A stretch of DNA of 64,000 nt, from positions 310,001-374,000 of the forward strand of contig NZ_KN322983.1 in the NCBI RefSeq assembly GCF_000774145.1, written 5' to 3'. The DNA comes from Pseudomonas mediterranea CFBP 5447 (GTDB lineage Bacteria > Pseudomonadota > Gammaproteobacteria > Pseudomonadales > Pseudomonadaceae). Shown here piece by piece: positions 1-64,000 of the stretch (the stretch's first letter is position 1; each line of letters begins with the position of its first letter). Below the pieces are notes generated by a model. It was given only the letters and a program-made list of their open reading frames with translations, was not told the origin of the DNA and ran no database searches. The translations under genes were made by a program, and so were the position numbers.

Positions 1-1
1 G

Positions 2-124
2 CGGGCGATTGCCGCGCTACTTGCGCCGGACCCTGAGGCCGCTTTCGCGAGCAGGCTCGCTCCCACATTGGATGGGTGTTCACAATTCTCTGTGGGAGCG
101 AGCCTGCTCGCGAAGAGGCCATGA
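2..124 (+). CDS. 3' end of an upstream gene, probably cobB (partial)
   Basis: The frame starting at base 2 is open from the window edge and stops at a TGA that overlaps the bluB ATG as ATGA, the same junction used between the next genes of this operon. Its first residues (RAIAALLAPDPE) look like the alanine-rich end of a Pseudomonas protein. In Pseudomonas the gene before bluB is cobB, cobyrinate a,c-diamide synthase, so this is the likely identity. The last 25 or so residues are encoded by a REP inverted pair, so the natural C-terminus may have been extended by it. The neighbouring frame stops at base 36, which would be the alternative end. Too little is visible to prove either. Confidence 0.4.
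   Translation, partial: RAIAALLAPDPEAAFASRLAPTLDGCSQFSVGASLLAKRP
44..114. repeat. REP inverted pair
   Basis: Two copies of the Pseudomonas REP palindrome (GCGAGCAGGCTCGCTCCCAC and its complement) face each other around a spacer of about 23 bases directly before bluB. This is the REPIN/BIME arrangement seen many times in this window. The position inside an operon is unusual because it can form a stable hairpin in the mRNA. Confidence 0.9.
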
Positions 125-771
125 CCGACAACGCATTTCCCCAGGCCGAACGCGACGCCATCTACCGCGCCATCGCCGAGCGCCGCGATATGCGCCACTT
201 CATCGGCGGCACGGTTGAGCCCCAGTTGCTGCGGCGCCTGCTGGAAGCCGCTCACCAGGCGCCCAGTGTGGGCCTGATGCAACCGTGGCGGTTCATCCGC
301 ATCAGCGACCGCGCATTGCGCGCAGACATCCAGCAATTGGTGGAACAGGAGCGCATTCGCACCGCCGAGGCCCTGGGCGAACGCAGCGATGAATTCATGA
401 AGCTCAAGGTCGAGGGCATCAATGACTGCGCCGAAGTGCTGGTGGCGGCGTTGATGGATGATCGCGAGCGGCACATCTTCGGCCGTCGGACCTTGCCGGA
501 AATGGACCTCGCCTCGCTGTCCTGTGCGATCCAGAATCTGTGGCTGGCTTCCCGCGCCGAAGGGTTGGGGATGGGCTGGGTTTCGCTGTTCGAGCCCCAG
601 GCTTTGGCCGATCTGCTGGGCCTGCCTGCGGGCGCCAAGCCCCTGGCGATACTCTGTCTCGGCCCGGTGGAGAGTTTTTATCCGGCACCGATGCTCGCCC
701 TGGAGGGCTGGGCACAACCGCGTTCACTCAATGAACTGCTCTATGAAAACCGTTGGGGAGTGAACCCATGA
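121..771 (+). CDS. bluB: 5,6-dimethylbenzimidazole synthase BluB
   Basis: 216-residue flavoprotein of the nitroreductase fold that cleaves reduced FMN with oxygen to give 5,6-dimethylbenzimidazole, the lower ligand of cobalamin. The N-terminal RRDMRHF segment, the [12 protein letters not shown] motif near residue 45 and the [10 protein letters not shown] segment near residue 155 are typical of BluB. An in-frame start at 76 would add residues encoded by the REP element, so the ATG at 121 is chosen. The stop overlaps cobD by ATGA. It heads the visible cobalamin operon and supplies the base activated by CobT further down. Oxygen dependence fits an aerobic pseudomonad. Confidence 0.95.
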
Positions 772-1676
772 GTGTCGCGTTGCTCAGTGCCGCCGCCGTA
801 GCGCTGGATGCACTGCTGGGGGAGCCGCGGCGCTGGCATCCGTTGGTGGCGTTCGGCCGTTTTGCCGATCGCATCGAACAACGCTTCAATTCCGGCGGGC
901 GCGGCTGGCGCAGCCATGGGGTCACGGCGTGGGTGATTGCGGTGGTGCCGTTGACCCTGCTCGCCACGGCCCTGTCCTGGGCGCCGCTGGTGGGGTGGCT
1001 GGTGGATATCCTGGCGCTGTACTGCGCCCTCGGCCTGCGCAGCCTCGGCGAACATGTCGAGCCGGTGGCCCGGGCGCTGCGCAGCGGCGATCTGGAGGAA
1101 GCCCGCACCCGCGTCGGCTATCTGGTCAGCCGCGAAACCCGTGAGCTGGACGAAACCGCCGTGGCCCGCGCAGCCACCGAGTCGGTGCTGGAAAACGGCA
1201 GCGACGCGGTATTCGCCGCGCTGCTCTGGTTCGCCGTGGCGGGAGCGCCCGGTGTGGTGTTGTATCGCCTGAGCAATACTCTTGACGCCATGTGGGGCTA
1301 TCGCAACGAGCGCTTCGAGCGCTTTGGCTGGGCAGCGGCAAAAATCGACGATGTGCTGAACTACATTCCGGCGCGGCTGGTGGCGTTGACCTACGCGCTG
1401 CTCGGTAAAACCCGTCTGGCGCTCAAGTGCTGGCGCAGTCAGGGCCCGACCTGGGACAGCCCCAATGCCGGGCCGGTCATGGCCGCCGGTGCCGGTGCGC
1501 TGGGTGTCGAGCTGGGGGGCGCAGCGGTGTATCACGGGGAGCTGCACCAGCGTCCGCCGCTAGGCGAGGGCGTGCCGGCGAGTGCCGATTCCATTGATCG
1601 CGGCTGGCAACTGGTGCAGCGCGGCGTATGGTTGTGGTTGCTGATTCTCTGCCTGGGAGCTGAGTTCTATGCTTGA
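768..1676 (+). CDS. cobD: Adenosylcobinamide-phosphate synthase CobD (CbiB)
   Basis: 302-residue integral membrane protein that joins adenosylcobyric acid to the aminopropanol (phosphate) side chain. Visible family signatures are [17 protein letters not shown] near the N-terminus, the TES.LEN.SDA segment near residue 140, and the [16 protein letters not shown] stretch near residue 170. Several hydrophobic helices are present. The ATG at 768 overlaps the bluB stop; a TTG start at 753 is possible in frame but has no better ribosome site. It overlaps cobC by 8 bases, so translation is probably coupled. Its partner product comes from the decarboxylase encoded next. Confidence 0.95.
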
Positions 1677-2661
1677 GCACGGCGGACGCCTGCGCAAGGC
1701 GGTCCGGGAATATGGCATTGCCGAGGTGGATTGGCTCGACCTGTCCAGCGGCCTGGCGCCATGGCCGTTCGATGTTCCGGCGATTCCTTTGCGGGCCTGG
1801 GCACGCCTGCCTGAAACCGATGACGGGCTGGAGCAGGCTGCCTGCACTTATTACGGGGCGGCCCAGGTACTGCCGGTGGCCGGTTCGCAGATGGCGATCC
1901 AGCTATTGCCGCGCCTGCGTCGCAGCGGCAAGGTCGGTGTCCTGTCGCCCTGTTACGCCGAGCACGCCGAAGCCTGGCGCCGCAACGGTTACATCGTGCG
2001 TGAGGTGCTGGAATCGGAAGTGGATTTCTTCCTCGATAGCCTCGACGTGCTGGTGGTGGTCAACCCGAACAACCCCACGGGCCTGAACCTGAGCCCCGAG
2101 CGTTTGCTGGACTGGCACGCCCGACTGGCCCAGCGTGGCGGCTGGCTGGTGGTGGACGAGGCCTTCATGGATGTCACCCCGCAACTGAGCCTGGCTGCCC
2201 ACGCCCATCAGGTCGGGCTGATCGTGCTGCGTTCCTTCGGCAAGTTCTTTGGCCTGGCCGGGGTTCGCCTGGGATTTGTCCTGGCCGAGCAACATTTGCT
2301 CAGGTTGCTCGCCGAACAGGTCGGGCCGTGGGCGGTCAGCGGGCCGACCCGGGTCCTGGGCCAAGCCTGTTTACTCGACACCGCCGCCCACATCCGTCAG
2401 CGACAGCGCTGTGAAGCTGCCAGCCAACGCCTGGCGCTGCTGCTGGGCCGTCACGGCTTCAAGCCCCAGGGTGGTTGCGCGTTGTTCCAGTGGCTGGTCA
2501 CCGAACACGCCCAGATGCTTCACGACTTCATGGCCCATCGCGGCATTCTCCTGCGGCTGTTCACGAACACCAGCAGCCTGCGCTTCGGATTGCCTGCCGA
2601 CGATGCCGAATTCCTGCGCCTGGAACAGGCTTTCGAGGCCTACGCCGAGGACTTCCAATGA
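1669..2661 (+). CDS. cobC: Threonine-phosphate decarboxylase CobC
   Basis: 330-residue pyridoxal-phosphate enzyme of aminotransferase class I/II that turns L-threonine phosphate into (R)-1-aminopropan-2-ol phosphate for the cobinamide side chain. The family motifs are visible: NPNNPTG near residue 130, VVDEAFMD near residue 163, and the cofactor lysine in [15 protein letters not shown] near residue 190. Length is normal for CobC. It overlaps cobD (8 bases) and cobQ (4 bases). In Pseudomonas this gene is called cobC, whereas the enteric cobC is the phosphatase encoded later in this operon. Confidence 0.93.
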
Positions 2662-4109
2662 CCACAGTGATGGTGCAAGGCACCACGTCCGATGCCGGTA
2701 AAAGTACCCTGGTCACGGCCCTGTGCCGCTGGGTCAGGCGCCAGGGCGTGAGTGTGGTGCCGTTCAAGCCGCAGAACATGGCCCTCAACAGCGCGGTGAC
2801 CACCGACGGTGGCGAAATCGGTCGCGCCCAGGCTGTGCAGGCCCAGGCGGCCGGCCTCGAGCCGCACACCGACATGAACCCGGTGCTGCTCAAGCCCAAC
2901 AGCGACACGGGGGCCCAGGTCATCATCCATGGCCGCGCGGTCACCACCATGAATGCCGTGGCCTATCACGATTACAAGGCCATCGCGATGCAGGCCGTGC
3001 TGGCTTCCCACGCGCGCTTGAGCGCGGCGTATCCGGTGGTGATGGTGGAGGGCGCGGGGTCGCCGGCCGAGATCAACCTGCGGGCCGGTGACATCGCCAA
3101 CATGGGATTTGCCGAAGCGGTGGACTGCCCCGTGTTGCTGATCGCCGACATCAATCGCGGTGGGGTATTCGCCCATCTGGTGGGCACCCTGGAGCTGCTT
3201 TCGCCCAGCGAGCAGGCGCGGGTCAAGGGCTTCATCATCAACCGTTTTCGCGGCGACATCGCCTTGCTGCAACCGGGGCTGGACTGGCTGGAAGCCCGCA
3301 CCGGCAAACCGGTGGTGGGGGTGTTGCCGTACGTAATGGACCTGCACCTGGAAGCCGAGGACGGGCTGGACCAGCGTCAAGCCGACAAGGCCGAGCAGGT
3401 GCTCAAGGTGGTGGTGCCGGTGCTGCCGCGTATCAGCAATCACACCGATTTCGATCCGTTGCGCCTGCACCCGCAGGTCGACTTGCAATTCATTGGTCCC
3501 GGCCAGGCCATTCCGCCAGCCGACCTGATCATCTTGCCGGGCTCGAAGAGCGTGCGTAGCGACCTCGCCCATTTGCGGGCCCACGGCTGGGAAGCGGCCA
3601 TCCAGCGGCATCTGCGCTATGGCGGCAAGCTGCTGGGGATCTGCGGCGGTTTGCAGATGCTCGGCCAACAGGTCCACGATCCGCTGGGGTTGGAAGGCGC
3701 GCCGGGCTCCAGCGCCGGGCTTGGGCTCCTGGCGTTCGAAACGACCCTGGAGCACGAGAAGCAGTTGCGTAATGTCCGAGGCCGTTTGACCCTGGAGAAC
3801 GCCGAGGTCAGTGGCTATGAGATCCATGCCGGCGTGACCGTCGGCCCGGCCCTGGAACAGCCCTTGGTGCAATTGGATGACGGCCGCTGCGACGGCGCCC
3901 GGAGCCTCGATGGACAGATCGTCGGCACCTACCTGCACGGCCTGTTCGAGTCGCCCGAATCCAGCAGTGCCTTGTTGCGTTGGGCCGGGCTGGCGGACGT
4001 GCAAACGGTGGATTACCACGGCTTGCGCGAGCGGGACATCGAGCGGCTGGCGGATCTGGTGGAGAAGCACCTGGATACCGGGTTGTTGCGTGAGCTCTGT
4101 GGGATCTAG
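2658..4109 (+). CDS. cobQ: Cobyric acid synthase CobQ
   Basis: 483-residue glutamine-dependent amidotransferase that adds four amide groups to adenosylcobyrinate a,c-diamide. The N-terminal dethiobiotin-synthetase-like ATP domain begins [25 protein letters not shown] and the [15 protein letters not shown] segment follow. The C-terminal glutaminase domain carries the nucleophile cysteine in [10 protein letters not shown] near residue 330 and the histidine of GYEIHAG. The ATG at 2658 overlaps the cobC stop; the longer in-frame extension to 2475 lies entirely inside cobC and is rejected. Last gene before a REP-filled gap of about 120 bases. Confidence 0.96.
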
Positions 4110-4118
4110 GTGGCCCTA

Positions 4119-4189
4119 TTGCGAGCAGGCTCGCCCCCACAGGGGATTGTGAACACCGGACCAATGTGGGAGCGAGCCTGCTCGCGATG
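4119..4189. repeat. REP inverted pair
   Basis: Two inverted REP units separated by about 23 bases fill the only real gap in the cobalamin operon, between cobQ and cobU. Such hairpins inside an operon can stabilise upstream mRNA or partially stop transcription. The left unit has a substitution (CTCGCCCCCAC) relative to the consensus. Confidence 0.9.
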
Positions 4190-4229
4190 GGGCCGGCAGC
4201 AACACCTTCTATTTGAAAGGTAATACACC

Positions 4230-4751
4230 ATGCTCCAACTGATCCTCGGCGGCGCCCGCTCCGGCAAGAGTCGCCTGGCTGAAAAACTCGCGGCGGACAC
4301 TTGCTTGCCGGTGACCTACATCGCCACCAGCCAACCCCTGGACGGCGAGATGAACCAGCGGGTCGCCCTGCATCGCGCGCGTCGTCCGGCCGAATGGGCC
4401 TTGGTGGAAGAGCCGTTCGCCCTGGCCCAAGTGTTGCGGGACAACGCCGCACCGGGACAGTGCCTGCTGGTGGATTGCCTGACCCTGTGGCTGACCAACC
4501 TGCTGATGCTCGATGACGTCCCGCGACTGGGCAAGGAGCGCGACGCCCTGCTGGACTGCGTGGCCGCACTGCCCGGTGAAATCATTTTTGTCAGCAACGA
4601 GACCGGCATGGGTGTCGTGCCGCTGGGCGAGCTGACTCGCCGTTATGTCGATGAAGCCGGTTGGCTGCATCAAGCCCTGGCCGAGCGTTGTCAGCGTGTC
4701 GTGCTGACCGTCGCCGGCCTGCCCCTGACCCTCAAAGGTACTGCGTTATGA
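4230..4751 (+). CDS. cobU: Adenosylcobinamide kinase / guanylyltransferase CobU (CobP)
   Basis: 173-residue bifunctional enzyme that phosphorylates adenosylcobinamide and transfers GMP to it, giving adenosylcobinamide-GDP. The P-loop GGARSGKS lies at residues 6-13, the guanylylated-histidine region HRARRPAEW near residue 47, and [14 protein letters not shown] near residue 85. The [23 protein letters not shown] block near residue 125 is a strong family signature. A ribosome site (GAAAGG) precedes the ATG by 10 bases. Called cobP in P. aeruginosa. The stop overlaps cobT by ATGA. Confidence 0.96.
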
Positions 4752-5803
4752 ATCACCGCTGGTGGCTGGACCCGTGCAAGCCCCTCGATGCCCAGGCCCT
4801 GGAACAGGCCGCGGCCCGTCAGCAACAACTGACCAAGCCGGCCGGCTCCCTGGGACGGCTCGAGTCGGTGGCAGTGCAACTGGCGGGCCTGCAAGGGCAG
4901 GTCAAGCCAAGCCTGGACCGACTGTGGATCGCGATTTTTGCCGGCGATCACGGGGTGGTGGCGGAGGGCGTGTCGGCCTATCCCCAGGAAGTCACCGGAC
5001 AGATGCTGCTCAATTTCGTCAGCGGTGGCGCGGCCATCAGCGTCCTGGCGCGGCAATTAAGTGCCGGGTTGGAGGTCGTGGACCTGGGGACCGTGACGCC
5101 GTCGCTGGATCTGCCCGGTGTGCGGCATTTGCACGTCGGGCCCGGCACGGCGAATTTTGTCCAGGGCCCGGCGATGACCGTGGACCAAGGCGAGCAGGCC
5201 TTGCAAGCCGGGCGTGACAGTGTCGCCCGCGCAATCGCCAGTGGCGCGCAGTTGTTCATCGGCGGCGAGATGGGGATCGGCAACACCACGGCGGCCAGTG
5301 CCCTGGCCTGCGCCTTGCTCGACTGCCCGGTGGGTCATCTGGTCGGGCCGGGTACGGGATTGGACGCGGCGGGTGTCAGTCACAAAGCCCAGGTGATTGA
5401 ACGCGCCCTGACGCTGCATCGCGCCCAGGGCAACGATCCGTTGCAGACGCTGTTCAACCTGGGTGGATTTGAAATCGCCGCGCTGGTCGGTGCGTACCTG
5501 GCCTGCGCGCAGCAGGGCGTCGCGGTGCTGGTGGACGGCTTTATCTGCAGCGTCGCGGCATTGGTGGCGGTGCGCCTCAATCCCGGGTGCCGGCCATGGC
5601 TGTTGTTCGGCCATCGCGGCGCCGAACCGGGGCATCGTTACGTCCTGGAAACCCTCGCTGCCGAACCGCTGCTCGACCTGGGCCTGCGCCTGGGCGAGGG
5701 CAGTGGCGCTGCGCTGGCGGTGCCGTTGTTGCGTCTGGCCTGTGACCTGCACGGGCAAATGGCGACGTTTGCCGAAGCGGCCGTGGCGGATCGCCCGGCA
5801 TGA
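4748..5803 (+). CDS. cobT: Nicotinate-nucleotide--dimethylbenzimidazole phosphoribosyltransferase CobT
   Basis: 351-residue enzyme that activates dimethylbenzimidazole, made by BluB, to alpha-ribazole phosphate. Signatures are [11 protein letters not shown] near residue 30, [16 protein letters not shown] near residue 65, [10 protein letters not shown] near residue 175, and the C-terminal [10 protein letters not shown] with the presumed catalytic glutamate near residue 318. The ATG at 4748 overlaps the cobU stop, and the stop overlaps the phosphatase start, so the three are translationally coupled. Called cobU in the older Pseudomonas naming. Confidence 0.96.
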
Positions 5804-6375
5804 CCTTGCGCCTGGACCTGCTGCGCCATGGCGAAACCGAGCTGGGCGGCGGATTGCGTGGCAGCCTCGACGATGCCTTGACGGCCAGGGGCTGGGAGCA
5901 GATGCATGCAGCCGTAGCCACGGACGGTCCTTGGGATCGACTGGTGAGTTCGCCGCTGCAACGATGTGCGCGCTTTGCCGAGCAGCTCGGCAGCCGACTC
6001 AATCTGCCGGTGCACCTGGACGCGGATCTGCAGGAACTGCATTTCGGTGCCTGGGAGGGCCGCAGCGCCGCGGCGTTGATGGACACCGACGCCGAGGCTT
6101 TGGGCCGGTTCTGGGCCGATCCTTATGCTTTTACACCCCCCGACGGGGAGCCGGTGCTAGCGTTTTCGACGCGGGTCCTGGCGGCGGTGGAGCGCCTGCA
6201 CGCGGCTTACGCGGGGCAGCGGGTGTTGCTGGTCAGCCATGGCGGCGTGATGAAATTGTTGCTGGCCCAGGCCCGAGGCCTGCCCCGGGAGCAATTGCTC
6301 AACGTTGAAGTGACCCACGGGGCGCGGTTCTCCCTGCGGGTGTCGTCCGGTCCGGTCTTGACGGAGATGAGCTGA
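5800..6375 (+). CDS. Alpha-ribazole phosphatase family protein (histidine phosphatase)
   Basis: 191-residue member of the histidine phosphatase (phosphoglycerate mutase-like) superfamily. The catalytic LRHGE motif is at residues 7-11, a second arginine occurs in [12 protein letters not shown] near residue 50, a glutamate in FGAWEGR near residue 85, and the second histidine in [10 protein letters not shown] near residue 145. In this operon position it should remove the phosphate from alpha-ribazole phosphate or adenosylcobalamin phosphate, the role of enteric CobC. It overlaps cobT by 4 bases and cobS follows 2 bases after its stop. Substrate is inferred from context. Confidence 0.88.
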
Positions 6376-6377
6376 AG

Positions 6378-7109
6378 ATGCTGCCGTTCTGGATCGCCCT
6401 GCAATTTCTCAGCAGCTTGCCGGTTCGCCTGCTGGGCATGCCTGAGCCGGCGCAGCTTGGCCGGTCGCTGCTGTTCTATCCGCTGGTGGGGTTGTTGTTC
6501 GGTGCGTTGCTGTGGGGCTTCAATACCTTGCTGCCCGGTACGCCGTTGCTGCTGCATGGCGCGTTGCTGCTGACGGCCTGGGTGCTGCTCAGTGGCGGCC
6601 TGCACCTGGATGGCCTGGCTGACAGTGCGGACGCCTGGCTCGGTGGTTTTGGCGACCGTGAACGTACGCTGCTGATTATGAAAGACCCGCGCAGTGGCCC
6701 GATTGCGGTGATCACCTTGGTGTTGGTGCTGCTGCTCAAATTCGCGGCGCTGCTGGCGCTGCTCGAACAAGGGCAGGCCCTGGTGTTGCTCATCGTGCCG
6801 GTATTGGGGCGTGCGGCGCTGCTGGGCCTGTTCCTGACCACGCCTTATGTGCGTGCCGGCGGATTGGGCCAGGCACTCGCCGATCATCTGCCGCGACCTG
6901 CGGGGTGGCAGGTCTTGTCGGCCTGTGCGCTGGGCTGCGTGCTGGTGGCGGGATGGGCCGGGGTCTGGGCGCTGATCATCGCCGCGGTGGTGTTCATCGG
7001 ATTGCGGCAGATGATGTTGCGTCGGCTGGGTGGGTGCACCGGCGACACGGCGGGGGCCTTGTTGGAGCTGCTTGAGATGGCAGTGTTGGTGGGGATGGCA
7101 TTGATCTGA
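6378..7109 (+). CDS. cobS: Adenosylcobinamide-GDP ribazoletransferase CobS (CobV)
   Basis: 243-residue membrane enzyme that joins adenosylcobinamide-GDP to alpha-ribazole (phosphate), the last assembly step of cobalamin. The acidic signature SGGLHLDGLADSADAWLGG near residue 75 and MKDPRSGPIAV near residue 98 identify the family; the C-terminal GGCTGDTAGALLE motif is also present. About six hydrophobic segments are visible. It is the last gene of the operon; no strong terminator is visible before the next promoter region. Called cobV in P. aeruginosa. Confidence 0.95.
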   Translation: MLPFWIALQFLSSLPVRLLGMPEPAQLGRSLLFYPLVGLLFGALLWGFNTLLPGTPLLLHGALLLTAWVLLSGGLHLDGLADSADAWLGGFGDRERTLLIMKDPRSGPIAVITLVLVLLLKFAALLALLEQGQALVLLIVPVLGRAALLGLFLTTPYVRAGGLGQALADHLPRPAGWQVLSACALGCVLVAGWAGVWALIIAAVVFIGLRQMMLRRLGGCTGDTAGALLELLEMAVLVGMALI

Positions 7110-7185
7110 CACCTTGCTCCCACAATTTGCTGCCACAGGTTTTCCTCATCAAGCGATACATTTAAATTTGCATTCATCCAGTTAA

Positions 7186-7199
7186 CGGGTATATACACG
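7186..7199. promoter_or_regulatory. Probable operator of the MarR-type regulator, site 1
   Basis: CGGGTATATACACG lies 4 bases before the start codon of the MarR gene. It matches the perfect palindrome found before the MFS gene at 12 of 14 central positions. The shared GGGTATATAC core suggests that the regulator binds both sites and represses its own gene as well as the transporter. Inference from sequence symmetry and repetition. Confidence 0.65.
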
Positions 7200-7203
7200 C
7201 ATC

Positions 7204-7608
7204 ATGCTTCCTTCCCAATGTCTGTGCATCAACCTGCGTCGCGCCGCTCGAGGCGTCAGCAGGTATTACGACGGCGCTCTCGATGGCTTCGGGATCAACG
7301 TTGCCCAGTATTCCTTGCTGAACAACCTGGCGCGCCTGGATCAGCCGAGTATTTCGTCCCTGGCCGAGGCCATGGGCCTGGACCGCAGCACCCTGGGGCG
7401 CAATCTTCGGGTCCTGGAGGGCGAGGGGTTGGTAGCGCTTGCCGAGGGTGAAGACATGCGCAACCGCATCGTCGTCCTGACGCAAGCCGGACGCGACCGA
7501 CTGGCGGCGGCGTTGCCCGCCTGGGAAGCGGCGCAACAACGATTGATCGATAAACTGGGCGCCGAGAAGCGCACGGCACTGCTGGCCTTGCTGGACGAAC
7601 TGGCGTAA
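7204..7608 (+). CDS. MarR family transcriptional regulator
   Basis: 134-residue winged-helix protein. The HTH region SISSLAEAMGLDRSTLGRNL sits near residues 52-71 and the wing segment AEGEDMRNRIVVLTQAG near residues 82-98. No clear Shine-Dalgarno sequence precedes the ATG, because the space is taken by operator site 1, so initiation may be weak or the mRNA nearly leaderless. An in-frame alternative start was not better supported. It lies 52 bases before the MFS gene on the same strand, with a second operator between them, so it probably controls that transporter in response to a small aromatic or toxic ligand. Ligand unknown. Confidence 0.85.
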   Translation: MLPSQCLCINLRRAARGVSRYYDGALDGFGINVAQYSLLNNLARLDQPSISSLAEAMGLDRSTLGRNLRVLEGEGLVALAEGEDMRNRIVVLTQAGRDRLAAALPAWEAAQQRLIDKLGAEKRTALLALLDELA

Positions 7609-7629
7609 AGCCGGTTCGTTCGATATTAA

Positions 7630-7645
7630 GCGGGTATATACCCGC
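7630..7645. promoter_or_regulatory. Perfect 16-bp palindromic operator before the MFS gene
   Basis: GCGGGTATATACCCGC is a perfect 16-base palindrome between the MarR stop and the MFS start. Together with the similar site before the MarR gene it defines a likely MarR recognition sequence. It is followed by a ribosome site (GAGCGGAG) for the transporter. Confidence 0.75.
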
Positions 7646-7660
7646 GAGCGGAGAATAAAA

Positions 7661-8869
7661 ATGGCATCGATGTGGCGTACCTGTGGTTGGGTCCTTGTGG
7701 GCAGTGCGCTGATCCTGGCGTTGTCCCTGGGTGTGCGGCATGGTTTTGGGTTGTTCCTGGCCCCCATGAGCACCGAGTTCGGCTGGGGGCGTGAGGTGTT
7801 CGCCTTCGCCATCGCCCTGCAGAACCTGATCTGGGGCCTGGCGCAGCCGTTTACCGGGGCGTTGGCTGATCGCTTCGGTGCGGCGAAAGTGGTGCTGATC
7901 GGCGGTGTGCTCTACGCCGTGGGCCTGGTGTTCATGGGGTTGTCGGATTCCGCCTGGTCGCTGTCATTGAGTGCAGGGCTGCTGATCGGTATCGGTCTGT
8001 CCGGTACGTCTTTCTCGGTGATCCTCGGGGTGGTCGGTCGGGCCGTACCGGCGGAAAAACGCAGCCTGGGCATGGGCATTGCCAGTGCCGCCGGTTCCTT
8101 CGGCCAGTTCGCGATGTTGCCGGGCACCCTGGGTTTGATCGGCTGGCTCGGCTGGTCCGCTGCGCTGCTGGCCCTGGGGCTGCTGGTGGCGCTGATCGTG
8201 CCGCTGGTGCGCATGCTCAAGGACACGCCGACGCCCTTGGCCGGTCATGAGCAGACTTTGTCCGAAGCGCTGCGCGAAGCGTGCAATCATTCCGGGTTCT
8301 GGTTGCTGGCGTTCGGCTTTTTCGTCTGCGGTTTCCAGGTGGTGTTCATCGGCGTGCACCTGCCGGCCTACCTGGTGGACCAACACCTGGCGGCCAGCGT
8401 CGGCACCACCGTGCTGGCCCTGGTCGGGCTGTTCAATATCTTCGGCACCTACACCGCCGGCTGGCTCGGCGGGCGCATGTCCAAGCCGCGGCTGCTGACA
8501 GGGTTGTACCTGGCGCGGGCGGTGGTGATCAGCCTGTTCCTGTGGCTGCCGGTCACCACCACCACGGCCTACGCGTTCGGCATGGCGATGGGATTCCTGT
8601 GGCTCTCCACCGTGCCCTTGACCAACGGCACCGTAGCCACCCTGTTCGGTGTGCGAAATCTCTCGATGCTGGGTGGGATCGTGTTCCTGTTCCACCAGTT
8701 GGGATCGTTCCTGGGCGGCTGGCTGGGCGGGGTGGTGTATGACCGCACCGGCAGCTACGACCTGATCTGGCAAGTCGCTGTCTTGCTCAGCTTGCTGGCG
8801 GCGGCGCTGAACTGGCCGGTGCGCGAGCGTCCGGTGGCGCGCCTGCAAATTCAGGCCGGTGCGGCATGA
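7661..8869 (+). CDS. MFS transporter
   Basis: 402-residue protein with about 12 hydrophobic segments. The loop-2 region GALADRFGAAKVVLIGG near residues 65-82 is the classic MFS signature. The GVRHGFGLFLAPMSTEFGWGREVFAFA start and overall length resemble the oxalate/formate and monocarboxylate-type MFS subgroup found widely in Pseudomonas. It is preceded by a palindromic operator and is presumably repressed by the MarR protein upstream. Its stop overlaps the start of a 39-residue peptide gene by ATGA. Substrate cannot be read from the sequence. Confidence 0.88.
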   Translation: MASMWRTCGWVLVGSALILALSLGVRHGFGLFLAPMSTEFGWGREVFAFAIALQNLIWGLAQPFTGALADRFGAAKVVLIGGVLYAVGLVFMGLSDSAWSLSLSAGLLIGIGLSGTSFSVILGVVGRAVPAEKRSLGMGIASAAGSFGQFAMLPGTLGLIGWLGWSAALLALGLLVALIVPLVRMLKDTPTPLAGHEQTLSEALREACNHSGFWLLAFGFFVCGFQVVFIGVHLPAYLVDQHLAASVGTTVLALVGLFNIFGTYTAGWLGGRMSKPRLLTGLYLARAVVISLFLWLPVTTTTAYAFGMAMGFLWLSTVPLTNGTVATLFGVRNLSMLGGIVFLFHQLGSFLGGWLGGVVYDRTGSYDLIWQVAVLLSLLAAALNWPVRERPVARLQIQAGAA

Positions 8870-8985
8870 GTCGCGTCGGCCCCTGGTTGATCGTGGCCGG
8901 CGCGGTCCTGCTGCTGGCGTTTGCCTGGTGGGGCTGGCATCAGGGCGGGTTGGCCTTGATGCAACTGGGCATGGGCAACTGCTGA
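8866..8985 (+). CDS. 39-residue membrane peptide
   Basis: Short reading frame whose ATG overlaps the MFS stop (ATGA). The peptide has one hydrophobic helix (WLIVAGAVLLLAFAWWGW, residues 7-24) followed by a short tail ending in GNC. The overlap implies translational coupling to the transporter, so it may be a small accessory subunit or a regulator of it. No family is recognised. The coupled start and the clean single helix are the support; codon use cannot be judged at this length. Confidence 0.55.
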   Translation: MSRVGPWLIVAGAVLLLAFAWWGWHQGGLALMQLGMGNC

Positions 8986-9051
8986 GCGGTGGACGCATCT
9001 GGTCATGACGAGTAACGTCGTGGTCTGACATGTCTTCAAGGAAGTGCCTAC

Positions 9052-9603
9052 ATGCTGATGCGCTGGTTAGCTATTCCCACCCTGCTGCTGGTTGTGACCG
9101 GGCAAGCATGGGCCTCCGACTGCCCACCGTTGCTGGAAGGGGCGTTGCCCAAGCTGCGAGCCAAGGAAACCATCGACCTGTGTCAGCGCTTCGCCGGCAA
9201 ACCGCTGGTGGTGGTCAACACCGCCAGCTTCTGCGGCTTCGCGCCCCAGTTCAAAGGCCTCGAAGCACTGAACCAGCGCTACAAGGACCAAGGGCTGCAA
9301 GTGCTGGGCGTGCCGTCCAACGACTTCAAGCAGGAGTCCAAGGACGGTGCCGAGACGGCCAAGGTCTGTTACGTCAACTATGGCGTGACCTTCACCATGA
9401 CCGAACCGCAACCGGTACGCGGTGCCGACGCCATACCATTGTTCAAGCATTTGGCCGAACAGTCCGGCGCGCCGAAATGGAATTTCTATAAGTACGTGGT
9501 GGATCGGCAGGGTAAGGTTGTTGCCAGTTTCTCCAGTCGGATCAAACCTGACGATCCTGAGTTCATCAAGGCGGTGGAGGCAGCCATCGCGTCTAAACCC
9601 TGA
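9052..9603 (+). CDS. Glutathione peroxidase family protein, exported
   Basis: 183-residue thiol peroxidase. Residues 1-20 form a signal peptide ending near GQAWAS, so the enzyme should act in the periplasm. The peroxidatic cysteine lies in [16 protein letters not shown] near residue 63; the GVPSNDF segment near residue 85 and WNFYKYVVD near residue 143 are also typical of the family. A leading AAGGAAGTGCC ribosome site precedes the ATG. It stands alone between the MFS unit and the convergent outer-membrane protein, with a shared terminator. It probably reduces lipid or organic hydroperoxides with thioredoxin or glutathione. Confidence 0.92.
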
Positions 9604-9615
9604 TCGCTGGCCACG

Positions 9616-9652
9616 AAAAAGCCCCGGCTCTTTGCAGAGTGCGGGGCTTTTT
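9616..9652. terminator. Bidirectional Rho-independent terminator
   Basis: AAAAAGCCCCGGCTCT followed by AGAGTGCGGGGCTTTTT forms a GC-rich hairpin flanked by A and T runs on both sides. It lies between the convergent peroxidase and outer-membrane channel genes and can serve both. Confidence 0.9.
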
Positions 9653-9691
9653 CGCTTCGGATGGCGAGGGGTTCAGGCTCGCCGTGGATCA

Positions 9692-10966
9692 TCAGAAGCG
9701 GTAGGTTGCGCCAACACCGAAGCCGTTTGCGCTGTTTTCGTATTCAGCGCTATAGGCCTGGCCCAATGCATTGGTACGGTTGACGTTGACCTTCTCCTCC
9801 TTGAGGTAGGAATAGGCAACGTCGATGGTCAGGTCGTCGGTCGGACTCCAGCCGGCACCCAGGCTGAAGATGGTCCGGTCGCCGGTTGGGATGCGTGGCG
9901 AGCGGTCTGTGTTGTTGGCGGGCGACTGGTCGAAGCTCAGGCCGGTGCGCAGTACCCACTGCTTGTTCAGCTGGTAGGAGGTGCCGATGGCGTAGGCCCA
10001 GGTGTCGTGCCAGTTCTGTTCTTCGGTGATGGTGCCGAAAAGGAGTGGGTTCAAGCCACCGCCGCCGGTAATATCGTTGTTCACGGTGATGTCTTTCAGG
10101 CGGCTCCAGCGAGTCCAAGTGCTACCAGCATAGACCTTCCAGGCATCGTTGATGTCCTGGGTCACCGAAAAGTCCACCGACTCAGGCGTGGTGATATCCA
10201 GCGACGCGTCGTAACGCCCAGCAGCCAAAGCCACGGGTGGCGTACCTGCGCCAGGAGTTACCTCGGTGTGGCCGTCGAGTTTGTACTTGACTTTGGAGTG
10301 GTAGGTCAGGCCGACGCGGGTGGTGTCGGTCGCCTGAACCAGCAGACCGATATTGTAGCCGTAGCCAATGTCGTCACCCTTGATCTTAACGTTGCCATTG
10401 CCGGGTAAGCCTGGTACGTCCAGCGCCGACTCCAACTGACCGGAAATACGGTTGATCGTCGGACCGAAACCAATCGAAACCTTGTCGTTGAAGGCATAGC
10501 TGATGGTTGGCTGGAAGGTCACGACCTTCACTTCGCTCTTGCTGCCGAAGTTACGACCTTGGAAATTGCTTTCATAATCGGTGATCAGGCCGAAAGGGGC
10601 ATAGACACCCAAGCCAAAAGCCCACTGATCATCAATAGGCTTGACGTAATAGCCCATCGGAACCCCAGTGAACGGAACCATGTCGCCCTTGTTGGTACCG
10701 GACTGGGTACCGCTGGCATCGTTGATGTCAGTAGAGGCGTCAATGGCGGCGAAGCCACCCGTCACTTGCTGGCGCTTGAGACGCGACATGCCGGCAGGGT
10801 TGCCAAACACGGTACTTGCATCATCGGCAGAAGAGGAACGACCCGCGAAACCAGTGCCCATGCCACTGATACTCTGTTCGTTCAGGGCAAAACCACTGGC
10901 GAACAACTGCGAGGAGGCCAAAGTTACGGCGAGGCCAAGGGTGGTTTTGAGCATCATTTTTTTCAT
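9692..10966 (-). CDS. FadL/OmpP1 family outer-membrane channel
   Basis: 424-residue beta-barrel protein of the long-chain fatty acid and hydrophobic compound channel family. A signal peptide ends at SQLFAS; the mature protein starts GFALNEQSISGMGTGFAGRS and carries the conserved NPAGMSRL motif near residue 57, both family hallmarks. The C-terminus ends in GVGATYRF, with the terminal phenylalanine used for barrel insertion. It probably lets fatty acids or other hydrophobic substrates cross the outer membrane. It is a single gene with its own promoter region upstream at about 10970-11050. Confidence 0.93.
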   Translation of the reverse strand: MKKMMLKTTLGLAVTLASSQLFASGFALNEQSISGMGTGFAGRSSSADDASTVFGNPAGMSRLKRQQVTGGFAAIDASTDINDASGTQSGTNKGDMVPFTGVPMGYYVKPIDDQWAFGLGVYAPFGLITDYESNFQGRNFGSKSEVKVVTFQPTISYAFNDKVSIGFGPTINRISGQLESALDVPGLPGNGNVKIKGDDIGYGYNIGLLVQATDTTRVGLTYHSKVKYKLDGHTEVTPGAGTPPVALAAGRYDASLDITTPESVDFSVTQDINDAWKVYAGSTWTRWSRLKDITVNNDITGGGGLNPLLFGTITEEQNWHDTWAYAIGTSYQLNKQWVLRTGLSFDQSPANNTDRSPRIPTGDRTIFSLGAGWSPTDDLTIDVAYSYLKEEKVNVNRTNALGQAYSAEYENSANGFGVGATYRF

Positions 10967-11111
10967 TGTTAGAACTCCGTGTGGTCACCGAGGCGAAAAT
11001 TACCAACATTTTCGTTCAAGCGCTATAGCCTGTGTTGCGTGAGTTAGAGCGGTTTTGTAGGACAATCCGACCAAATTCGCGACCGTTGTAGGAAGTTTCC
11101 AAACATCCTCT

Positions 11112-11594
11112 TCAGCACGCGACCTGGTTCAGCGATGAAACACAGTGTTGCCAGGCGCAGGTGAAGTCCCGCAGGCGCCCTTGGGGGTGAAACGTCTGGC
11201 GCCAGATCCGGGCCATGCCCAGCAGATCGTCGGCGTCGGGAAGCGGGATGTTCTGTTCCTCCACCAGCAGCCAGGCGATGGCAGTGGCGTAGCGCAGGTT
11301 GACGGTCAGTTCCAGGTGCGGACCGCTGAGAAAGGCATGTTGGCTGGCCAGGCCGCGCACAAGGCTGGCGCGCTCTGGATCCAGTGCCAGGTAATGATCC
11401 CAGAGTGCTTGATGACGGCATTCGGTAATGCGATACAGGCCATGGCCGCGACGGTCGTGCAGGGCTGAGCCCAGGCCGGACTGGCTGGCGGCAATGCCCA
11501 ACAGCAAGGATTCCGCCGTTGCGCTGTGACGCCCCAGGTACAGGAGCGTCGGGCGGATCACATATCGACACAGTTCGCTGGCAGCGATACCCAT
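11112..11594 (-). CDS. Conserved hypothetical protein, phage lysozyme-like region
   Basis: 160-residue protein of unknown function. The segment LCRYVIRPTLLYLG, then LLLGIAASQSGLG and GHGLYRITECRHQALWDHYL, resembles the N-terminal part of a tail or virion protein family with a transglycosylase-like domain that I recall from phages of Gram-negative bacteria. In that family the QSGLG position usually reads ESGLG, so the putative catalytic glutamate would be missing here. No signal peptide is seen. It is transcribed alone, opposite to nothing close. This relation is from memory and needs a profile search. Confidence 0.6.
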   Translation of the reverse strand: MGIAASELCRYVIRPTLLYLGRHSATAESLLLGIAASQSGLGSALHDRRGHGLYRITECRHQALWDHYLALDPERASLVRGLASQHAFLSGPHLELTVNLRYATAIAWLLVEEQNIPLPDADDLLGMARIWRQTFHPQGRLRDFTCAWQHCVSSLNQVAC

Positions 11595-11818
11595 AACACC
11601 CTCGAAGCGTAAGAAGGGCGGAGCCTGGAGGAGTGGGGCTTGGCAGCGGTGGATCGGTCCAGGCTCCGCCGGCAGCGGATCATGCCGCTTGACTTGAAGT
11701 GTAGTGTGATATTTCCGTTGTAAAGGTCTGTTTTTAAAACATCTTCCGCGAGCGGTTATAACTGTTATATCCGTTGGTGCTTAAGCCGCTTCGCTTTATC
11801 GAGAAGTTTCAGGCAATA

Positions 11819-11847
11819 AAAAGCCCCGCTTTTCGGGCGGGGCCTTT
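11819..11847 (-). terminator. Rho-independent terminator for the 74-residue gene
   Basis: On the minus strand GGCCCCGC, a loop of about 7 bases, GCGGGGC and then a T run form a terminator just downstream of the gene ending at 11871. Confidence 0.85.
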
Positions 11848-11870
11848 GGGTTTTCAGCGCTTCGGGCGTC

Positions 11871-12095
11871 TCAGGCAACCAGTGCCTGACGGGTACGCTC
11901 GATCACGGCCTGCAGCGGTTCTGCGCTGGAGTACTGATCGGGGTACAGGCGTTCGCTGTGACGGGCGATGCCGTGTTCGTTGACCAGCGTGAAGCTGAAG
12001 CAGCCTTTGCGAGCGGCCATGATCAGGCAGTTCATTGGAGCAAAAGCGTTGGTTAGGGTGCGGATGGCATCCTGTGTCTGGATTTGAGTCGACAT
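11871..12095 (-). CDS. Small conserved Pseudomonas protein of unknown function
   Basis: 74-residue protein. The middle (CLIMAARKGCFSFTLVNEHG) reads as a short beta-rich domain of a type common in pseudomonads; it may belong to one of the DUF1652/DUF3509-type families, but I cannot decide. No signal peptide or membrane helix. It is a single gene with a strong terminator and an upstream region holding three palindromes, which suggests that it is well expressed and regulated. Confidence 0.65.
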   Translation of the reverse strand: MSTQIQTQDAIRTLTNAFAPMNCLIMAARKGCFSFTLVNEHGIARHSERLYPDQYSSAEPLQAVIERTRQALVA

Positions 12096-12118
12096 GTTAT
12101 GGGTGTTCCTACAAATGA

Positions 12119-12135
12119 CACGGTTAAGAACCGTG
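12119..12135. promoter_or_regulatory. Perfect inverted repeat upstream of the 74-residue gene
   Basis: CACGGTT-AAG-AACCGTG is a 7-bp perfect inverted repeat 24 bases before the start codon of the leftward gene. It could be an operator or a leader hairpin. No T run follows, so it is not a typical terminator. Confidence 0.45.
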
Positions 12136-12159
12136 CAACGTTAAAACGTTCCAGTAACG

Positions 12160-12177
12160 TCGACCACCATTGGTCGA
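12160..12177. promoter_or_regulatory. Second inverted repeat upstream of the 74-residue gene
   Basis: TCGACCA-CCAT-TGGTCGA is a 7-bp perfect inverted repeat with a 4-base spacer. Between it and the first palindrome lie two direct AACGTT copies (12137-12142 and 12145-12150). The cluster suggests a controlled promoter for the leftward gene. Confidence 0.45.
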
Positions 12178-12877
12178 ACGAAGAACCCGACTGGAACAAA
12201 GCAGCCAGTTCGAGCGCTATATGAAAGTGCGCGCTTGGGCTGGCAGGTAGGTACTTAGGAGGGCAGGCGACACAGCAAGGGCAAAGGTTCTGGGCCCGGG
12301 GTGAAGATCCTGATCAATTTTGCAGGTTGGTTCGGTCAGAGTAATCAACTTGGCAGCACCCTTTGTATTCAGTCAAAGGCTGTGTCACGCAAGATTTACC
12401 TGGAAACCATCGAGGGGGTCGGTCTCTTTTATCGGTGAGGCGTCCCTTGGGGATGGCTGACCGTGGAGATGTGTTCGACCCGGAATTGACTTTCAGCTTG
12501 GTACTAACGGCGCGGATGTTAACGGATCGAGCGGCATAAGGGAAGCGGGTTGTTCAAAAAATATCCAGATCCGCTGCGTTTGGTCGGAAGGGCGGGGCTG
12601 GAGCGCTGTGCCGTTGAGTCGGGTTATCCCCAGGCTTACCGCTAAAATGCATCAGGAAAGCGCAGCGATATAACCGGTTTGGGTGTTACTTGTGCACACT
12701 CCTCGGGGTGTTTGTCACCGAACTGTCATGTCGCACCAATCCAGGGTGGGTGCCTGTATCCAAAATTTAAGTCAATGAAAAACATCGCTTTTTTTTACTG
12801 GTGAAAAAATCGTCAGTTTGAGCGCAGGCCCCGTCCCATAGGGCTTTCGACCCCTTCAGGGGGGGTTGTCCACTGAG
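12178..12877. other. Long non-coding stretch
   Basis: About 700 bases with no reading frame that looks like a gene on either strand and no REP copy. The base composition is less GC-rich than the flanks and A/T runs occur near 12770-12810. I see no tRNA, recognisable small RNA or terminator. With the flanking palindromes this gives one of the longest gene-free gaps in the window; an unannotated small RNA is possible but not shown by the sequence. Confidence 0.5.
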
Positions 12878-12898
12878 TTATCCACAGCTTCTGTGGAT
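12878..12898. promoter_or_regulatory. DnaA-box palindrome
   Basis: TTATCCACA is a consensus DnaA box and is part of the inverted repeat ATCCACAG-CTT-CTGTGGAT. It lies about 110 bases before the Sel1-like gene. A similar but fuller arrangement occurs at 31671-31693. Confidence 0.5.
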
Positions 12899-13004
12899 TG
12901 TCCCAAGCACTTGCTCTAGCACGGGCGTGCCGGTTTTTTTCGGCTTTACCCACAAGAAAAAAGGAGTAGAGTGGCGCGCCTTTCGATCTGCCCCATAGTG
13001 CGTT

Positions 13005-13328
13005 ATGAAGTTTCGCTCAGTATCAAATCCTGTTACTTCCACACCCCCTGGTGTTACCCCGCCCAAGCGCATGTCGATGCGCGTTGCCGAGTGGTTGCTC
13101 GACAGCCCACGTCTGGGAGAAAGCCCTGGTATCAAGCACCTGGCCGGCCGGCTACTCAAGCAACCGGCTCGCGAAGGTGTCGTCGCTGCGCAAAGTCGCC
13201 TTGGCCAGTTGATGTGCCGTGAATGCGGTAACGCCCGGGACCGACGCATCGGCCAGGACCTGCTGCGCCAGGCTGCCCGCGCCGGGGACCAGCGGGCCCG
13301 GCAGGCGCTGCTTGAAATAGAAGACTGA
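13005..13328 (+). CDS. Sel1-like repeat protein
   Basis: 107-residue protein. Residues 60-102 (AQSRLGQLMCRECGNARDRR, then GQDLLRQAARAGDQRARQAL) match the Sel1/TPR-like helical repeat pattern, about one complete repeat plus part of another. The N-terminus is short and basic with a proline-rich patch and no signal peptide. An internal ATG at 13071 would remove the first 22 residues and is an alternative start. Function unknown; Sel1 repeats usually mediate protein contacts. It is followed 61 bases later by rmuC. Confidence 0.7.
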   Translation: MKFRSVSNPVTSTPPGVTPPKRMSMRVAEWLLDSPRLGESPGIKHLAGRLLKQPAREGVVAAQSRLGQLMCRECGNARDRRIGQDLLRQAARAGDQRARQALLEIED

Positions 13329-13389
13329 GCTGGGCAACCCCCAGCGGCTTGGTTAACCTTCGGGCTTTATCTGATCGGCAGGATTTGTC

Positions 13390-14892
13390 ATGGCTATGGA
13401 TTTGACCAGCCTGTTGTTGGGCCTGGCAGGCGCCGCGGTGCCGTTGCTCGCGCTGGCCTGGCACCTGCAACGCCAGGCCAGTGCCGCGCAAACCGAAGTG
13501 GCGCTGCTGGAAGAGCGCCTGGCCACTGCGCACTTGGCCCATGATGGCCTGAACGCCCAGCTCGATGCCTGCCGCGACGAAATCAGCGACCTGAGCCAGG
13601 CCAATGGGGCCAAGCAAGCCGAACTCGCGGCGGCCTGCCGGGAGGTCGAACTGTTGCAGATCGAGCGTGATAATGCCCGGGATGCGGCCCATGCCTGGAA
13701 CCTGGAACGTGCTGGTAAAGAGGCGGAACTGCGGCGGCTCGATGCCCAGGCGGCGTCGCTGCATGCCGAATTGCGCGAGCAACAGGAAAACCATCAGCAA
13801 CGCCTGGATGACCTGCAAGGTTCGCGGGACGCATTGCGGGCTCAGTTCGCCGAGCTGGCCGGAAAAATCTTCGATGAACGCGAGCAACGCTTCGCCGAAA
13901 CCAGCCAGCAGCGCCTCGGGCAGTTGCTCGATCCGTTGAAAGAGCGCATCCAGTCTTTCGAAAAACGCGTCGAAGAAAGCTATCAGGCCGAAGCCCGGGA
14001 GCGTTTTTCCCTGGGCAAGGAGCTGGAGCGCCTGCAACAGCTGAACCTGCGCCTGAGCGATGAAGCCACCAACCTGACTCGTGCGCTCAAGGGCCAGAAG
14101 ACCCAGGGCAACTGGGGCGAGTTGATTCTCGAGCGGGTGCTCGAGCACGCGGGCCTGGAGAAGGGCCGTGAGTATCAGACCCAGGTCAGCCTCAAGGGCC
14201 CGGACGGCGAGCGGTTCCAGCCCGACGTGTTGATCTACCTGCCCGGCGACAAGCAGGTGGTGGTCGATTCCAAGGTCAGTCTCACCGCCTATCAGCAGTT
14301 CGTGGCCGCTGAAGATGACGCCATCGGCCAGTTAGCCCTCAAGCAACACATCGTGTCGCTGCGGGCCCATGTCAAAGGACTCGCCGGCAAGGACTACAAA
14401 CGCCTGGACGGTTTGCACAGCCTGGATTTCGTGCTGCTGTTCGTGCCGATCGAAGCGGCGTTTTCCGCTGCCCTGCAAGCCGAGCCGAACCTGTTCCAGG
14501 AAGCCTTCGATCGCAATATCGTGATCGTCAGCCCGACCACGTTGCTGGCGACGCTGCGGGTGATCGACAGCTTGTGGAAGCAGGAGCGCCAGAGCCAGAA
14601 CGCCCGGGAGATCGCCGAGCGGGCCGGTTGGCTGTACGACAAGTTCGTGCTGTTCATCCAGGACCTGGACGAAATCGGCAACCGCCTGCAACAACTGGAC
14701 AAGGCCTACAGTGCCGCTCGCAACAAGCTGACAGAAGGGCGCGGCAACCTGGTCAGTCGCACCGAGCAACTCAAGCTGCTCGGCGCCCGGGCGAGCAAGC
14801 GGTTACCGGGTGAACTGCTTGAGCGGGCGATGACCGATGAGGATGGGCTGCCCGAGTTGGCGGAAGAAGTCGATGCTAAACCCGACGCTTGA
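13390..14892 (+). CDS. rmuC: DNA recombination protein RmuC
   Basis: 500-residue protein. A hydrophobic N-terminal helix (residues 5-22) is followed by a long coiled coil rich in Glu, Gln and Leu (residues 25-210) and then the conserved RmuC nuclease-like domain, with GNWGELILERVLEHAGL near residue 240, PDVLIYLPG and VDSKVSL near residue 290, and FVPIEAAFSAAL near residue 355. The family limits inversions and other rearrangements at short repeats; a restriction-endonuclease-like fold is inferred. An ATG two codons later is an equally possible start. Confidence 0.94.
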   Translation: MAMDLTSLLLGLAGAAVPLLALAWHLQRQASAAQTEVALLEERLATAHLAHDGLNAQLDACRDEISDLSQANGAKQAELAAACREVELLQIERDNARDAAHAWNLERAGKEAELRRLDAQAASLHAELREQQENHQQRLDDLQGSRDALRAQFAELAGKIFDEREQRFAETSQQRLGQLLDPLKERIQSFEKRVEESYQAEARERFSLGKELERLQQLNLRLSDEATNLTRALKGQKTQGNWGELILERVLEHAGLEKGREYQTQVSLKGPDGERFQPDVLIYLPGDKQVVVDSKVSLTAYQQFVAAEDDAIGQLALKQHIVSLRAHVKGLAGKDYKRLDGLHSLDFVLLFVPIEAAFSAALQAEPNLFQEAFDRNIVIVSPTTLLATLRVIDSLWKQERQSQNAREIAERAGWLYDKFVLFIQDLDEIGNRLQQLDKAYSAARNKLTEGRGNLVSRTEQLKLLGARASKRLPGELLERAMTDEDGLPELAEEVDAKPDA

Positions 14893-14947
14893 TCAGGCAC
14901 TAATGCAAGCCCCGTGATTGATGCGAATCCTTTGGCTGATGCAAACC

Positions 14948-15042
14948 TTGTGGCGAGGGGATTTATCCCCGCTTGAGTGCGCAGCACTCACATAAGGGAG
15001 GCTGCTGCGCAGCCTGACGGGGATAAATCCCCTCGCCACAAG
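14948..15042. repeat. Long inverted repeat of the GGGGATTTATCCCC class
   Basis: CTTGTGGCGAGGGGATTTATCC and its complement face each other, with GCTGCGCAGC-type inner arms, between rmuC and the sensor kinase gene. This is a second Pseudomonas intergenic repeat class, also present at 60169-60342. It could act as a transcription barrier between the two convergent genes. Confidence 0.85.
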
Positions 15043-15071
15043 TTCGATGCCTGGCCGGAGCTGCGTAGCTT

Positions 15072-18000
15072 CTACAACGGCAAATGCCGACTCAATAACG
15101 CCCTCAACGCCGCCGGTTTCACCGGTTTTGCCAGGTAATCCAGCCCGGCGGCGTGTACCTGCGCCACCGTCTCGGGGCGGCCGTCGGCGCTGATCACAAC
15201 CCCTGGCACCGGTTCACCCATACGGGTGCGCAACCAGGCCATCAGCTCGGTACCGGTCTCGCCATCGTCCAGGTGAAAGTCCACCAGGGCCAGTTGCGGG
15301 CGTCCGCCTTCGGCGAGCCAGCGCTCGCATTCTTCACGGTTGCGTGCGGTCCACACCTGGCAACCCCAGCGGGTCAACAAGCTGTTCATGCCGATCAGGA
15401 TGCTGTCTTCATTATCGACACACAAAACCTGCGCGCCGCTGGGCAAATGGCCGTTGGGCTCGGCCACGATATGGGGCACAGCCACCTGCGTATGGGCCAG
15501 CGGTACGCTGACGCTGAACACACTGCCGCGTCCCGGCCAGGAGCGCACGCGCAAGGTATGGCCGAGTACGCGGCACAGCCCGTCGGCGATGGCCAGGCCC
15601 AGGCCCAGGCCTTTTTCGGCGCGGGTCTGATGGCTGTCCAGGCGTTTGAACTCTTCGAAAATCACTTGTTGCTTGTCTTCGGCGATGCCCGGCCCGCGGT
15701 CCCAGACCTCCAGGCATAGCTCGCCGCTGCGCCGACGCACGCCCAGCAGCACCGGTCCCTTGGCATAGCGGAAGGCATTGGTGAGGAAGTTCTGCAGGAT
15801 ACGCCGCAGCAATTTGATGTCGCTGTCGACCCGCAATCGCGAGCCGCGAACGCGGAATTTCAGGCCTTGTTCCCGCGCCAGCACCGTGAACTCGGCGCCG
15901 AGGGTGTCGAACAGGTCATTGAGGGCGAAGGCTTTGCGGTCGGGGTTGATCTTGCCGTTTTCCAGGCGGGAAATGTCCAGCAGGTCGGTGATCAGGTCTT
16001 CGGCCGAGCGCAGTGAACTGTCCAGGTGTTGTACCAGTTGCCGGGCTTCGCCTGGCAAACCGTCGTGCTGATGGGACAGCGCGGCGGAGAACAGCCGAGC
16101 GGCATTGAGGGGTTGCATCAGGTCATGGCTGACGGCGGCCAGGAAGCGGGTCTTGGATTGATAGGCCGCTTCGGCGGTGCTTTTGGCTTCGGTCAGGGCT
16201 TCGTTCAGTTGCGACAACTCCCGGGTGCGTTCGGCCACCCGTTGCTCCAGCCCTTCGTTGGCTTCGGTCAGGGCCTGTGCGGCTTCGCGGAAGGCGGTGA
16301 TGTCGGTGAAGCTCATGACGAAACCGCCGCCCGGCATCGGGTTGCCGATCAGCTCGATCACCCGGCCGTTCGGGAACAGCCGCTCGGATGTATGGGCGCG
16401 GCCCTGGCGCATCCAGTGCAGGCGCCGGGCGACGTGGACTTCGGCCTCGCCCGGACCACAGAGGCCGCGTTCGGCGTTGTAGCGGATGATGTCGGCAATC
16501 GGCCGGCCGACGCTGATCAGGCCGTCCGGGTAGTTGAACAGTTCCAGGTAACGACGGTTCCACGCCACCAATCGCAAGGACTGGTCGACCACGCTGATGC
16601 CCTGGGTGATGTTCTCGATGGCCCCTTGCAGCAGGGCGCGGTTGAACTGCAGCACTTCCGAGGTTTCGTCAGCGATCCGGACGACATCCTCCAGTTGCAT
16701 CTCCCGACCTTCAATCGCGGCTTTTACCACGGCCCGCGTCGACGAGGCCCCGAGCACACCGGCCAACAGGCGTTCGGTGTGGGCGATCCACTCGCTGTCG
16801 GCGTTCTGGTTCGGGTTGAAGCCCTTGCCCTGGCGGTAGGCAAAGCGGATGAAACTCTGGCGTGCCCGTTCCTCGCCGACGAAGCGTGCCGCCAGTTGCA
16901 GCAGGTCTTCGATGTGCACCGCCAGCATTGACCGGGCGTTAGGGCGGGCGCTGATTTCCTGGCCGATGAAGCGTCCGGCCTGCCAGTGCTCCGACACCCG
17001 GGTGCGCGACAGCACCGAGATCCAGGCAAACAGCGTGAAATTACCGGCCAGGGATAGGACGACGCCCTGGGTCAGCGGGCTGATCGGCAGATGCAATGGG
17101 TTGCCGTGCAGCCAGGCCAGGCCCGGAAAGGTATTCAGGGACCAGCCGAGGCTGTGGGCGGCAATTGGCAACACCAGGGTGTAGAACCAGAGGAAAATCC
17201 CGGCGGCGAGGCCGGCGAATACACCGCGGCGGTTCGCCTGTTTCCAGTACAGCGCGCCGAGCATGGCCGGCGCCAATTGGGTGACCGCGGCGAAGGCGAT
17301 CTGGCCGATGGTCGCCAGGCTCGCGGTGGAGCCCAGCAGTCGGTAGCTGACGTAGGCCAGTAGCAGGATCACCACGATGCTCACCCGCCGCACCGAGAGC
17401 ATCCACTGGCGGAACACCTCGAACGGCCGCTCGGCGTTGTTGCGACGCAACAGCCAGGGCAGCAGCATGTCGTTGGACACCATGGTGGACAGGGCTACGC
17501 TCGCGACGATCACCATGCCGGTGGCCGCCGAAGCGCCGCCAATGAACGCCAGCAACGCCAGCGCCGGATGAGCCTGCGCCAGCGGCAGGCTGATGACGAA
17601 CGAATCCGGCAGCACTGAGCTGGGCAACATCATCTGCCCGGCGAGGGCGATGGGTACCACGAACAGCGCGGCCAGAGCCAGGTAGGCGGGGAATACCCAC
17701 TTGGCCAGGCGCAGGTCCTGGGGCTCGATGTTCTCCACCACGGTCACGTGAAATTGTCGCGGCAGGCAGATGATCGCCATCATCGCCACCCCGGTCTGCA
17801 CCACCATGGACGGCCAGTTGATGGTTTCTTTCCAGTATTGCTCCAGGCGCGGAGCGAGCATCGCCTGGTCGAACAGGTCGTTGAAGCCATCGTAGAGGCC
17901 GTACGTCACGAACGCGCCGACCGCGAGGAAGGCGAACAGCTTGACCAGTGATTCGAAGGCGATGGCCAACACCATGCCACGGTGGTGTTCGGTGGCGTCG

Positions 18001-18542
18001 AGGTTGCGAGTGCCGAACACAATGGTGAACAAGGCCAGGATCAGCGAGACGATCAGCGCGGTGTCCTGGGCGCGGGTGCCCATGGCATCGGCGCCGGCGC
18101 CGATCAACAGGTTCACTCCGAGCACGATGCCCTTGAGCTGCAAGGCAATGTACGGCAGCACGCCCACCAGGCAGATCAGCGCGACCACCACCGCCAGCGA
18201 CTGGGACTTGCCGTAGCGGGCGGCGATGAAGTCGGCGATGGAGGTGATGTTCTCCTGCTTACTGATCATCACCATTTTTTGCAGGACCCAGGGCGCCAGC
18301 ACCAGCAGCAGGATCGGCCCGAGGTAGATCGGCAGGAACGACCAGAGCTGTTCGGCGGCCTGGCCCACCGCGCCGAAGAACGTCCAACTGGTGCAATACA
18401 CCGCCAGCGACAGGCTGTAGACCCAGGCCCGCACCCGTGGCGGCAACGGCGTGCTGCGCCGGTCGCCGTAGAAGGCGATGGCGAACATGATGGCCATATA
18501 GGCCAGGGCGACGATGGCGATCAGCCCGCTGGACAACGACAT
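15072..18542 (-). CDS. SSF-type hybrid sensor histidine kinase/response regulator
   Basis: 1156-residue protein. Residues 1 to about 500 form a sodium:solute symporter-like domain with about 13 membrane helices, as in CbrA-type sensors. A PAS domain follows (region around VVDQSLRLVAWNRRYLELF), then a short coiled coil, the H-box AAVSHDLMQPLNAARLF, the ATP-binding domain (DRGPGIA and GLGLGLAI) and a C-terminal receiver domain with LVDFHLDDGETG, the Asp of FHLDD being the phosphorylation site. A GGGAG ribosome site 5 bases before the ATG at 18542 sets the start; an upstream in-frame extension to 18626 is not supported. No DNA-binding output gene is adjacent, so its partner is elsewhere. Confidence 0.92.
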   Translation of the reverse strand: MSLSSGLIAIVALAYMAIMFAIAFYGDRRSTPLPPRVRAWVYSLSLAVYCTSWTFFGAVGQAAEQLWSFLPIYLGPILLLVLAPWVLQKMVMISKQENITSIADFIAARYGKSQSLAVVVALICLVGVLPYIALQLKGIVLGVNLLIGAGADAMGTRAQDTALIVSLILALFTIVFGTRNLDATEHHRGMVLAIAFESLVKLFAFLAVGAFVTYGLYDGFNDLFDQAMLAPRLEQYWKETINWPSMVVQTGVAMMAIICLPRQFHVTVVENIEPQDLRLAKWVFPAYLALAALFVVPIALAGQMMLPSSVLPDSFVISLPLAQAHPALALLAFIGGASAATGMVIVASVALSTMVSNDMLLPWLLRRNNAERPFEVFRQWMLSVRRVSIVVILLLAYVSYRLLGSTASLATIGQIAFAAVTQLAPAMLGALYWKQANRRGVFAGLAAGIFLWFYTLVLPIAAHSLGWSLNTFPGLAWLHGNPLHLPISPLTQGVVLSLAGNFTLFAWISVLSRTRVSEHWQAGRFIGQEISARPNARSMLAVHIEDLLQLAARFVGEERARQSFIRFAYRQGKGFNPNQNADSEWIAHTERLLAGVLGASSTRAVVKAAIEGREMQLEDVVRIADETSEVLQFNRALLQGAIENITQGISVVDQSLRLVAWNRRYLELFNYPDGLISVGRPIADIIRYNAERGLCGPGEAEVHVARRLHWMRQGRAHTSERLFPNGRVIELIGNPMPGGGFVMSFTDITAFREAAQALTEANEGLEQRVAERTRELSQLNEALTEAKSTAEAAYQSKTRFLAAVSHDLMQPLNAARLFSAALSHQHDGLPGEARQLVQHLDSSLRSAEDLITDLLDISRLENGKINPDRKAFALNDLFDTLGAEFTVLAREQGLKFRVRGSRLRVDSDIKLLRRILQNFLTNAFRYAKGPVLLGVRRRSGELCLEVWDRGPGIAEDKQQVIFEEFKRLDSHQTRAEKGLGLGLAIADGLCRVLGHTLRVRSWPGRGSVFSVSVPLAHTQVAVPHIVAEPNGHLPSGAQVLCVDNEDSILIGMNSLLTRWGCQVWTARNREECERWLAEGGRPQLALVDFHLDDGETGTELMAWLRTRMGEPVPGVVISADGRPETVAQVHAAGLDYLAKPVKPAALRALLSRHLPL

Positions 18543-18677
18543 GGAAACTCCCGAACGAAGAACACCGGGGCCTGGGCCCGGCAAGACAGTCTCGCATGCC
18601 CGCTCGGGTTCGTCAGTGTCGACCAAGGTCGAGGCGTGGTGGGGGGGTGCAGCCTGGGGGAGGGTTTCACGGGCCTC

Positions 18678-18904
18678 ATCGCGAGCAGGCTCGCTCCCAC
18701 AAGGGATTCGCAGTGGTCACGAATCGCTCATCCACCGCAGAACAAAATGTGGGAGCGGGCTTGCTCGCGAAAGCGCCGGGTCAGCTTGCATCAATGGTGA
18801 ATGTAAAGTCGTCTTCGCGAGCAAGCCCGCTCCCACAGGGTTATGGACCATTCACAGATCCGGCGTGCGCCGCCAGTTCCTGTGGGAGCGAGCCTGCTCG
18901 CGAT
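18678..18904. repeat. Cluster of four REP units (two inverted pairs)
   Basis: REP units at about 18678, 18749, 18812 and 18881 alternate in orientation in the 369-base gap between the sensor kinase and the TetR gene. Two units carry the GGGCTTGCTCGCGA variant and two the standard core. Nothing else is seen in the gap, and the last unit touches the TetR stop. Confidence 0.9.
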
Positions 18905-18911
18905 GGCTGCC

Positions 18912-19451
18912 TTACTGACCCAACGCGATATCAATCAACCGATACAGTTCCTCAACCTCCAGCGGTGCGCTGGCAAACAGAATGCGGAAGACCGTCGGCG
19001 CCACCACCAGGTTGATCCACCGTTCGACGCCTGGGTTGGGCTCGTCGGGGTAGCGGTCGAAGATGATCTGCAACTGCGCGCCGATGATCCCCACGCAATG
19101 CCCTGGCGTGGCGCAGGCCTGGATGTCGCGCATCATGTTGCGACCCGGTTCGGAACTCATCTCGTCGAGGTATTGCTCGGCCCAGGCACGCAGGTCGCCG
19201 CGCAGGCTGCCGGTGTTGGCCGGTTCGCTGTCATGGCGCATGCGGGCCACAGCGACATCGGCCAGCAGCGCCGGCAGGTCACCCCAGCGCCGGTAGATGG
19301 TGGACGGCGTCACCCCCGCGCGCGCGGCAATCTGCGGCACGGTCAGCGTGGCGCGGTCCTGTTCCTGGAGCAGGGCGCGGACGGCCGAATGGATCGACTC
19401 TTGTACCCGGGCGCTTCTGCCGCCGGGGCGTAAACCTTCTTTAATAGCCAT
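18912..19451 (-). CDS. TetR family transcriptional regulator
   Basis: 179-residue repressor. The N-terminal HTH region (VPQIAARAGVTPSTIYRRWG, near residues 38-57) is typical of TetR proteins, and the C-terminal part matches the ligand-binding and dimerisation helices often named TetR_C. The ATG at 19451 (MAIKEGL) is preferred over one at 19469 for lack of a ribosome site before the latter. It is divergent from an MFS transporter gene across 116 bases that contain an inverted repeat, so it probably represses that pump. Confidence 0.88.
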   Translation of the reverse strand: MAIKEGLRPGGRSARVQESIHSAVRALLQEQDRATLTVPQIAARAGVTPSTIYRRWGDLPALLADVAVARMRHDSEPANTGSLRGDLRAWAEQYLDEMSSEPGRNMMRDIQACATPGHCVGIIGAQLQIIFDRYPDEPNPGVERWINLVVAPTVFRILFASAPLEVEELYRLIDIALGQ

Positions 19452-19507
19452 GGGGGCAGACCTTAACACAAAGAATTTGCTTTAAGAGCACGTCGGTAGC
19501 ACACTCG

Positions 19508-19532
19508 GCAAAAGCAAAAAATTAGCTTTTGC
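19508..19532. promoter_or_regulatory. Probable TetR operator
   Basis: GCAAAAGC-AAAAAATTA-GCTTTTGC is a perfect 8-bp inverted repeat between the divergent TetR and MFS genes, 36 bases before the MFS start. Position and symmetry fit a TetR-family operator. A partial copy (TTTGCTTTAAG) lies about 30 bases to the left. Confidence 0.65.
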
Positions 19533-19567
19533 TGATATTTTGTGAACAGCTTCTGCGGAGTGTGCCC

Positions 19568-20761
19568 ATGTCCCGTCCAGCTTCGACCCGTGCCAGCCTG
19601 ATCTTCCTGGCAATCACCTTGCTTGGCTTCCTCGCCGCCTCCAGCGCGCCGACGCCGTTGTATCACCTCTATCAGGAACACATGCAGTTTTCCCCGGCAA
19701 TCCTTACGCTGATCTTCGGTGTCTATGCGTTCAGTTTGTTGGCGGCTTTGCTGACCGTGGGCTCGTTATCGGATTACCTGGGGCGCAAACCGGTGATCTT
19801 CGTGGCGCTGTTGCTCAACATGCTGGCAATGCTGCTGTTTATCAATGCCGACAGCATCGCTTGGCTGATCGGGGCCCGGTTGATCCAAGGCTTCGCCACC
19901 GGCATGGCCACCAGTGTACTGGGGGCCGCGCTGCTGGACTTCGATCGTCAACAAGGCCCGCTGATCACCAGTGTCGCGCCCTTGCTGGGGATGGCCTTTG
20001 GGGCGCTGGGGTGTGGCTTGCTGGCGGAGTTTGCGCCGTTGCCCCTGCAACTGACCTATTGGCTGTTGTTGGGTTTGTTTCTGGCCCAGGCGATTTATCT
20101 CTGGCGCCTGGGAGAAAGTGTCAGTCCGCAACCCGGTGCCTGGCAGTCCTTGCGTCCAACTCTGCATGTGCCGCCGCAGGCGCGACGGCCCCTGTGGCTG
20201 GTGTTGCCGTTGAACCTGGCGGCTTGGGCGGTGGGCGGTTTCTATCTGTCGTTGGCACCGTCCCTGGTGCGGGCAGCGACCGGATCGACCTCCAACCTGA
20301 TTGGCGGTGCATTGGTGGCAGCCCTGACGCTCACCGGGGCCTTGTCCATCTACACGCTGCGCAACCAAAGCGCGGAGAAAATGCTGCGTCTTGCCGCCAG
20401 CTTATTGATAACCGGCCTCGCACTGGTGTTGATCGCCGCGCACACGGGGAGCCTGCCGTTGTTCTTCATCGGCACGCTGGTGACCGGCAGCGGTTTCGGC
20501 GCGGGGTTCCTCGGCGCGTTGCGCAGCATCATGCCGCTGGCCTTGCCCCATGAGCGGGCCGGTTTGATGTCGGCATTCTATGTGCTCAGTTACCTGGCGT
20601 TCAGCTTGCCGTCACTGCTGGCCGGGAACCTGACGCGGGTGTTCGGGTTGATCCCGACAACCGATGGTTATGGTCTGGTGCTGATTCTGTTGGCAATCGC
20701 TGCGTTGCTGGGGTTGTTGCGTCAGGCTGCCAAACCGGCAGGCAGTGGCGTCCGACCTTGA
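19568..20761 (+). CDS. MFS transporter (drug efflux type)
   Basis: 397-residue protein with about 12 membrane segments. The signature between helices 2 and 3, GSLSDYLGRKPVIFVALLL, is close to residue 65, and GARLIQGFATGMATSVLGAAL near residue 107 is similar to motifs of the drug efflux subgroup. The ATG at 19568 follows GGAGTGTGCCC; the longer in-frame extension to 19529 would run through the operator. Divergent from the TetR regulator. Substrate unknown. Confidence 0.88.
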   Translation: MSRPASTRASLIFLAITLLGFLAASSAPTPLYHLYQEHMQFSPAILTLIFGVYAFSLLAALLTVGSLSDYLGRKPVIFVALLLNMLAMLLFINADSIAWLIGARLIQGFATGMATSVLGAALLDFDRQQGPLITSVAPLLGMAFGALGCGLLAEFAPLPLQLTYWLLLGLFLAQAIYLWRLGESVSPQPGAWQSLRPTLHVPPQARRPLWLVLPLNLAAWAVGGFYLSLAPSLVRAATGSTSNLIGGALVAALTLTGALSIYTLRNQSAEKMLRLAASLLITGLALVLIAAHTGSLPLFFIGTLVTGSGFGAGFLGALRSIMPLALPHERAGLMSAFYVLSYLAFSLPSLLAGNLTRVFGLIPTTDGYGLVLILLAIAALLGLLRQAAKPAGSGVRP

Positions 20762-20829
20762 TACGTTGAATGCAAACGGTTGAATTGAGTTAGCCTTGGC
20801 GTTTCGCCATTTATCTCGGGTGATTTCCC

Positions 20830-21141
20830 TTGAAGATTATTCGCAGCAAGTCTTTCACCGGCGACCGTGCCTGGGCCGCGTTGGACATCGCCAACATGAA
20901 CGGCATCACCACGCGCCTGCACTGGACCGATCAGCCGTATAAATGGCACGTCAACGATGGTCAGGAAGTCTTCGTGGTGCTCGATGGGCTCGTGCAGATG
21001 TGCTACCGGGAGGAGGGGGTCGAAAAGGACGCCTTGTTGGGTGTTGGGGATATCTTCTACGCCTCGGTCGGGACCGAGCACGTGGCCAAGCCCCAGGGAA
21101 CAGCGAGAATCCTGGTGGTCGAAAGCGAAGGCAGTGTCTGA
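20830..21141 (+). CDS. Cupin domain protein, TTG start
   Basis: 103-residue single-domain cupin. The metal-site-like motif is weak but the overall pattern WHVNDGQEVFVVLDG (residues 38-52) and GVGDIFYASVGTEHVAKPQG (residues 74-93) fits small cupins of the mannose-6-phosphate isomerase-like type. The frame starts with TTG (MKIIRSK); the only ATG, 22 codons in, would lose the first conserved strand. Single gene, followed 4 bases later by a palindrome. Function unknown. Confidence 0.78.
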   Translation: MKIIRSKSFTGDRAWAALDIANMNGITTRLHWTDQPYKWHVNDGQEVFVVLDGLVQMCYREEGVEKDALLGVGDIFYASVGTEHVAKPQGTARILVVESEGSV

Positions 21142-21144
21142 TGG

Positions 21145-21165
21145 GTTATCTGTAAAACAGATAAC
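21145..21165. promoter_or_regulatory. Palindrome between the cupin and TDT transporter genes
   Basis: GTTATCTG-TAAAA-CAGATAAC is a perfect 8-bp inverted repeat, 3 bases after the cupin stop and about 80 bases before the transporter start. No T run follows, so an operator is as likely as a terminator. The AT-rich bases after it (GAAATTACCCGTTATAT) may be the transporter promoter. Confidence 0.45.
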
Positions 21166-21245
21166 ATATAGAGAAATTACCCGTTATATCGATATTCGAT
21201 CTGGCTCTAAGATGACTCCACCTCAACCGGGGACTGGAGTTCGAC

Positions 21246-22394
21246 ATGACATGCTGCCCTGCAACAAACCGTTTGCGTCCATTGAGCCACTTGCCCAGGC
21301 CGTTGGAGGCCATCCGTCAATTCACGCCCAACTGGTTCGCTGTGACCATGGGCACCGGTGTACTCGCCCTGGCCTTGGCGCAATGGCCGGGCAATGTGCC
21401 TGGCCTGCGGGTCGTGGGGGAAGGGTTGTGGTTATTCAACATCCTGCTGTTCGTGTTGTTCAGCGGTTTGTACGCAGCCCGCTGGCTGCTGTTCTTCGAT
21501 GAGGCGCGGCGGATTTTCGGCCATTCAACGGTCTCGATGTTCTTCGGCACGATCCCCATGGGCCTGGCGACCATCATCAACGGTTTCCTGGTATTTGGCC
21601 TGTCGCGCTGGGGAGACGCCGTGGTGTCGCTGGCCGAGGCGTTGTGGTGGGTCGATGTGGCGATGTCGCTGGCCTGCGGCGTGTTGATCCCCTTCCTGAT
21701 GTTCACCCGGCAGGAGCATCGGATCGACCAGATGACCGCCGTGTGGCTGTTGCCGGTGGTGGCCGCCGAAGTCGCAGCCGCCAGCGGTGGGCTCTTGGCG
21801 CCGCATTTGGCTGGCGCTCATTCGCAACTGGTCATGCTGGTCACCAGCTACGTGCTCTGGGCCTTTTCCCTACCGGTGGCGTTCAGCATTCTGACAATTC
21901 TGCTGCTGCGCATGGCCCTGCACAAACTGCCTCACGAGAACATGGCCGCTTCGAGCTGGCTGGCGCTGGGACCAATCGGCACGGGGGCCCTGGGCATGCT
22001 GGTGCTGGGCAGCGACGCTCCGATGATTTTTGCCGCCAACGGCTTGCCGGGCATGGGCGAAATCGCCGCCGGCCTGGGGCTGGTGGCCGGTGTCACGCTA
22101 TGGGGGTTCGGGTTCTGGTGGATGTTGATGGCGCTGCTGATCACGGCGCGCTACCTGCGCGAAGGCATCCCGTTCAACCTCGGCTGGTGGGGCTTTACCT
22201 TCCCTCTGGGCGTGTACGCGCTGACGACGCTGAAGCTGGCGAGCCTGTTGGGCCTGGGATTCTTCAGCCTGTTCGGTTGCTTGCTGGTGGCGATGCTGGT
22301 GGTGCTGTGGCTGATTGTCGGCTGGCGCACGGTGGCGGGTGCCTGGCACGGTGAGTTGTTCGTGTCGCCGTGCATTGCCGGGCTGGCGAAATAA
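21246..22394 (+). CDS. TDT family transporter (TehA/SLAC1-like)
   Basis: 382-residue membrane protein with about ten helices. NWFAVTMGTGVLALAL near residue 29, FFGTIPMGLATIINGF near residue 98 and GWWGFTFPLGVYALTTLKLA near residue 315 are signatures of the tellurite-resistance/dicarboxylate transporter family, which includes TehA, Mae1 and the sulfite exporter Ssu1. GGAG precedes the ATG by 8 bases. The substrate could be a dicarboxylate, sulfite or another anion; context does not decide. Confidence 0.9.
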   Translation: MTCCPATNRLRPLSHLPRPLEAIRQFTPNWFAVTMGTGVLALALAQWPGNVPGLRVVGEGLWLFNILLFVLFSGLYAARWLLFFDEARRIFGHSTVSMFFGTIPMGLATIINGFLVFGLSRWGDAVVSLAEALWWVDVAMSLACGVLIPFLMFTRQEHRIDQMTAVWLLPVVAAEVAAASGGLLAPHLAGAHSQLVMLVTSYVLWAFSLPVAFSILTILLLRMALHKLPHENMAASSWLALGPIGTGALGMLVLGSDAPMIFAANGLPGMGEIAAGLGLVAGVTLWGFGFWWMLMALLITARYLREGIPFNLGWWGFTFPLGVYALTTLKLASLLGLGFFSLFGCLLVAMLVVLWLIVGWRTVAGAWHGELFVSPCIAGLAK

Positions 22395-22494
22395 TTGCCC
22401 GGCGGCTCCCAAGCGACGTGCCGTAGGTTAATGTGTGGCCTGGATAAAAAAACGTTATTCCAATAAGCGTCCACGCCACTCAGGAACATGGAAG

Positions 22495-24369
22495 ATGAGT
22501 CACCCTTCGCAGTTCACCTTGCTTCGCCGGCGGCGTTTCCTGCCGTTTTTCATCACGCAATCCCTCGGGGCTTTCAACGACAATGTGTTCAAGCAGTCGC
22601 TGATCCTCGCCATTCTCTACCGGCTGACCATCGAGGGTGATCGCTCCATCTGGGTCAACCTGTGTGCGCTGCTGTTCATCCTGCCGTTCTTTCTGTTCTC
22701 GGCGCTGGCGGGGCAGTTCGGGGAAAAGTTCGCCAAGGATGCGTTGATTCGTCTGATCAAGCTTGGCGAAATCGTCATCATGGCCGTCGGCGCCGTGGGT
22801 TTTCTGTTCGATCATCTGTCGCTGATGCTAGTGGCGCTGTTCGCCATGGGTACCCATTCGGCGCTGTTCGGTCCGGTCAAGTATTCGATCCTGCCGCAAG
22901 CGTTGCACGAGGATGAACTGGTTGGCGGCAATGGCCTGGTGGAGATGGGCACCTTCCTGGCGATCCTCGCCGGTACCATCAGTGCCGGGGTCATGATGTC
23001 TTCGGCCCACTACGCACCGGTGGTGTCGACCGCGATCATCGGCATCGCCGTGCTCGGTTACCTGGCCAGCCGCGGCATTCCCCGAGCGGCAGCCGCTTCG
23101 CCGCAAATGCGTCTGGACTGGAACATCTTCAGCCAGTCCTGGGCCACCCTGAAGCTGGGCCTGGGGCAGACCCCGGCCGTTTCCCGCTCTATCGTCGGCA
23201 ACTCCTGGTTCTGGTTCGTCGGGGCGATTTACCTGACGCAGATCCCGGCCTACGCCAAGGACTGGATGCACGGTGACGAAACCGTGGTGACCTTGATCCT
23301 GACGGTGTTTTCGGTGGGGATCGCCCTGGGTTCGCTGTTCTGTGAAAAACTGTCCGGGCGCAAGGTCGAGATCGGCCTGGTGCCATTCGGTTCGTTCGGC
23401 CTGACGGTGTTCGGGCTGCTGTTGTGGTGGCATTCCGGTGCGATCCCCGCCAGTGTCGACGGCCATGGTTGGCTCGAACTGCTCGGCTTCGGCCATGCCT
23501 GGCTGGTATTGATCGACATCCTGGGTCTCGGCGTGTTCGGCGGCTTCTACATCGTGCCGCTGTACGCGCTGATCCAGTCGCGCACCGCTGAAAACGAGCG
23601 GGCACGGGTGATTGCCGCCAACAACATTCTCAATGCCTTGTTCATGGTGGTCTCGGCCATTGTCTCCATCGTGTTGCTGAGCCTGGCCAAACTGTCGATC
23701 CCGCAACTGTTCCTGGTGGTGTCGCTGCTGAACATCGGCGTCAACGCCTACATCTTCAAGATCGTCCCCGAGTTCACCATGCGTTTCATGATCTGGCTGT
23801 TGAGCCATTCCATGTACCGCGTGGAACACCGCAATCTGGACGCGATTCCCGATGAAGGTGCAGCCCTGTTGGTCTGCAATCACGTTTCCTTCGTCGATGC
23901 GTTGCTGATTGGCGGCGCGGTGCGTAGGCCGATTCGCTTCGTGATGTACTACAAGATCTACAACCTGCCGGTGCTGAATTTTATCTTCCGTACTGCCGGA
24001 ACCATTCCGATTGCCGGGCGCCAGGAAGACATTCACATCTACGAAAAGGCCTTCAAGCGCATCGCTCAGTACCTTGCGGACGGTGAGTTGGTGTGCATCT
24101 TCCCTGAGGGAAAACTGACCGCCGACGGTGAGATTAATGAGTTCAAGAGCGGCTTGACGCGCATCCTCCAGGAAACCCCGGTGCCGGTGATTCCCCTGGC
24201 GCTGCAGGGCTTGTGGGGCAGTTTCTTCAGCCGCGATCCGGCCAAGGGGCTGTTCCGGCGGTTCTGGTCGCGGGTGACCCTGGTGGCGGGGCCGGCGGTG
24301 GCGGTGGAGATGGCTGAGCCGGCCAGGCTGCAAGCGTTGGTCGGTGAGTTGCGCGGGGCAGTCAGATAA
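22495..24369 (+). CDS. MFS / 1-acyl-glycerophosphate acyltransferase fusion (lysophospholipid recycling, LplT-Aas-like)
   Basis: 624-residue protein in two parts. Residues 1 to about 410 form an LplT-like MFS transporter (QSLGAFNDNVFKQSL near residue 16). Residues 430 to 624 form a PlsC acyltransferase domain with the catalytic NHVSFVDALL (H-x4-D) near residue 463 and the FPEGKLT motif near residue 540. Such fusions flip lysophospholipid into the cytoplasm and reacylate it. The acyl-ACP synthetase domain that completes E. coli Aas is absent here. The ATG at 22495 follows GGAAG; an upstream in-frame start at 22435 has no ribosome site. Confidence 0.9.
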   Translation: MSHPSQFTLLRRRRFLPFFITQSLGAFNDNVFKQSLILAILYRLTIEGDRSIWVNLCALLFILPFFLFSALAGQFGEKFAKDALIRLIKLGEIVIMAVGAVGFLFDHLSLMLVALFAMGTHSALFGPVKYSILPQALHEDELVGGNGLVEMGTFLAILAGTISAGVMMSSAHYAPVVSTAIIGIAVLGYLASRGIPRAAAASPQMRLDWNIFSQSWATLKLGLGQTPAVSRSIVGNSWFWFVGAIYLTQIPAYAKDWMHGDETVVTLILTVFSVGIALGSLFCEKLSGRKVEIGLVPFGSFGLTVFGLLLWWHSGAIPASVDGHGWLELLGFGHAWLVLIDILGLGVFGGFYIVPLYALIQSRTAENERARVIAANNILNALFMVVSAIVSIVLLSLAKLSIPQLFLVVSLLNIGVNAYIFKIVPEFTMRFMIWLLSHSMYRVEHRNLDAIPDEGAALLVCNHVSFVDALLIGGAVRRPIRFVMYYKIYNLPVLNFIFRTAGTIPIAGRQEDIHIYEKAFKRIAQYLADGELVCIFPEGKLTADGEINEFKSGLTRILQETPVPVIPLALQGLWGSFFSRDPAKGLFRRFWSRVTLVAGPAVAVEMAEPARLQALVGELRGAVR

Positions 24370-24390
24370 GAGGCTGCGGTCTTTCGATTT

Positions 24391-24455
24391 TTCGCGAGCA
24401 GGCTCGCTCCCACAGGGGAAATGCATTCCAATGTGGGAGCGAGCCTGCTCGCGAT
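24391..24455. repeat. REP inverted pair
   Basis: Two facing REP units lie between the convergent acyltransferase fusion and the SMR exporter gene. The right unit ends 13 bases before the SMR stop. Confidence 0.9.
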
Positions 24456-24467
24456 AGCGGTAGTGAT

Positions 24468-24782
24468 CTAGGCGCTGACCTTGAGCCCGATCAATCCCGC
24501 CACGATCAACGCCACACTGACCAACCGAACCAGCGCCATCGACTCGCCAAACAGAATGATCCCGGCGATCACCGTGCCCACGGCGCCGACCCCGGTCCAG
24601 ATTGCATAGGCGGTGCCCAGTGGCAGTTCCTTCATCGCCAGGCCGAGCAGGCCGAGGCTGATCGCCATGGCAGCGATCGTCAATGCGGTCGGGAGCGGGC
24701 GGCTGAAACCGTCGGTGTACTTCAGGCCGACGGCCCAGCCGACTTCGAACAGGCCGGCAAAAAACAGAATGATCCAGGACAT
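24468..24782 (-). CDS. gdx: SMR family exporter SugE/Gdx (guanidinium exporter)
   Basis: 104-residue small multidrug resistance protein with four helices. The essential glutamate is in [19 protein letters not shown] at residue 13, and the W-A-x-G-T-A-like [15 protein letters not shown] stretch near residues 56-70 is typical of the SugE/Gdx subgroup. A guanidine-II riboswitch in its leader shows that guanidinium is the likely substrate. The longer frame to 24884 is rejected because it would run through the riboswitch; ATG 24782 has GGAGG 6 bases upstream. Confidence 0.92.
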
Positions 24783-24788
24783 TACACA

Positions 24789-24852
24789 CCTCCATGCATG
24801 GATGGGGTCGTCCCCGGATAAAAGTTGATACAAGCTGCGGGGTCGTCCCCGC
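24789..24852 (-). promoter_or_regulatory. Guanidine-II (mini-ykkC) riboswitch
   Basis: On the minus strand two GC stems with identical ACGA loops stand in a row: GCGGGGACGACCCCGC (24852-24837) and GGGGACGACCCC (24815-24804), about 21 bases apart. Two hairpins with ACGR loops are the defining feature of the mini-ykkC class, which binds guanidine by loop-loop pairing. The ribosome site GGAGG (24793-24789) follows directly, so ligand binding would free it. The downstream gene, an SMR guanidinium exporter, is the usual target. Confidence 0.92.
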
Positions 24853-24899
24853 ACTGGTGAGATAGAGTGCCCATGATCGGGCACTCGATCAAGTTTGCC

Positions 24900-25868
24900 T
24901 CAGTCCGCCGTCTGCTGGCTGGCGAGCGTCTCGCGGTCCTGCTTTTCGCTCATGCGGCGGAAGTAGGTTGAGAGCAGCGCGCCGGAGATGTTGTGCCAGA
25001 CGCTGAACAACGCACTGGGTACCGCCGCTAACGGCGAGAAGTGCGCACTCGCCAGGGCTGCACCCAGGCCGGAGTTCTGCATGCCGACTTCCAGTGCCAG
25101 CGTCTTGCGTTGGGCCAATGGAAGGCCGAACAAGCGTCCGGTGAAGTACCCCAGCAGGTAACCGAAACTGTTGTGCAACATCACAATGGCCATGATCAGC
25201 AGGCCGGATTCGGCGATCTTCGCCTGACTGGCTGCCACCACCGCCGCCACGATGATCACGATGCTCACCACTGATATCAGCGGCAGCACTTCTACAGCAT
25301 GACGCACTCGGGCGCCTAACAGGCGTTGGGCAATGATGCCCAGTGCAATCGGTAGCAGCACGATTTGCAGGATCGACCAGAACAGCGCCGAGAACGATAC
25401 CGGCAACCAGGCCGAGGCCAGCAACCAGATCAATGCCGGGGTCAGCAGGGGCGCCAGCAGGGTCGTGATCGCGGAGATCGCCACGGCCAGGGCCAGGTCG
25501 CCGCGCGCCAGCCAGGTCATGACATTGGACGACGTGCCGCTTGGGCAGCAGCCCACCAGAATCACACCGACGGCGATTTCTGGAGGCAGGCTGAACACTT
25601 GGCAAAGCAGCCACGCGGTACCGGGCATGATGACGAACTGGGCAATCACCCCCAGAGCCACACGTCCTGGACGGCGGGCCACTTCGGCAAAGTCTTCCAG
25701 CTTGAGTGCCAGGCCCATGCCAAACATCACCAGCCCCAGCAAGGGCACAATGGCGACTTTCAGGTCCACGAACCACTGCGGTAGCAGGAATGCCACGATG
25801 GCGAAAATCAGTACCCAATAAGCGAAGGTATTGCCGACGAAGCGGCTCAGTGCAGCCAATGCGCGCAT
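24900..25868 (-). CDS. Bile acid:sodium symporter (BASS) family transporter
   Basis: 322-residue protein with nine to ten helices. FGMGLALKLEDF near residue 50, GCCPSGTSSNVMTWLARGD near residue 105 and EVGMQNSGLGAALA near residue 260 are conserved in bacterial BASS proteins; the latter two hold the sodium-site residues. ATG 25868 follows AAGGA by 8 bases, better than the in-frame start at 25901. The family carries bile acids, pantoate, pyruvate or other organic anions with sodium; the substrate here is not known. It lies just upstream of the riboswitch but is not part of that transcript. Confidence 0.92.
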   Translation of the reverse strand: MRALAALSRFVGNTFAYWVLIFAIVAFLLPQWFVDLKVAIVPLLGLVMFGMGLALKLEDFAEVARRPGRVALGVIAQFVIMPGTAWLLCQVFSLPPEIAVGVILVGCCPSGTSSNVMTWLARGDLALAVAISAITTLLAPLLTPALIWLLASAWLPVSFSALFWSILQIVLLPIALGIIAQRLLGARVRHAVEVLPLISVVSIVIIVAAVVAASQAKIAESGLLIMAIVMLHNSFGYLLGYFTGRLFGLPLAQRKTLALEVGMQNSGLGAALASAHFSPLAAVPSALFSVWHNISGALLSTYFRRMSEKQDRETLASQQTAD

Positions 25869-25911
25869 GACCAGATCCTTGTTATCAGTAATTGAAACCA
25901 CACAAAACCAA

Positions 25912-26000
25912 TGTGGGAGCGAGCCTGCTCGCGAAAGCGGTGCATCAGCAACATCGATGTTGACTGATCCGACGCATTCGCGAGCAGGCTCGCTCCCACA
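25912..26000. repeat. REP inverted pair
   Basis: Two facing REP units with a 41-base spacer sit between the BASS gene promoter and the rdgC stop. Confidence 0.9.
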
Positions 26001-26017
26001 GAGGTGATGCTATTCCG

Positions 26018-26938
26018 TTAAATCCCCTGTGGCGTCTCTTCCCCACCCAGCGCTTCAACCAGCGCCGGCAGGAATTCGCCGAAGGTCAACATCATCAGCG
26101 TGAAGCTGGCGTCCAGTTGGCCGAGGGCTTCATCGCCACCGTCCTGCTCCGCCTGGTCCTGCAACAGATCTTCGAACTTCAGGCGCTTGACCACCATCTT
26201 GTCGTCGAGAATGAAAGACAGCTTGTCCTGCCAGGCCAGCGACAATTGCGTCACTACCTTGCCGGTGTTGAGGTGCAGCTGGATTTCGTCGCTGGTCAGG
26301 TCCTGGCGCTTGCAGCGCACGATGCCACCGTCTTCATGGGTGTCGCGCAGTTCGCATTCGTCCAGCACGAAGAAGTCGTCCGCGGCTTTCTGGGTCTTGA
26401 CCCAGTCGGTCATGATGGCGGTCGGTGCGGTCTTGACGGTCAGCGGACGCACCGGCAGCGAGCCGATGACTTCGCGCAGGGTGGAGAGCAGGTCTTCGGC
26501 ACGTTTCGGGCTGGCGGAGTTGACCAGGATCAGCCCCTGTTTCGGTGCGATGGCAGCAAAGGTGGAAGAGCGACGAATGAATGCACGGGGCAGGAACGCC
26601 TGGATGATTTCATCCTTGATCTGGTCCCGTTCCTTTTTATAGACCTTGCGCATTTGTTCGGCTTCGATTTCTTCGACCTTTTCCTTCACGGCATCGCGTA
26701 CGACGCTGCCAGGCAGGATGCGTTCTTCCTTGCGCGCGGCGATCAACAGGAAATCCTGGCTGACATGCACCAGGGGGGCGTCTTCGCCTTTGCCGAACGG
26801 CGCGACGAAACCGTAAGTGGTCAACTCCTGGCTTGCACATGGACGCGCCAGTTTGCTGGCCAGTGCAGTTTCCAACGCCTCGGCATCAAAAGGCAGATCT
26901 TGGGTCAGGCGATAGATAAGCAGGTTTTTGAACCACAT
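26018..26938 (-). CDS. rdgC: Recombination-associated protein RdgC
   Basis: 306-residue ring-forming DNA-binding protein that covers double-stranded DNA and limits RecA activity. [20 protein letters not shown] at the start, [16 protein letters not shown] near residue 93 and [19 protein letters not shown] near residue 190 are family features. AAGGAGAG lies about 10 bases before the ATG at 26938, which is chosen over the longer frame to 26962. Single gene, divergent from the tRNA pair. Confidence 0.95.
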
Positions 26939-27048
26939 GGGGTGAATCTCTCCTTTATACAAAGGAGCGCATTATTCTCTTCGCGGGACCATAGGCCAAC
27001 CCTTCGCTAAGCCTTTGGAAGACCTGAGGAAATTAATTTAAAAAGTGC

Positions 27049-27077
27049 TTGCCAGCATGGAGGACGCTCCGTAGAAT
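27049..27077 (+). promoter_or_regulatory. Sigma-70 promoter of the tRNA pair
   Basis: TTGCCA (27049-27054) and TAGAAT (27072-27077) are separated by 17 bases, and the tRNA-Val gene begins 22 bases after the -10 box. This is a well-formed housekeeping promoter. Confidence 0.8.
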
Positions 27078-27098
27078 GCGCGCCACACCGAAAGCGAA

Positions 27099-27174
27099 GG
27101 GTGATTAGCTCAGCCGGGAGAGCGTCTGCCTTACAAGCAGAATGTCGGCGGTTCGATCCCGTCATCACCCACCA
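27099..27174 (+). tRNA. tRNA-Val (UAC)
   Basis: 76 bases including an encoded CCA. Acceptor arms GGGTGAT and ATCACCC pair; the D arm is GCTC/GAGC, the anticodon stem TCTGC/GCAGA encloses CTTACAA with anticodon TAC, and the T loop is TTCGATC. Confidence 0.95.
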
Positions 27175-27191
27175 ATCTTTCAGTGTTACGC

Positions 27192-27268
27192 GCAGCGGTA
27201 GTTCAGTCGGTTAGAATACCGGCCTGTCACGCCGGGGGTCGCGGGTTCGAGTCCCGTCCGCTGCGCCA
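27192..27268 (+). tRNA. tRNA-Asp (GUC)
   Basis: 77 bases including CCA. Acceptor arms GCAGCGG and CCGCTGC pair, the anticodon loop CTGTCAC gives GTC, and the T arm GCGGG-TTCGAGT-CCCGT is intact. It follows tRNA-Val by 17 bases in the same transcript. Confidence 0.95.
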
Positions 27269-27307
27269 TCTTCGATGACCTGGAATACTGAATGCCAGGT
27301 CACCAAC

Positions 27308-27336
27308 AAAAAGCCCGCTCATTGAGCGGGCTTTTT
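27308..27336. terminator. Bidirectional terminator after the tRNA pair
   Basis: AAAAAGCCCGCTC-ATT-GAGCGGGCTTTTT is a perfect GC hairpin with A and T runs on both sides. It can end the tRNA transcript and the convergent catalase-like gene that stops at 27353. Confidence 0.93.
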
Positions 27337-27352
27337 GTTGTCTGCCTTTTAT

Positions 27353-28489
27353 CTACTGCTCGGCATTCCGGCTGTGACGGTAATCGCTGACCGCCTCATA
27401 CACCGCTTTACGCAAACGGTTGATGCCACCGATAGGGCGATGCGCCTCGATGCCGAACCAGGGATTGAACGACTGGTTGTCGCAGGCCAGGTTCAGCTTG
27501 GGGGTGTCGAAGTCCTGGGGCGGTACCTTGATTCGCGCCACCGTCTCGAACGGCGCGTCACTTTCTCGCCATTCAATGCTGGTGTCCTCGATCGGCATGT
27601 ATTTGCCTGGGTCCTGGCGTTGGATCTGCAGGACAAAACACGCTGGCACCCGGTCTGTGGACAACTGCTGATGCAAGGCACTGCGCAGGAAATTCGGCAG
27701 TGCCTGGTTTTGTGCCGGCAGGGTATAGCTTGGGCAACTGTCCGGGTCTGGCGCTACCCGAAACTTAGCGTTGGCTTCGCCGAACTTGTAGGGCGATACC
27801 GAAAAGTACGTAGTCTGGGTCGGACTGACGGGAGGCGGTGACAGCGTCGCCAGGGCGATGAACAGATGGCGGATCTGCCAGCTGCGCGGGTCCAGCCCAG
27901 GAAAGAACGCCATCACTTTTTTTCCGTCGGCCTGGGCAGCCACATTCTGACGGTACTCGGCGACATCACTGACGAAGAAGTTCGGGTGATTGAACATCAC
28001 GAAATCCTGTTCGCCTTGTGACTGCCTATCCGCCAACAGTGCCTTGCCCGGTACATTCAGCAGTTTGATGGCCATCCCTCGCGCATCCCGCAGGCTATCG
28101 AATTGCGGGTACGCGTTGCCGTTGGACAGGCGTATCGTTGCTTGCCAGACCTTGCCCGGTTCGGCAAACACGCCCTGGCGCAGAGGGGCGGGCAGGTCGC
28201 TCGGCACCTGGACTTCGGCCGTCACGCAACCGTGTGCCTTGGCATGGGCGTCGCGTAGATAGCGCGTGCCTTCGCGATGCTGATCGACGATGCGGATGGC
28301 GGTCTGGATGATCTCCTGGGTCATGGCGGCTTCGCCGGGTGGTATCTGTTCCTTGTCCGACACCGGTCCGCTGTGTTGCCAGGCGAACCAGCCCGTGGCG
28401 AGCGCCCAGCCGAGCAGGCCGATGCCCAACAGCCACAGGAGGGTCTTGCCCAGAAAGGCGCCGAGGCGCAGCCAGAGCGTGATCAGCAT
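27353..28489 (-). CDS. Membrane-anchored catalase-like haem protein
   Basis: 378-residue protein. Residues 12-36 are a hydrophobic anchor (LGKTLLWLLGIGLLGWALATG). The rest is a small catalase-like domain: the likely distal histidine is in RDAHAKAHGCVTAEVQV near residue 85, and the C-terminal NRLRKAVYEAV offers the R-x3-Y of the proximal haem tyrosine near residue 363. It is about 100 residues shorter than classic catalases and lacks a signal for secretion other than the anchor, so the domain probably faces the periplasm. It is followed 31 bases later by the di-haem cytochrome on the same strand (cytochrome first in transcription), and the two may act together. Activity may be peroxidase rather than catalase. 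Confidence 0.82.
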   Translation of the reverse strand: MLITLWLRLGAFLGKTLLWLLGIGLLGWALATGWFAWQHSGPVSDKEQIPPGEAAMTQEIIQTAIRIVDQHREGTRYLRDAHAKAHGCVTAEVQVPSDLPAPLRQGVFAEPGKVWQATIRLSNGNAYPQFDSLRDARGMAIKLLNVPGKALLADRQSQGEQDFVMFNHPNFFVSDVAEYRQNVAAQADGKKVMAFFPGLDPRSWQIRHLFIALATLSPPPVSPTQTTYFSVSPYKFGEANAKFRVAPDPDSCPSYTLPAQNQALPNFLRSALHQQLSTDRVPACFVLQIQRQDPGKYMPIEDTSIEWRESDAPFETVARIKVPPQDFDTPKLNLACDNQSFNPWFGIEAHRPIGGINRLRKAVYEAVSDYRHSRNAEQ

Positions 28490-28520
28490 GGGTCAGTCCT
28501 TTTGCCTGAGGGATTCATCA

Positions 28521-30335
28521 TCACAGTTGCGATTCCAGCGGCCCGCCCAGCACCTTGAGGTACTCCAGCAATGCCCAGCGTTCCTGCGGTTGCAGTAGGC
28601 GACCGATCACCCCGTTACCCCGCTCGCCGGCGCGGAATTCATGACCGCTGTTGTGGTTGCCGGTGATCCGGGTGTCGAAGAGAAAACCGTTGGTAAAGGC
28701 TTCGGTGCGATAACCCAGGTGTCGGGGATCGTACTCGAAGCTGCCTTTATAGAAGGTAGTCGCCCGTTCATCCTGCGGAGACAGCAACTGATAGATCGTC
28801 GGCACCGAGCCGTTATGCAGGAACGGTGGCGTGGCCCAGACGCCGGCCAGTGGCCGGGCCTTGTAGGCGCGCAGTTCGCGTACGCCGATGGGCAGGCCGA
28901 AACCATCCATGGCCGGCCGCTCGACCGGGGTGACGCCGGCGTCCCGGTAGGCGCGGTTCTCGACGAACGCCGTGACGTAGGCCAGGCCCTTGGCGACCGA
29001 AACCTGGCTCAGGTCCAGCGGTTGTGTCGGGGTCGGGTGCAGTTGCACGTCCAGTTTCGCCAGTTCGGCCGGGTTCCATTGCAAGCTGGTCAAGTCGAAG
29101 CGGTGGTCGGCAATGTTATTGGCCGTGCCCGGGTCGGTGCCGATTACCTTCACCGGCAGCATGTGCAGTTGCTGGACCGGTCTGTCGGGGCCCTGGACCA
29201 CGTTGGGCACATGGCAGCCGGCGCAGTTTTCGGCGAACAGCGCCCGGCCCTTGGCGGCGAGGGGTTTATCGATCGAGCCCAGCAGTGCTTCCGGCCACAC
29301 CGGGGGTTTGAGCAACTGCAAGGTTTCTTCGATCGTGTGCAGGTCGCGCACGCGCACGCTGGAGGGATAGCGCGCATCGCCCTGTAACGGCTTGCCCTGG
29401 GCATCGAAGAAATTCAGCGTGGCGCCCACACCCAGCGCCTCACCGACGTTGCGGGCCATCGGCTGTTGGGCCGAACCGTTCCATTGCACCCAGTCGAAGG
29501 TCCAGATATCCCACAACTGCGGGTAATCCACCGGGGCGTCGGCGATCCGGTAATTCTTCGCCGAAATGGCGTCGCCGAAACTGGCATTGGCAATACGGCC
29601 GAACGCGTCGGTGCGGCCGGGCCCTTCTTCGGTTGGGTAGAGGCCGCGGTGGGTGTCATTCCAGGCGACCCGCAGGAACGTATCCAGGGAGTCCTTGAAG
29701 GCCTTGCGCAAGGCGTCGTGGCGGGCATCGTCGTAGTCCTGGCCCAGGACTTGGCGGGCGAAGCGTTCGAATTTCCACGGGTTGTAGTAGGTCGAGGCGA
29801 GGCTGGCGACCAGTGCCTGTCCGAAGCTGCCACCGCGCAAGGTCGGCACGCTGGAAGGCAGGACATGTTGCGCCGAGCCACCGTCGATCCGTATCGCCTG
29901 GCCCTTGAAACGCAACTCGCCGGTGTGGCAGGCGGCACAGGTGATGTCCAGGAATTGCTCGGTGCTGCCCGGGTTCTGGTGCCGCGCAAAACCCACCGGC
30001 AAGTTGCCGGGATTGTCCTGGGAGGCTTTCTGCGCCGGGTCGACCAGAAAGCCGAAGCGCGCCAGGTATTCGGGCGACGCGAAGCGCTGTTGCGAGAAGG
30101 GCAGTTCAAGGGCTGTGAACCAGTCGTAGCGCAGGCCTTTGACTTGCGTCCCCTGAGGCGTGAAGTAATACGTCTGGCGCTCGGCGGCGCTCCATTGGTC
30201 CAGGTAGTGGACCTGTTCGACGGGGGTGTAGAACGGCAGCCGGGGATTGGCGACGTAATAAAGCACCACGGCCACGGCGACCAGTACCAGCACGAAAAGC
30301 AGCAGGAAAATGCGAGAGAGGAGGCGCACAGTCAC
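28521..30335 (-). CDS. Di-haem cytochrome c, peroxidase/RoxA-like
   Basis: 604-residue protein anchored by one N-terminal helix (residues 5-28), so it faces the periplasm. Two haem c sites are visible: CAACH near residue 133 and CAGCH near residue 374. The RPLAGVWATPPFLHNGSVP stretch near residue 510 and the overall length resemble the MauG/RoxA group of long di-haem proteins rather than the short CcpA peroxidases. It is transcribed with the catalase-like gene, 31 bases upstream of it. A role in peroxide handling or in oxidising an unknown organic substrate is inferred; no electron donor gene is nearby. Confidence 0.84.
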   Translation of the reverse strand: MTVRLLSRIFLLLFVLVLVAVAVVLYYVANPRLPFYTPVEQVHYLDQWSAAERQTYYFTPQGTQVKGLRYDWFTALELPFSQQRFASPEYLARFGFLVDPAQKASQDNPGNLPVGFARHQNPGSTEQFLDITCAACHTGELRFKGQAIRIDGGSAQHVLPSSVPTLRGGSFGQALVASLASTYYNPWKFERFARQVLGQDYDDARHDALRKAFKDSLDTFLRVAWNDTHRGLYPTEEGPGRTDAFGRIANASFGDAISAKNYRIADAPVDYPQLWDIWTFDWVQWNGSAQQPMARNVGEALGVGATLNFFDAQGKPLQGDARYPSSVRVRDLHTIEETLQLLKPPVWPEALLGSIDKPLAAKGRALFAENCAGCHVPNVVQGPDRPVQQLHMLPVKVIGTDPGTANNIADHRFDLTSLQWNPAELAKLDVQLHPTPTQPLDLSQVSVAKGLAYVTAFVENRAYRDAGVTPVERPAMDGFGLPIGVRELRAYKARPLAGVWATPPFLHNGSVPTIYQLLSPQDERATTFYKGSFEYDPRHLGYRTEAFTNGFLFDTRITGNHNSGHEFRAGERGNGVIGRLLQPQERWALLEYLKVLGGPLESQL

Positions 30336-30422
30336 ATCCTTGTTTTTTTGATACGCCCTTATGCCTCAGTGCTGCGCGGCCGGCAAGTGGCCATTATTTT
30401 CGGTCTGCATGAATTGAACCAC

Positions 30423-30510
30423 TGTGGGAGCGAGCCTGCTCGCGAGGCGGTCTGTCAGTCACATTCGTTTTGACTGGAACACCGCCTTCGCGAGCAGGCT
30501 CGCTCCCACA
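30423..30510. repeat. REP inverted pair
   Basis: Two facing REP units sit in the 371-base gap between the divergent di-haem cytochrome and FKBP genes. The remaining gap holds only the promoters of these two genes, none with a clear consensus. Confidence 0.9.
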
Positions 30511-30706
30511 GTGGTTTTGGTGCGGTCGCTATGTCCATGTACGTAACAGATGACAGAAGCTTCATCCTGCAACCGTGAAAAGCATTTGTGGCACCTGAAC
30601 TTATCCCCGGTTTTCGGCTCACATGCCGGTAGCCATTGGTCGTGGCGGCCTGATAAGCTCGCGGCTTTACTCGATTGCCCTTTAGGCGCATGAACAAGGA
30701 AATAGC

Positions 30707-31420
30707 ATGAAACAGCATCGGTTGGCGGCGGCGGTTGCCCTGGTTGGCCTGGTACTCGCAGGTTGCGACTCGCAGACCAGCGTTGAGCTGAAAACCCCGG
30801 CGCAGAAAGCTTCCTACGGTATCGGCCTGAACATGGGCAAAAGCCTGGCTCAGGAAGGTATGGACGACCTGGATTCCAAAGCGGTCGCCCAAGGCATCGA
30901 AGATGCCGTCGGCAAGAAAGAACAGAAGCTGAAAGACGAAGAACTGGTCGAAGCCTTTGCCGCGCTGCAAAAGCGTGCCGAAGAGCGCATGGCCAAGATG
31001 AGTGAAGAGTCGGCGGCCGCCGGCAAGAAATTCCTCGAGGAAAACGGCAAGAAGGCTGGCGTGACCACCACCGCTTCCGGCTTGCAATACGAAGTGGTCA
31101 AGAAAGCTGACGGCCCGCAGCCCAAGCCGACCGACGTCGTGACTGTCCACTACACCGGCAAGCTGACCAATGGCACCGTGTTCGACAGCTCCGTGGAACG
31201 CGGCAGCCCGATCGACCTGCCGGTCAGCGGCGTGATCCCGGGTTGGGTCGAAGGCCTGCAACTGATGCATGTCGGCGAGAAGTACAAGCTGTACATCCCG
31301 AGCGACCTGGCCTACGGCGCCCAGAGCCCGAGCCCTGCGATCCCTGCCAATTCGGTCCTGGTCTTCGACCTGGAGCTGCTGGCGATCAAGGACCCGGCAA
31401 AAGAAGACGCAGCCAAGTAA
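30707..31420 (+). CDS. FKBP-type peptidyl-prolyl isomerase, lipoprotein (FkpA/Mip-like)
   Basis: 237-residue protein. The lipobox LVLAGC ends at Cys20, so the mature protein is a lipoprotein of the envelope. Residues 30-110 are the helical dimerisation domain (KASYGIGLNMGKSLAQ), and residues 120-230 the FKBP domain (VTVHYTGKLTNGTVFDSS, GVIPGWVEGL, LVFDLELL). It folds secreted proteins by proline isomerisation. AAGGAAATAGC precedes the ATG. A terminator follows 17 bases after the stop. Confidence 0.94.
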   Translation: MKQHRLAAAVALVGLVLAGCDSQTSVELKTPAQKASYGIGLNMGKSLAQEGMDDLDSKAVAQGIEDAVGKKEQKLKDEELVEAFAALQKRAEERMAKMSEESAAAGKKFLEENGKKAGVTTTASGLQYEVVKKADGPQPKPTDVVTVHYTGKLTNGTVFDSSVERGSPIDLPVSGVIPGWVEGLQLMHVGEKYKLYIPSDLAYGAQSPSPAIPANSVLVFDLELLAIKDPAKEDAAK

Positions 31421-31437
31421 TCGCGTCTGCTATAACG

Positions 31438-31466
31438 ACAACGCCTCGCTCATGCGGGGCGTTGTT
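31438..31466 (+). terminator. Rho-independent terminator of the FKBP gene
   Basis: ACAACGCCTCGC-TCAT-GCGGGGCGTTGTT is a strong hairpin beginning 18 bases after the stop. The T run is short and interrupted. Confidence 0.75.
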
Positions 31467-31670
31467 GCATCCGGGCTGCGGAAAATCCGAATAAACCGAA
31501 CGCACAGCGCAGGCGGCAGTCATAGGCAATACAGGCGCTGTGCTAGACCCAGTCAGCCTGTCAAGTCAATGAAATATTGGGTTTTTTTATGTGAGTAAAA
31601 AACGCCCGATCTGAGCTCGGGCCTTATGAGACGCGGGCTTCAGCGGTGAAATGAAGCTCTGTTCACAAGG

Positions 31671-31693
31671 TTATCCACAATTTGTGTGGATAA
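31671..31693. promoter_or_regulatory. Paired consensus DnaA boxes
   Basis: TTATCCACA and its exact complement TGTGGATAA face each other across ATTTG, 20 bases before the YkvA-type gene. Both match the strongest DnaA box. The symmetrical layout suggests DnaA control of this promoter or titration of DnaA; the same motif occurs once at 12878. Confidence 0.6.
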
Positions 31694-31713
31694 CATTTCA
31701 GTAGGAAGAAAAA

Positions 31714-32169
31714 ATGAAGGCACCGTGGAATTTTGCACGCTTTCTGCCTTTGGCGGGACGGCTGCTGGCCCGTGGCCGATTGCCGACGCTGCTCTTTGCC
31801 GTCGCCCGCAAAGGCGCCCGGGAAGGAGGACGCCTGGGGAAACTCAAGGACGATCTACGTTTGCTGCAGGCGTTGTGCCTGGCTTACTGGCGTGGCGAAT
31901 ACCGGGCGGTCAGTGCCAAGTCGTTGCTCTCGGTAGTGGCGGGGCTTATGTATTTCCTCAGCCCCCTGGATGCGATTCCGGACCTGCTGCCAATGTTTGG
32001 CATGATCGACGATATCGCCGTGCTGGCGTGGCTCATGAAAACCCTTGATGACGAGCTCAGTGCCTTCCGCGCCTGGCGTGATAGCCAGTCTCCCGAGAAG
32101 CTCGCACGGGTCGAAAGACTCCCCGATACCCCTCGACAACTCCAACTCCAGGAACAGAAAAAGCCCTGA
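31714..32169 (+). CDS. YkvA/DUF1232 family membrane protein
   Basis: 151-residue protein. The central segment YFLSPLDAIPDLLPMFGMIDDIAVLAW (near residues 80-107, quoted in parts: LSPLDAIPDLLP and IDDIAVLAW) is the DUF1232 signature, a short hydrophobic hairpin. The N-terminus is basic and the C-terminus Gln-rich. Function unknown in the family. Paired DnaA boxes lie directly before it, so its expression may follow the replication cycle. Ribosome site GTAGGAAG. Confidence 0.85.
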   Translation: MKAPWNFARFLPLAGRLLARGRLPTLLFAVARKGAREGGRLGKLKDDLRLLQALCLAYWRGEYRAVSAKSLLSVVAGLMYFLSPLDAIPDLLPMFGMIDDIAVLAWLMKTLDDELSAFRAWRDSQSPEKLARVERLPDTPRQLQLQEQKKP

Positions 32170-32282
32170 TTCTGTTCGTTTCCCATCGGGCGAGCATCAC
32201 CCCGCGACCTTGGCCGTCATTTAGGATTACACTTCTAAGGAAAAGGCTGACTCGCTAAGCGTCATCGTCCTACGGGGTAGAG

Positions 32283-32624
32283 ATGGATATTCAGATAATC
32301 ACACGCGACGGAGAGCCCGAGTACGCGGTTTTGCCGTGGGAGCAGTACCAGTCGTTGTTGAAGGCCGCAGGCATCCATCAAGCACCGCCGCAAGAGGCCA
32401 TGGCCCAGCACGCGGCGGCACCGGACCAGATTCTTCCTGGTCTGGATCAATTACGCAGTTTGCGCGAAGGGAAGGGCATCGCCATTGAGGCGCTGGCCCG
32501 CACGGTAGGTATCAGCCCGTCTTATCTGGCCATGATCGAAAGCGGCGAGCGTCAGCCCGATGCCGCGATTCGGCGTAGTCTGGCCTGGGAATTGACGGTG
32601 CCGGGGTGGAGGGAAGGATCGTGA
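32283..32624 (+). CDS. XRE-type regulator with Phd-like N-terminus
   Basis: 113-residue protein. The first 30 residues (GEPEYAVLPWEQYQSLL) resemble the start of Phd/YefM antitoxins; residues 55-105 form a Cro/CI helix-turn-helix (IEALARTVGISPSYLAMIES). Its stop overlaps the next gene by GTGA, so the pair is one operon. This could be an antitoxin-regulator with an unusual partner or an ordinary regulator; the sequence does not prove a toxin-antitoxin role. Confidence 0.8.
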   Translation: MDIQIITRDGEPEYAVLPWEQYQSLLKAAGIHQAPPQEAMAQHAAAPDQILPGLDQLRSLREGKGIAIEALARTVGISPSYLAMIESGERQPDAAIRRSLAWELTVPGWREGS

Positions 32625-32992
32625 GTGTACGCATCAGTCGGCAGCATTGGGATGGATTGTTGGGTGAGTTGGACCAGGCGCGCCGCCAGCGCCATTTGTT
32701 GACGTATCGTGCCTTGCTGGAGCGCTTGCAGCTGCCCAGCCCGGCCATGCAGACTTTGACCGCTGCCCTTGAACACCTGGCGGCGCTGGACGCTCGGGCC
32801 GAGCAGCCGCTGCGCAGCTCCCTGGTCATCAGCCAGGGCGCCAGCCGGTTGCCACGTACCGGTTTCTTCGAGTGCGTCGAACGCCTGGGGCGCTTTTCCG
32901 GCCCTTCCGATGGCGTGGCCGCTGCGTCCTGGCATGCGTCGGAAGTGGTCCGGGTGTTCGAGTACGAGTATCCGGAGTCGGCGGAGGCCTGA
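32621..32992 (+). CDS. Hypothetical protein coupled to the XRE regulator
   Basis: 123-residue protein starting with GTG at 32621, overlapping the regulator stop; GGAGGGAAGG lies 3-12 bases upstream. An alternative GTG at 32606 would add five residues. The protein is mostly helical with many Arg, Leu and Gln residues and no recognised domain. A partner role to the upstream XRE protein is inferred from the overlap only. Confidence 0.65.
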   Translation: MSVRISRQHWDGLLGELDQARRQRHLLTYRALLERLQLPSPAMQTLTAALEHLAALDARAEQPLRSSLVISQGASRLPRTGFFECVERLGRFSGPSDGVAAASWHASEVVRVFEYEYPESAEA

Positions 32993-33212
32993 TTGCTCTG
33001 ACGGATCCTGCTGCGAACCGTTAAAGAAAAATCGGTAAAACCGGGCGTTCTCAAGATTTTTCTGGGCAACTCAAGAAAAATTGGGCAGCCCAGTCGAAAA
33101 AGAAGATTTTTGCCTGGGCTCAGTTGGGCATGCGGCGGTAAAGCGCCGACGCTTCAGCGACTGACGCATGCGCTGAGCAATCGCCGACAATGATCTTTTT
33201 GCGGATTGAAGA
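32993..33212. other. Non-coding stretch with A-rich and GGGC repeats
   Basis: The gap before the Rhs gene holds alternating short motifs (AAGATTTTTCTGGGCAACTC, AAGAAAAATTGGGCAGCCCA, AAGATTTTTGCCTGGGCTCA) that pair partly with each other. No gene is seen. The motifs could fold into one RNA structure or be decayed repeats. Confidence 0.4.
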
Positions 33213-33243
33213 CCCATCGACTCCAAGGGGGCGATGGGTTTTT
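33213..33243 (+). terminator. Rho-independent terminator before the Rhs gene
   Basis: CCCATCG, a 12-base loop, CGATGGG and a T run lie about 220 bases after the XRE partner gene and about 150 before the Rhs start. Confidence 0.75.
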
Positions 33244-33395
33244 GCATTTAGCGAATCGCCCTACGCCCACTGCATCTTTCCCTGACTTATTTCCTCAGCC
33301 ATCCCCGGCAAAGTCTCGCGCTTCCTGAGTGCTGCGAGACGTTTGCCCATGTTCGACCGGTTTTTCCTGCTGGCCCTTGATCGTGTCATGCCTTG

Positions 33396-36300
33396 ATGGA
33401 TCAGGTGCACCGTATCGAGCAGGAGCTCGACAGTTTCAAAGACACCCTTTCCCTCTATCGCGAGCAACTGGAGCGCTGGTACGGCCGTGCGGTCGATCGG
33501 GCCAGCCAGGCGGCCGACCTGCCTTCGCTGATGGGCATGGAGCGGCTGATCCGCTTCGGTGGCAGCACCACCGCTGTCAGCACGGGCGATTATGACTTTC
33601 TCTCCACCGTTGTCCGGTGCCCCCAAGGCGGGGTGATGACGATCGAGAGCAAGCTCGAGTCGGTGTACGACGTTCCGCTGGGTGACATCGTGGTGGATGT
33701 GGTGGCGGTGGACAGCGGCGAGGTCACGCCGGTCACCCTGGATGCCCAGGGGGTGGGAACCTTCAGGGGGGATGCGGGCAGGTTCTATCGGGTTCATGTC
33801 CAGGGCGAGGTATCGTCCGCGCAGATCAGTCAGCTGTTTTCCTCCTACGATGGCCTGACCACGGAGCTGACAGACTGGCTGCGCGGCGAGTGGCAGGGTT
33901 TCAAGCCGCAGTGGGCGCAGCAATCCCTGGCCACTTCGGCTGCCGCGGTGGGCAACGGCTTGCTCGCCGGCAGTTGGGCGGCGATCGAAGGCGTGTGGGA
34001 CAGCCTCAACCTGCTCTCGGACATCCTCAAGGACCCCGGGCAGTTTGTTGACCGCCTGGGCAGCAGTGCCAGTCAGTTGATGAAGCTGGCGCAGGACGCG
34101 CCGCAAGTGATGGCGAAGCTGCAACTGCTGACCAGTGATGAGGCGGCGCTGTGCCTGCTGGTTCGCACCGCCAGTCTCTGGCTGGAGATGCTGCCACCCA
34201 GTGAGCTCGCCGGCGAAACGACGGAAGCAATCTCGACGGTGGTGGTGCAGTTGCTGCTCGATCTCCTGATCGGCGTGGTGCTGACCTTCGCCGGGGCGGG
34301 GGCCGGCATCGCTTACCTGGCGATGCGTCTGGCCAGGCACGGCGCCAGCCTGATGAATGCCGTACAGCGTTTCGTCTGCGCGATCTTTGCCGTCGTCAAC
34401 GGCTTCATGGGCTACGTCGACCGCTACAAGGCCGTGGCGGCGCGGGGTATCGCGGCCGGAATAAAGAAAGGTCGGATGCAGCTACGCTGGGATGCGCAAC
34501 GCAACACCACGCTGAAAAAAGACGAACCCCACGACGACGCCCCGGCCCAATCGAAAAACCCCAACGGCGACAGCGCCGACAGCGCGGCCCTGACCCGCAC
34601 CGACGGCTGCCCGGTGTCGATGGTCACCGGCGAAGAACTGCTGACCCTGGACGACGGCACGCTCGATGGCCGGCTGCCGTTCGTCTTCACCCGCCTGTAC
34701 CGCAGCAGCGCGGCGGAGCAGGACGTGGGGCTGGGGCGCGGCTGGAGCCATGCCCTGGCGCATCGCCTGCAGCTTGAGGGCGAGCAGGTCATCTGGATCG
34801 ACCAGGAAAACCGCCGCACCACCTTTCCGCTGCCCAACGCCCAGCGTCCGGCGATCCACAACAGCCTGGCCCGGGCGGCGATCTACCTGGGCAGCGCGCC
34901 GGACGAACTGATCGTCGCCCAACCCGGCGAAAACTCACCTTTCCTACACTTTCGCGACGGTTATCTCACCGCCCTCAGCGACCGCTTCGACAACCGCCTG
35001 ACGATCCAGCGCAACATCCATGGCGACATCTGCCGCCTGGACAACGGTGCCGGGCGCGCCCTGCAGCTGCGCTACGAACAGCGCCACCTCGTCGCCCTCG
35101 ACTACCAGAGCTTTCACCCGGCGCTGACCCTGGACGAAGCCTGGCGCACCGAACAGACCCTGGCGACCTATCGCTACGACGCACGCTCACGGCTGATCGA
35201 GGCCACCAACGCCGCCGGCGAAAGCGAGCGCTACGACTACGACGATGCGCACGTCATCCTCCAGCGGCAATTGGCCGGCGGCGCGAGCTTCTTCTGGGAA
35301 TGGCAGGGCACCGGACAGGCGGCCCGCTGCGTGCGGCACTGGGCCTCGTTCGCGCAGATGGATACGCGCTACAGCTGGGGCGAGGACGGCAGCGTCACGG
35401 TCCGCCACCTCGACGGCAGCGAAGAAACCTATGTCCACGACGACCGCGCGCGGCTGGTACGCAAGGTCGAGCCCGACGGCGGCGAACACCTCAAGGCCTA
35501 CGACGCACAGGGCCGGCTGATTGCCGAACAGGACCCGCTGGGCGCCGTCACCGAATACCACTACGACGAAGTCGGACGGCTGGTGGCGCTGATTCCCCCC
35601 GAAGACGCGCCCACGTCCTACGAATACCGCAACGGCTTCCTGCACACCCGTTCTCGCGGCAAGGCCATCTGGACCTACCGGCGCAACGACCGGGGCGAGG
35701 TGATCGAGGCCATCGACCCGGATCAACAGCGCACCCGCTATGCCTACGACGCCCACGGGCAGTTGCTGTCGATCCACTACCCGGACGGCAGCGAACACCG
35801 CTTCACCTGGAACCGGCTCGGCCAACTGACGGAAGAAACCCTGCCTGACGCCAGCCAGCGGGTTTTTGCCTACGACGTCCTGGGGCGCTTGCTGACCCGC
35901 CAGGACGAACACGGCGGGGTAACGCACTACCAATGGGACGCCGTGGGCCGTCTGCTGCAGACCACCTTGCCCAGCGGCGCCAGCCGCGCCTGGACCTACA
36001 ACGCCTACGGCAAGGTCACCTCCGAGCGCGACGAACAGGGCCGCGTCACCCGCTACGAATACGCCGACGACCTGCACCTGGTCAGCCGTCGCATCAATCC
36101 CGACGGCAGCACGCTGCACTACCGCTACGACTCGGCGCGGCTGCTGCTGACCGAGATCGAGAACGAGTCCGGCGAAAAATATCAGCTGGACTACACCCCC
36201 AGCGGCTTGATCCGACAGCAAGTCGGCTTCGACGGCCAACGCAGCGCCTATGCCTACGACCTCAATGGGCACTTGCTGGAAAAAACCGAGTTCGGTGCCG

Positions 36301-38129
36301 ACGGCAGCCAGCTTGTCACCGCCTACCAGCGCGACGCGGCCGGACGCCTGCTGATCAAGACCCTGCCCGACGGCCAGACAATCCAGTACCGCTACGACGG
36401 GTTGGGCCGGCTGGTGGATGTCGATGACGGCAGCGACCATCCGCTGGCCTTCGAATACGACACCCAGGACCGGCTGATCAGCGAGCACCAGGGCTGGGGC
36501 ACCCTGCGCTATGGCTACGACACCTGCGGGCGGCTCAATCACCTGCGCCTGCCGGACAACAGCAAGGTCGACTACCACCACGCCCCGGGCGGCGCACTGA
36601 CCGCCATCGACCTGAACGGTGCACGCCTCAGCGAACACCAGCTGCGGGGCGGCCGCGAACACCAGCGCCAACAGGGCCTGCTGCTCAGCCAGTACGAACA
36701 CGACGAACAGGGCCGGCTCAAGGCCCACACCGTGCTGCAGAACCAGCAGAGCTTGTTCTGGCGCGATTATGCCTACAGCCCCAAGGGCAACCTCGCCGCC
36801 CTTTCCGACAGCCGTCGAGGGCGGCGCGAGTACCAGTACGACCCGCTCGACCGCCTGACCCGGATCGAGCACTCCCACACCGATCCCACGGAACACTTCG
36901 CCCACGACCCGGCCGGCAACCTGCTGATGCAGGACCGTCCCGGCCCGACCCAGCTCAAGGGCAATCGTCTGCTGATGGAGGGCGACCGCCACTACGACTA
37001 CGACGCCTTCGGTAACCTGATCCGCGAACGCCGCGGCAAGGCCCAGGCACTCGTCACCGAATACCGCTACGACAGCCAGCACCGCCTGATCGGCGTCACC
37101 ACGGCGGACGGCCGCGAAACGGCCTACCGCTACGACGCCTTCGGCCGCTACCTCTACGAGCACCACCGCTGCTACCTCTACGAACCGGGCACCTTCCGCC
37201 CATTGGCACTGCTCGACGGCAAAGGCCTCAACGCCTGCCCGTTCTACTACCACCTCGACCACCTGGGCACGCCCCAGGAACTGACCAACTACGGCGGCCA
37301 GATCGTCTGGTCGGCGCGCTACCACGGCTACGGCAAAACCCGCGCGCTAGAACACGGCGGCGGCGAACAGCTGGAACAACCGCTGCGCTTCCAGGGCCAA
37401 TACTTCGACCCGGAAAGCGGCCTGCACTACAACCGGCACCGCTACTACAATCCGGAAACGGGCCGCTACCTGACGCCTGACCCGAGCAAGTTGGCGGGTG
37501 GGCTCAATGGGTATCGGTACACCCTGAACCCGACGGGGTGGGTGGATCCGTTGGGGTTGGTGGATTGCCCGGGGAAGGGTGGGTGCAAGGCGGCGGTTGG
37601 GGAGCAGGATCCGGCTGCGAAGGTTGGGGTGGATGAGGGAGAGCCGCGGCTGCCGATGACGGCGGAGCAGCGGCGGGCTCGGATTGATGAGTTGGGGGAG
37701 GCGAATGCCAAGCGGCGTGTCACTCGAATGGAAAAAGAATATGGCATGCATACCGTTGAAAAGCATGGGCCAGAAATTTCAGATGCAGCACTCAAACAGA
37801 GGGCAATTAACGGTGCAAATCCACATACGGGTGAAATTCCGAAAGGCGCGAATGGAAGTTTAAGCTCCCAGTTCAGCAATTGGCGCGTGCATTTAAATGC
37901 GCTGAATAAAGCTATGACCAGAGAAGGGCTTGGGTTGGATCCGTTTACAGGACTGGATCACAAAAAAGATAGGATAGTAAGGCAGGAGTTACCCGGAGCA
38001 GGGCGTGGTTACAAGCCGAATAAGAAAGATAAACAGAATCCCAAGTTGAATGAAAATCTGAATTGGTTCGAGGTGAAGTTCGATAAGCATGGTGTGCCGT
38101 ATACCGGATTTCCCGCGGAGAAAAAATAA
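33396..38129 (+). CDS. Rhs/YD-repeat polymorphic toxin
   Basis: 1577-residue protein. Residues 1-270 form an N-terminal region without a PAAR domain; residues 272-345 contain two or three hydrophobic helices that could cross a target membrane. Residues 410 to about 1385 are the Rhs shell, with more than 20 YD-type repeats (such as YRYDARSRLIEATNAAG) and the closing motif GWVDPLGL. The last 188 residues are a variable tip encoded by DNA of clearly lower GC from about 37720 onward; it contains the motif VEKHGPEISD and ends KHGVPYTGF. The tip's toxic activity is not recognised. Delivery by the type VI system is usual for such proteins, but no VgrG or chaperone is in the window. Start ATG 33396 is uncertain. 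Confidence 0.92.
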   Translation: MDQVHRIEQELDSFKDTLSLYREQLERWYGRAVDRASQAADLPSLMGMERLIRFGGSTTAVSTGDYDFLSTVVRCPQGGVMTIESKLESVYDVPLGDIVVDVVAVDSGEVTPVTLDAQGVGTFRGDAGRFYRVHVQGEVSSAQISQLFSSYDGLTTELTDWLRGEWQGFKPQWAQQSLATSAAAVGNGLLAGSWAAIEGVWDSLNLLSDILKDPGQFVDRLGSSASQLMKLAQDAPQVMAKLQLLTSDEAALCLLVRTASLWLEMLPPSELAGETTEAISTVVVQLLLDLLIGVVLTFAGAGAGIAYLAMRLARHGASLMNAVQRFVCAIFAVVNGFMGYVDRYKAVAARGIAAGIKKGRMQLRWDAQRNTTLKKDEPHDDAPAQSKNPNGDSADSAALTRTDGCPVSMVTGEELLTLDDGTLDGRLPFVFTRLYRSSAAEQDVGLGRGWSHALAHRLQLEGEQVIWIDQENRRTTFPLPNAQRPAIHNSLARAAIYLGSAPDELIVAQPGENSPFLHFRDGYLTALSDRFDNRLTIQRNIHGDICRLDNGAGRALQLRYEQRHLVALDYQSFHPALTLDEAWRTEQTLATYRYDARSRLIEATNAAGESERYDYDDAHVILQRQLAGGASFFWEWQGTGQAARCVRHWASFAQMDTRYSWGEDGSVTVRHLDGSEETYVHDDRARLVRKVEPDGGEHLKAYDAQGRLIAEQDPLGAVTEYHYDEVGRLVALIPPEDAPTSYEYRNGFLHTRSRGKAIWTYRRNDRGEVIEAIDPDQQRTRYAYDAHGQLLSIHYPDGSEHRFTWNRLGQLTEETLPDASQRVFAYDVLGRLLTRQDEHGGVTHYQWDAVGRLLQTTLPSGASRAWTYNAYGKVTSERDEQGRVTRYEYADDLHLVSRRINPDGSTLHYRYDSARLLLTEIENESGEKYQLDYTPSGLIRQQVGFDGQRSAYAYDLNGHLLEKTEFGADGSQLVTAYQRDAAGRLLIKTLPDGQTIQYRYDGLGRLVDVDDGSDHPLAFEYDTQDRLISEHQGWGTLRYGYDTCGRLNHLRLPDNSKVDYHHAPGGALTAIDLNGARLSEHQLRGGREHQRQQGLLLSQYEHDEQGRLKAHTVLQNQQSLFWRDYAYSPKGNLAALSDSRRGRREYQYDPLDRLTRIEHSHTDPTEHFAHDPAGNLLMQDRPGPTQLKGNRLLMEGDRHYDYDAFGNLIRERRGKAQALVTEYRYDSQHRLIGVTTADGRETAYRYDAFGRYLYEHHRCYLYEPGTFRPLALLDGKGLNACPFYYHLDHLGTPQELTNYGGQIVWSARYHGYGKTRALEHGGGEQLEQPLRFQGQYFDPESGLHYNRHRYYNPETGRYLTPDPSKLAGGLNGYRYTLNPTGWVDPLGLVDCPGKGGCKAAVGEQDPAAKVGVDEGEPRLPMTAEQRRARIDELGEANAKRRVTRMEKEYGMHTVEKHGPEISDAALKQRAINGANPHTGEIPKGANGSLSSQFSNWRVHLNALNKAMTREGLGLDPFTGLDHKKDRIVRQELPGAGRGYKPNKKDKQNPKLNENLNWFEVKFDKHGVPYTGFPAEKK

Positions 38130-38545
38130 TGTTGAAAGATCCTTTTTTGAATGAGCAGTTTGTGCCTGATCTCATGTGGTTTATCGGTCAGTTCGACGTC
38201 TACGATCGGGAAGAAACAAGAGGCGTAGCGTTGGGAGTGTACGATCCCAATGATAAGCATGATCGCTCTGAACTGATTGTTAAATATGCTCTTGATTTAG
38301 CGTGTCTGTCGTATAGGCATAAATATGTACTGGTGGTATTTCTCGAGGAGGCGCTTAAGGACCCGAACTATGATTTCCAAGCGTTGTTTGAAATCGATGA
38401 GGATTGTGCGGGCAGTTGGCCACGCGGTGAATGGTATAACTTAAAAAATCCTCGAGAGTTTTTCCACGATGTGTTTGTGCTTGCGAAGGAAGTTTGGAGA
38501 GAGGATCTCAAGACAGCGGCCCGAGAAGACCCATCGACTTGGTAG
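38129..38545 (+). CDS. Probable immunity protein to the Rhs tip
   Basis: 138-residue acidic protein. The ATG overlaps the Rhs stop (TAATG), and the base composition is low in GC like the toxin tip, not like the Rhs core. It has no signal peptide or membrane helix, so it should act in the cytoplasm. Position immediately behind a polymorphic toxin is the only evidence for an immunity role. No family is recognised. Tip and immunity gene were probably acquired together. Confidence 0.72.
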   Translation: MLKDPFLNEQFVPDLMWFIGQFDVYDREETRGVALGVYDPNDKHDRSELIVKYALDLACLSYRHKYVLVVFLEEALKDPNYDFQALFEIDEDCAGSWPRGEWYNLKNPREFFHDVFVLAKEVWREDLKTAAREDPSTW

Positions 38546-38855
38546 GCCAGCAGTAGCTTACCAAATGGATATCCTTGCATAGGAAATACTCTGCTCTAAA
38601 AAGAATCCGCTAGATTGATGGATTAAATGACGGTTTCACGAGTTGTATAATTTTTTTGGCGGTCATTCCATCAAGACCTGGCCAGCCGAACACGAAACTA
38701 TTGAGCAAGTCCTTAACGCCTTCCTGGGTGAATTTGACACGGGAGTTCTTAGGGCAGGCGATGTTGGCAAGCTGTTAAAAGCTGCATCGATTTGCTGCGG
38801 ATATGAGCCGCACACAGCGGTTCTCTACTGCCTATCGGCACACCACGAACTGCTT
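38546..38855. other. AT-rich gap behind the immunity gene
   Basis: No convincing gene. A TTG-started frame from 38643 reads YNFFGGHSIKTWPAE and continues into the REP element, with no ribosome site; it may be a decayed fragment of an older tip or immunity gene. No terminator was seen. Confidence 0.35.
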
Positions 38856-38988
38856 TTGTGGCGAGGGAGCTTGCTCCCGCTGGGTTGCGAAGCGACCCTG
38901 AGGCAGTCTGCTCGATCAGCCAGGCACGCTGGGGAGCTGGTCAGGGGGCTGCTTCGCAGCCCAGCGGGAGCGAGCTCCCTCGCCACAA
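38856..38988. repeat. Long inverted repeat, GAGGGAGCTTGCTCCC class
   Basis: TTGTGGCGAGGGAGCTTGCTC and its complement flank about 90 bases with a second inner arm pair (GCTGCTTCGCAGC). The same class occurs at 52519-52633. It lies between the Rhs locus and the cyclic-di-GMP gene. Confidence 0.85.
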
Positions 38989-39041
38989 GGTATCGCTAGT
39001 CGTGCTTACAGCGTGGCGGTCTGTGCCCAAGACGCGGGCCC

Positions 39042-40829
39042 TTACACCGATAAACTTGACTCCATGACAGGCTCCCGCTCAGTCAAACCGTCAATCAAAT
39101 AGACACTTCCTCCCAAAATCTCCTTCGCATGATGCTTAGCCTGCGAAGCCAGTTCCGCCAGTTGGCTCGCATCCAGTTCCCCACACGCGTCCGACCTCAG
39201 ATGCACCACCCCAATCGACAACGACAACAACGCGAAATCCTGTCGAACCCCTTGCCGATTCAATGCCGTGAAGCACCCAGCCTCCAGATGCTCCGGCCGA
39301 TAGAACCGGCGGCAATGGGTCTGGAAGTCGCTGAGCAGTTGGTTCAGGCGCTTGCGCCAGTCTTCCGGGCCGAGGACCAGCAGGAAGTCGTCGCCCCCGA
39401 TGTGGCCGACGAAGTCGCGGCTGGGGTCGATTCGTTCGTTCAGGCATTGAGCCAGGCACAGCAGGACTTCGTCGCCGCGGCCGTAGCCATAGATGTCGTT
39501 GAAGGGTTTGAAGCTGTCGATGTCGACGTAGCAGATCACCGCTTCCTGTCGCTGTTGCAGCAGGCGGGTGAGGCATTGCTGGATCGGTACGTTGCCCGGC
39601 AGCAGGGTCAGCGGGTTGGCGTAGCGGGCCTGTTGGATCTTCAGTTCGGTGATGAGCTTGAGCACGTCGATCACCCGTCCCAGCCCCAGGTAGTGACCGT
39701 TGAGGGTGATGATAAAGTCTTCTTCGATGCGTTGCCGGGCGCGGCTGGTGATGAGGCGGCTGACTTGCTGCAGCGACTGGCTCAGTTCCACGGCCAGGAA
39801 ATCATCGCTCATCAGGCGGCTGATGGGTTTGCGGGCGAACAGGTCGGTGGCGAAGGGTTTGAGCAAGGCGTCCGAGAGTGAATGGCGGTGGACGATGCCG
39901 CAGGGGCGGTTCTGATTGTCCAGCACGGCCAGGGAGTTGAGGTTGGCCTGGCGCCGAAAGGCTTCCAGGACCCGTGCCGTGGGGGTGTCGTGGGACATGG
40001 CCGGTTGCTCGTTGAGCAGGGCGCTGAGGTCGTTGATTTCATCGCTTAGCGACACCGTGCCGCTGTCCTGCCGGGGCATCAGCGCCTTGGCGTCCCGTGA
40101 CGGCTGTTCCTGGGGGCGGGCGAGCAGATAGCCCTGAACCAGATCAACGCCCATTTCCATAAGCACCGCCAGTTCCTCCGGCAGTTCGATGCCCTCGGCA
40201 ATCACTTGGGAACGTGACGTCCGGGCGATTTTCAGGATCGAGCCGACGAATTCGCGCTTGAGGGCATCCTGGTGAATGCCGTCGATGAAATGGCGGTCGA
40301 TCTTCACATATTCAGGGCGCAATTCGGACCACAGCCGCAGGCTCGAATAACCGGCGCCAAGGTCGTCCAGGGCGATGGAGAAACCCATGGCCCGGTAATG
40401 ATGCAGCGCGTTCTGCAGAAGCTGGAAATCATCGATCGGGGTTTGTTCGGTCAGTTCGATCACTACCTGACTGGGCGGGATGCCGAAATCCTGCAGCAGT
40501 TGCAAAGTGCGTCCGGTCTGGTGCGCCGACTCCAGCAGCGACTCGGGCGAGACATTGAGAAACAGCTTGCCCGGTAGTTTCTGCTCGTTGAAGCGTTGGC
40601 AGGCACTGCGTCGGCAGGCCAGTTCCAGTTCACTGAGGCGTCCGGCCTGGCGGGCCACGGAGAGCAAGGCGATGGGCGAGTGCAAGGGGCTGTTGGACGG
40701 CCCGCGGGTCAAGGCTTCGTAACCCAGGATGCGCCGTTCGGACAGGCATACGATCGGTTGGAACAGACTGTGCAAACCGCTTTGAGTCAGGATTGAACTC
40801 AAGGCACTCAGCTGTTCGGTCGTGGTCAT
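39042..40829 (-). CDS. EAL-CBS-GGDEF cyclic-di-GMP protein
   Basis: 595-residue protein without membrane helices. Residues 15-250 are an EAL phosphodiesterase domain with YEALTRG, ELTE and DDLGAGYSSL motifs complete enough for activity. Residues 270-390 contain a pair of CBS-like segments (PTARVLEAFRRQANLNSLAVLD), which bind nucleotides. Residues 410-570 are a GGDEF domain whose signature reads GGDDF, with Asp in place of the second Glu, so cyclase activity is uncertain. The domain order matches a conserved Pseudomonas protein next to prc. It should act on cyclic di-GMP in the cytoplasm, with the CBS pair as a sensor of adenine nucleotides. Confidence 0.92.
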   Translation of the reverse strand: MTTTEQLSALSSILTQSGLHSLFQPIVCLSERRILGYEALTRGPSNSPLHSPIALLSVARQAGRLSELELACRRSACQRFNEQKLPGKLFLNVSPESLLESAHQTGRTLQLLQDFGIPPSQVVIELTEQTPIDDFQLLQNALHHYRAMGFSIALDDLGAGYSSLRLWSELRPEYVKIDRHFIDGIHQDALKREFVGSILKIARTSRSQVIAEGIELPEELAVLMEMGVDLVQGYLLARPQEQPSRDAKALMPRQDSGTVSLSDEINDLSALLNEQPAMSHDTPTARVLEAFRRQANLNSLAVLDNQNRPCGIVHRHSLSDALLKPFATDLFARKPISRLMSDDFLAVELSQSLQQVSRLITSRARQRIEEDFIITLNGHYLGLGRVIDVLKLITELKIQQARYANPLTLLPGNVPIQQCLTRLLQQRQEAVICYVDIDSFKPFNDIYGYGRGDEVLLCLAQCLNERIDPSRDFVGHIGGDDFLLVLGPEDWRKRLNQLLSDFQTHCRRFYRPEHLEAGCFTALNRQGVRQDFALLSLSIGVVHLRSDACGELDASQLAELASQAKHHAKEILGGSVYLIDGLTEREPVMESSLSV

Positions 40830-40845
40830 GGCGATCTCTGGCGAT

Positions 40846-40883
40846 AAAAAAAGGACCGGGCGCCGTGGTGGGGCGCCCAGTCC
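40846..40883 (-). terminator. Rho-independent terminator of prc
   Basis: On the minus strand GGACTGGGCGCC, a short loop, GGCGCCCGGTCC and seven T residues form a strong terminator between prc and the cyclic-di-GMP gene, so the latter must have its own promoter. Confidence 0.9.
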
Positions 40884-40948
40884 TGTATTTCACGACAGAC
40901 TGATGTCAGTTTGATGACACTCCGACGAGAGTCACCATTAAATGGCCA

Positions 40949-43030
40949 TCATCCTTGCTTGGCGACGGTCGTATTGAGTTTCAGGTAATCCAGCAGGATT
41001 CGCCCGGTCTCGCTCAGGTACGCATCGTCTTCCGGCTTGGTCTTTTCCGGCTCGGTGATCAAGTCTTCGTCTTCTTTCTTCAGCTCTTTGAGCGGCTCTT
41101 CGCCCTTGGCCTTGCGACGCAGGTTTTCCATCGCCAGTTGCTTGGCCTCGATGTCGGCATGCTGGGCACGACGGTCGGCTTCGTTGAGGGTGACGGTTTT
41201 TTCCAGCATCAACTTCTGCGCCAGAGCCAGCTTGTCGCGGATGAACACGAACTCGGCATCCTGGGAAGTACGGGCGTCGTGATCGGACTTGAGCTGGGCC
41301 AGGAACGGTTTGAACGGGTCCACCGCCGGTTTGATCGCTGGCCGGATGGTGTCCCACGGCATGGCTTCGGGCAGGGCGCTTTCGCCGATTTCCTTGGTGT
41401 CGATGATCGACGGGTAATCGATGTCAGGCAGCACGCCTTGGTGCTGGGTGCTCTGGCCGGACACCCGGTAGAACTTGGCCAGGGTCAGTTTCAGTTCGCC
41501 GTGGTTCAACGGTTGGATGGTTTGCACGGTGCCCTTGCCGAAGGTCTGGCCGCCAATGATCAATGCCCGGTGGTAGTCCTGCATGGCACCGGCGAAAATT
41601 TCCGAGGCCGACGCCGACAGGCGATTGACCAGCAAGGCCATCGGCCCCTTGTAGAATGCGCCCGGGTTCTCGTCTTCGAGCACGTCCACCCGGCCATCGG
41701 CGTTGCGTACCAGTACGGTAGGGCCCTTGTCGATGAACAGGCTGGTCAGTTCGGTGGCTTCCTGCAAGGAACCGCCGCCATTGTTGCGCAAGTCGATGAC
41801 GACGCCGTCGACCTTGTCCTTCTGCAGCTCGGTCAGCAGCTTCTTGACGTCGCGGGTGGTGCTCTTGTAGTCCGGATCCCCGGCGCGGAACGCCTTGAAG
41901 TCCAGGTAGAAGGCCGGGATCTCGATGACGCCGAGCTTGTAGTCCTTGCCATCCTGTTTCAGGTTGAGGATCGATTTCTTCGCGGCCTGTTCTTCCAGTT
42001 TCACCGCTTCACGGGTGATGGCCACGATCTTGCTGGTCTGGTCGTTCGGCGCATTGCTGGCCGGAATGACTTCCAGGCGCACCACCGAGCCTTTCGGGCC
42101 ACGGATCAGCTTGACCACTTCGTCCAGGCGCCAGCCGACCACGTCGACCATTTCCTTGTTGCCCTGGGCGACACCGATGATCTTGTCCGCCGGGCCGACC
42201 TGCTTGGTCTTGTCGGCCGGGCCCGCCGGTACCAGGCGCACGATCTTCACCTGGTCGTTGTCGCTCTGCAGCACCGCGCCGATACCTTCCAGGGACAGGC
42301 TCATGTTGATGTCGAAGTTCTCCGCGTTATCCGGCGACAGATAATTGGTGTGCGGGTCGTAGGACATGGCGAAGGTGTTGATGTACGCCTGGAAGATGTC
42401 TTCGGCGCGAGTCTGCTCCAGACGAGCCAATTGGTTCTTGTAGCGCTTGATCAGGGTTTCCTGGATCTGCTTGGGGTCCTTGCCGGCGATCTTCATGCGC
42501 AGCACTTCGTCCTTGACGCGTTTGCGCCACAGGTCATCGAGTTCGGCTGTGCTTTTGAGCCAAGGGGCGTCCTTGCGGTCGACCAGCAAGGTTTCCTTGG
42601 TGTTGAAATCGATCTTGTCGACGCCTTTGTTCAGCTCGCCAATGGCGTAATCCAGGCGCGCCTTCACGCGGTCCAGGTAGCGCTTGTAGATGACGAACCC
42701 TGCGTTCAGGTCGCCGCTCTTGAGGAAATCGTCGAACTGGGTTTTCCACTTGTCGAATTCTGCGATGTCGCTGGCCATGAAATAGCTGCGCGACGGATCA
42801 AGCAGCTTCAGGTAGCTGTCATAGATGATGACCGAGCGCGCGTCATCGAGCGGTGGTTTGCTGTAATGATGACGCTTGAGCAATTCTACGACGTTAAGGC
42901 TGGCAATCACCTCGTCGCGATCGGGTTGAAGCTTGTCCCAGCTGTTGGCTGCGAACGTATCGCTCGACATTGGCAACAGACCGAGGCCAATGACAAGCGC
43001 GAGGGCGGTGCTGGGGAACAGGTGCTTCAT
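40949..43030 (-). CDS. prc: Tail-specific periplasmic protease Prc (AlgO)
   Basis: 693-residue serine protease of the S41 family. A signal peptide (residues 1-26) ends near DTFA. The PDZ domain lies near residues 230-325, and the catalytic Ser-Lys pair in NRLSASASEIFAG (Ser near 452) and GGQTFGKGTVQ (Lys near 477). The DUF3340 C-terminal part follows. In P. aeruginosa the homologue (AlgO) degrades envelope proteins and truncated MucA. The ATG at 43030 is preferred over the one at 43063 because it gives a cleaner signal peptide; neither has a strong ribosome site. Confidence 0.95.
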   Translation of the reverse strand: MKHLFPSTALALVIGLGLLPMSSDTFAANSWDKLQPDRDEVIASLNVVELLKRHHYSKPPLDDARSVIIYDSYLKLLDPSRSYFMASDIAEFDKWKTQFDDFLKSGDLNAGFVIYKRYLDRVKARLDYAIGELNKGVDKIDFNTKETLLVDRKDAPWLKSTAELDDLWRKRVKDEVLRMKIAGKDPKQIQETLIKRYKNQLARLEQTRAEDIFQAYINTFAMSYDPHTNYLSPDNAENFDINMSLSLEGIGAVLQSDNDQVKIVRLVPAGPADKTKQVGPADKIIGVAQGNKEMVDVVGWRLDEVVKLIRGPKGSVVRLEVIPASNAPNDQTSKIVAITREAVKLEEQAAKKSILNLKQDGKDYKLGVIEIPAFYLDFKAFRAGDPDYKSTTRDVKKLLTELQKDKVDGVVIDLRNNGGGSLQEATELTSLFIDKGPTVLVRNADGRVDVLEDENPGAFYKGPMALLVNRLSASASEIFAGAMQDYHRALIIGGQTFGKGTVQTIQPLNHGELKLTLAKFYRVSGQSTQHQGVLPDIDYPSIIDTKEIGESALPEAMPWDTIRPAIKPAVDPFKPFLAQLKSDHDARTSQDAEFVFIRDKLALAQKLMLEKTVTLNEADRRAQHADIEAKQLAMENLRRKAKGEEPLKELKKEDEDLITEPEKTKPEDDAYLSETGRILLDYLKLNTTVAKQG

Positions 43031-43169
43031 ACTGATTCGACGCAGGGACAATTGATAACGCATATTAGGCCGTCTTTGAAGTCGCCGGTTCCATGTGGCC
43101 CGGGCGCAAAATGCAAGAAAGCCCGGCGTTACAGCAGCGGGCCCAGTCGAGACTCACTATGGAGGCACC

Positions 43170-44132
43170 GTGAAAGCATTGCAAGGCGTTGAAGGCCAAG
43201 TGGTATGGGCTGATGAGCCAAGTCCTACGTGCGATGTAGGGCAAGTTCGCATTCGTGTGGCGGCTGCCGGCCTGAATCGGGCCGATTTATTGCAGAAAGC
43301 CGGACTTTATCCGCCGCCGCCCGGGGCCAGTCACGTGCTGGGGTTGGAGTGTTCCGGGGTCATCAGCGAGGTTGGGCCGGGCTCGGCCTGGCAGGTAGGC
43401 GACCGCGTGTGTGCGTTGCTCGCCGGCGGTGGCATGGCCGAGGAAGTGGTGGTCGATGGCCGGCATGTGCTGCCAGTGCCCCAGGGCCTGTCGTTGGCTG
43501 AAGCGGCCGCGCTGCCTGAGGTCTACAGCACCGCGTGGCTGAATCTGTTCAAGCTGGCAGGCCTCAAGCCAGGGGAGAAAGTGCTGCTGCACGCCGGCGC
43601 CAGTGGCGTCGGTTCCGCGGCGATCCAACTGTGCAAGGCGTTTGGCAACCCATGCTGGGTCAGCGTCGGCTCTGCCGATCGGCTGGCTTATTGCGAGACG
43701 TTGGGGGCCCAGGGCGGGGTGGTGCGGGCCGACGACATCGAGCGCTTGAACGACTTTGCGCCCTTCGATGTGATCCTCGATCCGGTGGGCGCCAGCTACG
43801 CCAGGCTCAACGTGAAACTTTTGTCAGTTGACGGGCGTTGGGTGTTGATTGGGCTGATGGGCGGACGGGAAAGCCATCTGGACCTGGCGAAGATCCTCGC
43901 CAAGCGTATCCAGTTGCTGGGGTCGACCCTGCGCAGTCGCGACGATCAATTCAAGGCCGATCTGCTGCGAGAACTGGGTGAGCATGTCTGGCCGTTGTTC
44001 ACCGAGAGGCGCCTGAGCCCACAATTGGCCGCGACTTTCTCGATCAAGGACGCCGAAGCAGCGTTTGCCGAGCTGGCGACCAACCAGGTGTCAGGGAAGT
44101 TAGTGCTGGTGATTGATGAAAGTTTGAGCTGA
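43170..44132 (+). CDS. NAD(P)H quinone oxidoreductase (PIG3/QorA-like)
   Basis: 320-residue zinc-free member of the medium-chain dehydrogenase family. AGLNRADLLQKAGLYPPPPG near residue 34 and HAGASGVGSAAIQL near residue 143 (nucleotide binding) mark the PIG3/quinone reductase group. GTG at 43170 follows GGAGG by 4 bases; the longer frame to 43095 lies in the prc promoter region and is rejected. It is divergent from prc. Probably reduces quinones with NADPH. Confidence 0.92.
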   Translation: MKALQGVEGQVVWADEPSPTCDVGQVRIRVAAAGLNRADLLQKAGLYPPPPGASHVLGLECSGVISEVGPGSAWQVGDRVCALLAGGGMAEEVVVDGRHVLPVPQGLSLAEAAALPEVYSTAWLNLFKLAGLKPGEKVLLHAGASGVGSAAIQLCKAFGNPCWVSVGSADRLAYCETLGAQGGVVRADDIERLNDFAPFDVILDPVGASYARLNVKLLSVDGRWVLIGLMGGRESHLDLAKILAKRIQLLGSTLRSRDDQFKADLLRELGEHVWPLFTERRLSPQLAATFSIKDAEAAFAELATNQVSGKLVLVIDESLS

Positions 44133-44160
44133 GTGGGCTTGGCGGGGACGGAAATGGCGC

Positions 44161-44520
44161 CTGTGGGAGCCGAGCTTGCTCGCGATAGCGTCGGATCAGT
44201 TTGCAGCGTAGTTGACTGACCCTCCGCCATCGCGAGCAGGCTCGCTCCCACAAGGGATTGGTGCCCGAACACTGCTTTCATGAACGCCGCGAAAACCTGT
44301 GGGAGCGAGCTTGCTCGCGATGGCGGCACCACAGTCAACATCGAGGCAAGCTGACCCACCGCCATCGCGAGCAAGCTCGGCTCCCACAAGGGGTGCCCGA
44401 ACATTGCTCTCATGAACTCCGCGAAAACCTGTGGGAGCGAGCCTGCTCGCGATGGCGGCACCACAGACAACATCGTGCAAACTGCCTCACCGCCATCGTG
44501 AGCAAGCTCGGCTCCCACAG
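44161..44520. repeat. Array of six REP units with a 132-base tandem duplication
   Basis: Six REP units alternate in orientation (near 44161, 44228, 44297, 44362, 44428 and 44491). The stretch from GTGCCCGAACACTGCTTTCA (44261) is repeated from 44393 with about 90 per cent identity, including spacer sequence, so two of the three pairs arose by tandem duplication. No gene lies in the roughly 600 bases from 44133 to 44733. Confidence 0.92.
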
Positions 44521-44548
44521 GGTTCCAAATGTCCGGCTGCTGGTCCGA

Positions 44549-44566
44549 ACTGTCATTCCTGACAGT
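44549..44566. promoter_or_regulatory. Palindromic box 1 before the EF-hand/VMO-I genes
   Basis: ACTGTCA-TTCC-TGACAGT is a perfect 7-bp inverted repeat followed by TAGACG. An equivalent site lies exactly 80 bases further on, so both are probably bound by the same regulator. Confidence 0.6.
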
Positions 44567-44629
44567 AGACGCCACCTGCTGTACGCCGGTTAATACCTGT
44601 CGATTTCACTCACTAGATGGATATACACT

Positions 44630-44645
44630 CTGTCAAGTCTGACAG
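44630..44645. promoter_or_regulatory. Palindromic box 2 before the EF-hand/VMO-I genes
   Basis: CTGTCA-AGTC-TGACAG is a perfect 6-bp inverted repeat followed by TAGACG, as in box 1. A -10-like TATACA (44622-44627) ends just before it, a usual place for a repressor operator. A third half site, CTGACAG, is at 44714. The general form CTGT-N8-ACAG also resembles a LexA box, but the centre is not AT-rich. Confidence 0.6.
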
Positions 44646-44733
44646 TAGACGGCGCGGAGACAGCCGCTCTAGATTGGCCATTGAGAGTAATAGAGGTCTC
44701 TCTGATCGTTTCCCTGACAGAAGAGGTGCCGTG

Positions 44734-44976
44734 ATGGCCAAACAAGAGATCCGCCTGTCCAAAGAAGATATTGATGACGACAGCTCACCCGATATTCTCG
44801 TGGAGTTCTATAAAGACGAGGCGCTGCAGTTCGCGACTTTTATCTCCGCTTCAAAAAAGAACGGTGCCTACGATACCGTCAACGTCAAGACTGACACCGA
44901 TGCTGATGGCGATATGGACGTGCAGGACGAAAATGCCCTGCTGGAACTGGCCAAGGCCTTTTCCGTGTTCGAGTAG
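44734..44976 (+). CDS. Small acidic protein with EF-hand-like calcium loop
   Basis: 80-residue acidic protein without signal peptide or membrane helix. Residues 54-65 (DTDADGDMDVQD) have Asp at loop positions 1, 3, 5, 7, 9 and 12 with Gly at 6, the pattern of an EF-hand calcium loop. The rest is not recognised. AGAGGTG lies 3-9 bases before the ATG; a GTG one codon earlier is an alternative. It is followed 9 bases later by the VMO-I gene, whose start lies in a hairpin that begins at this gene's last base, so translation of the two is probably coupled. Confidence 0.68.
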   Translation: MAKQEIRLSKEDIDDDSSPDILVEFYKDEALQFATFISASKKNGAYDTVNVKTDTDADGDMDVQDENALLELAKAFSVFE

Positions 44977-44997
44977 TGAGGAGGTATGTCTCCTCAC
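44976..44997 (+). promoter_or_regulatory. Hairpin enclosing the VMO-I start codon
   Basis: GTGAGGAG-GTATGT-CTCCTCAC is a perfect 8-bp stem whose left arm holds the ribosome site (GAGGAG) and whose 6-base loop holds the ATG. The stem begins at the last base of the upstream stop codon. A ribosome finishing the upstream gene would open the hairpin, so the structure fits strict translational coupling; a protein or RNA partner could also act on it. Confidence 0.65.
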
Positions 44998-45588
44998 GCC
45001 GCACTACGGACATTGGTGTTCGCGCTCTCCCTTGGCAGCTTGGCGTCGACCTGGGCACAAGTGCCATCGGACACTTCGGAACAAGGATCCTGGGGGGAGT
45101 GGGGGCCGCCTGCGTATTGTCCGGCGGGTCAGTATGTCTGGGGATTTCGTGTCAAGGGTGAGCCCTACCAGGGCAACGGTGACGACACGGCCCTGAATGC
45201 GGTGCAGCTCATCTGCAAGAACGGAGCCTCGGGTGTACCCACGTACATTCACAGTCGTGAAGGAGGGTGGGGATCCTGGGGCAGGGACCATGTTTGCCGT
45301 GAGACGCCCGTCATCGGTTTTGCCATTCAAGTGGAGCGGTTTCAGGGCAAGGACAAGGAAAAGGGTTCGAAGGACGATACCGCCGCCGGCAATATCAAGA
45401 TGGACTGCGGGTCGGAAATCCTGACGGGCGATCCGCCTGCCGCGTGGGGGGAGTGGACTGGATTTTACCGATGCGTCGATGGCAATGGGTACCAGAAAGT
45501 CAGGGGGTTCCGCACCAGAGTGGAACCTGACCAGGGCAACGGCGACGACACGGCCCTGAACGCGATGCAGGTGTATTGCGGCTTCTAG
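44986..45588 (+). CDS. Secreted VMO-I (vitelline membrane outer layer I) domain protein
   Basis: 200-residue protein. A signal peptide (residues 1-24, cut after STWA) is followed by three repeats of the VMO-I beta-prism: GSWGEWG...ALNAVQLIC (34-77), GGWGSWG...GNIKMDC (93-141) and AAWGEWT...ALNAMQVYC (152-198), each with the QG-GDDTA-type loop. Six cysteines are placed in pairs at the repeats, fitting disulphide bonds in the periplasm or outside. VMO-I was first known from bird egg membranes; its bacterial relatives are uncharacterised, with carbohydrate binding suggested by the fold. Partner of the upstream acidic protein. Confidence 0.85.
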   Translation: MSPHAALRTLVFALSLGSLASTWAQVPSDTSEQGSWGEWGPPAYCPAGQYVWGFRVKGEPYQGNGDDTALNAVQLICKNGASGVPTYIHSREGGWGSWGRDHVCRETPVIGFAIQVERFQGKDKEKGSKDDTAAGNIKMDCGSEILTGDPPAAWGEWTGFYRCVDGNGYQKVRGFRTRVEPDQGNGDDTALNAMQVYCGF

Positions 45589-45640
45589 CTCCGATCCGAA
45601 TGGACACCGATCCACACCTGACGGCCATGGCACGCTTATC

Positions 45641-45666
45641 TGTGGGAGCCGAGCTTGCTTGCGATG
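45641..45666. repeat. Single REP unit
   Basis: One REP unit (GTGGGAGCCGAGCTTGCTTG) with two changes from the core lies between the VMO-I gene and the convergent HAD gene. A truncated half (GTGGGAGC) follows at 45777. Confidence 0.8.
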
Positions 45667-45789
45667 GCGTCGGACCCGTTGGCATCCGGTTGACTGACCC
45701 ACCGCCTAGCGCTCGTCCGAGCGAGGGTGTTCCCTATCAGGCTCGGACGCTGCTTTTGTGAACACCTCGATAAACTGTGGGAGCTGTGT

Positions 45790-46443
45790 TCACTTCCAGC
45801 TGTGAATCGGCCACCCGGCCAGTTCGGCATGGGCCTTCAACACCGGGTCCGGGTTCACCACGTGGGGGAAGTCCACCCGCTGCAACAGCGGCAGGTCATT
45901 GCGCGAATCGGAGTAGAAACTCGCCCCCTCCAGGTTTTCTTCCTCGGCGTCCAGCCAGTCCAGCAACCGCGCGATCTTGCCTTCGCGGTAGGTCAGGGTG
46001 CCCACGGTTTTGCCGCTGTACACGCCGTGGGTTACTTCAAGCTCGATCGCCAGGATCTCATCGATGCCCAGGCGTTCGGCAATCGGCCCCACCAAGTGTG
46101 TGCCCGAGGCCGAGATCACCAGGATCCGGTCGCCGGCCTTGCGGTGTTCGGCGACGGCCTTGGTGGCGTCGCTGAAGATGATCGGTTCGATGAAGTCTTC
46201 CACCCAAGGCGCTACCAGGTGTTCGACTTCTGCCGGTGTGCGGCCGATCATCGGTTCCAGGCTGAAGTCCATGTACTCTTCCATGCGCAGCTTGCCGTGG
46301 CTGTAGGCATCCATCAGCTCATTGTTGCGACGCATGAACGACTCGGGATCGACCCAGCCCAGGCGCCCCATCTGCTCGCTCCAGAGGGTGGCGCAATCGC
46401 CGTGGATCAGGGTTTCGTCCAGATCAAAAATTGCCAGGGCCAT
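45790..46443 (-). CDS. HAD superfamily phosphatase (subfamily IB)
   Basis: 217-residue haloacid dehalogenase-type phosphatase. Motif I is AIFDLDETL (residues 4-12), motif II VISASGT near residue 108, the lysine of motif III near K156, and motif IV YSDSRNDLPLL near residue 177. The arrangement matches the SerB-like IB group. It is the last gene of the ABC transport cluster, 46 bases after the ATPase, so it probably dephosphorylates an intermediate made from the imported compound. Substrate unknown. Confidence 0.86.
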   Translation of the reverse strand: MALAIFDLDETLIHGDCATLWSEQMGRLGWVDPESFMRRNNELMDAYSHGKLRMEEYMDFSLEPMIGRTPAEVEHLVAPWVEDFIEPIIFSDATKAVAEHRKAGDRILVISASGTHLVGPIAERLGIDEILAIELEVTHGVYSGKTVGTLTYREGKIARLLDWLDAEEENLEGASFYSDSRNDLPLLQRVDFPHVVNPDPVLKAHAELAGWPIHSWK

Positions 46444-46489
46444 CAGTGCGTTTCCCTTCTCAAAGTCAGCTTCATAATCAACAAAGCCA

Positions 46490-47479
46490 TCAGGCTACCG
46501 CACACAGGGCCGACGGATCGATGGAAAGCGCCAGGCGGGCGCCATCGGGATGCAGGTCGGCGGCCGAGCGGTTGAGCACGTCCACCACCAGTTCCACGCC
46601 GCGGGCCTCGACCCGGTAGCGGATCACGTTGCCCAGCAGGCTGTGGCTGCGGATCAATGCATCCGGTTCGCCGCTGCGACTCAGCTCGATGGCTTCCGGG
46701 CGAATGGCGATACGGCTGTTCACCGGCCGTTGCAGCAATCGGCTGGCGCTGTCGGCGTCCAGCAGGTTGTAGTTGCCGATGAAGCCGGCTGCGAAGACAT
46801 CGACGGGGGCAGTGTAGAGGGTTTCGGCATCGCCGCTCTGTACGATCTTTCCCTGGTTCATCAGGAAAATCCGGTCGGACATGGTCAGGGCTTCTTCCTG
46901 ATCGTGTGTGACGAAAATCGTGGTCAGGCCCAACTCGCGCTGGATCTGTCGGATCTGTTCGCGCAGGTGTTTGCGAATCCGCGCATCCAGGGCGGACAGC
47001 GGTTCGTCCAGCAGCAACAGCCGCGGCCGGGTCACCAGGGAGCGGGCGAGGGCAACGCGTTGGCACTGGCCGCCGGAGAGTTGATGGGGGTAGCGGGTGG
47101 CGAAATCGTGCAGTTCCACCAGGCGCAGGATCTCCTGCACGCGCTGGCGGCTGTCTTCGGCCTGGATCTTTTGCATGCGCAGGCCGAAGGCGACGTTCTG
47201 TTCCACGGTCATGTTGGGGAACAGGGCGTAACTCTGGAACACCATGCCGATGCCGCGCTTTTGCGGGCTCAGGGGGACGATGTCCTGGCCGTCCAGCAGG
47301 ATCTTGCCGGCATCTACCGCCGTCAGTCCGGCAATGCAGCGCAACAGTGTGGACTTGCCGCAGCCGGAAGGGCCGAGGAGGGTGACGAATTCGCCCTTGC
47401 CGATTTCGCAATTGATGTCGCTGAACACCGGCGTGCCCGCGTAGCCTTTTTGCAGGTGTTGGACGCTGACGTAGCTCAT
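46490..47479 (-). CDS. ABC transporter ATP-binding protein
   Basis: 329-residue ATPase. Walker A GPSGCGKST lies near residue 37, the signature LSGGQCQRVALARSL near residue 138, Walker B LLLLDEPLSALD near residue 158 and the H-loop in FVTHDQEEAL near residue 195. A C-terminal TOBE-like domain follows, as in PotA/FbpC-type importers. The ATG overlaps the permease stop (ATGA). Together with two permeases and a binding protein it forms an importer of the spermidine/iron/phosphonate type. Confidence 0.93.
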   Translation of the reverse strand: MSYVSVQHLQKGYAGTPVFSDINCEIGKGEFVTLLGPSGCGKSTLLRCIAGLTAVDAGKILLDGQDIVPLSPQKRGIGMVFQSYALFPNMTVEQNVAFGLRMQKIQAEDSRQRVQEILRLVELHDFATRYPHQLSGGQCQRVALARSLVTRPRLLLLDEPLSALDARIRKHLREQIRQIQRELGLTTIFVTHDQEEALTMSDRIFLMNQGKIVQSGDAETLYTAPVDVFAAGFIGNYNLLDADSASRLLQRPVNSRIAIRPEAIELSRSGEPDALIRSHSLLGNVIRYRVEARGVELVVDVLNRSAADLHPDGARLALSIDPSALCAVA

Positions 47480-48276
47480 TGGCTTTTGTCCTTGTTCAGA
47501 ATGTTCGCCGCCCAGGTCAGGACCAGTACGAAGAAGAAGTAGGAAATCACCAGAGCACTGGTGAAGTGGCCGCTGCTGTTGCGCATGTTGTTCAGGTAGA
47601 CCTGCAGGGTTTCATAGCGGGTGCCCACCAGGATGTTGGCGAACACGAACTCACCGAACAGGAAGGAGAAGGACAGCAGCAGCGCCACCATCAGGCCCTT
47701 GCGCAAGTTGGGCAGCACCACCAGCAAGGCCGCCTGGAAGGTGCTGGCACCGAGCAGCTGCGCGGCGTCCATCAGGTCGCGCAGGTTGATGGCCTGCAGG
47801 TTGTTGGTGATCGCGCGGTACATGAACGGCAGGGCGACGGTGAAGTAACAGCCGATCAGGATCCACGGCGTCCCGACCATGGCCAGCGGGCCGGAACCAT
47901 AGAGTTGCAGCAGGCCTACCGACGACACCACCGGCGGCACCGCGAAGGGCAACAGGATGAGGATGTTCATCAGCGCGTCGAGTTTCGGGAAGTGGTAATG
48001 CACCACGAACAGCAGTGGCAGGATCAGCACCACCGAGAGCACCAGCGCGCCGACGCAGACGATCAGCGACTGGCCGAAGGCGCTGAGAAAGCGCGGGTCG
48101 CTCCACAGCTGCACGTACCATTTGAAGGTAAAGCCAGCGGGCAGCACGGTGGCCGACCAACTGCTGGCGATGGAGTAGATCAGCGTGCCGGCCAGGGGCA
48201 GCAACAGGATGGCGAACAGCAGGTACACCACGGCCCGATGATAGAGGCCGGCAGGGCTCGATTCAGCGCGAGACAT
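47476..48276 (-). CDS. ABC transporter permease 1
   Basis: 266-residue inner-membrane protein with six helices. The cytoplasmic EAA-like loop DLMDAAQLLGASTFQAALLVVLP near residue 170 (quoted in part: DAAQLLGASTFQAALLVVLP) marks it as a binding-protein-dependent permease. It overlaps the second permease by 14 bases and the ATPase by 4. Confidence 0.93.
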   Translation of the reverse strand: MSRAESSPAGLYHRAVVYLLFAILLLPLAGTLIYSIASSWSATVLPAGFTFKWYVQLWSDPRFLSAFGQSLIVCVGALVLSVVLILPLLFVVHYHFPKLDALMNILILLPFAVPPVVSSVGLLQLYGSGPLAMVGTPWILIGCYFTVALPFMYRAITNNLQAINLRDLMDAAQLLGASTFQAALLVVLPNLRKGLMVALLLSFSFLFGEFVFANILVGTRYETLQVYLNNMRNSSGHFTSALVISYFFFVLVLTWAANILNKDKSQ

Positions 48277-49108
48277 GGTAGCTCCTCTTGAGCAGTAGCT
48301 GATGGACGACGGTCACCAGGGTCATCAACGCCACCAGCACCACGGCCAGGGCGCTTGCCATGTTCGGGTCCAGGGAAATGTCGCCGGAGACCATGGCGGC
48401 GATGCGAATCGGCAGCACGTTGAAATTGCCGGTGGTCAGTGCGTACACCGTGGCGTAGGCACCCAAGGCGTTGGCCAACAGGATCACAAAGGTACCCAGC
48501 AGCGCCGGGGTCAGCACCGGCAGCCCGATGTGTCGCCAGAACTGCCAGCCGTTGGCGCCCAGCAGCGCGGCGGACTCGCGCCAGTCTTCGCGCAGGGCGT
48601 CGAAGGCCGGGTAGAGCAGCAGCACGCCCAAGGGAATCTGGAAGTAGGTGTAGAGGATGATCAACCCGGTTTTCGAGTACAGGTTGAAGTCTTCGATGAT
48701 CCCCGCCTGCTTGAGCATGAGGGTGATGCTGCCGTTGAACCCCAGCAGAATGATGAAGGCGAACGCCAGGGGCACGCCGGCGAAGTTGCTGGTCATGTTG
48801 GCGAAGGCGTTGACGAAATTGCGCAGCTTAGAATCGACCCGGCGCAGCGAATAGCTGCCGAGCACTGCGATGATGATCCCGAACACACTGGACCAGAAGC
48901 TGATTTCCAGGCTGTGCTGGATCGCTTGCAGGTAGAACTTCGAACTGAAGATCTTGCTGAAGTTGGCCAGGCCCCAACCGAACTCTTCCGACTCCAGGCT
49001 ATTGACCAGCACCCAGAGCAGCGGGGCGATCTGGAACACGATGAAGAAAATCGCGAAGGGCACCAGGCACAACGCTGCCAGCCATTTGCCGCGTGTCATG
49101 GCATTCAC
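48263..49108 (-). CDS. ABC transporter permease 2
   Basis: 281-residue inner-membrane protein with six helices and the EAA-like loop WRESAALLGANGWQFWRHIGLP near residue 170 (quoted in part: ESAALLGANGWQFW). GTG at 49108 overlaps the phosphatase stop as GTGA and follows GGAG by 8 bases, so it is chosen over ATG 49099. It forms the membrane pore with permease 1. Confidence 0.9.
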   Translation of the reverse strand: MNAMTRGKWLAALCLVPFAIFFIVFQIAPLLWVLVNSLESEEFGWGLANFSKIFSSKFYLQAIQHSLEISFWSSVFGIIIAVLGSYSLRRVDSKLRNFVNAFANMTSNFAGVPLAFAFIILLGFNGSITLMLKQAGIIEDFNLYSKTGLIILYTYFQIPLGVLLLYPAFDALREDWRESAALLGANGWQFWRHIGLPVLTPALLGTFVILLANALGAYATVYALTTGNFNVLPIRIAAMVSGDISLDPNMASALAVVLVALMTLVTVVHQLLLKRSYHVSR

Positions 49109-49911
49109 TTGAGCAACTCCTGGCAATACGGTTTGTCGTGAGCGACACCGAGCAACTGGCAGAGGGTGCCGCACAGTTCGGTCTGCCGGGGCTTCGCGGC
49201 GGGGTCGAGGCTGAAGCCGTCCCCAAGCACGAACAGCGGCACCTCCCGTTCCTCGGCCAACAGACCGTTATGGGAGCGATCATTGTTCATGCCGTGATCG
49301 GAAGTCACCAGCACCTGATAACCACCCTCGAGCCAGGCTTGCAGGTAGACCGCCAGGTTGATGTCGGCCGAGCGGGCACTGTTGCGGTATTGCGCGGTGT
49401 CGAGGCCATGCCTGTGGCCGGCATCGTCGATATTCATCGGATGCACCAGCAAAAAGTTCGGCGAATGGCGCTGACGCAAATGTTCGGCGTCGGCGAACAA
49501 ATGGGAATCGGGGTAGTGGTCATTCCAGTAGAAATGCCCGTACTGGATCGGCAGGTCGGGATTGTCGGTATGCCGATCCCGTCCGGCCACGAACGGTGAG
49601 ACGTTGTAGAGCTCGCTGACCCAATGGTACGCCGCAGCCGCCGTGCTCAAGCCGCCTTCGGTGGCGTAGTGGAAAACGCTGCGCTGGTTCGACAGGCGCG
49701 AGACGTTGTTGTGCACGATGCCGCTGTCGATGGGCACGACGCCGGTGAGGATGCATTCATAGAGTGGGCGGGACAGGGCCGGCAGTTCACATTCCAGTTT
49801 GTAGAGAGCCGCGCGTCCTGCGCTGACGTAAGCCTGCAAATGTCCCATGGCATGTCGGGCGACTTCGTAATTGAGGCCGTCGAGCACTACCAGGATGACG
49901 TTGTGCTTCAT
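49105..49911 (-). CDS. Alkaline phosphatase superfamily phosphodiesterase/phosphatase
   Basis: 268-residue metal-dependent hydrolase. Metal-site motifs VLDGLNYE (residue 9), NIDDAGHRHG near residue 165 and TSDHGMNND near residue 205 identify the nucleotide pyrophosphatase/phosphodiesterase-like branch. No signal peptide, so it acts in the cytoplasm. It is the first gene behind the binding-protein gene and overlaps permease 2. With the HAD phosphatase it suggests that the imported compound is a phosphoester or phosphonate-derived ester. Confidence 0.86.
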   Translation of the reverse strand: MKHNVILVVLDGLNYEVARHAMGHLQAYVSAGRAALYKLECELPALSRPLYECILTGVVPIDSGIVHNNVSRLSNQRSVFHYATEGGLSTAAAAYHWVSELYNVSPFVAGRDRHTDNPDLPIQYGHFYWNDHYPDSHLFADAEHLRQRHSPNFLLVHPMNIDDAGHRHGLDTAQYRNSARSADINLAVYLQAWLEGGYQVLVTSDHGMNNDRSHNGLLAEEREVPLFVLGDGFSLDPAAKPRQTELCGTLCQLLGVAHDKPYCQELLK

Positions 49912-49963
49912 GGGGAGCGGGACTCCGGACAGGAACCAGAAAGCTCGGATTCACCGCAGCCCC

Positions 49964-50053
49964 TGTGGGAGCGAGCCTGCTCGCGATAGCGCAGTGTCAG
50001 TCGACTTCAATGTTGAAAAGTAGACCGCTATCGCGAGCAGGCTCGCTCCCACA
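49964..50053. repeat. REP inverted pair
   Basis: Two facing REP units lie between the binding-protein gene and the rest of the transport operon. Such a hairpin after the binding-protein gene can keep its mRNA more stable than the downstream part, a common arrangement in ABC importers. Confidence 0.9.
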
Positions 50054-50094
50054 ATGGGATCTCCTATGGATATCCGAGCGGGCTAACTACCGCC

Positions 50095-51162
50095 TCACTG
50101 CATGTTGATGATCACTTCTTCCTGCCACTTCTGCGGCAGTGCCTTGGAGGTCTTCTCCCAGGCGTCCGCGTCCTTGATCGGCGTCACGTGCTTGTACTGC
50201 TCGTTCGGCAGCAGCTTGGCCTTGACCTCTTCCGGCAGTGTCAGGTGCTCGGCGCGGATCGGCCGGGCGTTGCCTTTGGCCAGGTTGATCTGGCCGGCGT
50301 CGCTGAAGATGTACTCGCGAGTGAGCTTGGCGGCGTTCGGGTGCTTGGCGTATTTGTTGATGATGGTGGTGTAGCCGGAGATGACCGAGCCGTCGGATGG
50401 AATCAGCACGACGTAGTCATCCGGGTTGGCCATCTTGGCCTTGTAGCTCAGACCATTGAAGTCCCAGACCACGCCGACTTCGACTTCACCCTTTTCCATG
50501 GTGGCGATGGTCGGGTTGGCCATGGACAGGCGTCCTTGCTTGGCGATCTCGGCGAACATCAGCAGGGCCGGTTGCAGGTTCTTCTCGTCGCCACCGTTGG
50601 CCAGTGCCGCCGCCAGCACGCCGTTGGCGGCCTGGGCCGCGGTGCTCACGTCACCGATGGATACCTTGTATTTGCCGCCCTTCAGGTCAGCCCACTTGGT
50701 CGGTACGTCGGAACCGTGCAGCAGTTTCTTGTTGACGATGAACGCGATGGTGCCGGTGTAGGCCAGGGCCCAGTTGCCGTCCTTGTCCTTGGCCCAGTCC
50801 GGAACCTGCTCCCATGTGCTTGGCTTGTACGGTTGCACCACACCCTGCTTGACCGCAATCGGGCCGAAAGCCGCGCCGACGTCACCGATGTCGGCGCTGG
50901 CGTTGTCTTTCTCGGCGGCGAACTTGGCGATTTCCTGGGCCGAGCTCATGTCGGTGTCCACGTGTTTCAACCCGTAGGTCTTGGCCAGGTCTTCCCAGGT
51001 ACCTTTCCAGTTCGCCCAGTCATCGGGCATGCCGACGCTGTTGACGGCGCCTTCCGCTTTCGCAGCGGCTTCCAACGTTTTCAGATCGGTATCAGCGGCC
51101 ATGGCGGCGGTGCACATGGCGATGGTCGAGCCTAACAGTGATGCCAGGAAAAGCTGTTTCAT
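50095..51162 (-). CDS. ABC transporter periplasmic substrate-binding protein
   Basis: 355-residue protein with a signal peptide ending AAMAAD (residue 23). The mature part fits the iron/spermidine/phosphonate-type binding-protein family (KTLEAAAKAEGAVNSVGMPDDW; quoted in part AAKAEGAVNSVG, and VEVGVVWDFNGL near residue 225). GGAGC lies about 7 bases before the ATG. First gene of the operon, divergent from its probable GntR regulator. The ligand is probably an organic phosphorus compound such as 2-aminoethylphosphonate, but polyamine or other ligands cannot be excluded. Confidence 0.88.
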   Translation of the reverse strand: MKQLFLASLLGSTIAMCTAAMAADTDLKTLEAAAKAEGAVNSVGMPDDWANWKGTWEDLAKTYGLKHVDTDMSSAQEIAKFAAEKDNASADIGDVGAAFGPIAVKQGVVQPYKPSTWEQVPDWAKDKDGNWALAYTGTIAFIVNKKLLHGSDVPTKWADLKGGKYKVSIGDVSTAAQAANGVLAAALANGGDEKNLQPALLMFAEIAKQGRLSMANPTIATMEKGEVEVGVVWDFNGLSYKAKMANPDDYVVLIPSDGSVISGYTTIINKYAKHPNAAKLTREYIFSDAGQINLAKGNARPIRAEHLTLPEEVKAKLLPNEQYKHVTPIKDADAWEKTSKALPQKWQEEVIINMQ

Positions 51163-51333
51163 CCGAAGCTCCTATGGGCGTTTTCAACGCTGCGATTGCG
51201 GTTGTGTTGGCGGTTATGTTGGTCTAGGTCAGCAATACCTGAGCCAATGTAGGCGAGCCCTGTGACATTTTGATGTCGGCGGTGGATGTACCCACACCGA
51301 TTCGGTTCGCGTGCAGTGACTGATAGCTAAGCG

Positions 51334-51340
51334 TAGACCA
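51334..51340 (-). promoter_or_regulatory. Possible half operator of the GntR/UTRA regulator
   Basis: On the minus strand TGGTCTA occurs in the region before the binding-protein gene. It equals the left half of the palindrome at 51497-51510, so the regulator may also bind here and control the transport operon. The rest of the 361-base gap shows no other feature. Confidence 0.35.
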
Positions 51341-51496
51341 TGGTTAAACGGCTGATATGAAAGGACTTGGCCGCAAACTTGCACGTCTGCGGATCGACCG
51401 TTCGGCGGTTCTGTCATCTGCCAGTCATGTGCAGTGCCTAGGCTTGCAGGGATGCAACGTGGCTCGATGCATGACCGATTCCGCCCCGAAACAGTG

Positions 51497-51510
51497 CTGG
51501 TCTAGTCCAG
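51497..51510. promoter_or_regulatory. GntR/HutC-type operator (dre-like site)
   Basis: CTGGTCTAGTCCAG is nearly palindromic and differs by one base from TGGTCTAGACCA, the site used by DasR, NagR and PhnF-type regulators of the HutC subfamily. It lies 13 bases before the regulator's ATG, so it probably mediates autorepression. Confidence 0.72.
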
Positions 51511-51523
51511 ATAGGTAACGTTG

Positions 51524-52252
51524 ATGCGCATTGAGACAACCAAAGCGGTGACAACCATCGGCCAGGTCCTGCAAGAGCAGCTTGACCATGGATTGCTGGC
51601 CCCCGGCAGCAAGTTACCGGCCGAGCGCAAGCTCAGCGAGTTGTTTGGGACCACGCGCATCACCGTGCGCGAAGCCTTGCTGCAGCTTGAGGCCCAGGGG
51701 CAGATCTATCGCGAGGAGCGCCGGGGCTGGTTCGTCTCGCCGCCACGCTTGGCCTATAACCTGATGCAGCGCAGCCACTTCCACGCCATGGTGACCGCCC
51801 AGGGGCGGGTGCCTTCGACCCAGGTGATCTCGGCTCGCCTGCAGCCGGCCTCGGCGGCGGTGTGTGCCTGGCTGCAGTTGCCGGCCTTGTCGAGCGTGAT
51901 CCAGATCTGCCGTGTGCGGCGCATCGACGAGCGGCTGGTGTTGTATGTCGAGCATTACCTGAACCCGCAGTATTTTCCCGACATCCTCGGGTTCGACCTC
52001 AACCAGTCCATGACCGAGCTGTACGCCCGCCATTACGACCTGCACTACGGCCGGGTGAAATTCGAGATCGTGCCCACGTCGTTGCAACCCGAAGCCGCGG
52101 CGGCGTTGAAGGTCTCGGTGGGCAGCCCCGGCTTGCGGATTGCGCGAGTCAATTATGACCAGCACCAACGGCTGATCGACTGCGACCTGGAGTTCTGGCG
52201 ACACGATGCGATTCATGTCGGCGTGGACGTGCTGGAGGCGGCGTCAGATTGA
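51524..52252 (+). CDS. GntR family regulator with UTRA domain
   Basis: 242-residue regulator of the HutC subfamily. The winged HTH occupies residues 10-75 (LPAERKLSELFGTTRITVRE), and the UTRA effector domain residues 90-235. The family includes PhnF and PhnR of phosphonate uptake. ATG 51524 is used; a TTG one codon before is less likely. It is divergent from the ABC importer and preceded by a dre-like operator, so it is the probable controller of that operon. Confidence 0.9.
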   Translation: MRIETTKAVTTIGQVLQEQLDHGLLAPGSKLPAERKLSELFGTTRITVREALLQLEAQGQIYREERRGWFVSPPRLAYNLMQRSHFHAMVTAQGRVPSTQVISARLQPASAAVCAWLQLPALSSVIQICRVRRIDERLVLYVEHYLNPQYFPDILGFDLNQSMTELYARHYDLHYGRVKFEIVPTSLQPEAAAALKVSVGSPGLRIARVNYDQHQRLIDCDLEFWRHDAIHVGVDVLEAASD

Positions 52253-52426
52253 CTGGTTGAGTTTGGTCATGATCCTGAACAGGACCGTGGCGAGGATCAG
52301 CAACATGCCGATCCACATGGCGAAGACCCCGACATTCTTGTCACGAAAATTGAAGCCGATGGCCAGCAGGATCATCCCGGCGAGGATGGGCACCAGCATG
52401 GCGTTGAAGATTGACGAGGGAATCAT
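52244..52426 (-). CDS. Small two-helix membrane protein
   Basis: 60-residue protein with two hydrophobic helices (residues 8-25 and 33-52) joined by NFRDKNVG. It overlaps the end of the GntR gene by 9 bases on the other strand. No family is recognised and the ribosome site is weak, so it is a probable but not certain gene. Confidence 0.55.
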   Translation of the reverse strand: MIPSSIFNAMLVPILAGMILLAIGFNFRDKNVGVFAMWIGMLLILATVLFRIMTKLNQSI

Positions 52427-52518
52427 GGTGACGGCCTTGTCGGGGGGATAAGGTCAGTCTAGCTGGGGTTTTGCGAGGTGTAATGATGCAGGTCACATAG
52501 ACCTCAGTGCGACCGCTA

Positions 52519-52633
52519 TTGTGGCGAGGAGCTTGCTGTGGCGAGGGAGCTTGCTCCCGCTGGGCTGCGCAGCGGCCCCAAAAAAGCTTGGGACCGCTGC
52601 GCGCTCCAGCGGGAGCAAGCTCCCTCGCCACAA
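52519..52633. repeat. Long inverted repeat, GAGGGAGCTTGCTCCC class
   Basis: The same class as at 38856-38988, here with outer arms TGTGGCGAGGGAGCTTGCTC and complement and inner GCTGCGCAGC. An additional partial copy (TGTGGCGAGGAGCTTGC) precedes it directly. Confidence 0.85.
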
Positions 52634-52669
52634 CAGCACAACAGCTCTGTCTGCTACGGGGCGTGGGGG

Positions 52670-53959
52670 TTACGGCAACTCCCGGCTGGCATAGAACGCA
52701 CTCAGCACTTTCACCAGATGTGCCAGGTCATGGCTGCCGCACAGTTCACGAATCGAGTGCATGGCGAAGGTCGGCAGGCCGATGTCCACGGTGCGGACCC
52801 CCAGCTGGCTGGCGGTGATCGGGCCGATGGTCGAACCGCAGCCCATGTCGCTGCGCACCACGAAGCTCTGCACCGGCACTTCTTCGGCCATGCACAGGTG
52901 GCGGAAGAAACCGGCGGTTTCGCTGTTGGTGGCGTAACGCTGGTTGCTGTTGACCTTGATCACCGGACCGGCGTTGAGCTTGGGTCCGTGGTTGGCGTCA
53001 TGTTTATCGGCGTAGTTGGGGTGTACGCCGTGGGCGTTGTCCGCAGAAATCAACAGGGATTTCTGAATGGTCCGTACGAACTCTTCCCCTTCTGGCAGCA
53101 GGCGACGCAGGGTCTGTTCCAGCATCGGGCCGTCGGCGCCGCAGGCCGAGCAGGAGCCGACTTCCTCGTGATCGTTGCACACCAGCACGCAGGTTTCTTC
53201 CGAGTCGGCGTTGAGCAAGGCTTGCAGGCCCGCGTAGCACGACAGCAGGTTGTCCAGGCGGGCGCCGGCAATGAAGTCGCCATGCAAACCGATAATCGCG
53301 GCGCTCTGGGTGTCGTAGAAGCTCAGCTCGTAATCGAGCACCACGTCGGCGTTCAGGCCGTGTTCGCGGGCCAATTGGTCAGTGAGCACGGCACGGAAAT
53401 CGACGCGCTCATCGCCGGCGAACTGGGCGAGGATCGGCGGCAGTTCGTTCTGCGGGTTGATGGCCCAGCCCTGGTTGGCTTCGCGATTGAGGTGGATAGC
53501 CAGGTTCGGAATCGTGGCAATGGGCGCCTTGAAGTCGATCAGCTGGCTTTCGACTTTGCCGTCCCGGCGGAAGGTGACGCGCCCGGCCAGGGACAGGTCG
53601 CGGTCGAACCATGGCGCCAGCAGCGCGCCGCCATACACTTCCACCCCCAGTTGCCAGAACCCGTGACGTTGCAGCTCAGGCTGGGGCTTGACCCGCAGGC
53701 AAGGGCTGTCGGTGTGGGCGCCGACCAGGCGGATGCCGTCGTGCAGCGGTGCGTTGCGGCCCAGCTTGAAGGCAATGATCGAAGAGTCGTTGCGCGTGAC
53801 GTAGTAGCGACCGTTGGCCTCGGTGGCCCAGGTCTCGCGTTCGTCGAGGCGCTGATAACCCGCCGCCTCCAGGCGTTGGGCAAGGCTGGCGGTGGCATGG
53901 AACGGGGTAGGGGAGGCCTTGAGGAAGTCGATCAGGCCCTGGTTCAACTCTGCGCGCAT
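52670..53959 (-). CDS. apeB: M18 family aminopeptidase (ApeB)
   Basis: 429-residue zinc aminopeptidase. Metal ligands fit [11 protein letters not shown] near residue 81, [13 protein letters not shown] near residue 235, NDHEEVGS near residue 265 and HANHGP-like segment near residue 340, as in bacterial DAP2/ApeB proteins. It removes acidic or other N-terminal residues from peptides in the cytoplasm. Single gene. Confidence 0.93.
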
Positions 53960-54049
53960 AAATAGCTCCAGACAGCGATGGGCGGGAGTTTACCGTATTG
54001 GCCGTTGATAGGGAGGGGGGCTGAAATCGATGTTGACTGGGCTGTCCTC

Positions 54050-54131
54050 ATCGCGAGCAGGCTCGCTCCCACAGGTATTTGCGCTGAACACAGAACCTGT
54101 ATTCGACGAAGACCCCTGTGGGAGCGAGCCG
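54050..54131. repeat. REP inverted pair, right unit truncated
   Basis: The left unit is complete; the right (TGTGGGAGCGAGCC) is cut after 14 bases where the pseudouridine synthase coding region begins, 8 bases later. Confidence 0.85.
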
Positions 54132-54138
54132 CAATCCT

Positions 54139-54774
54139 TCAGAACGGCGCCGGGCACTCGAAGCGCAGGCGCTCGCCGCTTTGCGGGTGGGTGAAGCTGA
54201 GCATGCTGGCGTGCAGGCACAGGCGGGGCCAGGCGGCCAGGGCTTGCGGGTGGGCATAGAGGCCGTCGCCCAGGAGTGGATGGCCGATGGATAGCATGTG
54301 CACGCGCAACTGGTGCGAGCGTCCGGTGATGGGCGTCAGCTCGACCCGGCACCAATCGCCACAGCGTTCCAGTACGCGCCAGAAGGTCAGGGCGTGCTTG
54401 CCATGTTCATGGTCGACCACGTGACGAGGCTTGGTCGGCGGGTCGTAGCGCAAAGGCAAATCGATGCTGCCGCTGTCCAGCTCCGGCTGGCCCCAGCACA
54501 ACGCGGTGTAGGCCTTTTCGGTTTCCCTGTCATGAAACTGCCGGGACAGTTCGCGATGGGTGTCCGGATCCCGGGCCAGCAGGATGATCCCCGACGTTTC
54601 CCAATCCAGTCGGTGCACGATCCGTGCTTCCGGATAGCCGTTTTCCTGCAGGCGGGTGATCAGGCAGTCCTTGTTATCGTCGGCCCGGCCGGGCACCGAC
54701 AGCAGCAGGGTCGGCTTGTCGACCACCAGGACGGCGGCGTCCTGATGAATGATGCGGATGTTGGAAAGGGGCAT
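54139..54774 (-). CDS. rluA: RluA-family pseudouridine synthase
   Basis: 211-residue enzyme. The catalytic aspartate is in ARIVHRLDWETSG near residue 55, and GRSHQLRVHMLSIGHPLLGD (near residue 155) is the conserved C-terminal motif. The size and the absence of an S4 domain fit RluA, which modifies 23S rRNA and some tRNAs. ATG 54774 is chosen over TTG 54801. It lies downstream of minE on the same strand, an arrangement known in Pseudomonas. Confidence 0.9.
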   Translation of the reverse strand: MPLSNIRIIHQDAAVLVVDKPTLLLSVPGRADDNKDCLITRLQENGYPEARIVHRLDWETSGIILLARDPDTHRELSRQFHDRETEKAYTALCWGQPELDSGSIDLPLRYDPPTKPRHVVDHEHGKHALTFWRVLERCGDWCRVELTPITGRSHQLRVHMLSIGHPLLGDGLYAHPQALAAWPRLCLHASMLSFTHPQSGERLRFECPAPF

Positions 54775-54822
54775 TGAAAACAGTCTCGGTACAAACGCCA
54801 ACGGCGGCTCGGATCCATCCCC

Positions 54823-54915
54823 TGTGTGGGAGCGAGCCTGCTCGCGATGGCGGTGGTTCAGCTTGCATTGAAGCTGAAGGGGTCACCGTCATCGCGAGCA
54901 GGCTCGCTCCCACAC
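54823..54915. repeat. REP inverted pair
   Basis: Two facing REP units separate minE from the pseudouridine synthase gene. Confidence 0.9.
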
Positions 54916-54954
54916 AGGATCAGGCCCGAGCCGCCGTGGCTCCCGCTGGATCGA

Positions 54955-55209
54955 TCAGCGATCCGGCAGGGTGATATTGAGTTCCAGAATCGAGCAGCTA
55001 CCCTGGCTTTCCAGTGCGACATGCACGTCGTCGTTGCCGATATTGACGTACTTGCGGATCACTTCGACCAGTTCCTTCTGCAAGGAGGGCAGGTAGTCCG
55101 GGGTGCTGCGTTGGCCGCGTTCGTGCGCCACGATGATCTGTAGACGCTCTTTCGCGACCGAGGCGGTACTGGGCTTTTTGTTGGCACGAAAGAAGTCAAA
55201 AAGGTTCAT
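54955..55209 (-). CDS. minE: Cell division topological specificity factor MinE
   Basis: 84-residue protein. [20 protein letters not shown] is the membrane-binding N-terminus; [15 protein letters not shown] (residues 20-34) is the MinD-activating helix, and the C-terminal part is the dimer domain. The ATG overlaps the minD stop (TAATG) and GGAGG lies 5 bases before. It drives MinCD oscillation to place the septum at mid cell. Confidence 0.97.
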
Positions 55210-56021
55210 TACCTACCTCCAAACAGGCGCTCGAAGAATCCCTTCTTCTCGACGTTGAGGAACCGGTGTTCCAGGTCTTTGCCCAGCAGACGGTCGACGG
55301 TATCGCTGTAGGCCTGGCCGGCGTCGCTCTGGTCGTCGAGGATCACCGGGACGCCCTGGTTGGAAGCCTTGAGCACCGCCTGGGATTCCGGGATCACGCC
55401 GAGCAGGCGCACCGCGAGGATTTCCTTGACGTCTTCGACGCCGAGCATTTCGCCCTTTTCCACGCGTTCCGGGTGGTAGCGGGTGATCAGCAGGTGTTCC
55501 TTGATCGGCTCCTCGCCCTTCTCGGCGCGGCGGGATTTGCTCGCCAGCAGGCCCAGCATGCGGTCGGAGTCACGTACCGAGGACACTTCAGGGTTGGTCA
55601 CGACAATCGCTTCGTCAGCGAAGTACATCGCCAGATGGGCACCTTTTTCGATACCGGCCGGGGAGTCGCAGACCACGAACTCGAACTGTTCCTTGAGCTC
55701 CATCAGGACTTTTTCCACGCCTTCCTGGGTCAGCGCGTCTTTGTCGCGGGTCTGGCTGGCGGCCAGCACGTAGAGGTTCTCAAGGCGCTTGTCCTTGATC
55801 AGGGCCTGTTGCAGGTTCGCTTCGCCATTGACGACGTTGACGAAGTCATAGACCACGCGCCGCTCGCAACCCATGATCAGGTCGAGGTTACGCAGGCCAA
55901 CGTCGAAGTCGACGATGACAGTCTTGTGGCCGCGCAGTGCGAGGCCGGTACCGATAGCGGCGCTGGTGGTGGTCTTACCCACACCACCCTTGCCGGATGT
56001 AACCACGAGAATCTTGGCCAA
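55209..56021 (-). CDS. minD: Septum site-determining ATPase MinD
   Basis: 270-residue ParA-type ATPase. The deviant Walker [11 protein letters not shown] is at residues 10-19, [11 protein letters not shown] near residue 38 is switch I, and the C-terminal [12 protein letters not shown] is the membrane-targeting helix. It recruits MinC to the membrane and is displaced by MinE. It follows minC by 201 bases. Confidence 0.97.
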
Positions 56022-56222
56022 GGTGTTTCACCCCTAAGGAAAAAGGACATTGTCGGTCCCTGAAAAACATCTCTTGAAAACTGCTGCAATTGGACAGGCT
56101 TGGCTGGAATAGGACACGGGGCCGGGTTTACCTCCGGTAAACACTGCCTGATCCTTTTTCCTACGTCGTTTTAGCCGTTTTCGCTACGTTTTAGAGATGC
56201 TTGGAAAATGCGGCAGTATCCG

Positions 56223-56960
56223 TTAAAGCCGAATGATGTTCAACACGTCGCCCGACAGGCTGACCTGGACGCCGGCCCCCCACAGCGGGTCGCGGCGTAA
56301 ATCTTCGGAAACCTTGTACTGCCCGGCGATGGAGAGCAGTTCAGCGCTCAATTGCTGACAGAAGATCCTGGCTTTGGTGTCGCCCTTGACACCGGCCAGC
56401 GCGCGGCCGCGCATCGGACCGTATACATGGATGTTGCCATCGGCCAGAAGTTCCGCGCCCGGGCTGACCGAGGACACCACCACCAGATCGCCACCCTGGG
56501 CATAAATCTGCTGTCCGCCGCGCACCGGCGAGGTAATGACCCGGGTCGGCTTGATTTCGGGCTCCGGCGGTTTTTCCGGTTTTTTCGCCGCTTCGGCCGG
56601 GGCCGGTTCCAACAAGCGCTCCCGGGCGCCGGACGGCGGCAGCACCGGAATGTCCACGGCGATGGCGGCGGCGATGTCTTCGATGCGGCTGGCGCGGATG
56701 GCCAGGGTGCGCAGGCCGTGCTGGCGGCAGACGCGCATCAGGCCCGGCAGGTCCACCGAGCCTTCGTGGGCCGGCAGCTTGTCCAGGGCCAGCACCAGGG
56801 GAGCGTTGCTGAAGAAGTTCGGCGCCTGGGCGACTTTGGCCGAAAGCTGCCGGTCAAGGCCCTCCAGGTCGTTGCGGGCCAGCTCCAGCACCGTAATGGC
56901 GAGCATGCTGCCCTTCAGCTGGAACACGGGATCTTGGTCTAGCGGTTCGGTTTGGCTCAT
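56223..56960 (-). CDS. minC: Septum formation inhibitor MinC
   Basis: 245-residue inhibitor of FtsZ assembly. Residues 1-105 are the N-terminal FtsZ-binding domain, a proline- and lysine-rich linker follows ([16 protein letters not shown]), and the C-terminal beta-helix carries [20 protein letters not shown] and [14 protein letters not shown], which bind MinD. ATG 56960 (MSQTEPL) is chosen over the longer frame to 56984. Divergent from the lipid A acyltransferase gene. Confidence 0.95.
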
Positions 56961-57078
56961 GGTCGGCGTACAACGGCTTGTCACTAAAAGTGCCGAGACT
57001 TATAACGAGATCGTCCGCGAGCCGCAAGCCGGGTCGAACGATGTAGAATGCGCGGCCCATGTCTTTATGGAAGCTGTA

Positions 57079-58011
57079 ATGGATCGCCCGCGTTTTCGAA
57101 GTGCTTTTTTTCACCCGCGTTTCTGGCTGCTATGGTGCGGCCTGGGGCTGCTGTGGCTGATCGTCCAGTTGCCTTATCCGTTGCTGCTGCGGATCGGGCG
57201 TGTCCTGGGGGCGCTGATGTACCGGGCGGCCGGCGACCGACGGCGCATCGCCAAGCGCAACCTGGAGCTGTGTTTTCCGCAAAAGTCCGCGGCTGAACGC
57301 AAGCGCCTGCTCAAGGAAAACTTTGCCTCCACCGGTATCGCCTTCTTCGAAATGGCCATGAGTTGGTGGTGGTCGCGTTCGCGGTTGGCCAGGCTGGCTC
57401 ATGTCGAAGGGCTGGAACATCTCAAGCAGGCCCAACGCGAGGGCAAGGGCGTGATCCTGATGGCCCTGCACTTCACTACACTGGAAATCGGCGCGGCCTT
57501 GCTCGGCCAGCAACACACCATTGACGGCATGTACCGTGAGCACAAGAATCCGTTGTTCGACTACGTCCAGCGCCGGGGCCGCGAACGGCACAACCTCGAT
57601 TCCCTGGCGGTGGAGCGTGAAGATGTGCGCGGCATGCTCAAGCTGCTGCGTGCCGGCCGGGCGATCTGGTACGCGCCGGATCAGGATTACGGCGCCAAGC
57701 AGAGTGTGTTCGTGCCGTTGTTCGGCATCCAGGCGGCCACGGTGACCGCCACCAGCAAGTTCGCCCGCCTCGGCAAGGCGCTGGTGGTGCCGTTCGTCCA
57801 GGAGCGCCTGGCCGATGGCAGCGGCTATCGTCTGGTGATCCAGGCGCCGTTGGAAGGTTTTCCGGGTGAAACCGAGGAAGCTGATTGCATCCGTATCAAT
57901 CGGTGGGTGGAGCAGTCGGTGAGCGACTGTCCCGAGCAATACCTCTGGGCCCACCGGCGTTTCAAGAGTCGTCCGCCGGGCGAGCCGAAGCTGTACGGCA
58001 AGCGCGGTTGA
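57079..58011 (+). CDS. Lipid A biosynthesis acyltransferase (HtrB/LpxL family)
   Basis: 310-residue inner-membrane acyltransferase. One N-terminal helix (residues 15-35) is followed by the catalytic ALHFTTLEIG (H-x4-E) near residue 137 and YAPDQDYG near residue 197. It adds a secondary acyl chain to lipid A. ATG 57079 has GGAAG 5 bases upstream; an in-frame ATG at 57067 is an alternative. The long open frame further upstream overlaps minC and is not coding. Confidence 0.93.
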   Translation: MDRPRFRSAFFHPRFWLLWCGLGLLWLIVQLPYPLLLRIGRVLGALMYRAAGDRRRIAKRNLELCFPQKSAAERKRLLKENFASTGIAFFEMAMSWWWSRSRLARLAHVEGLEHLKQAQREGKGVILMALHFTTLEIGAALLGQQHTIDGMYREHKNPLFDYVQRRGRERHNLDSLAVEREDVRGMLKLLRAGRAIWYAPDQDYGAKQSVFVPLFGIQAATVTATSKFARLGKALVVPFVQERLADGSGYRLVIQAPLEGFPGETEEADCIRINRWVEQSVSDCPEQYLWAHRRFKSRPPGEPKLYGKRG

Positions 58012-58047
58012 GTCAGCAGTTCCCATCCATGAGCACGGAGTGTTGCG

Positions 58048-59208
58048 ATGATCCCAGCTGAACCGGTCACAGGTTTGATTCTTTCCGGCGGCGGGGCTCG
58101 GGCGGCGTATCAGGTGGGGGTATTGGCGGCAATCGCCGAATTGTTGCCGGACGAGGCGCAGAACCCGTTTCCGGTGATTGTCGGCACCTCGGCCGGGGCG
58201 ATCAATGCGGTCAGCCTGGCGAGCGGGGCGATGCACTTCAAGACGGCCATCGAGCGGTTGACCGCGTTCTGGCAGGCGGTGCGCAGCCATCAGGTCATGC
58301 GCAGCGACTGGTGGGGAGTGCTGGGCCAGGCAAGGCGTTTCCTTGGCCATAGCCTGCTGGGCCTGGGGGCACGGTTGCCGGTGGCGCTGATCGACAGTTC
58401 CCCCCTGCGTGATTTGCTCGAAGCACAGTTCCACGCTTCGGGTATCGAGCAGGCCATCGCAGAACACCAATTGCGTGCGGTGGCGGTGACGGCGTTCGGT
58501 TATGAGTCCGGCCAGGCCGTGACGTTCTACCAGGGTCGCGGGACTATCGACGCCTGGCTGCGCCATCGGCGGATCGGCGTGCCGACGGTCCTGTCGGTCG
58601 AGCATCTGCTGGCCAGTTCGGCGATTCCCCTGCTGTTCGCGCCGGTCAAGATCGGCCCGCAGTATTTCGGCGACGGTGCGGTGCGCCAGTCGGCGCCCAT
58701 CAGCCCGGCGTTGCACCTGGGCGCGAATCGGGTGCTGGTCATCGGTGTCAGCGGCAACCCTCGCGGGCTCGCTGCGGCGGTGCCGGTGGCGCGCAGCTAC
58801 ACCGGCCTGCAACCGACCCTGGCGCAGATCGGCGGGCACATGCTCAACAGTACCTTCATCGACAGCCTGGAAAGCGATATCGAGTTGCTTCAGCGCCTGA
58901 ACGGGTTCAGTCATTTGCTGCCCGATGACGTACCGGCCCATGCCCTGGGCGCGGCACCGGTAGATGTGCTGGTGATTTCTCCGAGCCAGCCGATTGACGA
59001 AATCGCCGCCCGCCATCGCCAGGAGCTGCCCCGTGCACTACGGCTGTTCCTGCGCGGGCCAGGCGCGACCAAGACCAGCGGCGCCAGTGTATTGAGCTAT
59101 CTGCTGTTCGAGGCCGGGTATTGCAACGAACTGATCGAGTTGGGCCGCCAGGACGCGCTGGCCCAGCGCGTTGAGCTGAGCCGGTTCCTGGGGTTGGCTC
59201 AGGATTGA
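58048..59208 (+). CDS. Patatin-like phospholipase
   Basis: 386-residue protein of the patatin/RssA group. The oxyanion motif SGGGARAAYQ is near residue 12, the nucleophile serine in GTSAGAIN near residue 50 and the catalytic Asp in FGDGAVRQ near residue 209. A DUF3336-type C-terminal extension is present. No signal peptide. It follows the acyltransferase gene by 36 bases and may be co-transcribed, linking it to lipid turnover. Confidence 0.9.
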   Translation: MIPAEPVTGLILSGGGARAAYQVGVLAAIAELLPDEAQNPFPVIVGTSAGAINAVSLASGAMHFKTAIERLTAFWQAVRSHQVMRSDWWGVLGQARRFLGHSLLGLGARLPVALIDSSPLRDLLEAQFHASGIEQAIAEHQLRAVAVTAFGYESGQAVTFYQGRGTIDAWLRHRRIGVPTVLSVEHLLASSAIPLLFAPVKIGPQYFGDGAVRQSAPISPALHLGANRVLVIGVSGNPRGLAAAVPVARSYTGLQPTLAQIGGHMLNSTFIDSLESDIELLQRLNGFSHLLPDDVPAHALGAAPVDVLVISPSQPIDEIAARHRQELPRALRLFLRGPGATKTSGASVLSYLLFEAGYCNELIELGRQDALAQRVELSRFLGLAQD

Positions 59209-59228
59209 TGCCGGCTGACCCGGCGCCA

Positions 59229-59251
59229 TCGCGAGCAGGCTCGCTCCCACA
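59229..59251. repeat. Single REP unit
   Basis: One complete REP unit lies between the convergent patatin and hydrolase genes. Confidence 0.85.
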
Positions 59252-59265
59252 GGGATTGGGGATAT

Positions 59266-60096
59266 TCAGTCGGATCGGGGTGATGACAAGAATCGCAGTA
59301 CTGCCGCCACAATAGCTTCCGGCGCATCTTCCTGGACCAGATGCCCGGCGTTCGGCACCGGGTGGAATTGCGCGCCTGGGATCAGTTTGTGCAACGCCCG
59401 ACCGCGTTCGATGGGGATCCATTGGTCATCTTCTCCCCACATTATCTGCGTCGGGCAGCGCACGCTCGAATACAGGCCCTCTGCCTCGCGGGTGTAGCAC
59501 TCGTCCATCTGCGCAATCTGCCGATAGAACGCGGCCTGGCCGGTCTCGCCGAGCCACGGCTGCACGTAGGGCGCCAGTTCTGCGTCCGGGATGTCCCGTT
59601 TGATCGCGCCGCGGATATACGTCGGCACAATGGCGCGCTGAATGTAATCGGGCAGGCCGCTGAAGGCCGCTTCATGCCGGCGCACATGCTGGACGAAGGG
59701 AGAGCCCCAAGGCGACAGCGCCACCGGGTCGATCAGCGTCAGGCTGCGGTAGTTCTTGCCGTTCAGCAGGTGCGTGCGCAGGGCGGTGGCGCCGCCAAAG
59801 TCGTGGGCCAACACATCGGGGCAGTCCAGGCCCCAGTGCTCCAGCAATTGCGCGAACAGGTGGTTCTGTACGCCGAGGGAGACATCGGCATCGGGTTGCG
59901 CGGATTGGCCATAACCCAACAGGTCAAAGTAATGCACGCGGTGGGTGGCGCTGAAGAGCGGGGCGATACGATGCCACACGTAGGACGAAAATGGCGTGCC
60001 ATGGACGAATACCAGCGGCGGCCCTTCGCCGTGGATGGCGTAGCGAATGGCGTGTCCGTTGAAGGTGTATACCTGATCCAGGGGCCAGTTGGTCAT
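59266..60096 (-). CDS. Alpha/beta hydrolase with Asp nucleophile (dehalogenase/epoxide hydrolase-like)
   Basis: 276-residue alpha/beta hydrolase. FVHGTPFSSYVWHRIAP near residue 30 is the oxyanion region; the nucleophile elbow reads AHDFGG near residue 98, with Asp in place of the Ser of esterases, as in haloalkane dehalogenases and epoxide hydrolases. The catalytic acid may be in GEDDQWIP near residue 222 and the histidine in AGHLVQED near residue 250. No signal peptide. Substrate unknown. Confidence 0.87.
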   Translation of the reverse strand: MTNWPLDQVYTFNGHAIRYAIHGEGPPLVFVHGTPFSSYVWHRIAPLFSATHRVHYFDLLGYGQSAQPDADVSLGVQNHLFAQLLEHWGLDCPDVLAHDFGGATALRTHLLNGKNYRSLTLIDPVALSPWGSPFVQHVRRHEAAFSGLPDYIQRAIVPTYIRGAIKRDIPDAELAPYVQPWLGETGQAAFYRQIAQMDECYTREAEGLYSSVRCPTQIMWGEDDQWIPIERGRALHKLIPGAQFHPVPNAGHLVQEDAPEAIVAAVLRFLSSPRSD

Positions 60097-60168
60097 GGTC
60101 GATGCTCCACTGAAGAGGGGTCAGGGGATAGAGCATAGGCCATTGCAGTTTTCCTGGGGAAAACACAC

Positions 60169-60342
60169 CTGTGGCGAGGGGATTCATCTGTGGAGAGGGG
60201 CAATCTGTGGCGAGGGGATTTATCCCCGCTGGCGTGCGCAGCGCGCCCCAAAGATACGAAGCGAATTGATGCTGGAAATTGGGGCTGCTTCGCAGCCCAG
60301 CGGGGATAAATCCCCTCGCCACAGATAATCCCCTGCCACAGA
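60169..60342. repeat. Repeat cluster of the GGGGATTTATCCCC class
   Basis: Outer arms GTGGCGAGGGGATTTATCCC and complement enclose an inner GCTGCTTCGCAGC pair; two degraded half copies (TGTGGCGAGGGGATTCATC and TGTGGAGAGGGG) precede them. Same class as at 14948-15042. Confidence 0.85.
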
Positions 60343-60369
60343 AGCTGTTTTCAAGATTGGGGCCGCGGG

Positions 60370-60726
60370 TTACTCGCCCCGATAGATGCAGCCGCTGGTG
60401 CACGTCTCATGAATGCGGATGGCGCTGAGTTCCGGCAGCAACGGCTTGAGTTCGTTCCAGATCCACTTGGCGAGGACTTCGCTGGTCGGGTTTTCCAGGC
60501 CAGGGATGTCGTTGAGGTAGTTGTGGTCCAGGCGCTCGTAGAGCGGCTTGAAGATCGCCTTGATCTCCGAGAAGTCACGAATCCAGCCGGTGTGCGGGTC
60601 GATGTCGCCGCTCAGGTGAATCGCCACCTTGAACGAGTGGCCGTGCAGGCGGCCGCACTTGTGGCCGTCCGGTACGTGGGGCAGGCGGTGGGCGGATTCG
60701 AAGGTGAATTCTTTGAAGATTTCCAC
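60370..60726 (-). CDS. queD: 6-carboxytetrahydropterin synthase QueD
   Basis: 118-residue enzyme of queuosine synthesis. Zinc ligands are in ESAHRLP (His near 15) and GRLHGHSFK (two His near 31-33); the catalytic cysteine lies in HKCGRLHG near residue 27. The C-terminal CTSGCIY motif is typical. GTG at 60726 gives the usual length; the frame up to 60804 would add a basic, unlike extension. It converts dihydroneopterin triphosphate on the way to preQ0. Confidence 0.92.
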
Positions 60727-60809
60727 AGGTTCAGGCTCTTTAAGGTAGCGGTCGCGAGGCAGGCGGCGGAGTTTATCAGTTTGGCTCCGGCGTTGCGCGC
60801 TCATGCTGA

Positions 60810-61889
60810 CTAAAGGGTCAGCAAACGCTCGCCCAGCCCACCGTTGGCCGCCAACTCGAGGAATTCGTCGCCCAGGCGACGGCTCTCGTCCATCGCCGTC
60901 TGCCAGTAGGTACGGCGGCTCGTGTCATCGCCCATGAAACGCTTGAAGTCGTTCCGGTCCGGCAGCTTGCCGTAGGGCAGGCGGGCCAGGTACTCACGGG
61001 ACGGCGCCAGCAACAGGACATCTTGCAGGCGTTCGATGTTGCCCCGGCGCCACGGCAGGCTCTTGTCGAACCAGCCGGGAATGACCCGGTCGGTGAAATG
61101 GGGATACAGCACGATGTCTTCGCCGCTGTAAGGCAGGTCGAGGTGATAGTCCAGCAAGCCGCCGTCGCGGTAGGTACCGGCCCCGGCCCCCGGCAGGTCG
61201 CGTACCCCCTCCATTACCATCGGAATCGAGCCCGAGGCCAGCAGCGCCTGGCGCAGATTGTCGGCCGCCAGCGGCACGAAGCGTGATGGGAAATCGTTCA
61301 AGGGATGCAGTGGCGGTGCCAGGCGCGGGTCGTGGACGATCAGCCGTTCGAAATGCCGCGACAGCCGCGCCCGGCCTCGCAGGTTGTCGGCGATCACCGA
61401 CGACAGGCCCAGGCCCAGCCGCCCGCGATGATCCTGCGCGAGCAAGCCGTGGCTTTTGACGACCATGATGTTGAGACGGTAATGCGGGTTGGCGAGGATC
61501 GTCGCGTCGCGACCTTCGAGCAGGTCGTCGAGCATGCGTTGCGAACTCTGGCTGACCCCGGCCATGGTCACACCCTTGGCGAAACTCTGTCCGTTGTACA
61601 AGCTGCCCAGGCGCCGGATGCCCTCGGCGGCATCCGGCAGGCAAGCGCTGGCGAAGCGCCAGGAGCCCACGGAAGCCCCGATCAACGAACGCTCCCTTGG
61701 GGCGGCGGGCAACCAATCGCCAAACAGCGCCAGGTCCAACCCCTGGATACCCAGGGCCTTGGGGCCACCGGCGGCGCCCGGCAGGATGCCGACGTCGGCC
61801 GCCTTCAGGCCGGCTTCGCGAATCCGCGCCAGGGCACGAGGGCCGGCCTTGAGGGTGAGGGCGGGAAACTTGATGTGAATGGCGGTCAT
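60810..61889 (-). CDS. Patatin-like protein (second)
   Basis: 359-residue protein. The glycine-rich [14 protein letters not shown] near residue 30, the nucleophile elbow [12 protein letters not shown] near residue 70 (Ser in GASVG) and the Asp in [10 protein letters not shown] near residue 240 fit the patatin fold with a DGG end. It is more distant from classic RssA proteins than the gene at 58048. ATG 61889 is chosen over the longer frame to 61916. Single gene ahead of queD on the same strand, 83 bases apart. Function unknown, probably lipid acyl hydrolase. Confidence 0.8.
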
Positions 61890-61938
61890 ACCGGTCTCTT
61901 GGCGTGGGCAGGCCACGAATTATAGCGACACAATCCCT

Positions 61939-62026
61939 TGTGGGAGCGAGCCTGCTCGCGATGGCGTCCTATCAGTCACATCAATTCAACTGACCCACAG
62001 CCATCGCGAGCAGGCTCGCTCCCACA
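61939..62026. repeat. REP inverted pair
   Basis: Two facing REP units between the divergent patatin-like gene and the PepSY operon. Confidence 0.9.
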
Positions 62027-62126
62027 GGGCCCGGTCGTTGATCTGGGTTCCATGATGGCAATTCAGTTTCAGTTAAGTTCACCCGGCTACAGTCGCTTCG
62101 TGACGATTATAAAAAGGAGATAACCC

Positions 62127-62435
62127 TTGAACCGCCTGACTGCCTTTTTCATCGCAACGCTCATGGCTTTGGGCGCCAGCCTTGCCCACGCACGGGACCT
62201 CGGCCCCGACGAATCCCGAAAACTGCAAGACGCTGGTACCATTCAATCCTTTGAAAAACTCAATGCCGCTGCCTTGGCCAAGCACCCTGGCGCCACCTTG
62301 ACCGATACCGAGCTGGAAGAAAAGTACGGCAAGTTCATCTATCAGGTGGAGCTGCGCGACACCCAGGGCATTGAATGGGATATGGAATTGGACGCCGTTA
62401 CCGGCAAGGTGCTCAAGAATCATCAGGATACTTAA
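62127..62435 (+). CDS. PepSY domain protein 1, TTG start
   Basis: 102-residue exported protein. A signal peptide ends at LAHARD (residue 24); the rest is one PepSY domain (DTELEEKYGKFIYQVELRD near residue 58, YQVEL core). AAGGAG stands 6 bases before the TTG, the only fitting start. The ATG of the next gene overlaps its stop. PepSY domains inhibit peptidases or sense envelope signals; the coupling to a two-component system suggests a regulatory input role. Confidence 0.85.
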   Translation: MNRLTAFFIATLMALGASLAHARDLGPDESRKLQDAGTIQSFEKLNAAALAKHPGATLTDTELEEKYGKFIYQVELRDTQGIEWDMELDAVTGKVLKNHQDT

Positions 62436-62746
62436 TGAAGCTTAATCTCTGCTCCCGCAGTCGATGGCCGCTGGTGCTGCTGGCGTTTTGTTCGGCGGTC
62501 ATGGCTCGGGACCTGGACCAGGACGAGGCCCTGCAACTGCGCCAGCGGGGGGTGATCCTGCCGCTGGAGCAACTGCTGCAACAGGCACTGGACCTGCACC
62601 CCGGCGCCAAGTTGCTGGAGGCCGAGCTGGAAGAGAAACACGGCGTCTATATTTACGAGGTCGAGCTGCTGGATACCGATGGCGTCGTGCGCGAACTGGA
62701 CCTGGAGGCCGCATCCGGCCGTTTACTCAAAGATAAGGAAGACTGA
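62435..62746 (+). CDS. PepSY domain protein 2
   Basis: 103-residue exported protein, clearly a paralogue of the previous one ([19 protein letters not shown] against DTELEEKYGKFIYQVELRD, quoted in parts). The signal peptide ends near AVMAR (residue 24). The ATG overlaps the upstream stop (TAATG) and the stop overlaps the response regulator (TGATG), so four genes form one operon. The two proteins probably face the same periplasmic signal. Confidence 0.85.
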
Positions 62747-63414
62747 TGCGCCTGCTTCTGGTGGAAGATCACGTTCCCCTGGCCGACGAGTTGATGGCCG
62801 GGTTGACACGGCAGGGCTATGCCGTCGACTGGCTCGCCGATGGTCGCGACGCGGTGTACCAAGGCAGCAGCGAACCCTATGACCTGATCATCCTCGACCT
62901 TGGCCTGCCGGGTGTGCCGGGGCTCGAAGTACTGGCCCAATGGCGTGCCGGCGGGATGAGTACTCCGGTGCTGATCCTCACCGCCCGCGGTTCCTGGGCC
63001 GAACGCATCGAAGGCCTCAAGGCCGGTGCCGACGATTACCTGACCAAGCCTTTTCATCCCGAGGAACTGCACCTGCGGGTCCAGGCGTTGCTGCGCCGCT
63101 CCCATGGCCAGGCCAATCAGCCGACGCTTCAGGCCGCCGGGCTGCATCTGGATGAGGGGCGCCAATGCGTGGTCCGCGACGGCGCGGACATCCAGCTGAC
63201 CGCCGCTGAATTTCGCTTGCTGCGCTATTTCATGCTTCACCCCGAGCAGATCCTCTCCAAGAGCCATCTCGCCGAACATCTGTATGACGGCGAAACCGAG
63301 CGGGACTCCAATGTGCTGGAAGTCCATGTCAATCACCTGCGACGCAAGCTGGGACGCAGCGTGATCGAAACCCGTCGCGGCCAGGGTTACCTGTTCGGCG
63401 GGCAGGCCCGGTGA
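62746..63414 (+). CDS. OmpR/PhoB family response regulator
   Basis: 222-residue regulator. The receiver domain has the phosphorylated Asp in [10 protein letters not shown] near residue 51, the threonine in LTARGS near residue 79 and the lysine in [10 protein letters not shown] near residue 101. The C-terminal winged helix (residues 130-218) ends RRGQGYLFG. Overlaps the PepSY 2 stop and the sensor kinase start (GTGA). Confidence 0.94.
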
Positions 63415-64000
63415 GATCCATCCAGCGAGGGCTGAGCCTGGGCCTGATCGGTGTGATGGTGGTGGTTGGCCTGGTCCTGGCGCAGACCAGCCTGTGGCTG
63501 TTCGAGCTGGGATTGCAGCGCTATCTGGAGGCCGGGCTGCGCAACGACAGCGAAAGCCTGCTGGTAGCCCTGGTGCGTGGTCCCCAGGGGCTGCAGCTGG
63601 ATGAACGGCGTCTGTCGCCGGCCTATCTGCGACCCTTCTCTGGACATTATTTCCGCATCGATTTCGCCGACGTGCACTGGCGCTCCCGTTCCCTCTGGGA
63701 CCAGGAACTGCCCCGGCTCGACCATCCGGGCCTGCACGCAAACCTGCAACTGGGGCCTGAAGGCCAGAAACTGCTGGTATTGCGCACTGACTACCGGCGC
63801 CTGGGCCAAGCGATTTCCATCAGCGTGGCTCAGGACTACACGCCTGTGCGCGACAGTTTCCTGCGCATGCAGCAGATCGGCCTTGGCCTTGGCCTGGCGG
63901 GGCTGTTGCTGATCCTGTTGCTGCAACGGTTCACGGTGCGCCGCGCCCTGCGTCCGCTGGAGAAAGCCCGGGAACAGATCGCGCAACTGCAGCGTGGACA
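63411..64000 (+). CDS. Sensor histidine kinase (partial, cut by the window end)
   Basis: The first 196 or so residues of a membrane sensor kinase starting with GTG at 63411. Two helices (residues 8-30 and 150-170) enclose a periplasmic domain of about 115 residues; the HAMP-like segment [18 protein letters not shown] is at the cut end. The kinase domain lies beyond the window. It forms a two-component system with the response regulator and probably takes input from the two PepSY proteins. Confidence 0.92.

Follow-up and report, generated by a model that had tools for sequence, protein, structure and literature searches.

Paired palindromic boxes ahead of a VMO-I operon in Pseudomonas mediterranea as probable operators of a PpoR-type LuxR solo

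What connects a gene for a small acidic protein to the gene for a predicted exported, egg-coat-like VMO-I protein directly behind it, and what is the role of the two palindromic boxes that precede them? The locus lies in a stretch of 64,000 nt (the window; G000:C26:310001-374000, where G000 is the 6.3-Mb genome of Pseudomonas mediterranea CFBP 5447), and a preliminary description took the coupling and shared control of the genes as signs of a functional pair. The comparative analysis reported here leads to a different proposal, to which we assign a probability of about 0.75 on the basis of sequence comparisons: the boxes would be operators of a LuxR solo of the PpoR type, and the acidic and VMO-I genes would be interchangeable outputs of its regulon and not a pair.

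The box consensus, CTGTCA-N4-TGACAG, is present twice on the + strand of the window, as CTGTCATTCCTGACAG at 44550-44565 (box 1) and CTGTCAAGTCTGACAG at 44630-44645 (box 2), both predicted operators of a LuxR-type regulator, and the starts at 44550 and 44630 bear out the spacing of exactly 80 bp given in the preliminary description. Comparison with an alignment of 79 sites (see below) predicts a + strand promoter after each of them. The one behind box 1 (44566-44594) consists of a -35-like TAGACG at 44566-44571, a spacer of 17 nt and a -10-like GTTAAT at 44589-44594, and the one behind box 2 (44646-44675) of TAGACG at 44646-44651, a spacer of 18 nt, which is the commonest spacer plus one base, and a -10-like TAGATT at 44670-44675. 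Since each box has such a promoter, the operon would carry two in tandem. The open reading frames that follow on the same strand are arranged as first described, with an acidic protein of 80 aa and a calculated pI of 4.1 (44734-44976), a gap of 9 nt, and a VMO-I protein of 200 aa (44986-45588). REP-type repeats (GAGCTTGCTCGCGATGG-like) are found on either side of this unit, at 44163-44520 and 45641-45687.

Calcium loops follow the pattern DxDxDGxxDxxD, and the acidic protein has one such loop, DTDADGDMDVQD (44893-44928, + strand; residues 54-65), for which metal binding is predicted. The protein matched no Pfam or NCBIfam family and has no clear relative among solved structures. Its relatives, present in 20 of 149 genomes of the genus, show that the gene is conserved beyond this strain, and the loop forms the conserved core of the family, with D54, D56 and D65 invariant in 17 sequences. 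The description of this protein as EF-hand-like holds for the loop and for the helix behind it, as in EF-hands and dockerins, but not for a helix-loop-helix: the AlphaFold model (pLDDT 82.6) has a four-stranded sheet, the single loop and then one helix, so that a strand instead of a helix precedes the loop, and the EF-hand and dockerin models of Pfam gave nothing at E ≤ 1. A full, classical EF-hand was therefore rejected, and the protein is predicted to bind calcium through its loop. Judged by eye, it lacks a signal-peptide-like start, whereas the VMO-I protein has one (44986-45060, + strand; residues 1-25).

The assignment of the second protein to the three-repeat VMO-I family proved sound. 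The VOMI model PF03762 matches it at 4e-40 (138.1 bits, against a Pfam cut-off of 25) and the solved hen chain 1vmo at 1.5e-23; the match spans residues 33-198, and the repeats DDTALNA, DDTAAGN and DDTALNA also appear in the 1vmo alignment. Unlike hen VMO-I, the protein is bacterial, stands alone and lies behind a predicted LuxR-type promoter. VMO-I genes occur in 4 of the 149 genus genomes, and among 21 VOMI loci in named genomes the stand-alone form nearest to that of the window is found in P. brassicacearum and P. uvaldensis. In other bacteria VOMI is mostly one domain within larger, enzyme-like proteins; the partners in nine other loci scanned were PI-PLC-X (4), neutral ceramidase (1), calcineurin-like phosphoesterase (1) and fn3 (3), the three enzyme fusions being found at L212-L214, L216, L218 and L222. 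These associations, together with a passage that calls VMO-I 'probably a carbohydrate-binding domain' (PMC6299612), suggest a role in glycan binding, and the protein of the window is predicted to be an exported, glycan-binding beta-prism protein.

Sites related to the box also precede other VOMI genes, at distances that use assumed start codons. One-mismatch boxes lie 60-61 nt ahead of the genes of Pseudomonas sp. 7P_10.2_Bac1 and P. psychrophila, and a symmetric two-mismatch variant, CTATCA-N4-TGATAG, lies 107-108 nt ahead of those of P. congelans, P. caricapapayae and G056. The variant sites (L038 rc 226-241, L222 1816-1831 and L223 1791-1806) are followed by phosphoesterase-VOMI genes. No such box was found at the VOMI loci of P. 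monteilii (L212) and of another Pseudomonas (L221), or at four non-Pseudomonas VOMI loci tested. VOMI genes of more than one architecture, stand-alone and fused, thus lie behind this type of site.

The site is a recurrent element of the genome. A search for boxes ahead of other genes, as had been suggested, returned 22 exact copies in all, the two of the window included, mostly just upstream of genes. The shared control proposed for the two genes is supported and extends far beyond this operon. The number of sites exceeds chance, since the reversed pattern gave 0 sites and about 0.4 are expected from the 12 fixed bases. Across the 149 genus genomes the count ranges from 0 to 35, with at least one box in 101 and at least three in 81, and the reversed pattern never exceeds 2; outside the genus but within the family (129 genomes, 18 genera), no genome exceeds one box and 19 have one.

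To describe the surroundings of the box, 99 unique sites were collected from part of the 149 genomes (G000, G105, G125, G037, G079, G085, G140, G017, G057 and G043, together with a few loci of the small gene). Three lie within called genes. A gene start was called within 300 nt of 79 sites, at a median distance of 90 nt, and for 20 sites none was called in that range; these calls are those of a simple codon-usage script that made the VMO-I gene too short in its test. In the alignment of the 79 sites, which was oriented solely by the nearest gene start, the box runs directly into TAGAC, with frequencies of 0.75 for T, 0.63 for A, 0.73 for G and 0.62 for C, and positions +24 to +29 contain a -10-like hexamer (last T 0.72). 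On average 2.76 of the 6 positions of TATAAT match at +24, compared with 1.40 over all tested offsets, and the peak falls at the same offset for sites of the P. mediterranea genome (n=19) and for the others (n=60). This fixed distance places the centre of the box about 44 nt upstream of the likely transcription start. LuxR-type activators at such a position contact RNA polymerase beside the -35 element. These alignments give good support to the form of operator and promoter described here, with the box as an element of an activator-type promoter.

The genes behind the boxes are diverse. In P. mediterranea they encode three propeller proteins with DUF5122, a glucan protein (MdoG), two large proteins that carry bacterial Ig-like domains, an I78 inhibitor and a bestrophin-like protein. 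Several further products belong to no family, and L022, judged by eye, is a second acidic protein whose sequence has stretches like a calcium loop. Box genes elsewhere, named by eye, include those for small cold-shock-like proteins in several genomes (L073, L082, L103, L113, L118 and L121), for large proteins with repeats, for toxin-complex or RHS-like products, for a protein resembling an EF-hand (L202) and for a small regulator of the GerE type (L096). In the lineages with shortened solos described below, a small family behind boxes (L124, L191) resembles, again by eye, the P. mediterranea L033 protein. The regulon is likely to comprise secreted, surface-type and calcium-loop proteins, this operon included. 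At L024 (5547-5562) and L084 (2001-2016) a box precedes a BvgA-like response regulator whose gene follows that of a BvgS-like hybrid kinase, a possible connection between the regulon and a second signal; the regulator at L096 (2001-2449), a GerE-only protein of 106 aa, is a possible second tier.

Two proteins of the P. mediterranea genome contain PF03472. One belongs to a cluster (L125 4001-7685, on G000:C30) that lies beside an RND pump and comprises a luxI-like gene, a LuxR gene and one more GerE regulator, in an order resembling PcoI-RfiA-PcoR; given the luxI-like gene, the strain likely makes its own acyl-homoserine lactone (AHL). The other is a solo (G000:C29:521424-522134; L126) flanked by fpr and rlmG, with PF03472 at 1.4e-23 and PF00196 at 2.1e-17. 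W62, Y66, D75, P76 and W90 are invariant in 15 solo sequences and are presumably the conserved residues of the AHL pocket. Motifs of both flanks accompany 29 of 30 fetched close relatives and one flank accompanies the remaining one (L137), and no box was seen at the solo gene itself in the loci looked at.

PMC8546723, PMC10134790 and PMC4338825 place PpoR, or 'subgroup A', in the slot between fpr and rlmG, and the solo shares with these proteins the PF03472 and GerE domains and the absence of an adjoining luxI (PMC2703642, PMC8546723, PMC10134790, PMC4338825). According to PMC8546723, no LuxR solo is more widespread among fluorescent pseudomonads than this subgroup, its response mechanism is unknown, and the reporter tests in the same text gave no direct evidence for gene targets and no PpoR-dependent promoter among the flanking genes. 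Overexpression of PpoR in P. putida WCS358 changed 62 genes directly or indirectly (PMC2703642), and deletion of PplR changed 84 (PMC11543582). Palindromes upstream of LuxR solo units are mentioned as supplement content in PMC4338825, and the available portions of the literature on LuxR solos and PpoR contained no description of the box, of a PpoR operator or of a confirmed direct target gene. Elsewhere in the available texts CTGTCA occurs within a primer in the CrbR paper and within a listed phz-box row in the PA23 paper; the main text of the P. syringae motif compendium, as available, has no LuxR, GerE, CTGTCA or TGACAG. The operator and regulon proposed here differ in this respect from the PpoR papers as far as available, which give no operator, and shortened forms, with a DNA-binding domain only, are found here in the same slot.

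The box itself resembles the lux box of quorum-sensing LuxR proteins, a palindrome of 16-20 bp with the form CT(N12)AG (PMC4338825, in the part available): the 16-mer fits this form and lies just upstream of the -35 element. It differs in its half-site CTGTCA, its free 4-bp centre and its direct junction to TAGAC, and its bound regulator is deduced from comparison.

The association between solo and boxes can be followed across the genus. When a close PpoR relative is defined by E ≤ 1e-48, at least three boxes are present in 69 of 71 genomes that contain one, versus 12 of the 78 others, and the Spearman coefficient between PpoR and box number is 0.73 over the 149 related genomes, a statistic that ignores kinship. 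In seven genomes with 20-30 boxes (G019, G033, G034, G055, G062, G074 and G098) the solo is the only PF03472 protein. A profile search of 27 chosen, mainly box-bearing genomes (these twelve and 15 more) found that each of the 12 has at least a GerE protein of the PpoR type, if a shorter or more distant one: the solo is split across two frames in G088, full-length relatives occupy the slot in G051 and G057, and in G126 it is shortened, the gene call having 77 aa, yet a 190-aa frame matches from profile position 99. The remaining eight of the 12 have a DNA-binding domain only.

In nine of the 27 genomes (G018, G020, G022, G050, G056, G068, G085, G115 and G066) the slot protein is a DNA-binding domain only, of 77-87 aa, and eight of these genomes have 3-10 boxes and G066 has 1, a share that is biased because the search favoured box genomes. 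The corresponding genes are at L172, L174-L179, L181 and L208, and shortened ones at L171 and L170. In these lineages and G126, 22 distinct sites (24 readings; 20 oriented readings, 18 of them distinct) show the same TAGAC and -10 element.

The recognition helix also varies. Nine genomes (G003, G007, G009, G015, G057, G076, G089, G096 and G130) have full-length relatives with SQST or SKST in this helix, and eight of them have 0-1 boxes, G057 (SQST) having three; the relatives with almost no boxes are at L156, L157, L159-L161, L163 and L167 (also L158 and L165). One-mismatch sites number 7-17 in eight SQST/SKST genomes (controls 2-9), 5-8 in four genomes without the gene (controls 0-6) and 20-50 in eight box genomes (controls 3-8), so that the SQST/SKST counts are only partly above those of genomes without the gene. 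Such solos may use another operator. A simple helix rule is contradicted by G083 and G114, each of which combines an SEST/SPST helix with 10 boxes; G065, with a truncated SQST form, has 1 box. Three genomes with a full-length protein and an RT-type helix have few boxes (G086 with 1, its solo in the slot, G106 with 2 and G116 with 1) and count against the whole reading.

How do these observations bear on other explanations of the locus? A dedicated pair, in which a secreted factor binds carbohydrate and the other protein serves as its partner, draws on the succession of box, small gene and VMO-I gene in both G000 and G125, where the identical order and 9-nt gap make co-transcription likely. Yet the genes do not regularly co-occur. 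G124 has a 95% identical small gene at the same locus, with the same downstream gene, one exact box and one one-mismatch box, but no VMO-I gene; P. brassicacearum CCUG 51508 (L209) has an exact box with the VMO-I start 92 nt on, the same quinone-reductase-like neighbour as in the window and no small gene between; and in P. uvaldensis (G112) the two are on different contigs, each with its own box, one-mismatch before VMO-I and exact before the small gene. Their occurrence in the genus (20 of 149 genomes for the small family versus 4 of 149 for VMO-I) and the signal-peptide-like start on VMO-I alone also speak against a pair, which we regard as very improbable; across these loci the box, and not the gene pair, is the constant element. 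A reading of the boxes as REP-like repetitive or mobile DNA, or as RNA elements, without a regulator, has in its favour the REP-type repeats just upstream (44163-44520), but the boxes hold a fixed distance to a -10-like element near gene starts, their centres vary, the genes behind them are unrelated and an Rfam scan of 44000-46600 gave no match, leaving it a negligible chance.

The alternative with more weight, although we consider it unlikely, accepts the regulon but has the boxes read by another co-inherited regulator (a response regulator, a further protein of the GerE type or some factor outside this analysis), so that the link to PpoR would reflect shared ancestry. This ancestry is a real confounder, as PpoR correlates with a control response regulator (Spearman 0.82) that itself correlates with box number (0.56); a BvgA-like response regulator and the 106-aa GerE protein lie behind boxes (L024, L084 and L096), and G086, G106 and G116 have the solo and only 1-2 boxes. 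Against it, the partial correlation with boxes falls to -0.11 for the control when PpoR is fixed, whereas PpoR retains 0.58, and boxes persist in lineages whose slot protein has lost the ligand domain. Close orthologues of the response regulator occur in just 7 of the 149 genomes, with only background hits in G044, G070, G074, G084 and G141, which have 28-35 boxes. A PpoR-type solo is therefore the likely regulator and its best-supported identity, the main caveats being shared ancestry and the few genomes with a solo but few boxes.

The two boxes of the window are instances of a site found repeatedly ahead of genes in fluorescent-type Pseudomonas genomes. In the mechanism proposed here, the PpoR-type solo from the fpr-rlmG slot would bind the box as a dimer, with AHL also bound where it has a ligand domain, and from its position just upstream of the -35 element would recruit RNA polymerase; in lineages with the DNA-binding domain only, the same promoters would be driven without AHL. 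Tandem box-promoters are predicted to raise or grade the output of the operon, whose acidic protein would bind calcium while the exported VMO-I protein would bind glycans.

Beyond this operon, we lean, at somewhat better than even odds, towards a quorum-listening regulon, so far hidden, which fluorescent pseudomonads would share. In it the fpr-rlmG solo would govern as many as about 35 box promoters and, through them, fast-changing surface and secreted proteins, including VMO-I proteins of the animal egg-coat type, and some lineages may have freed it from the signal by reducing the receptor to its DNA-binding domain. With a defined operator and a set of candidate targets, the question of PpoR targets becomes directly testable, and the DNA-binding-domain-only forms allow one network to be compared in nature with and without a domain that binds the signal. 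In this way, many uncharacterised genes, including bacterial VMO-I, would be brought under one likely cue.
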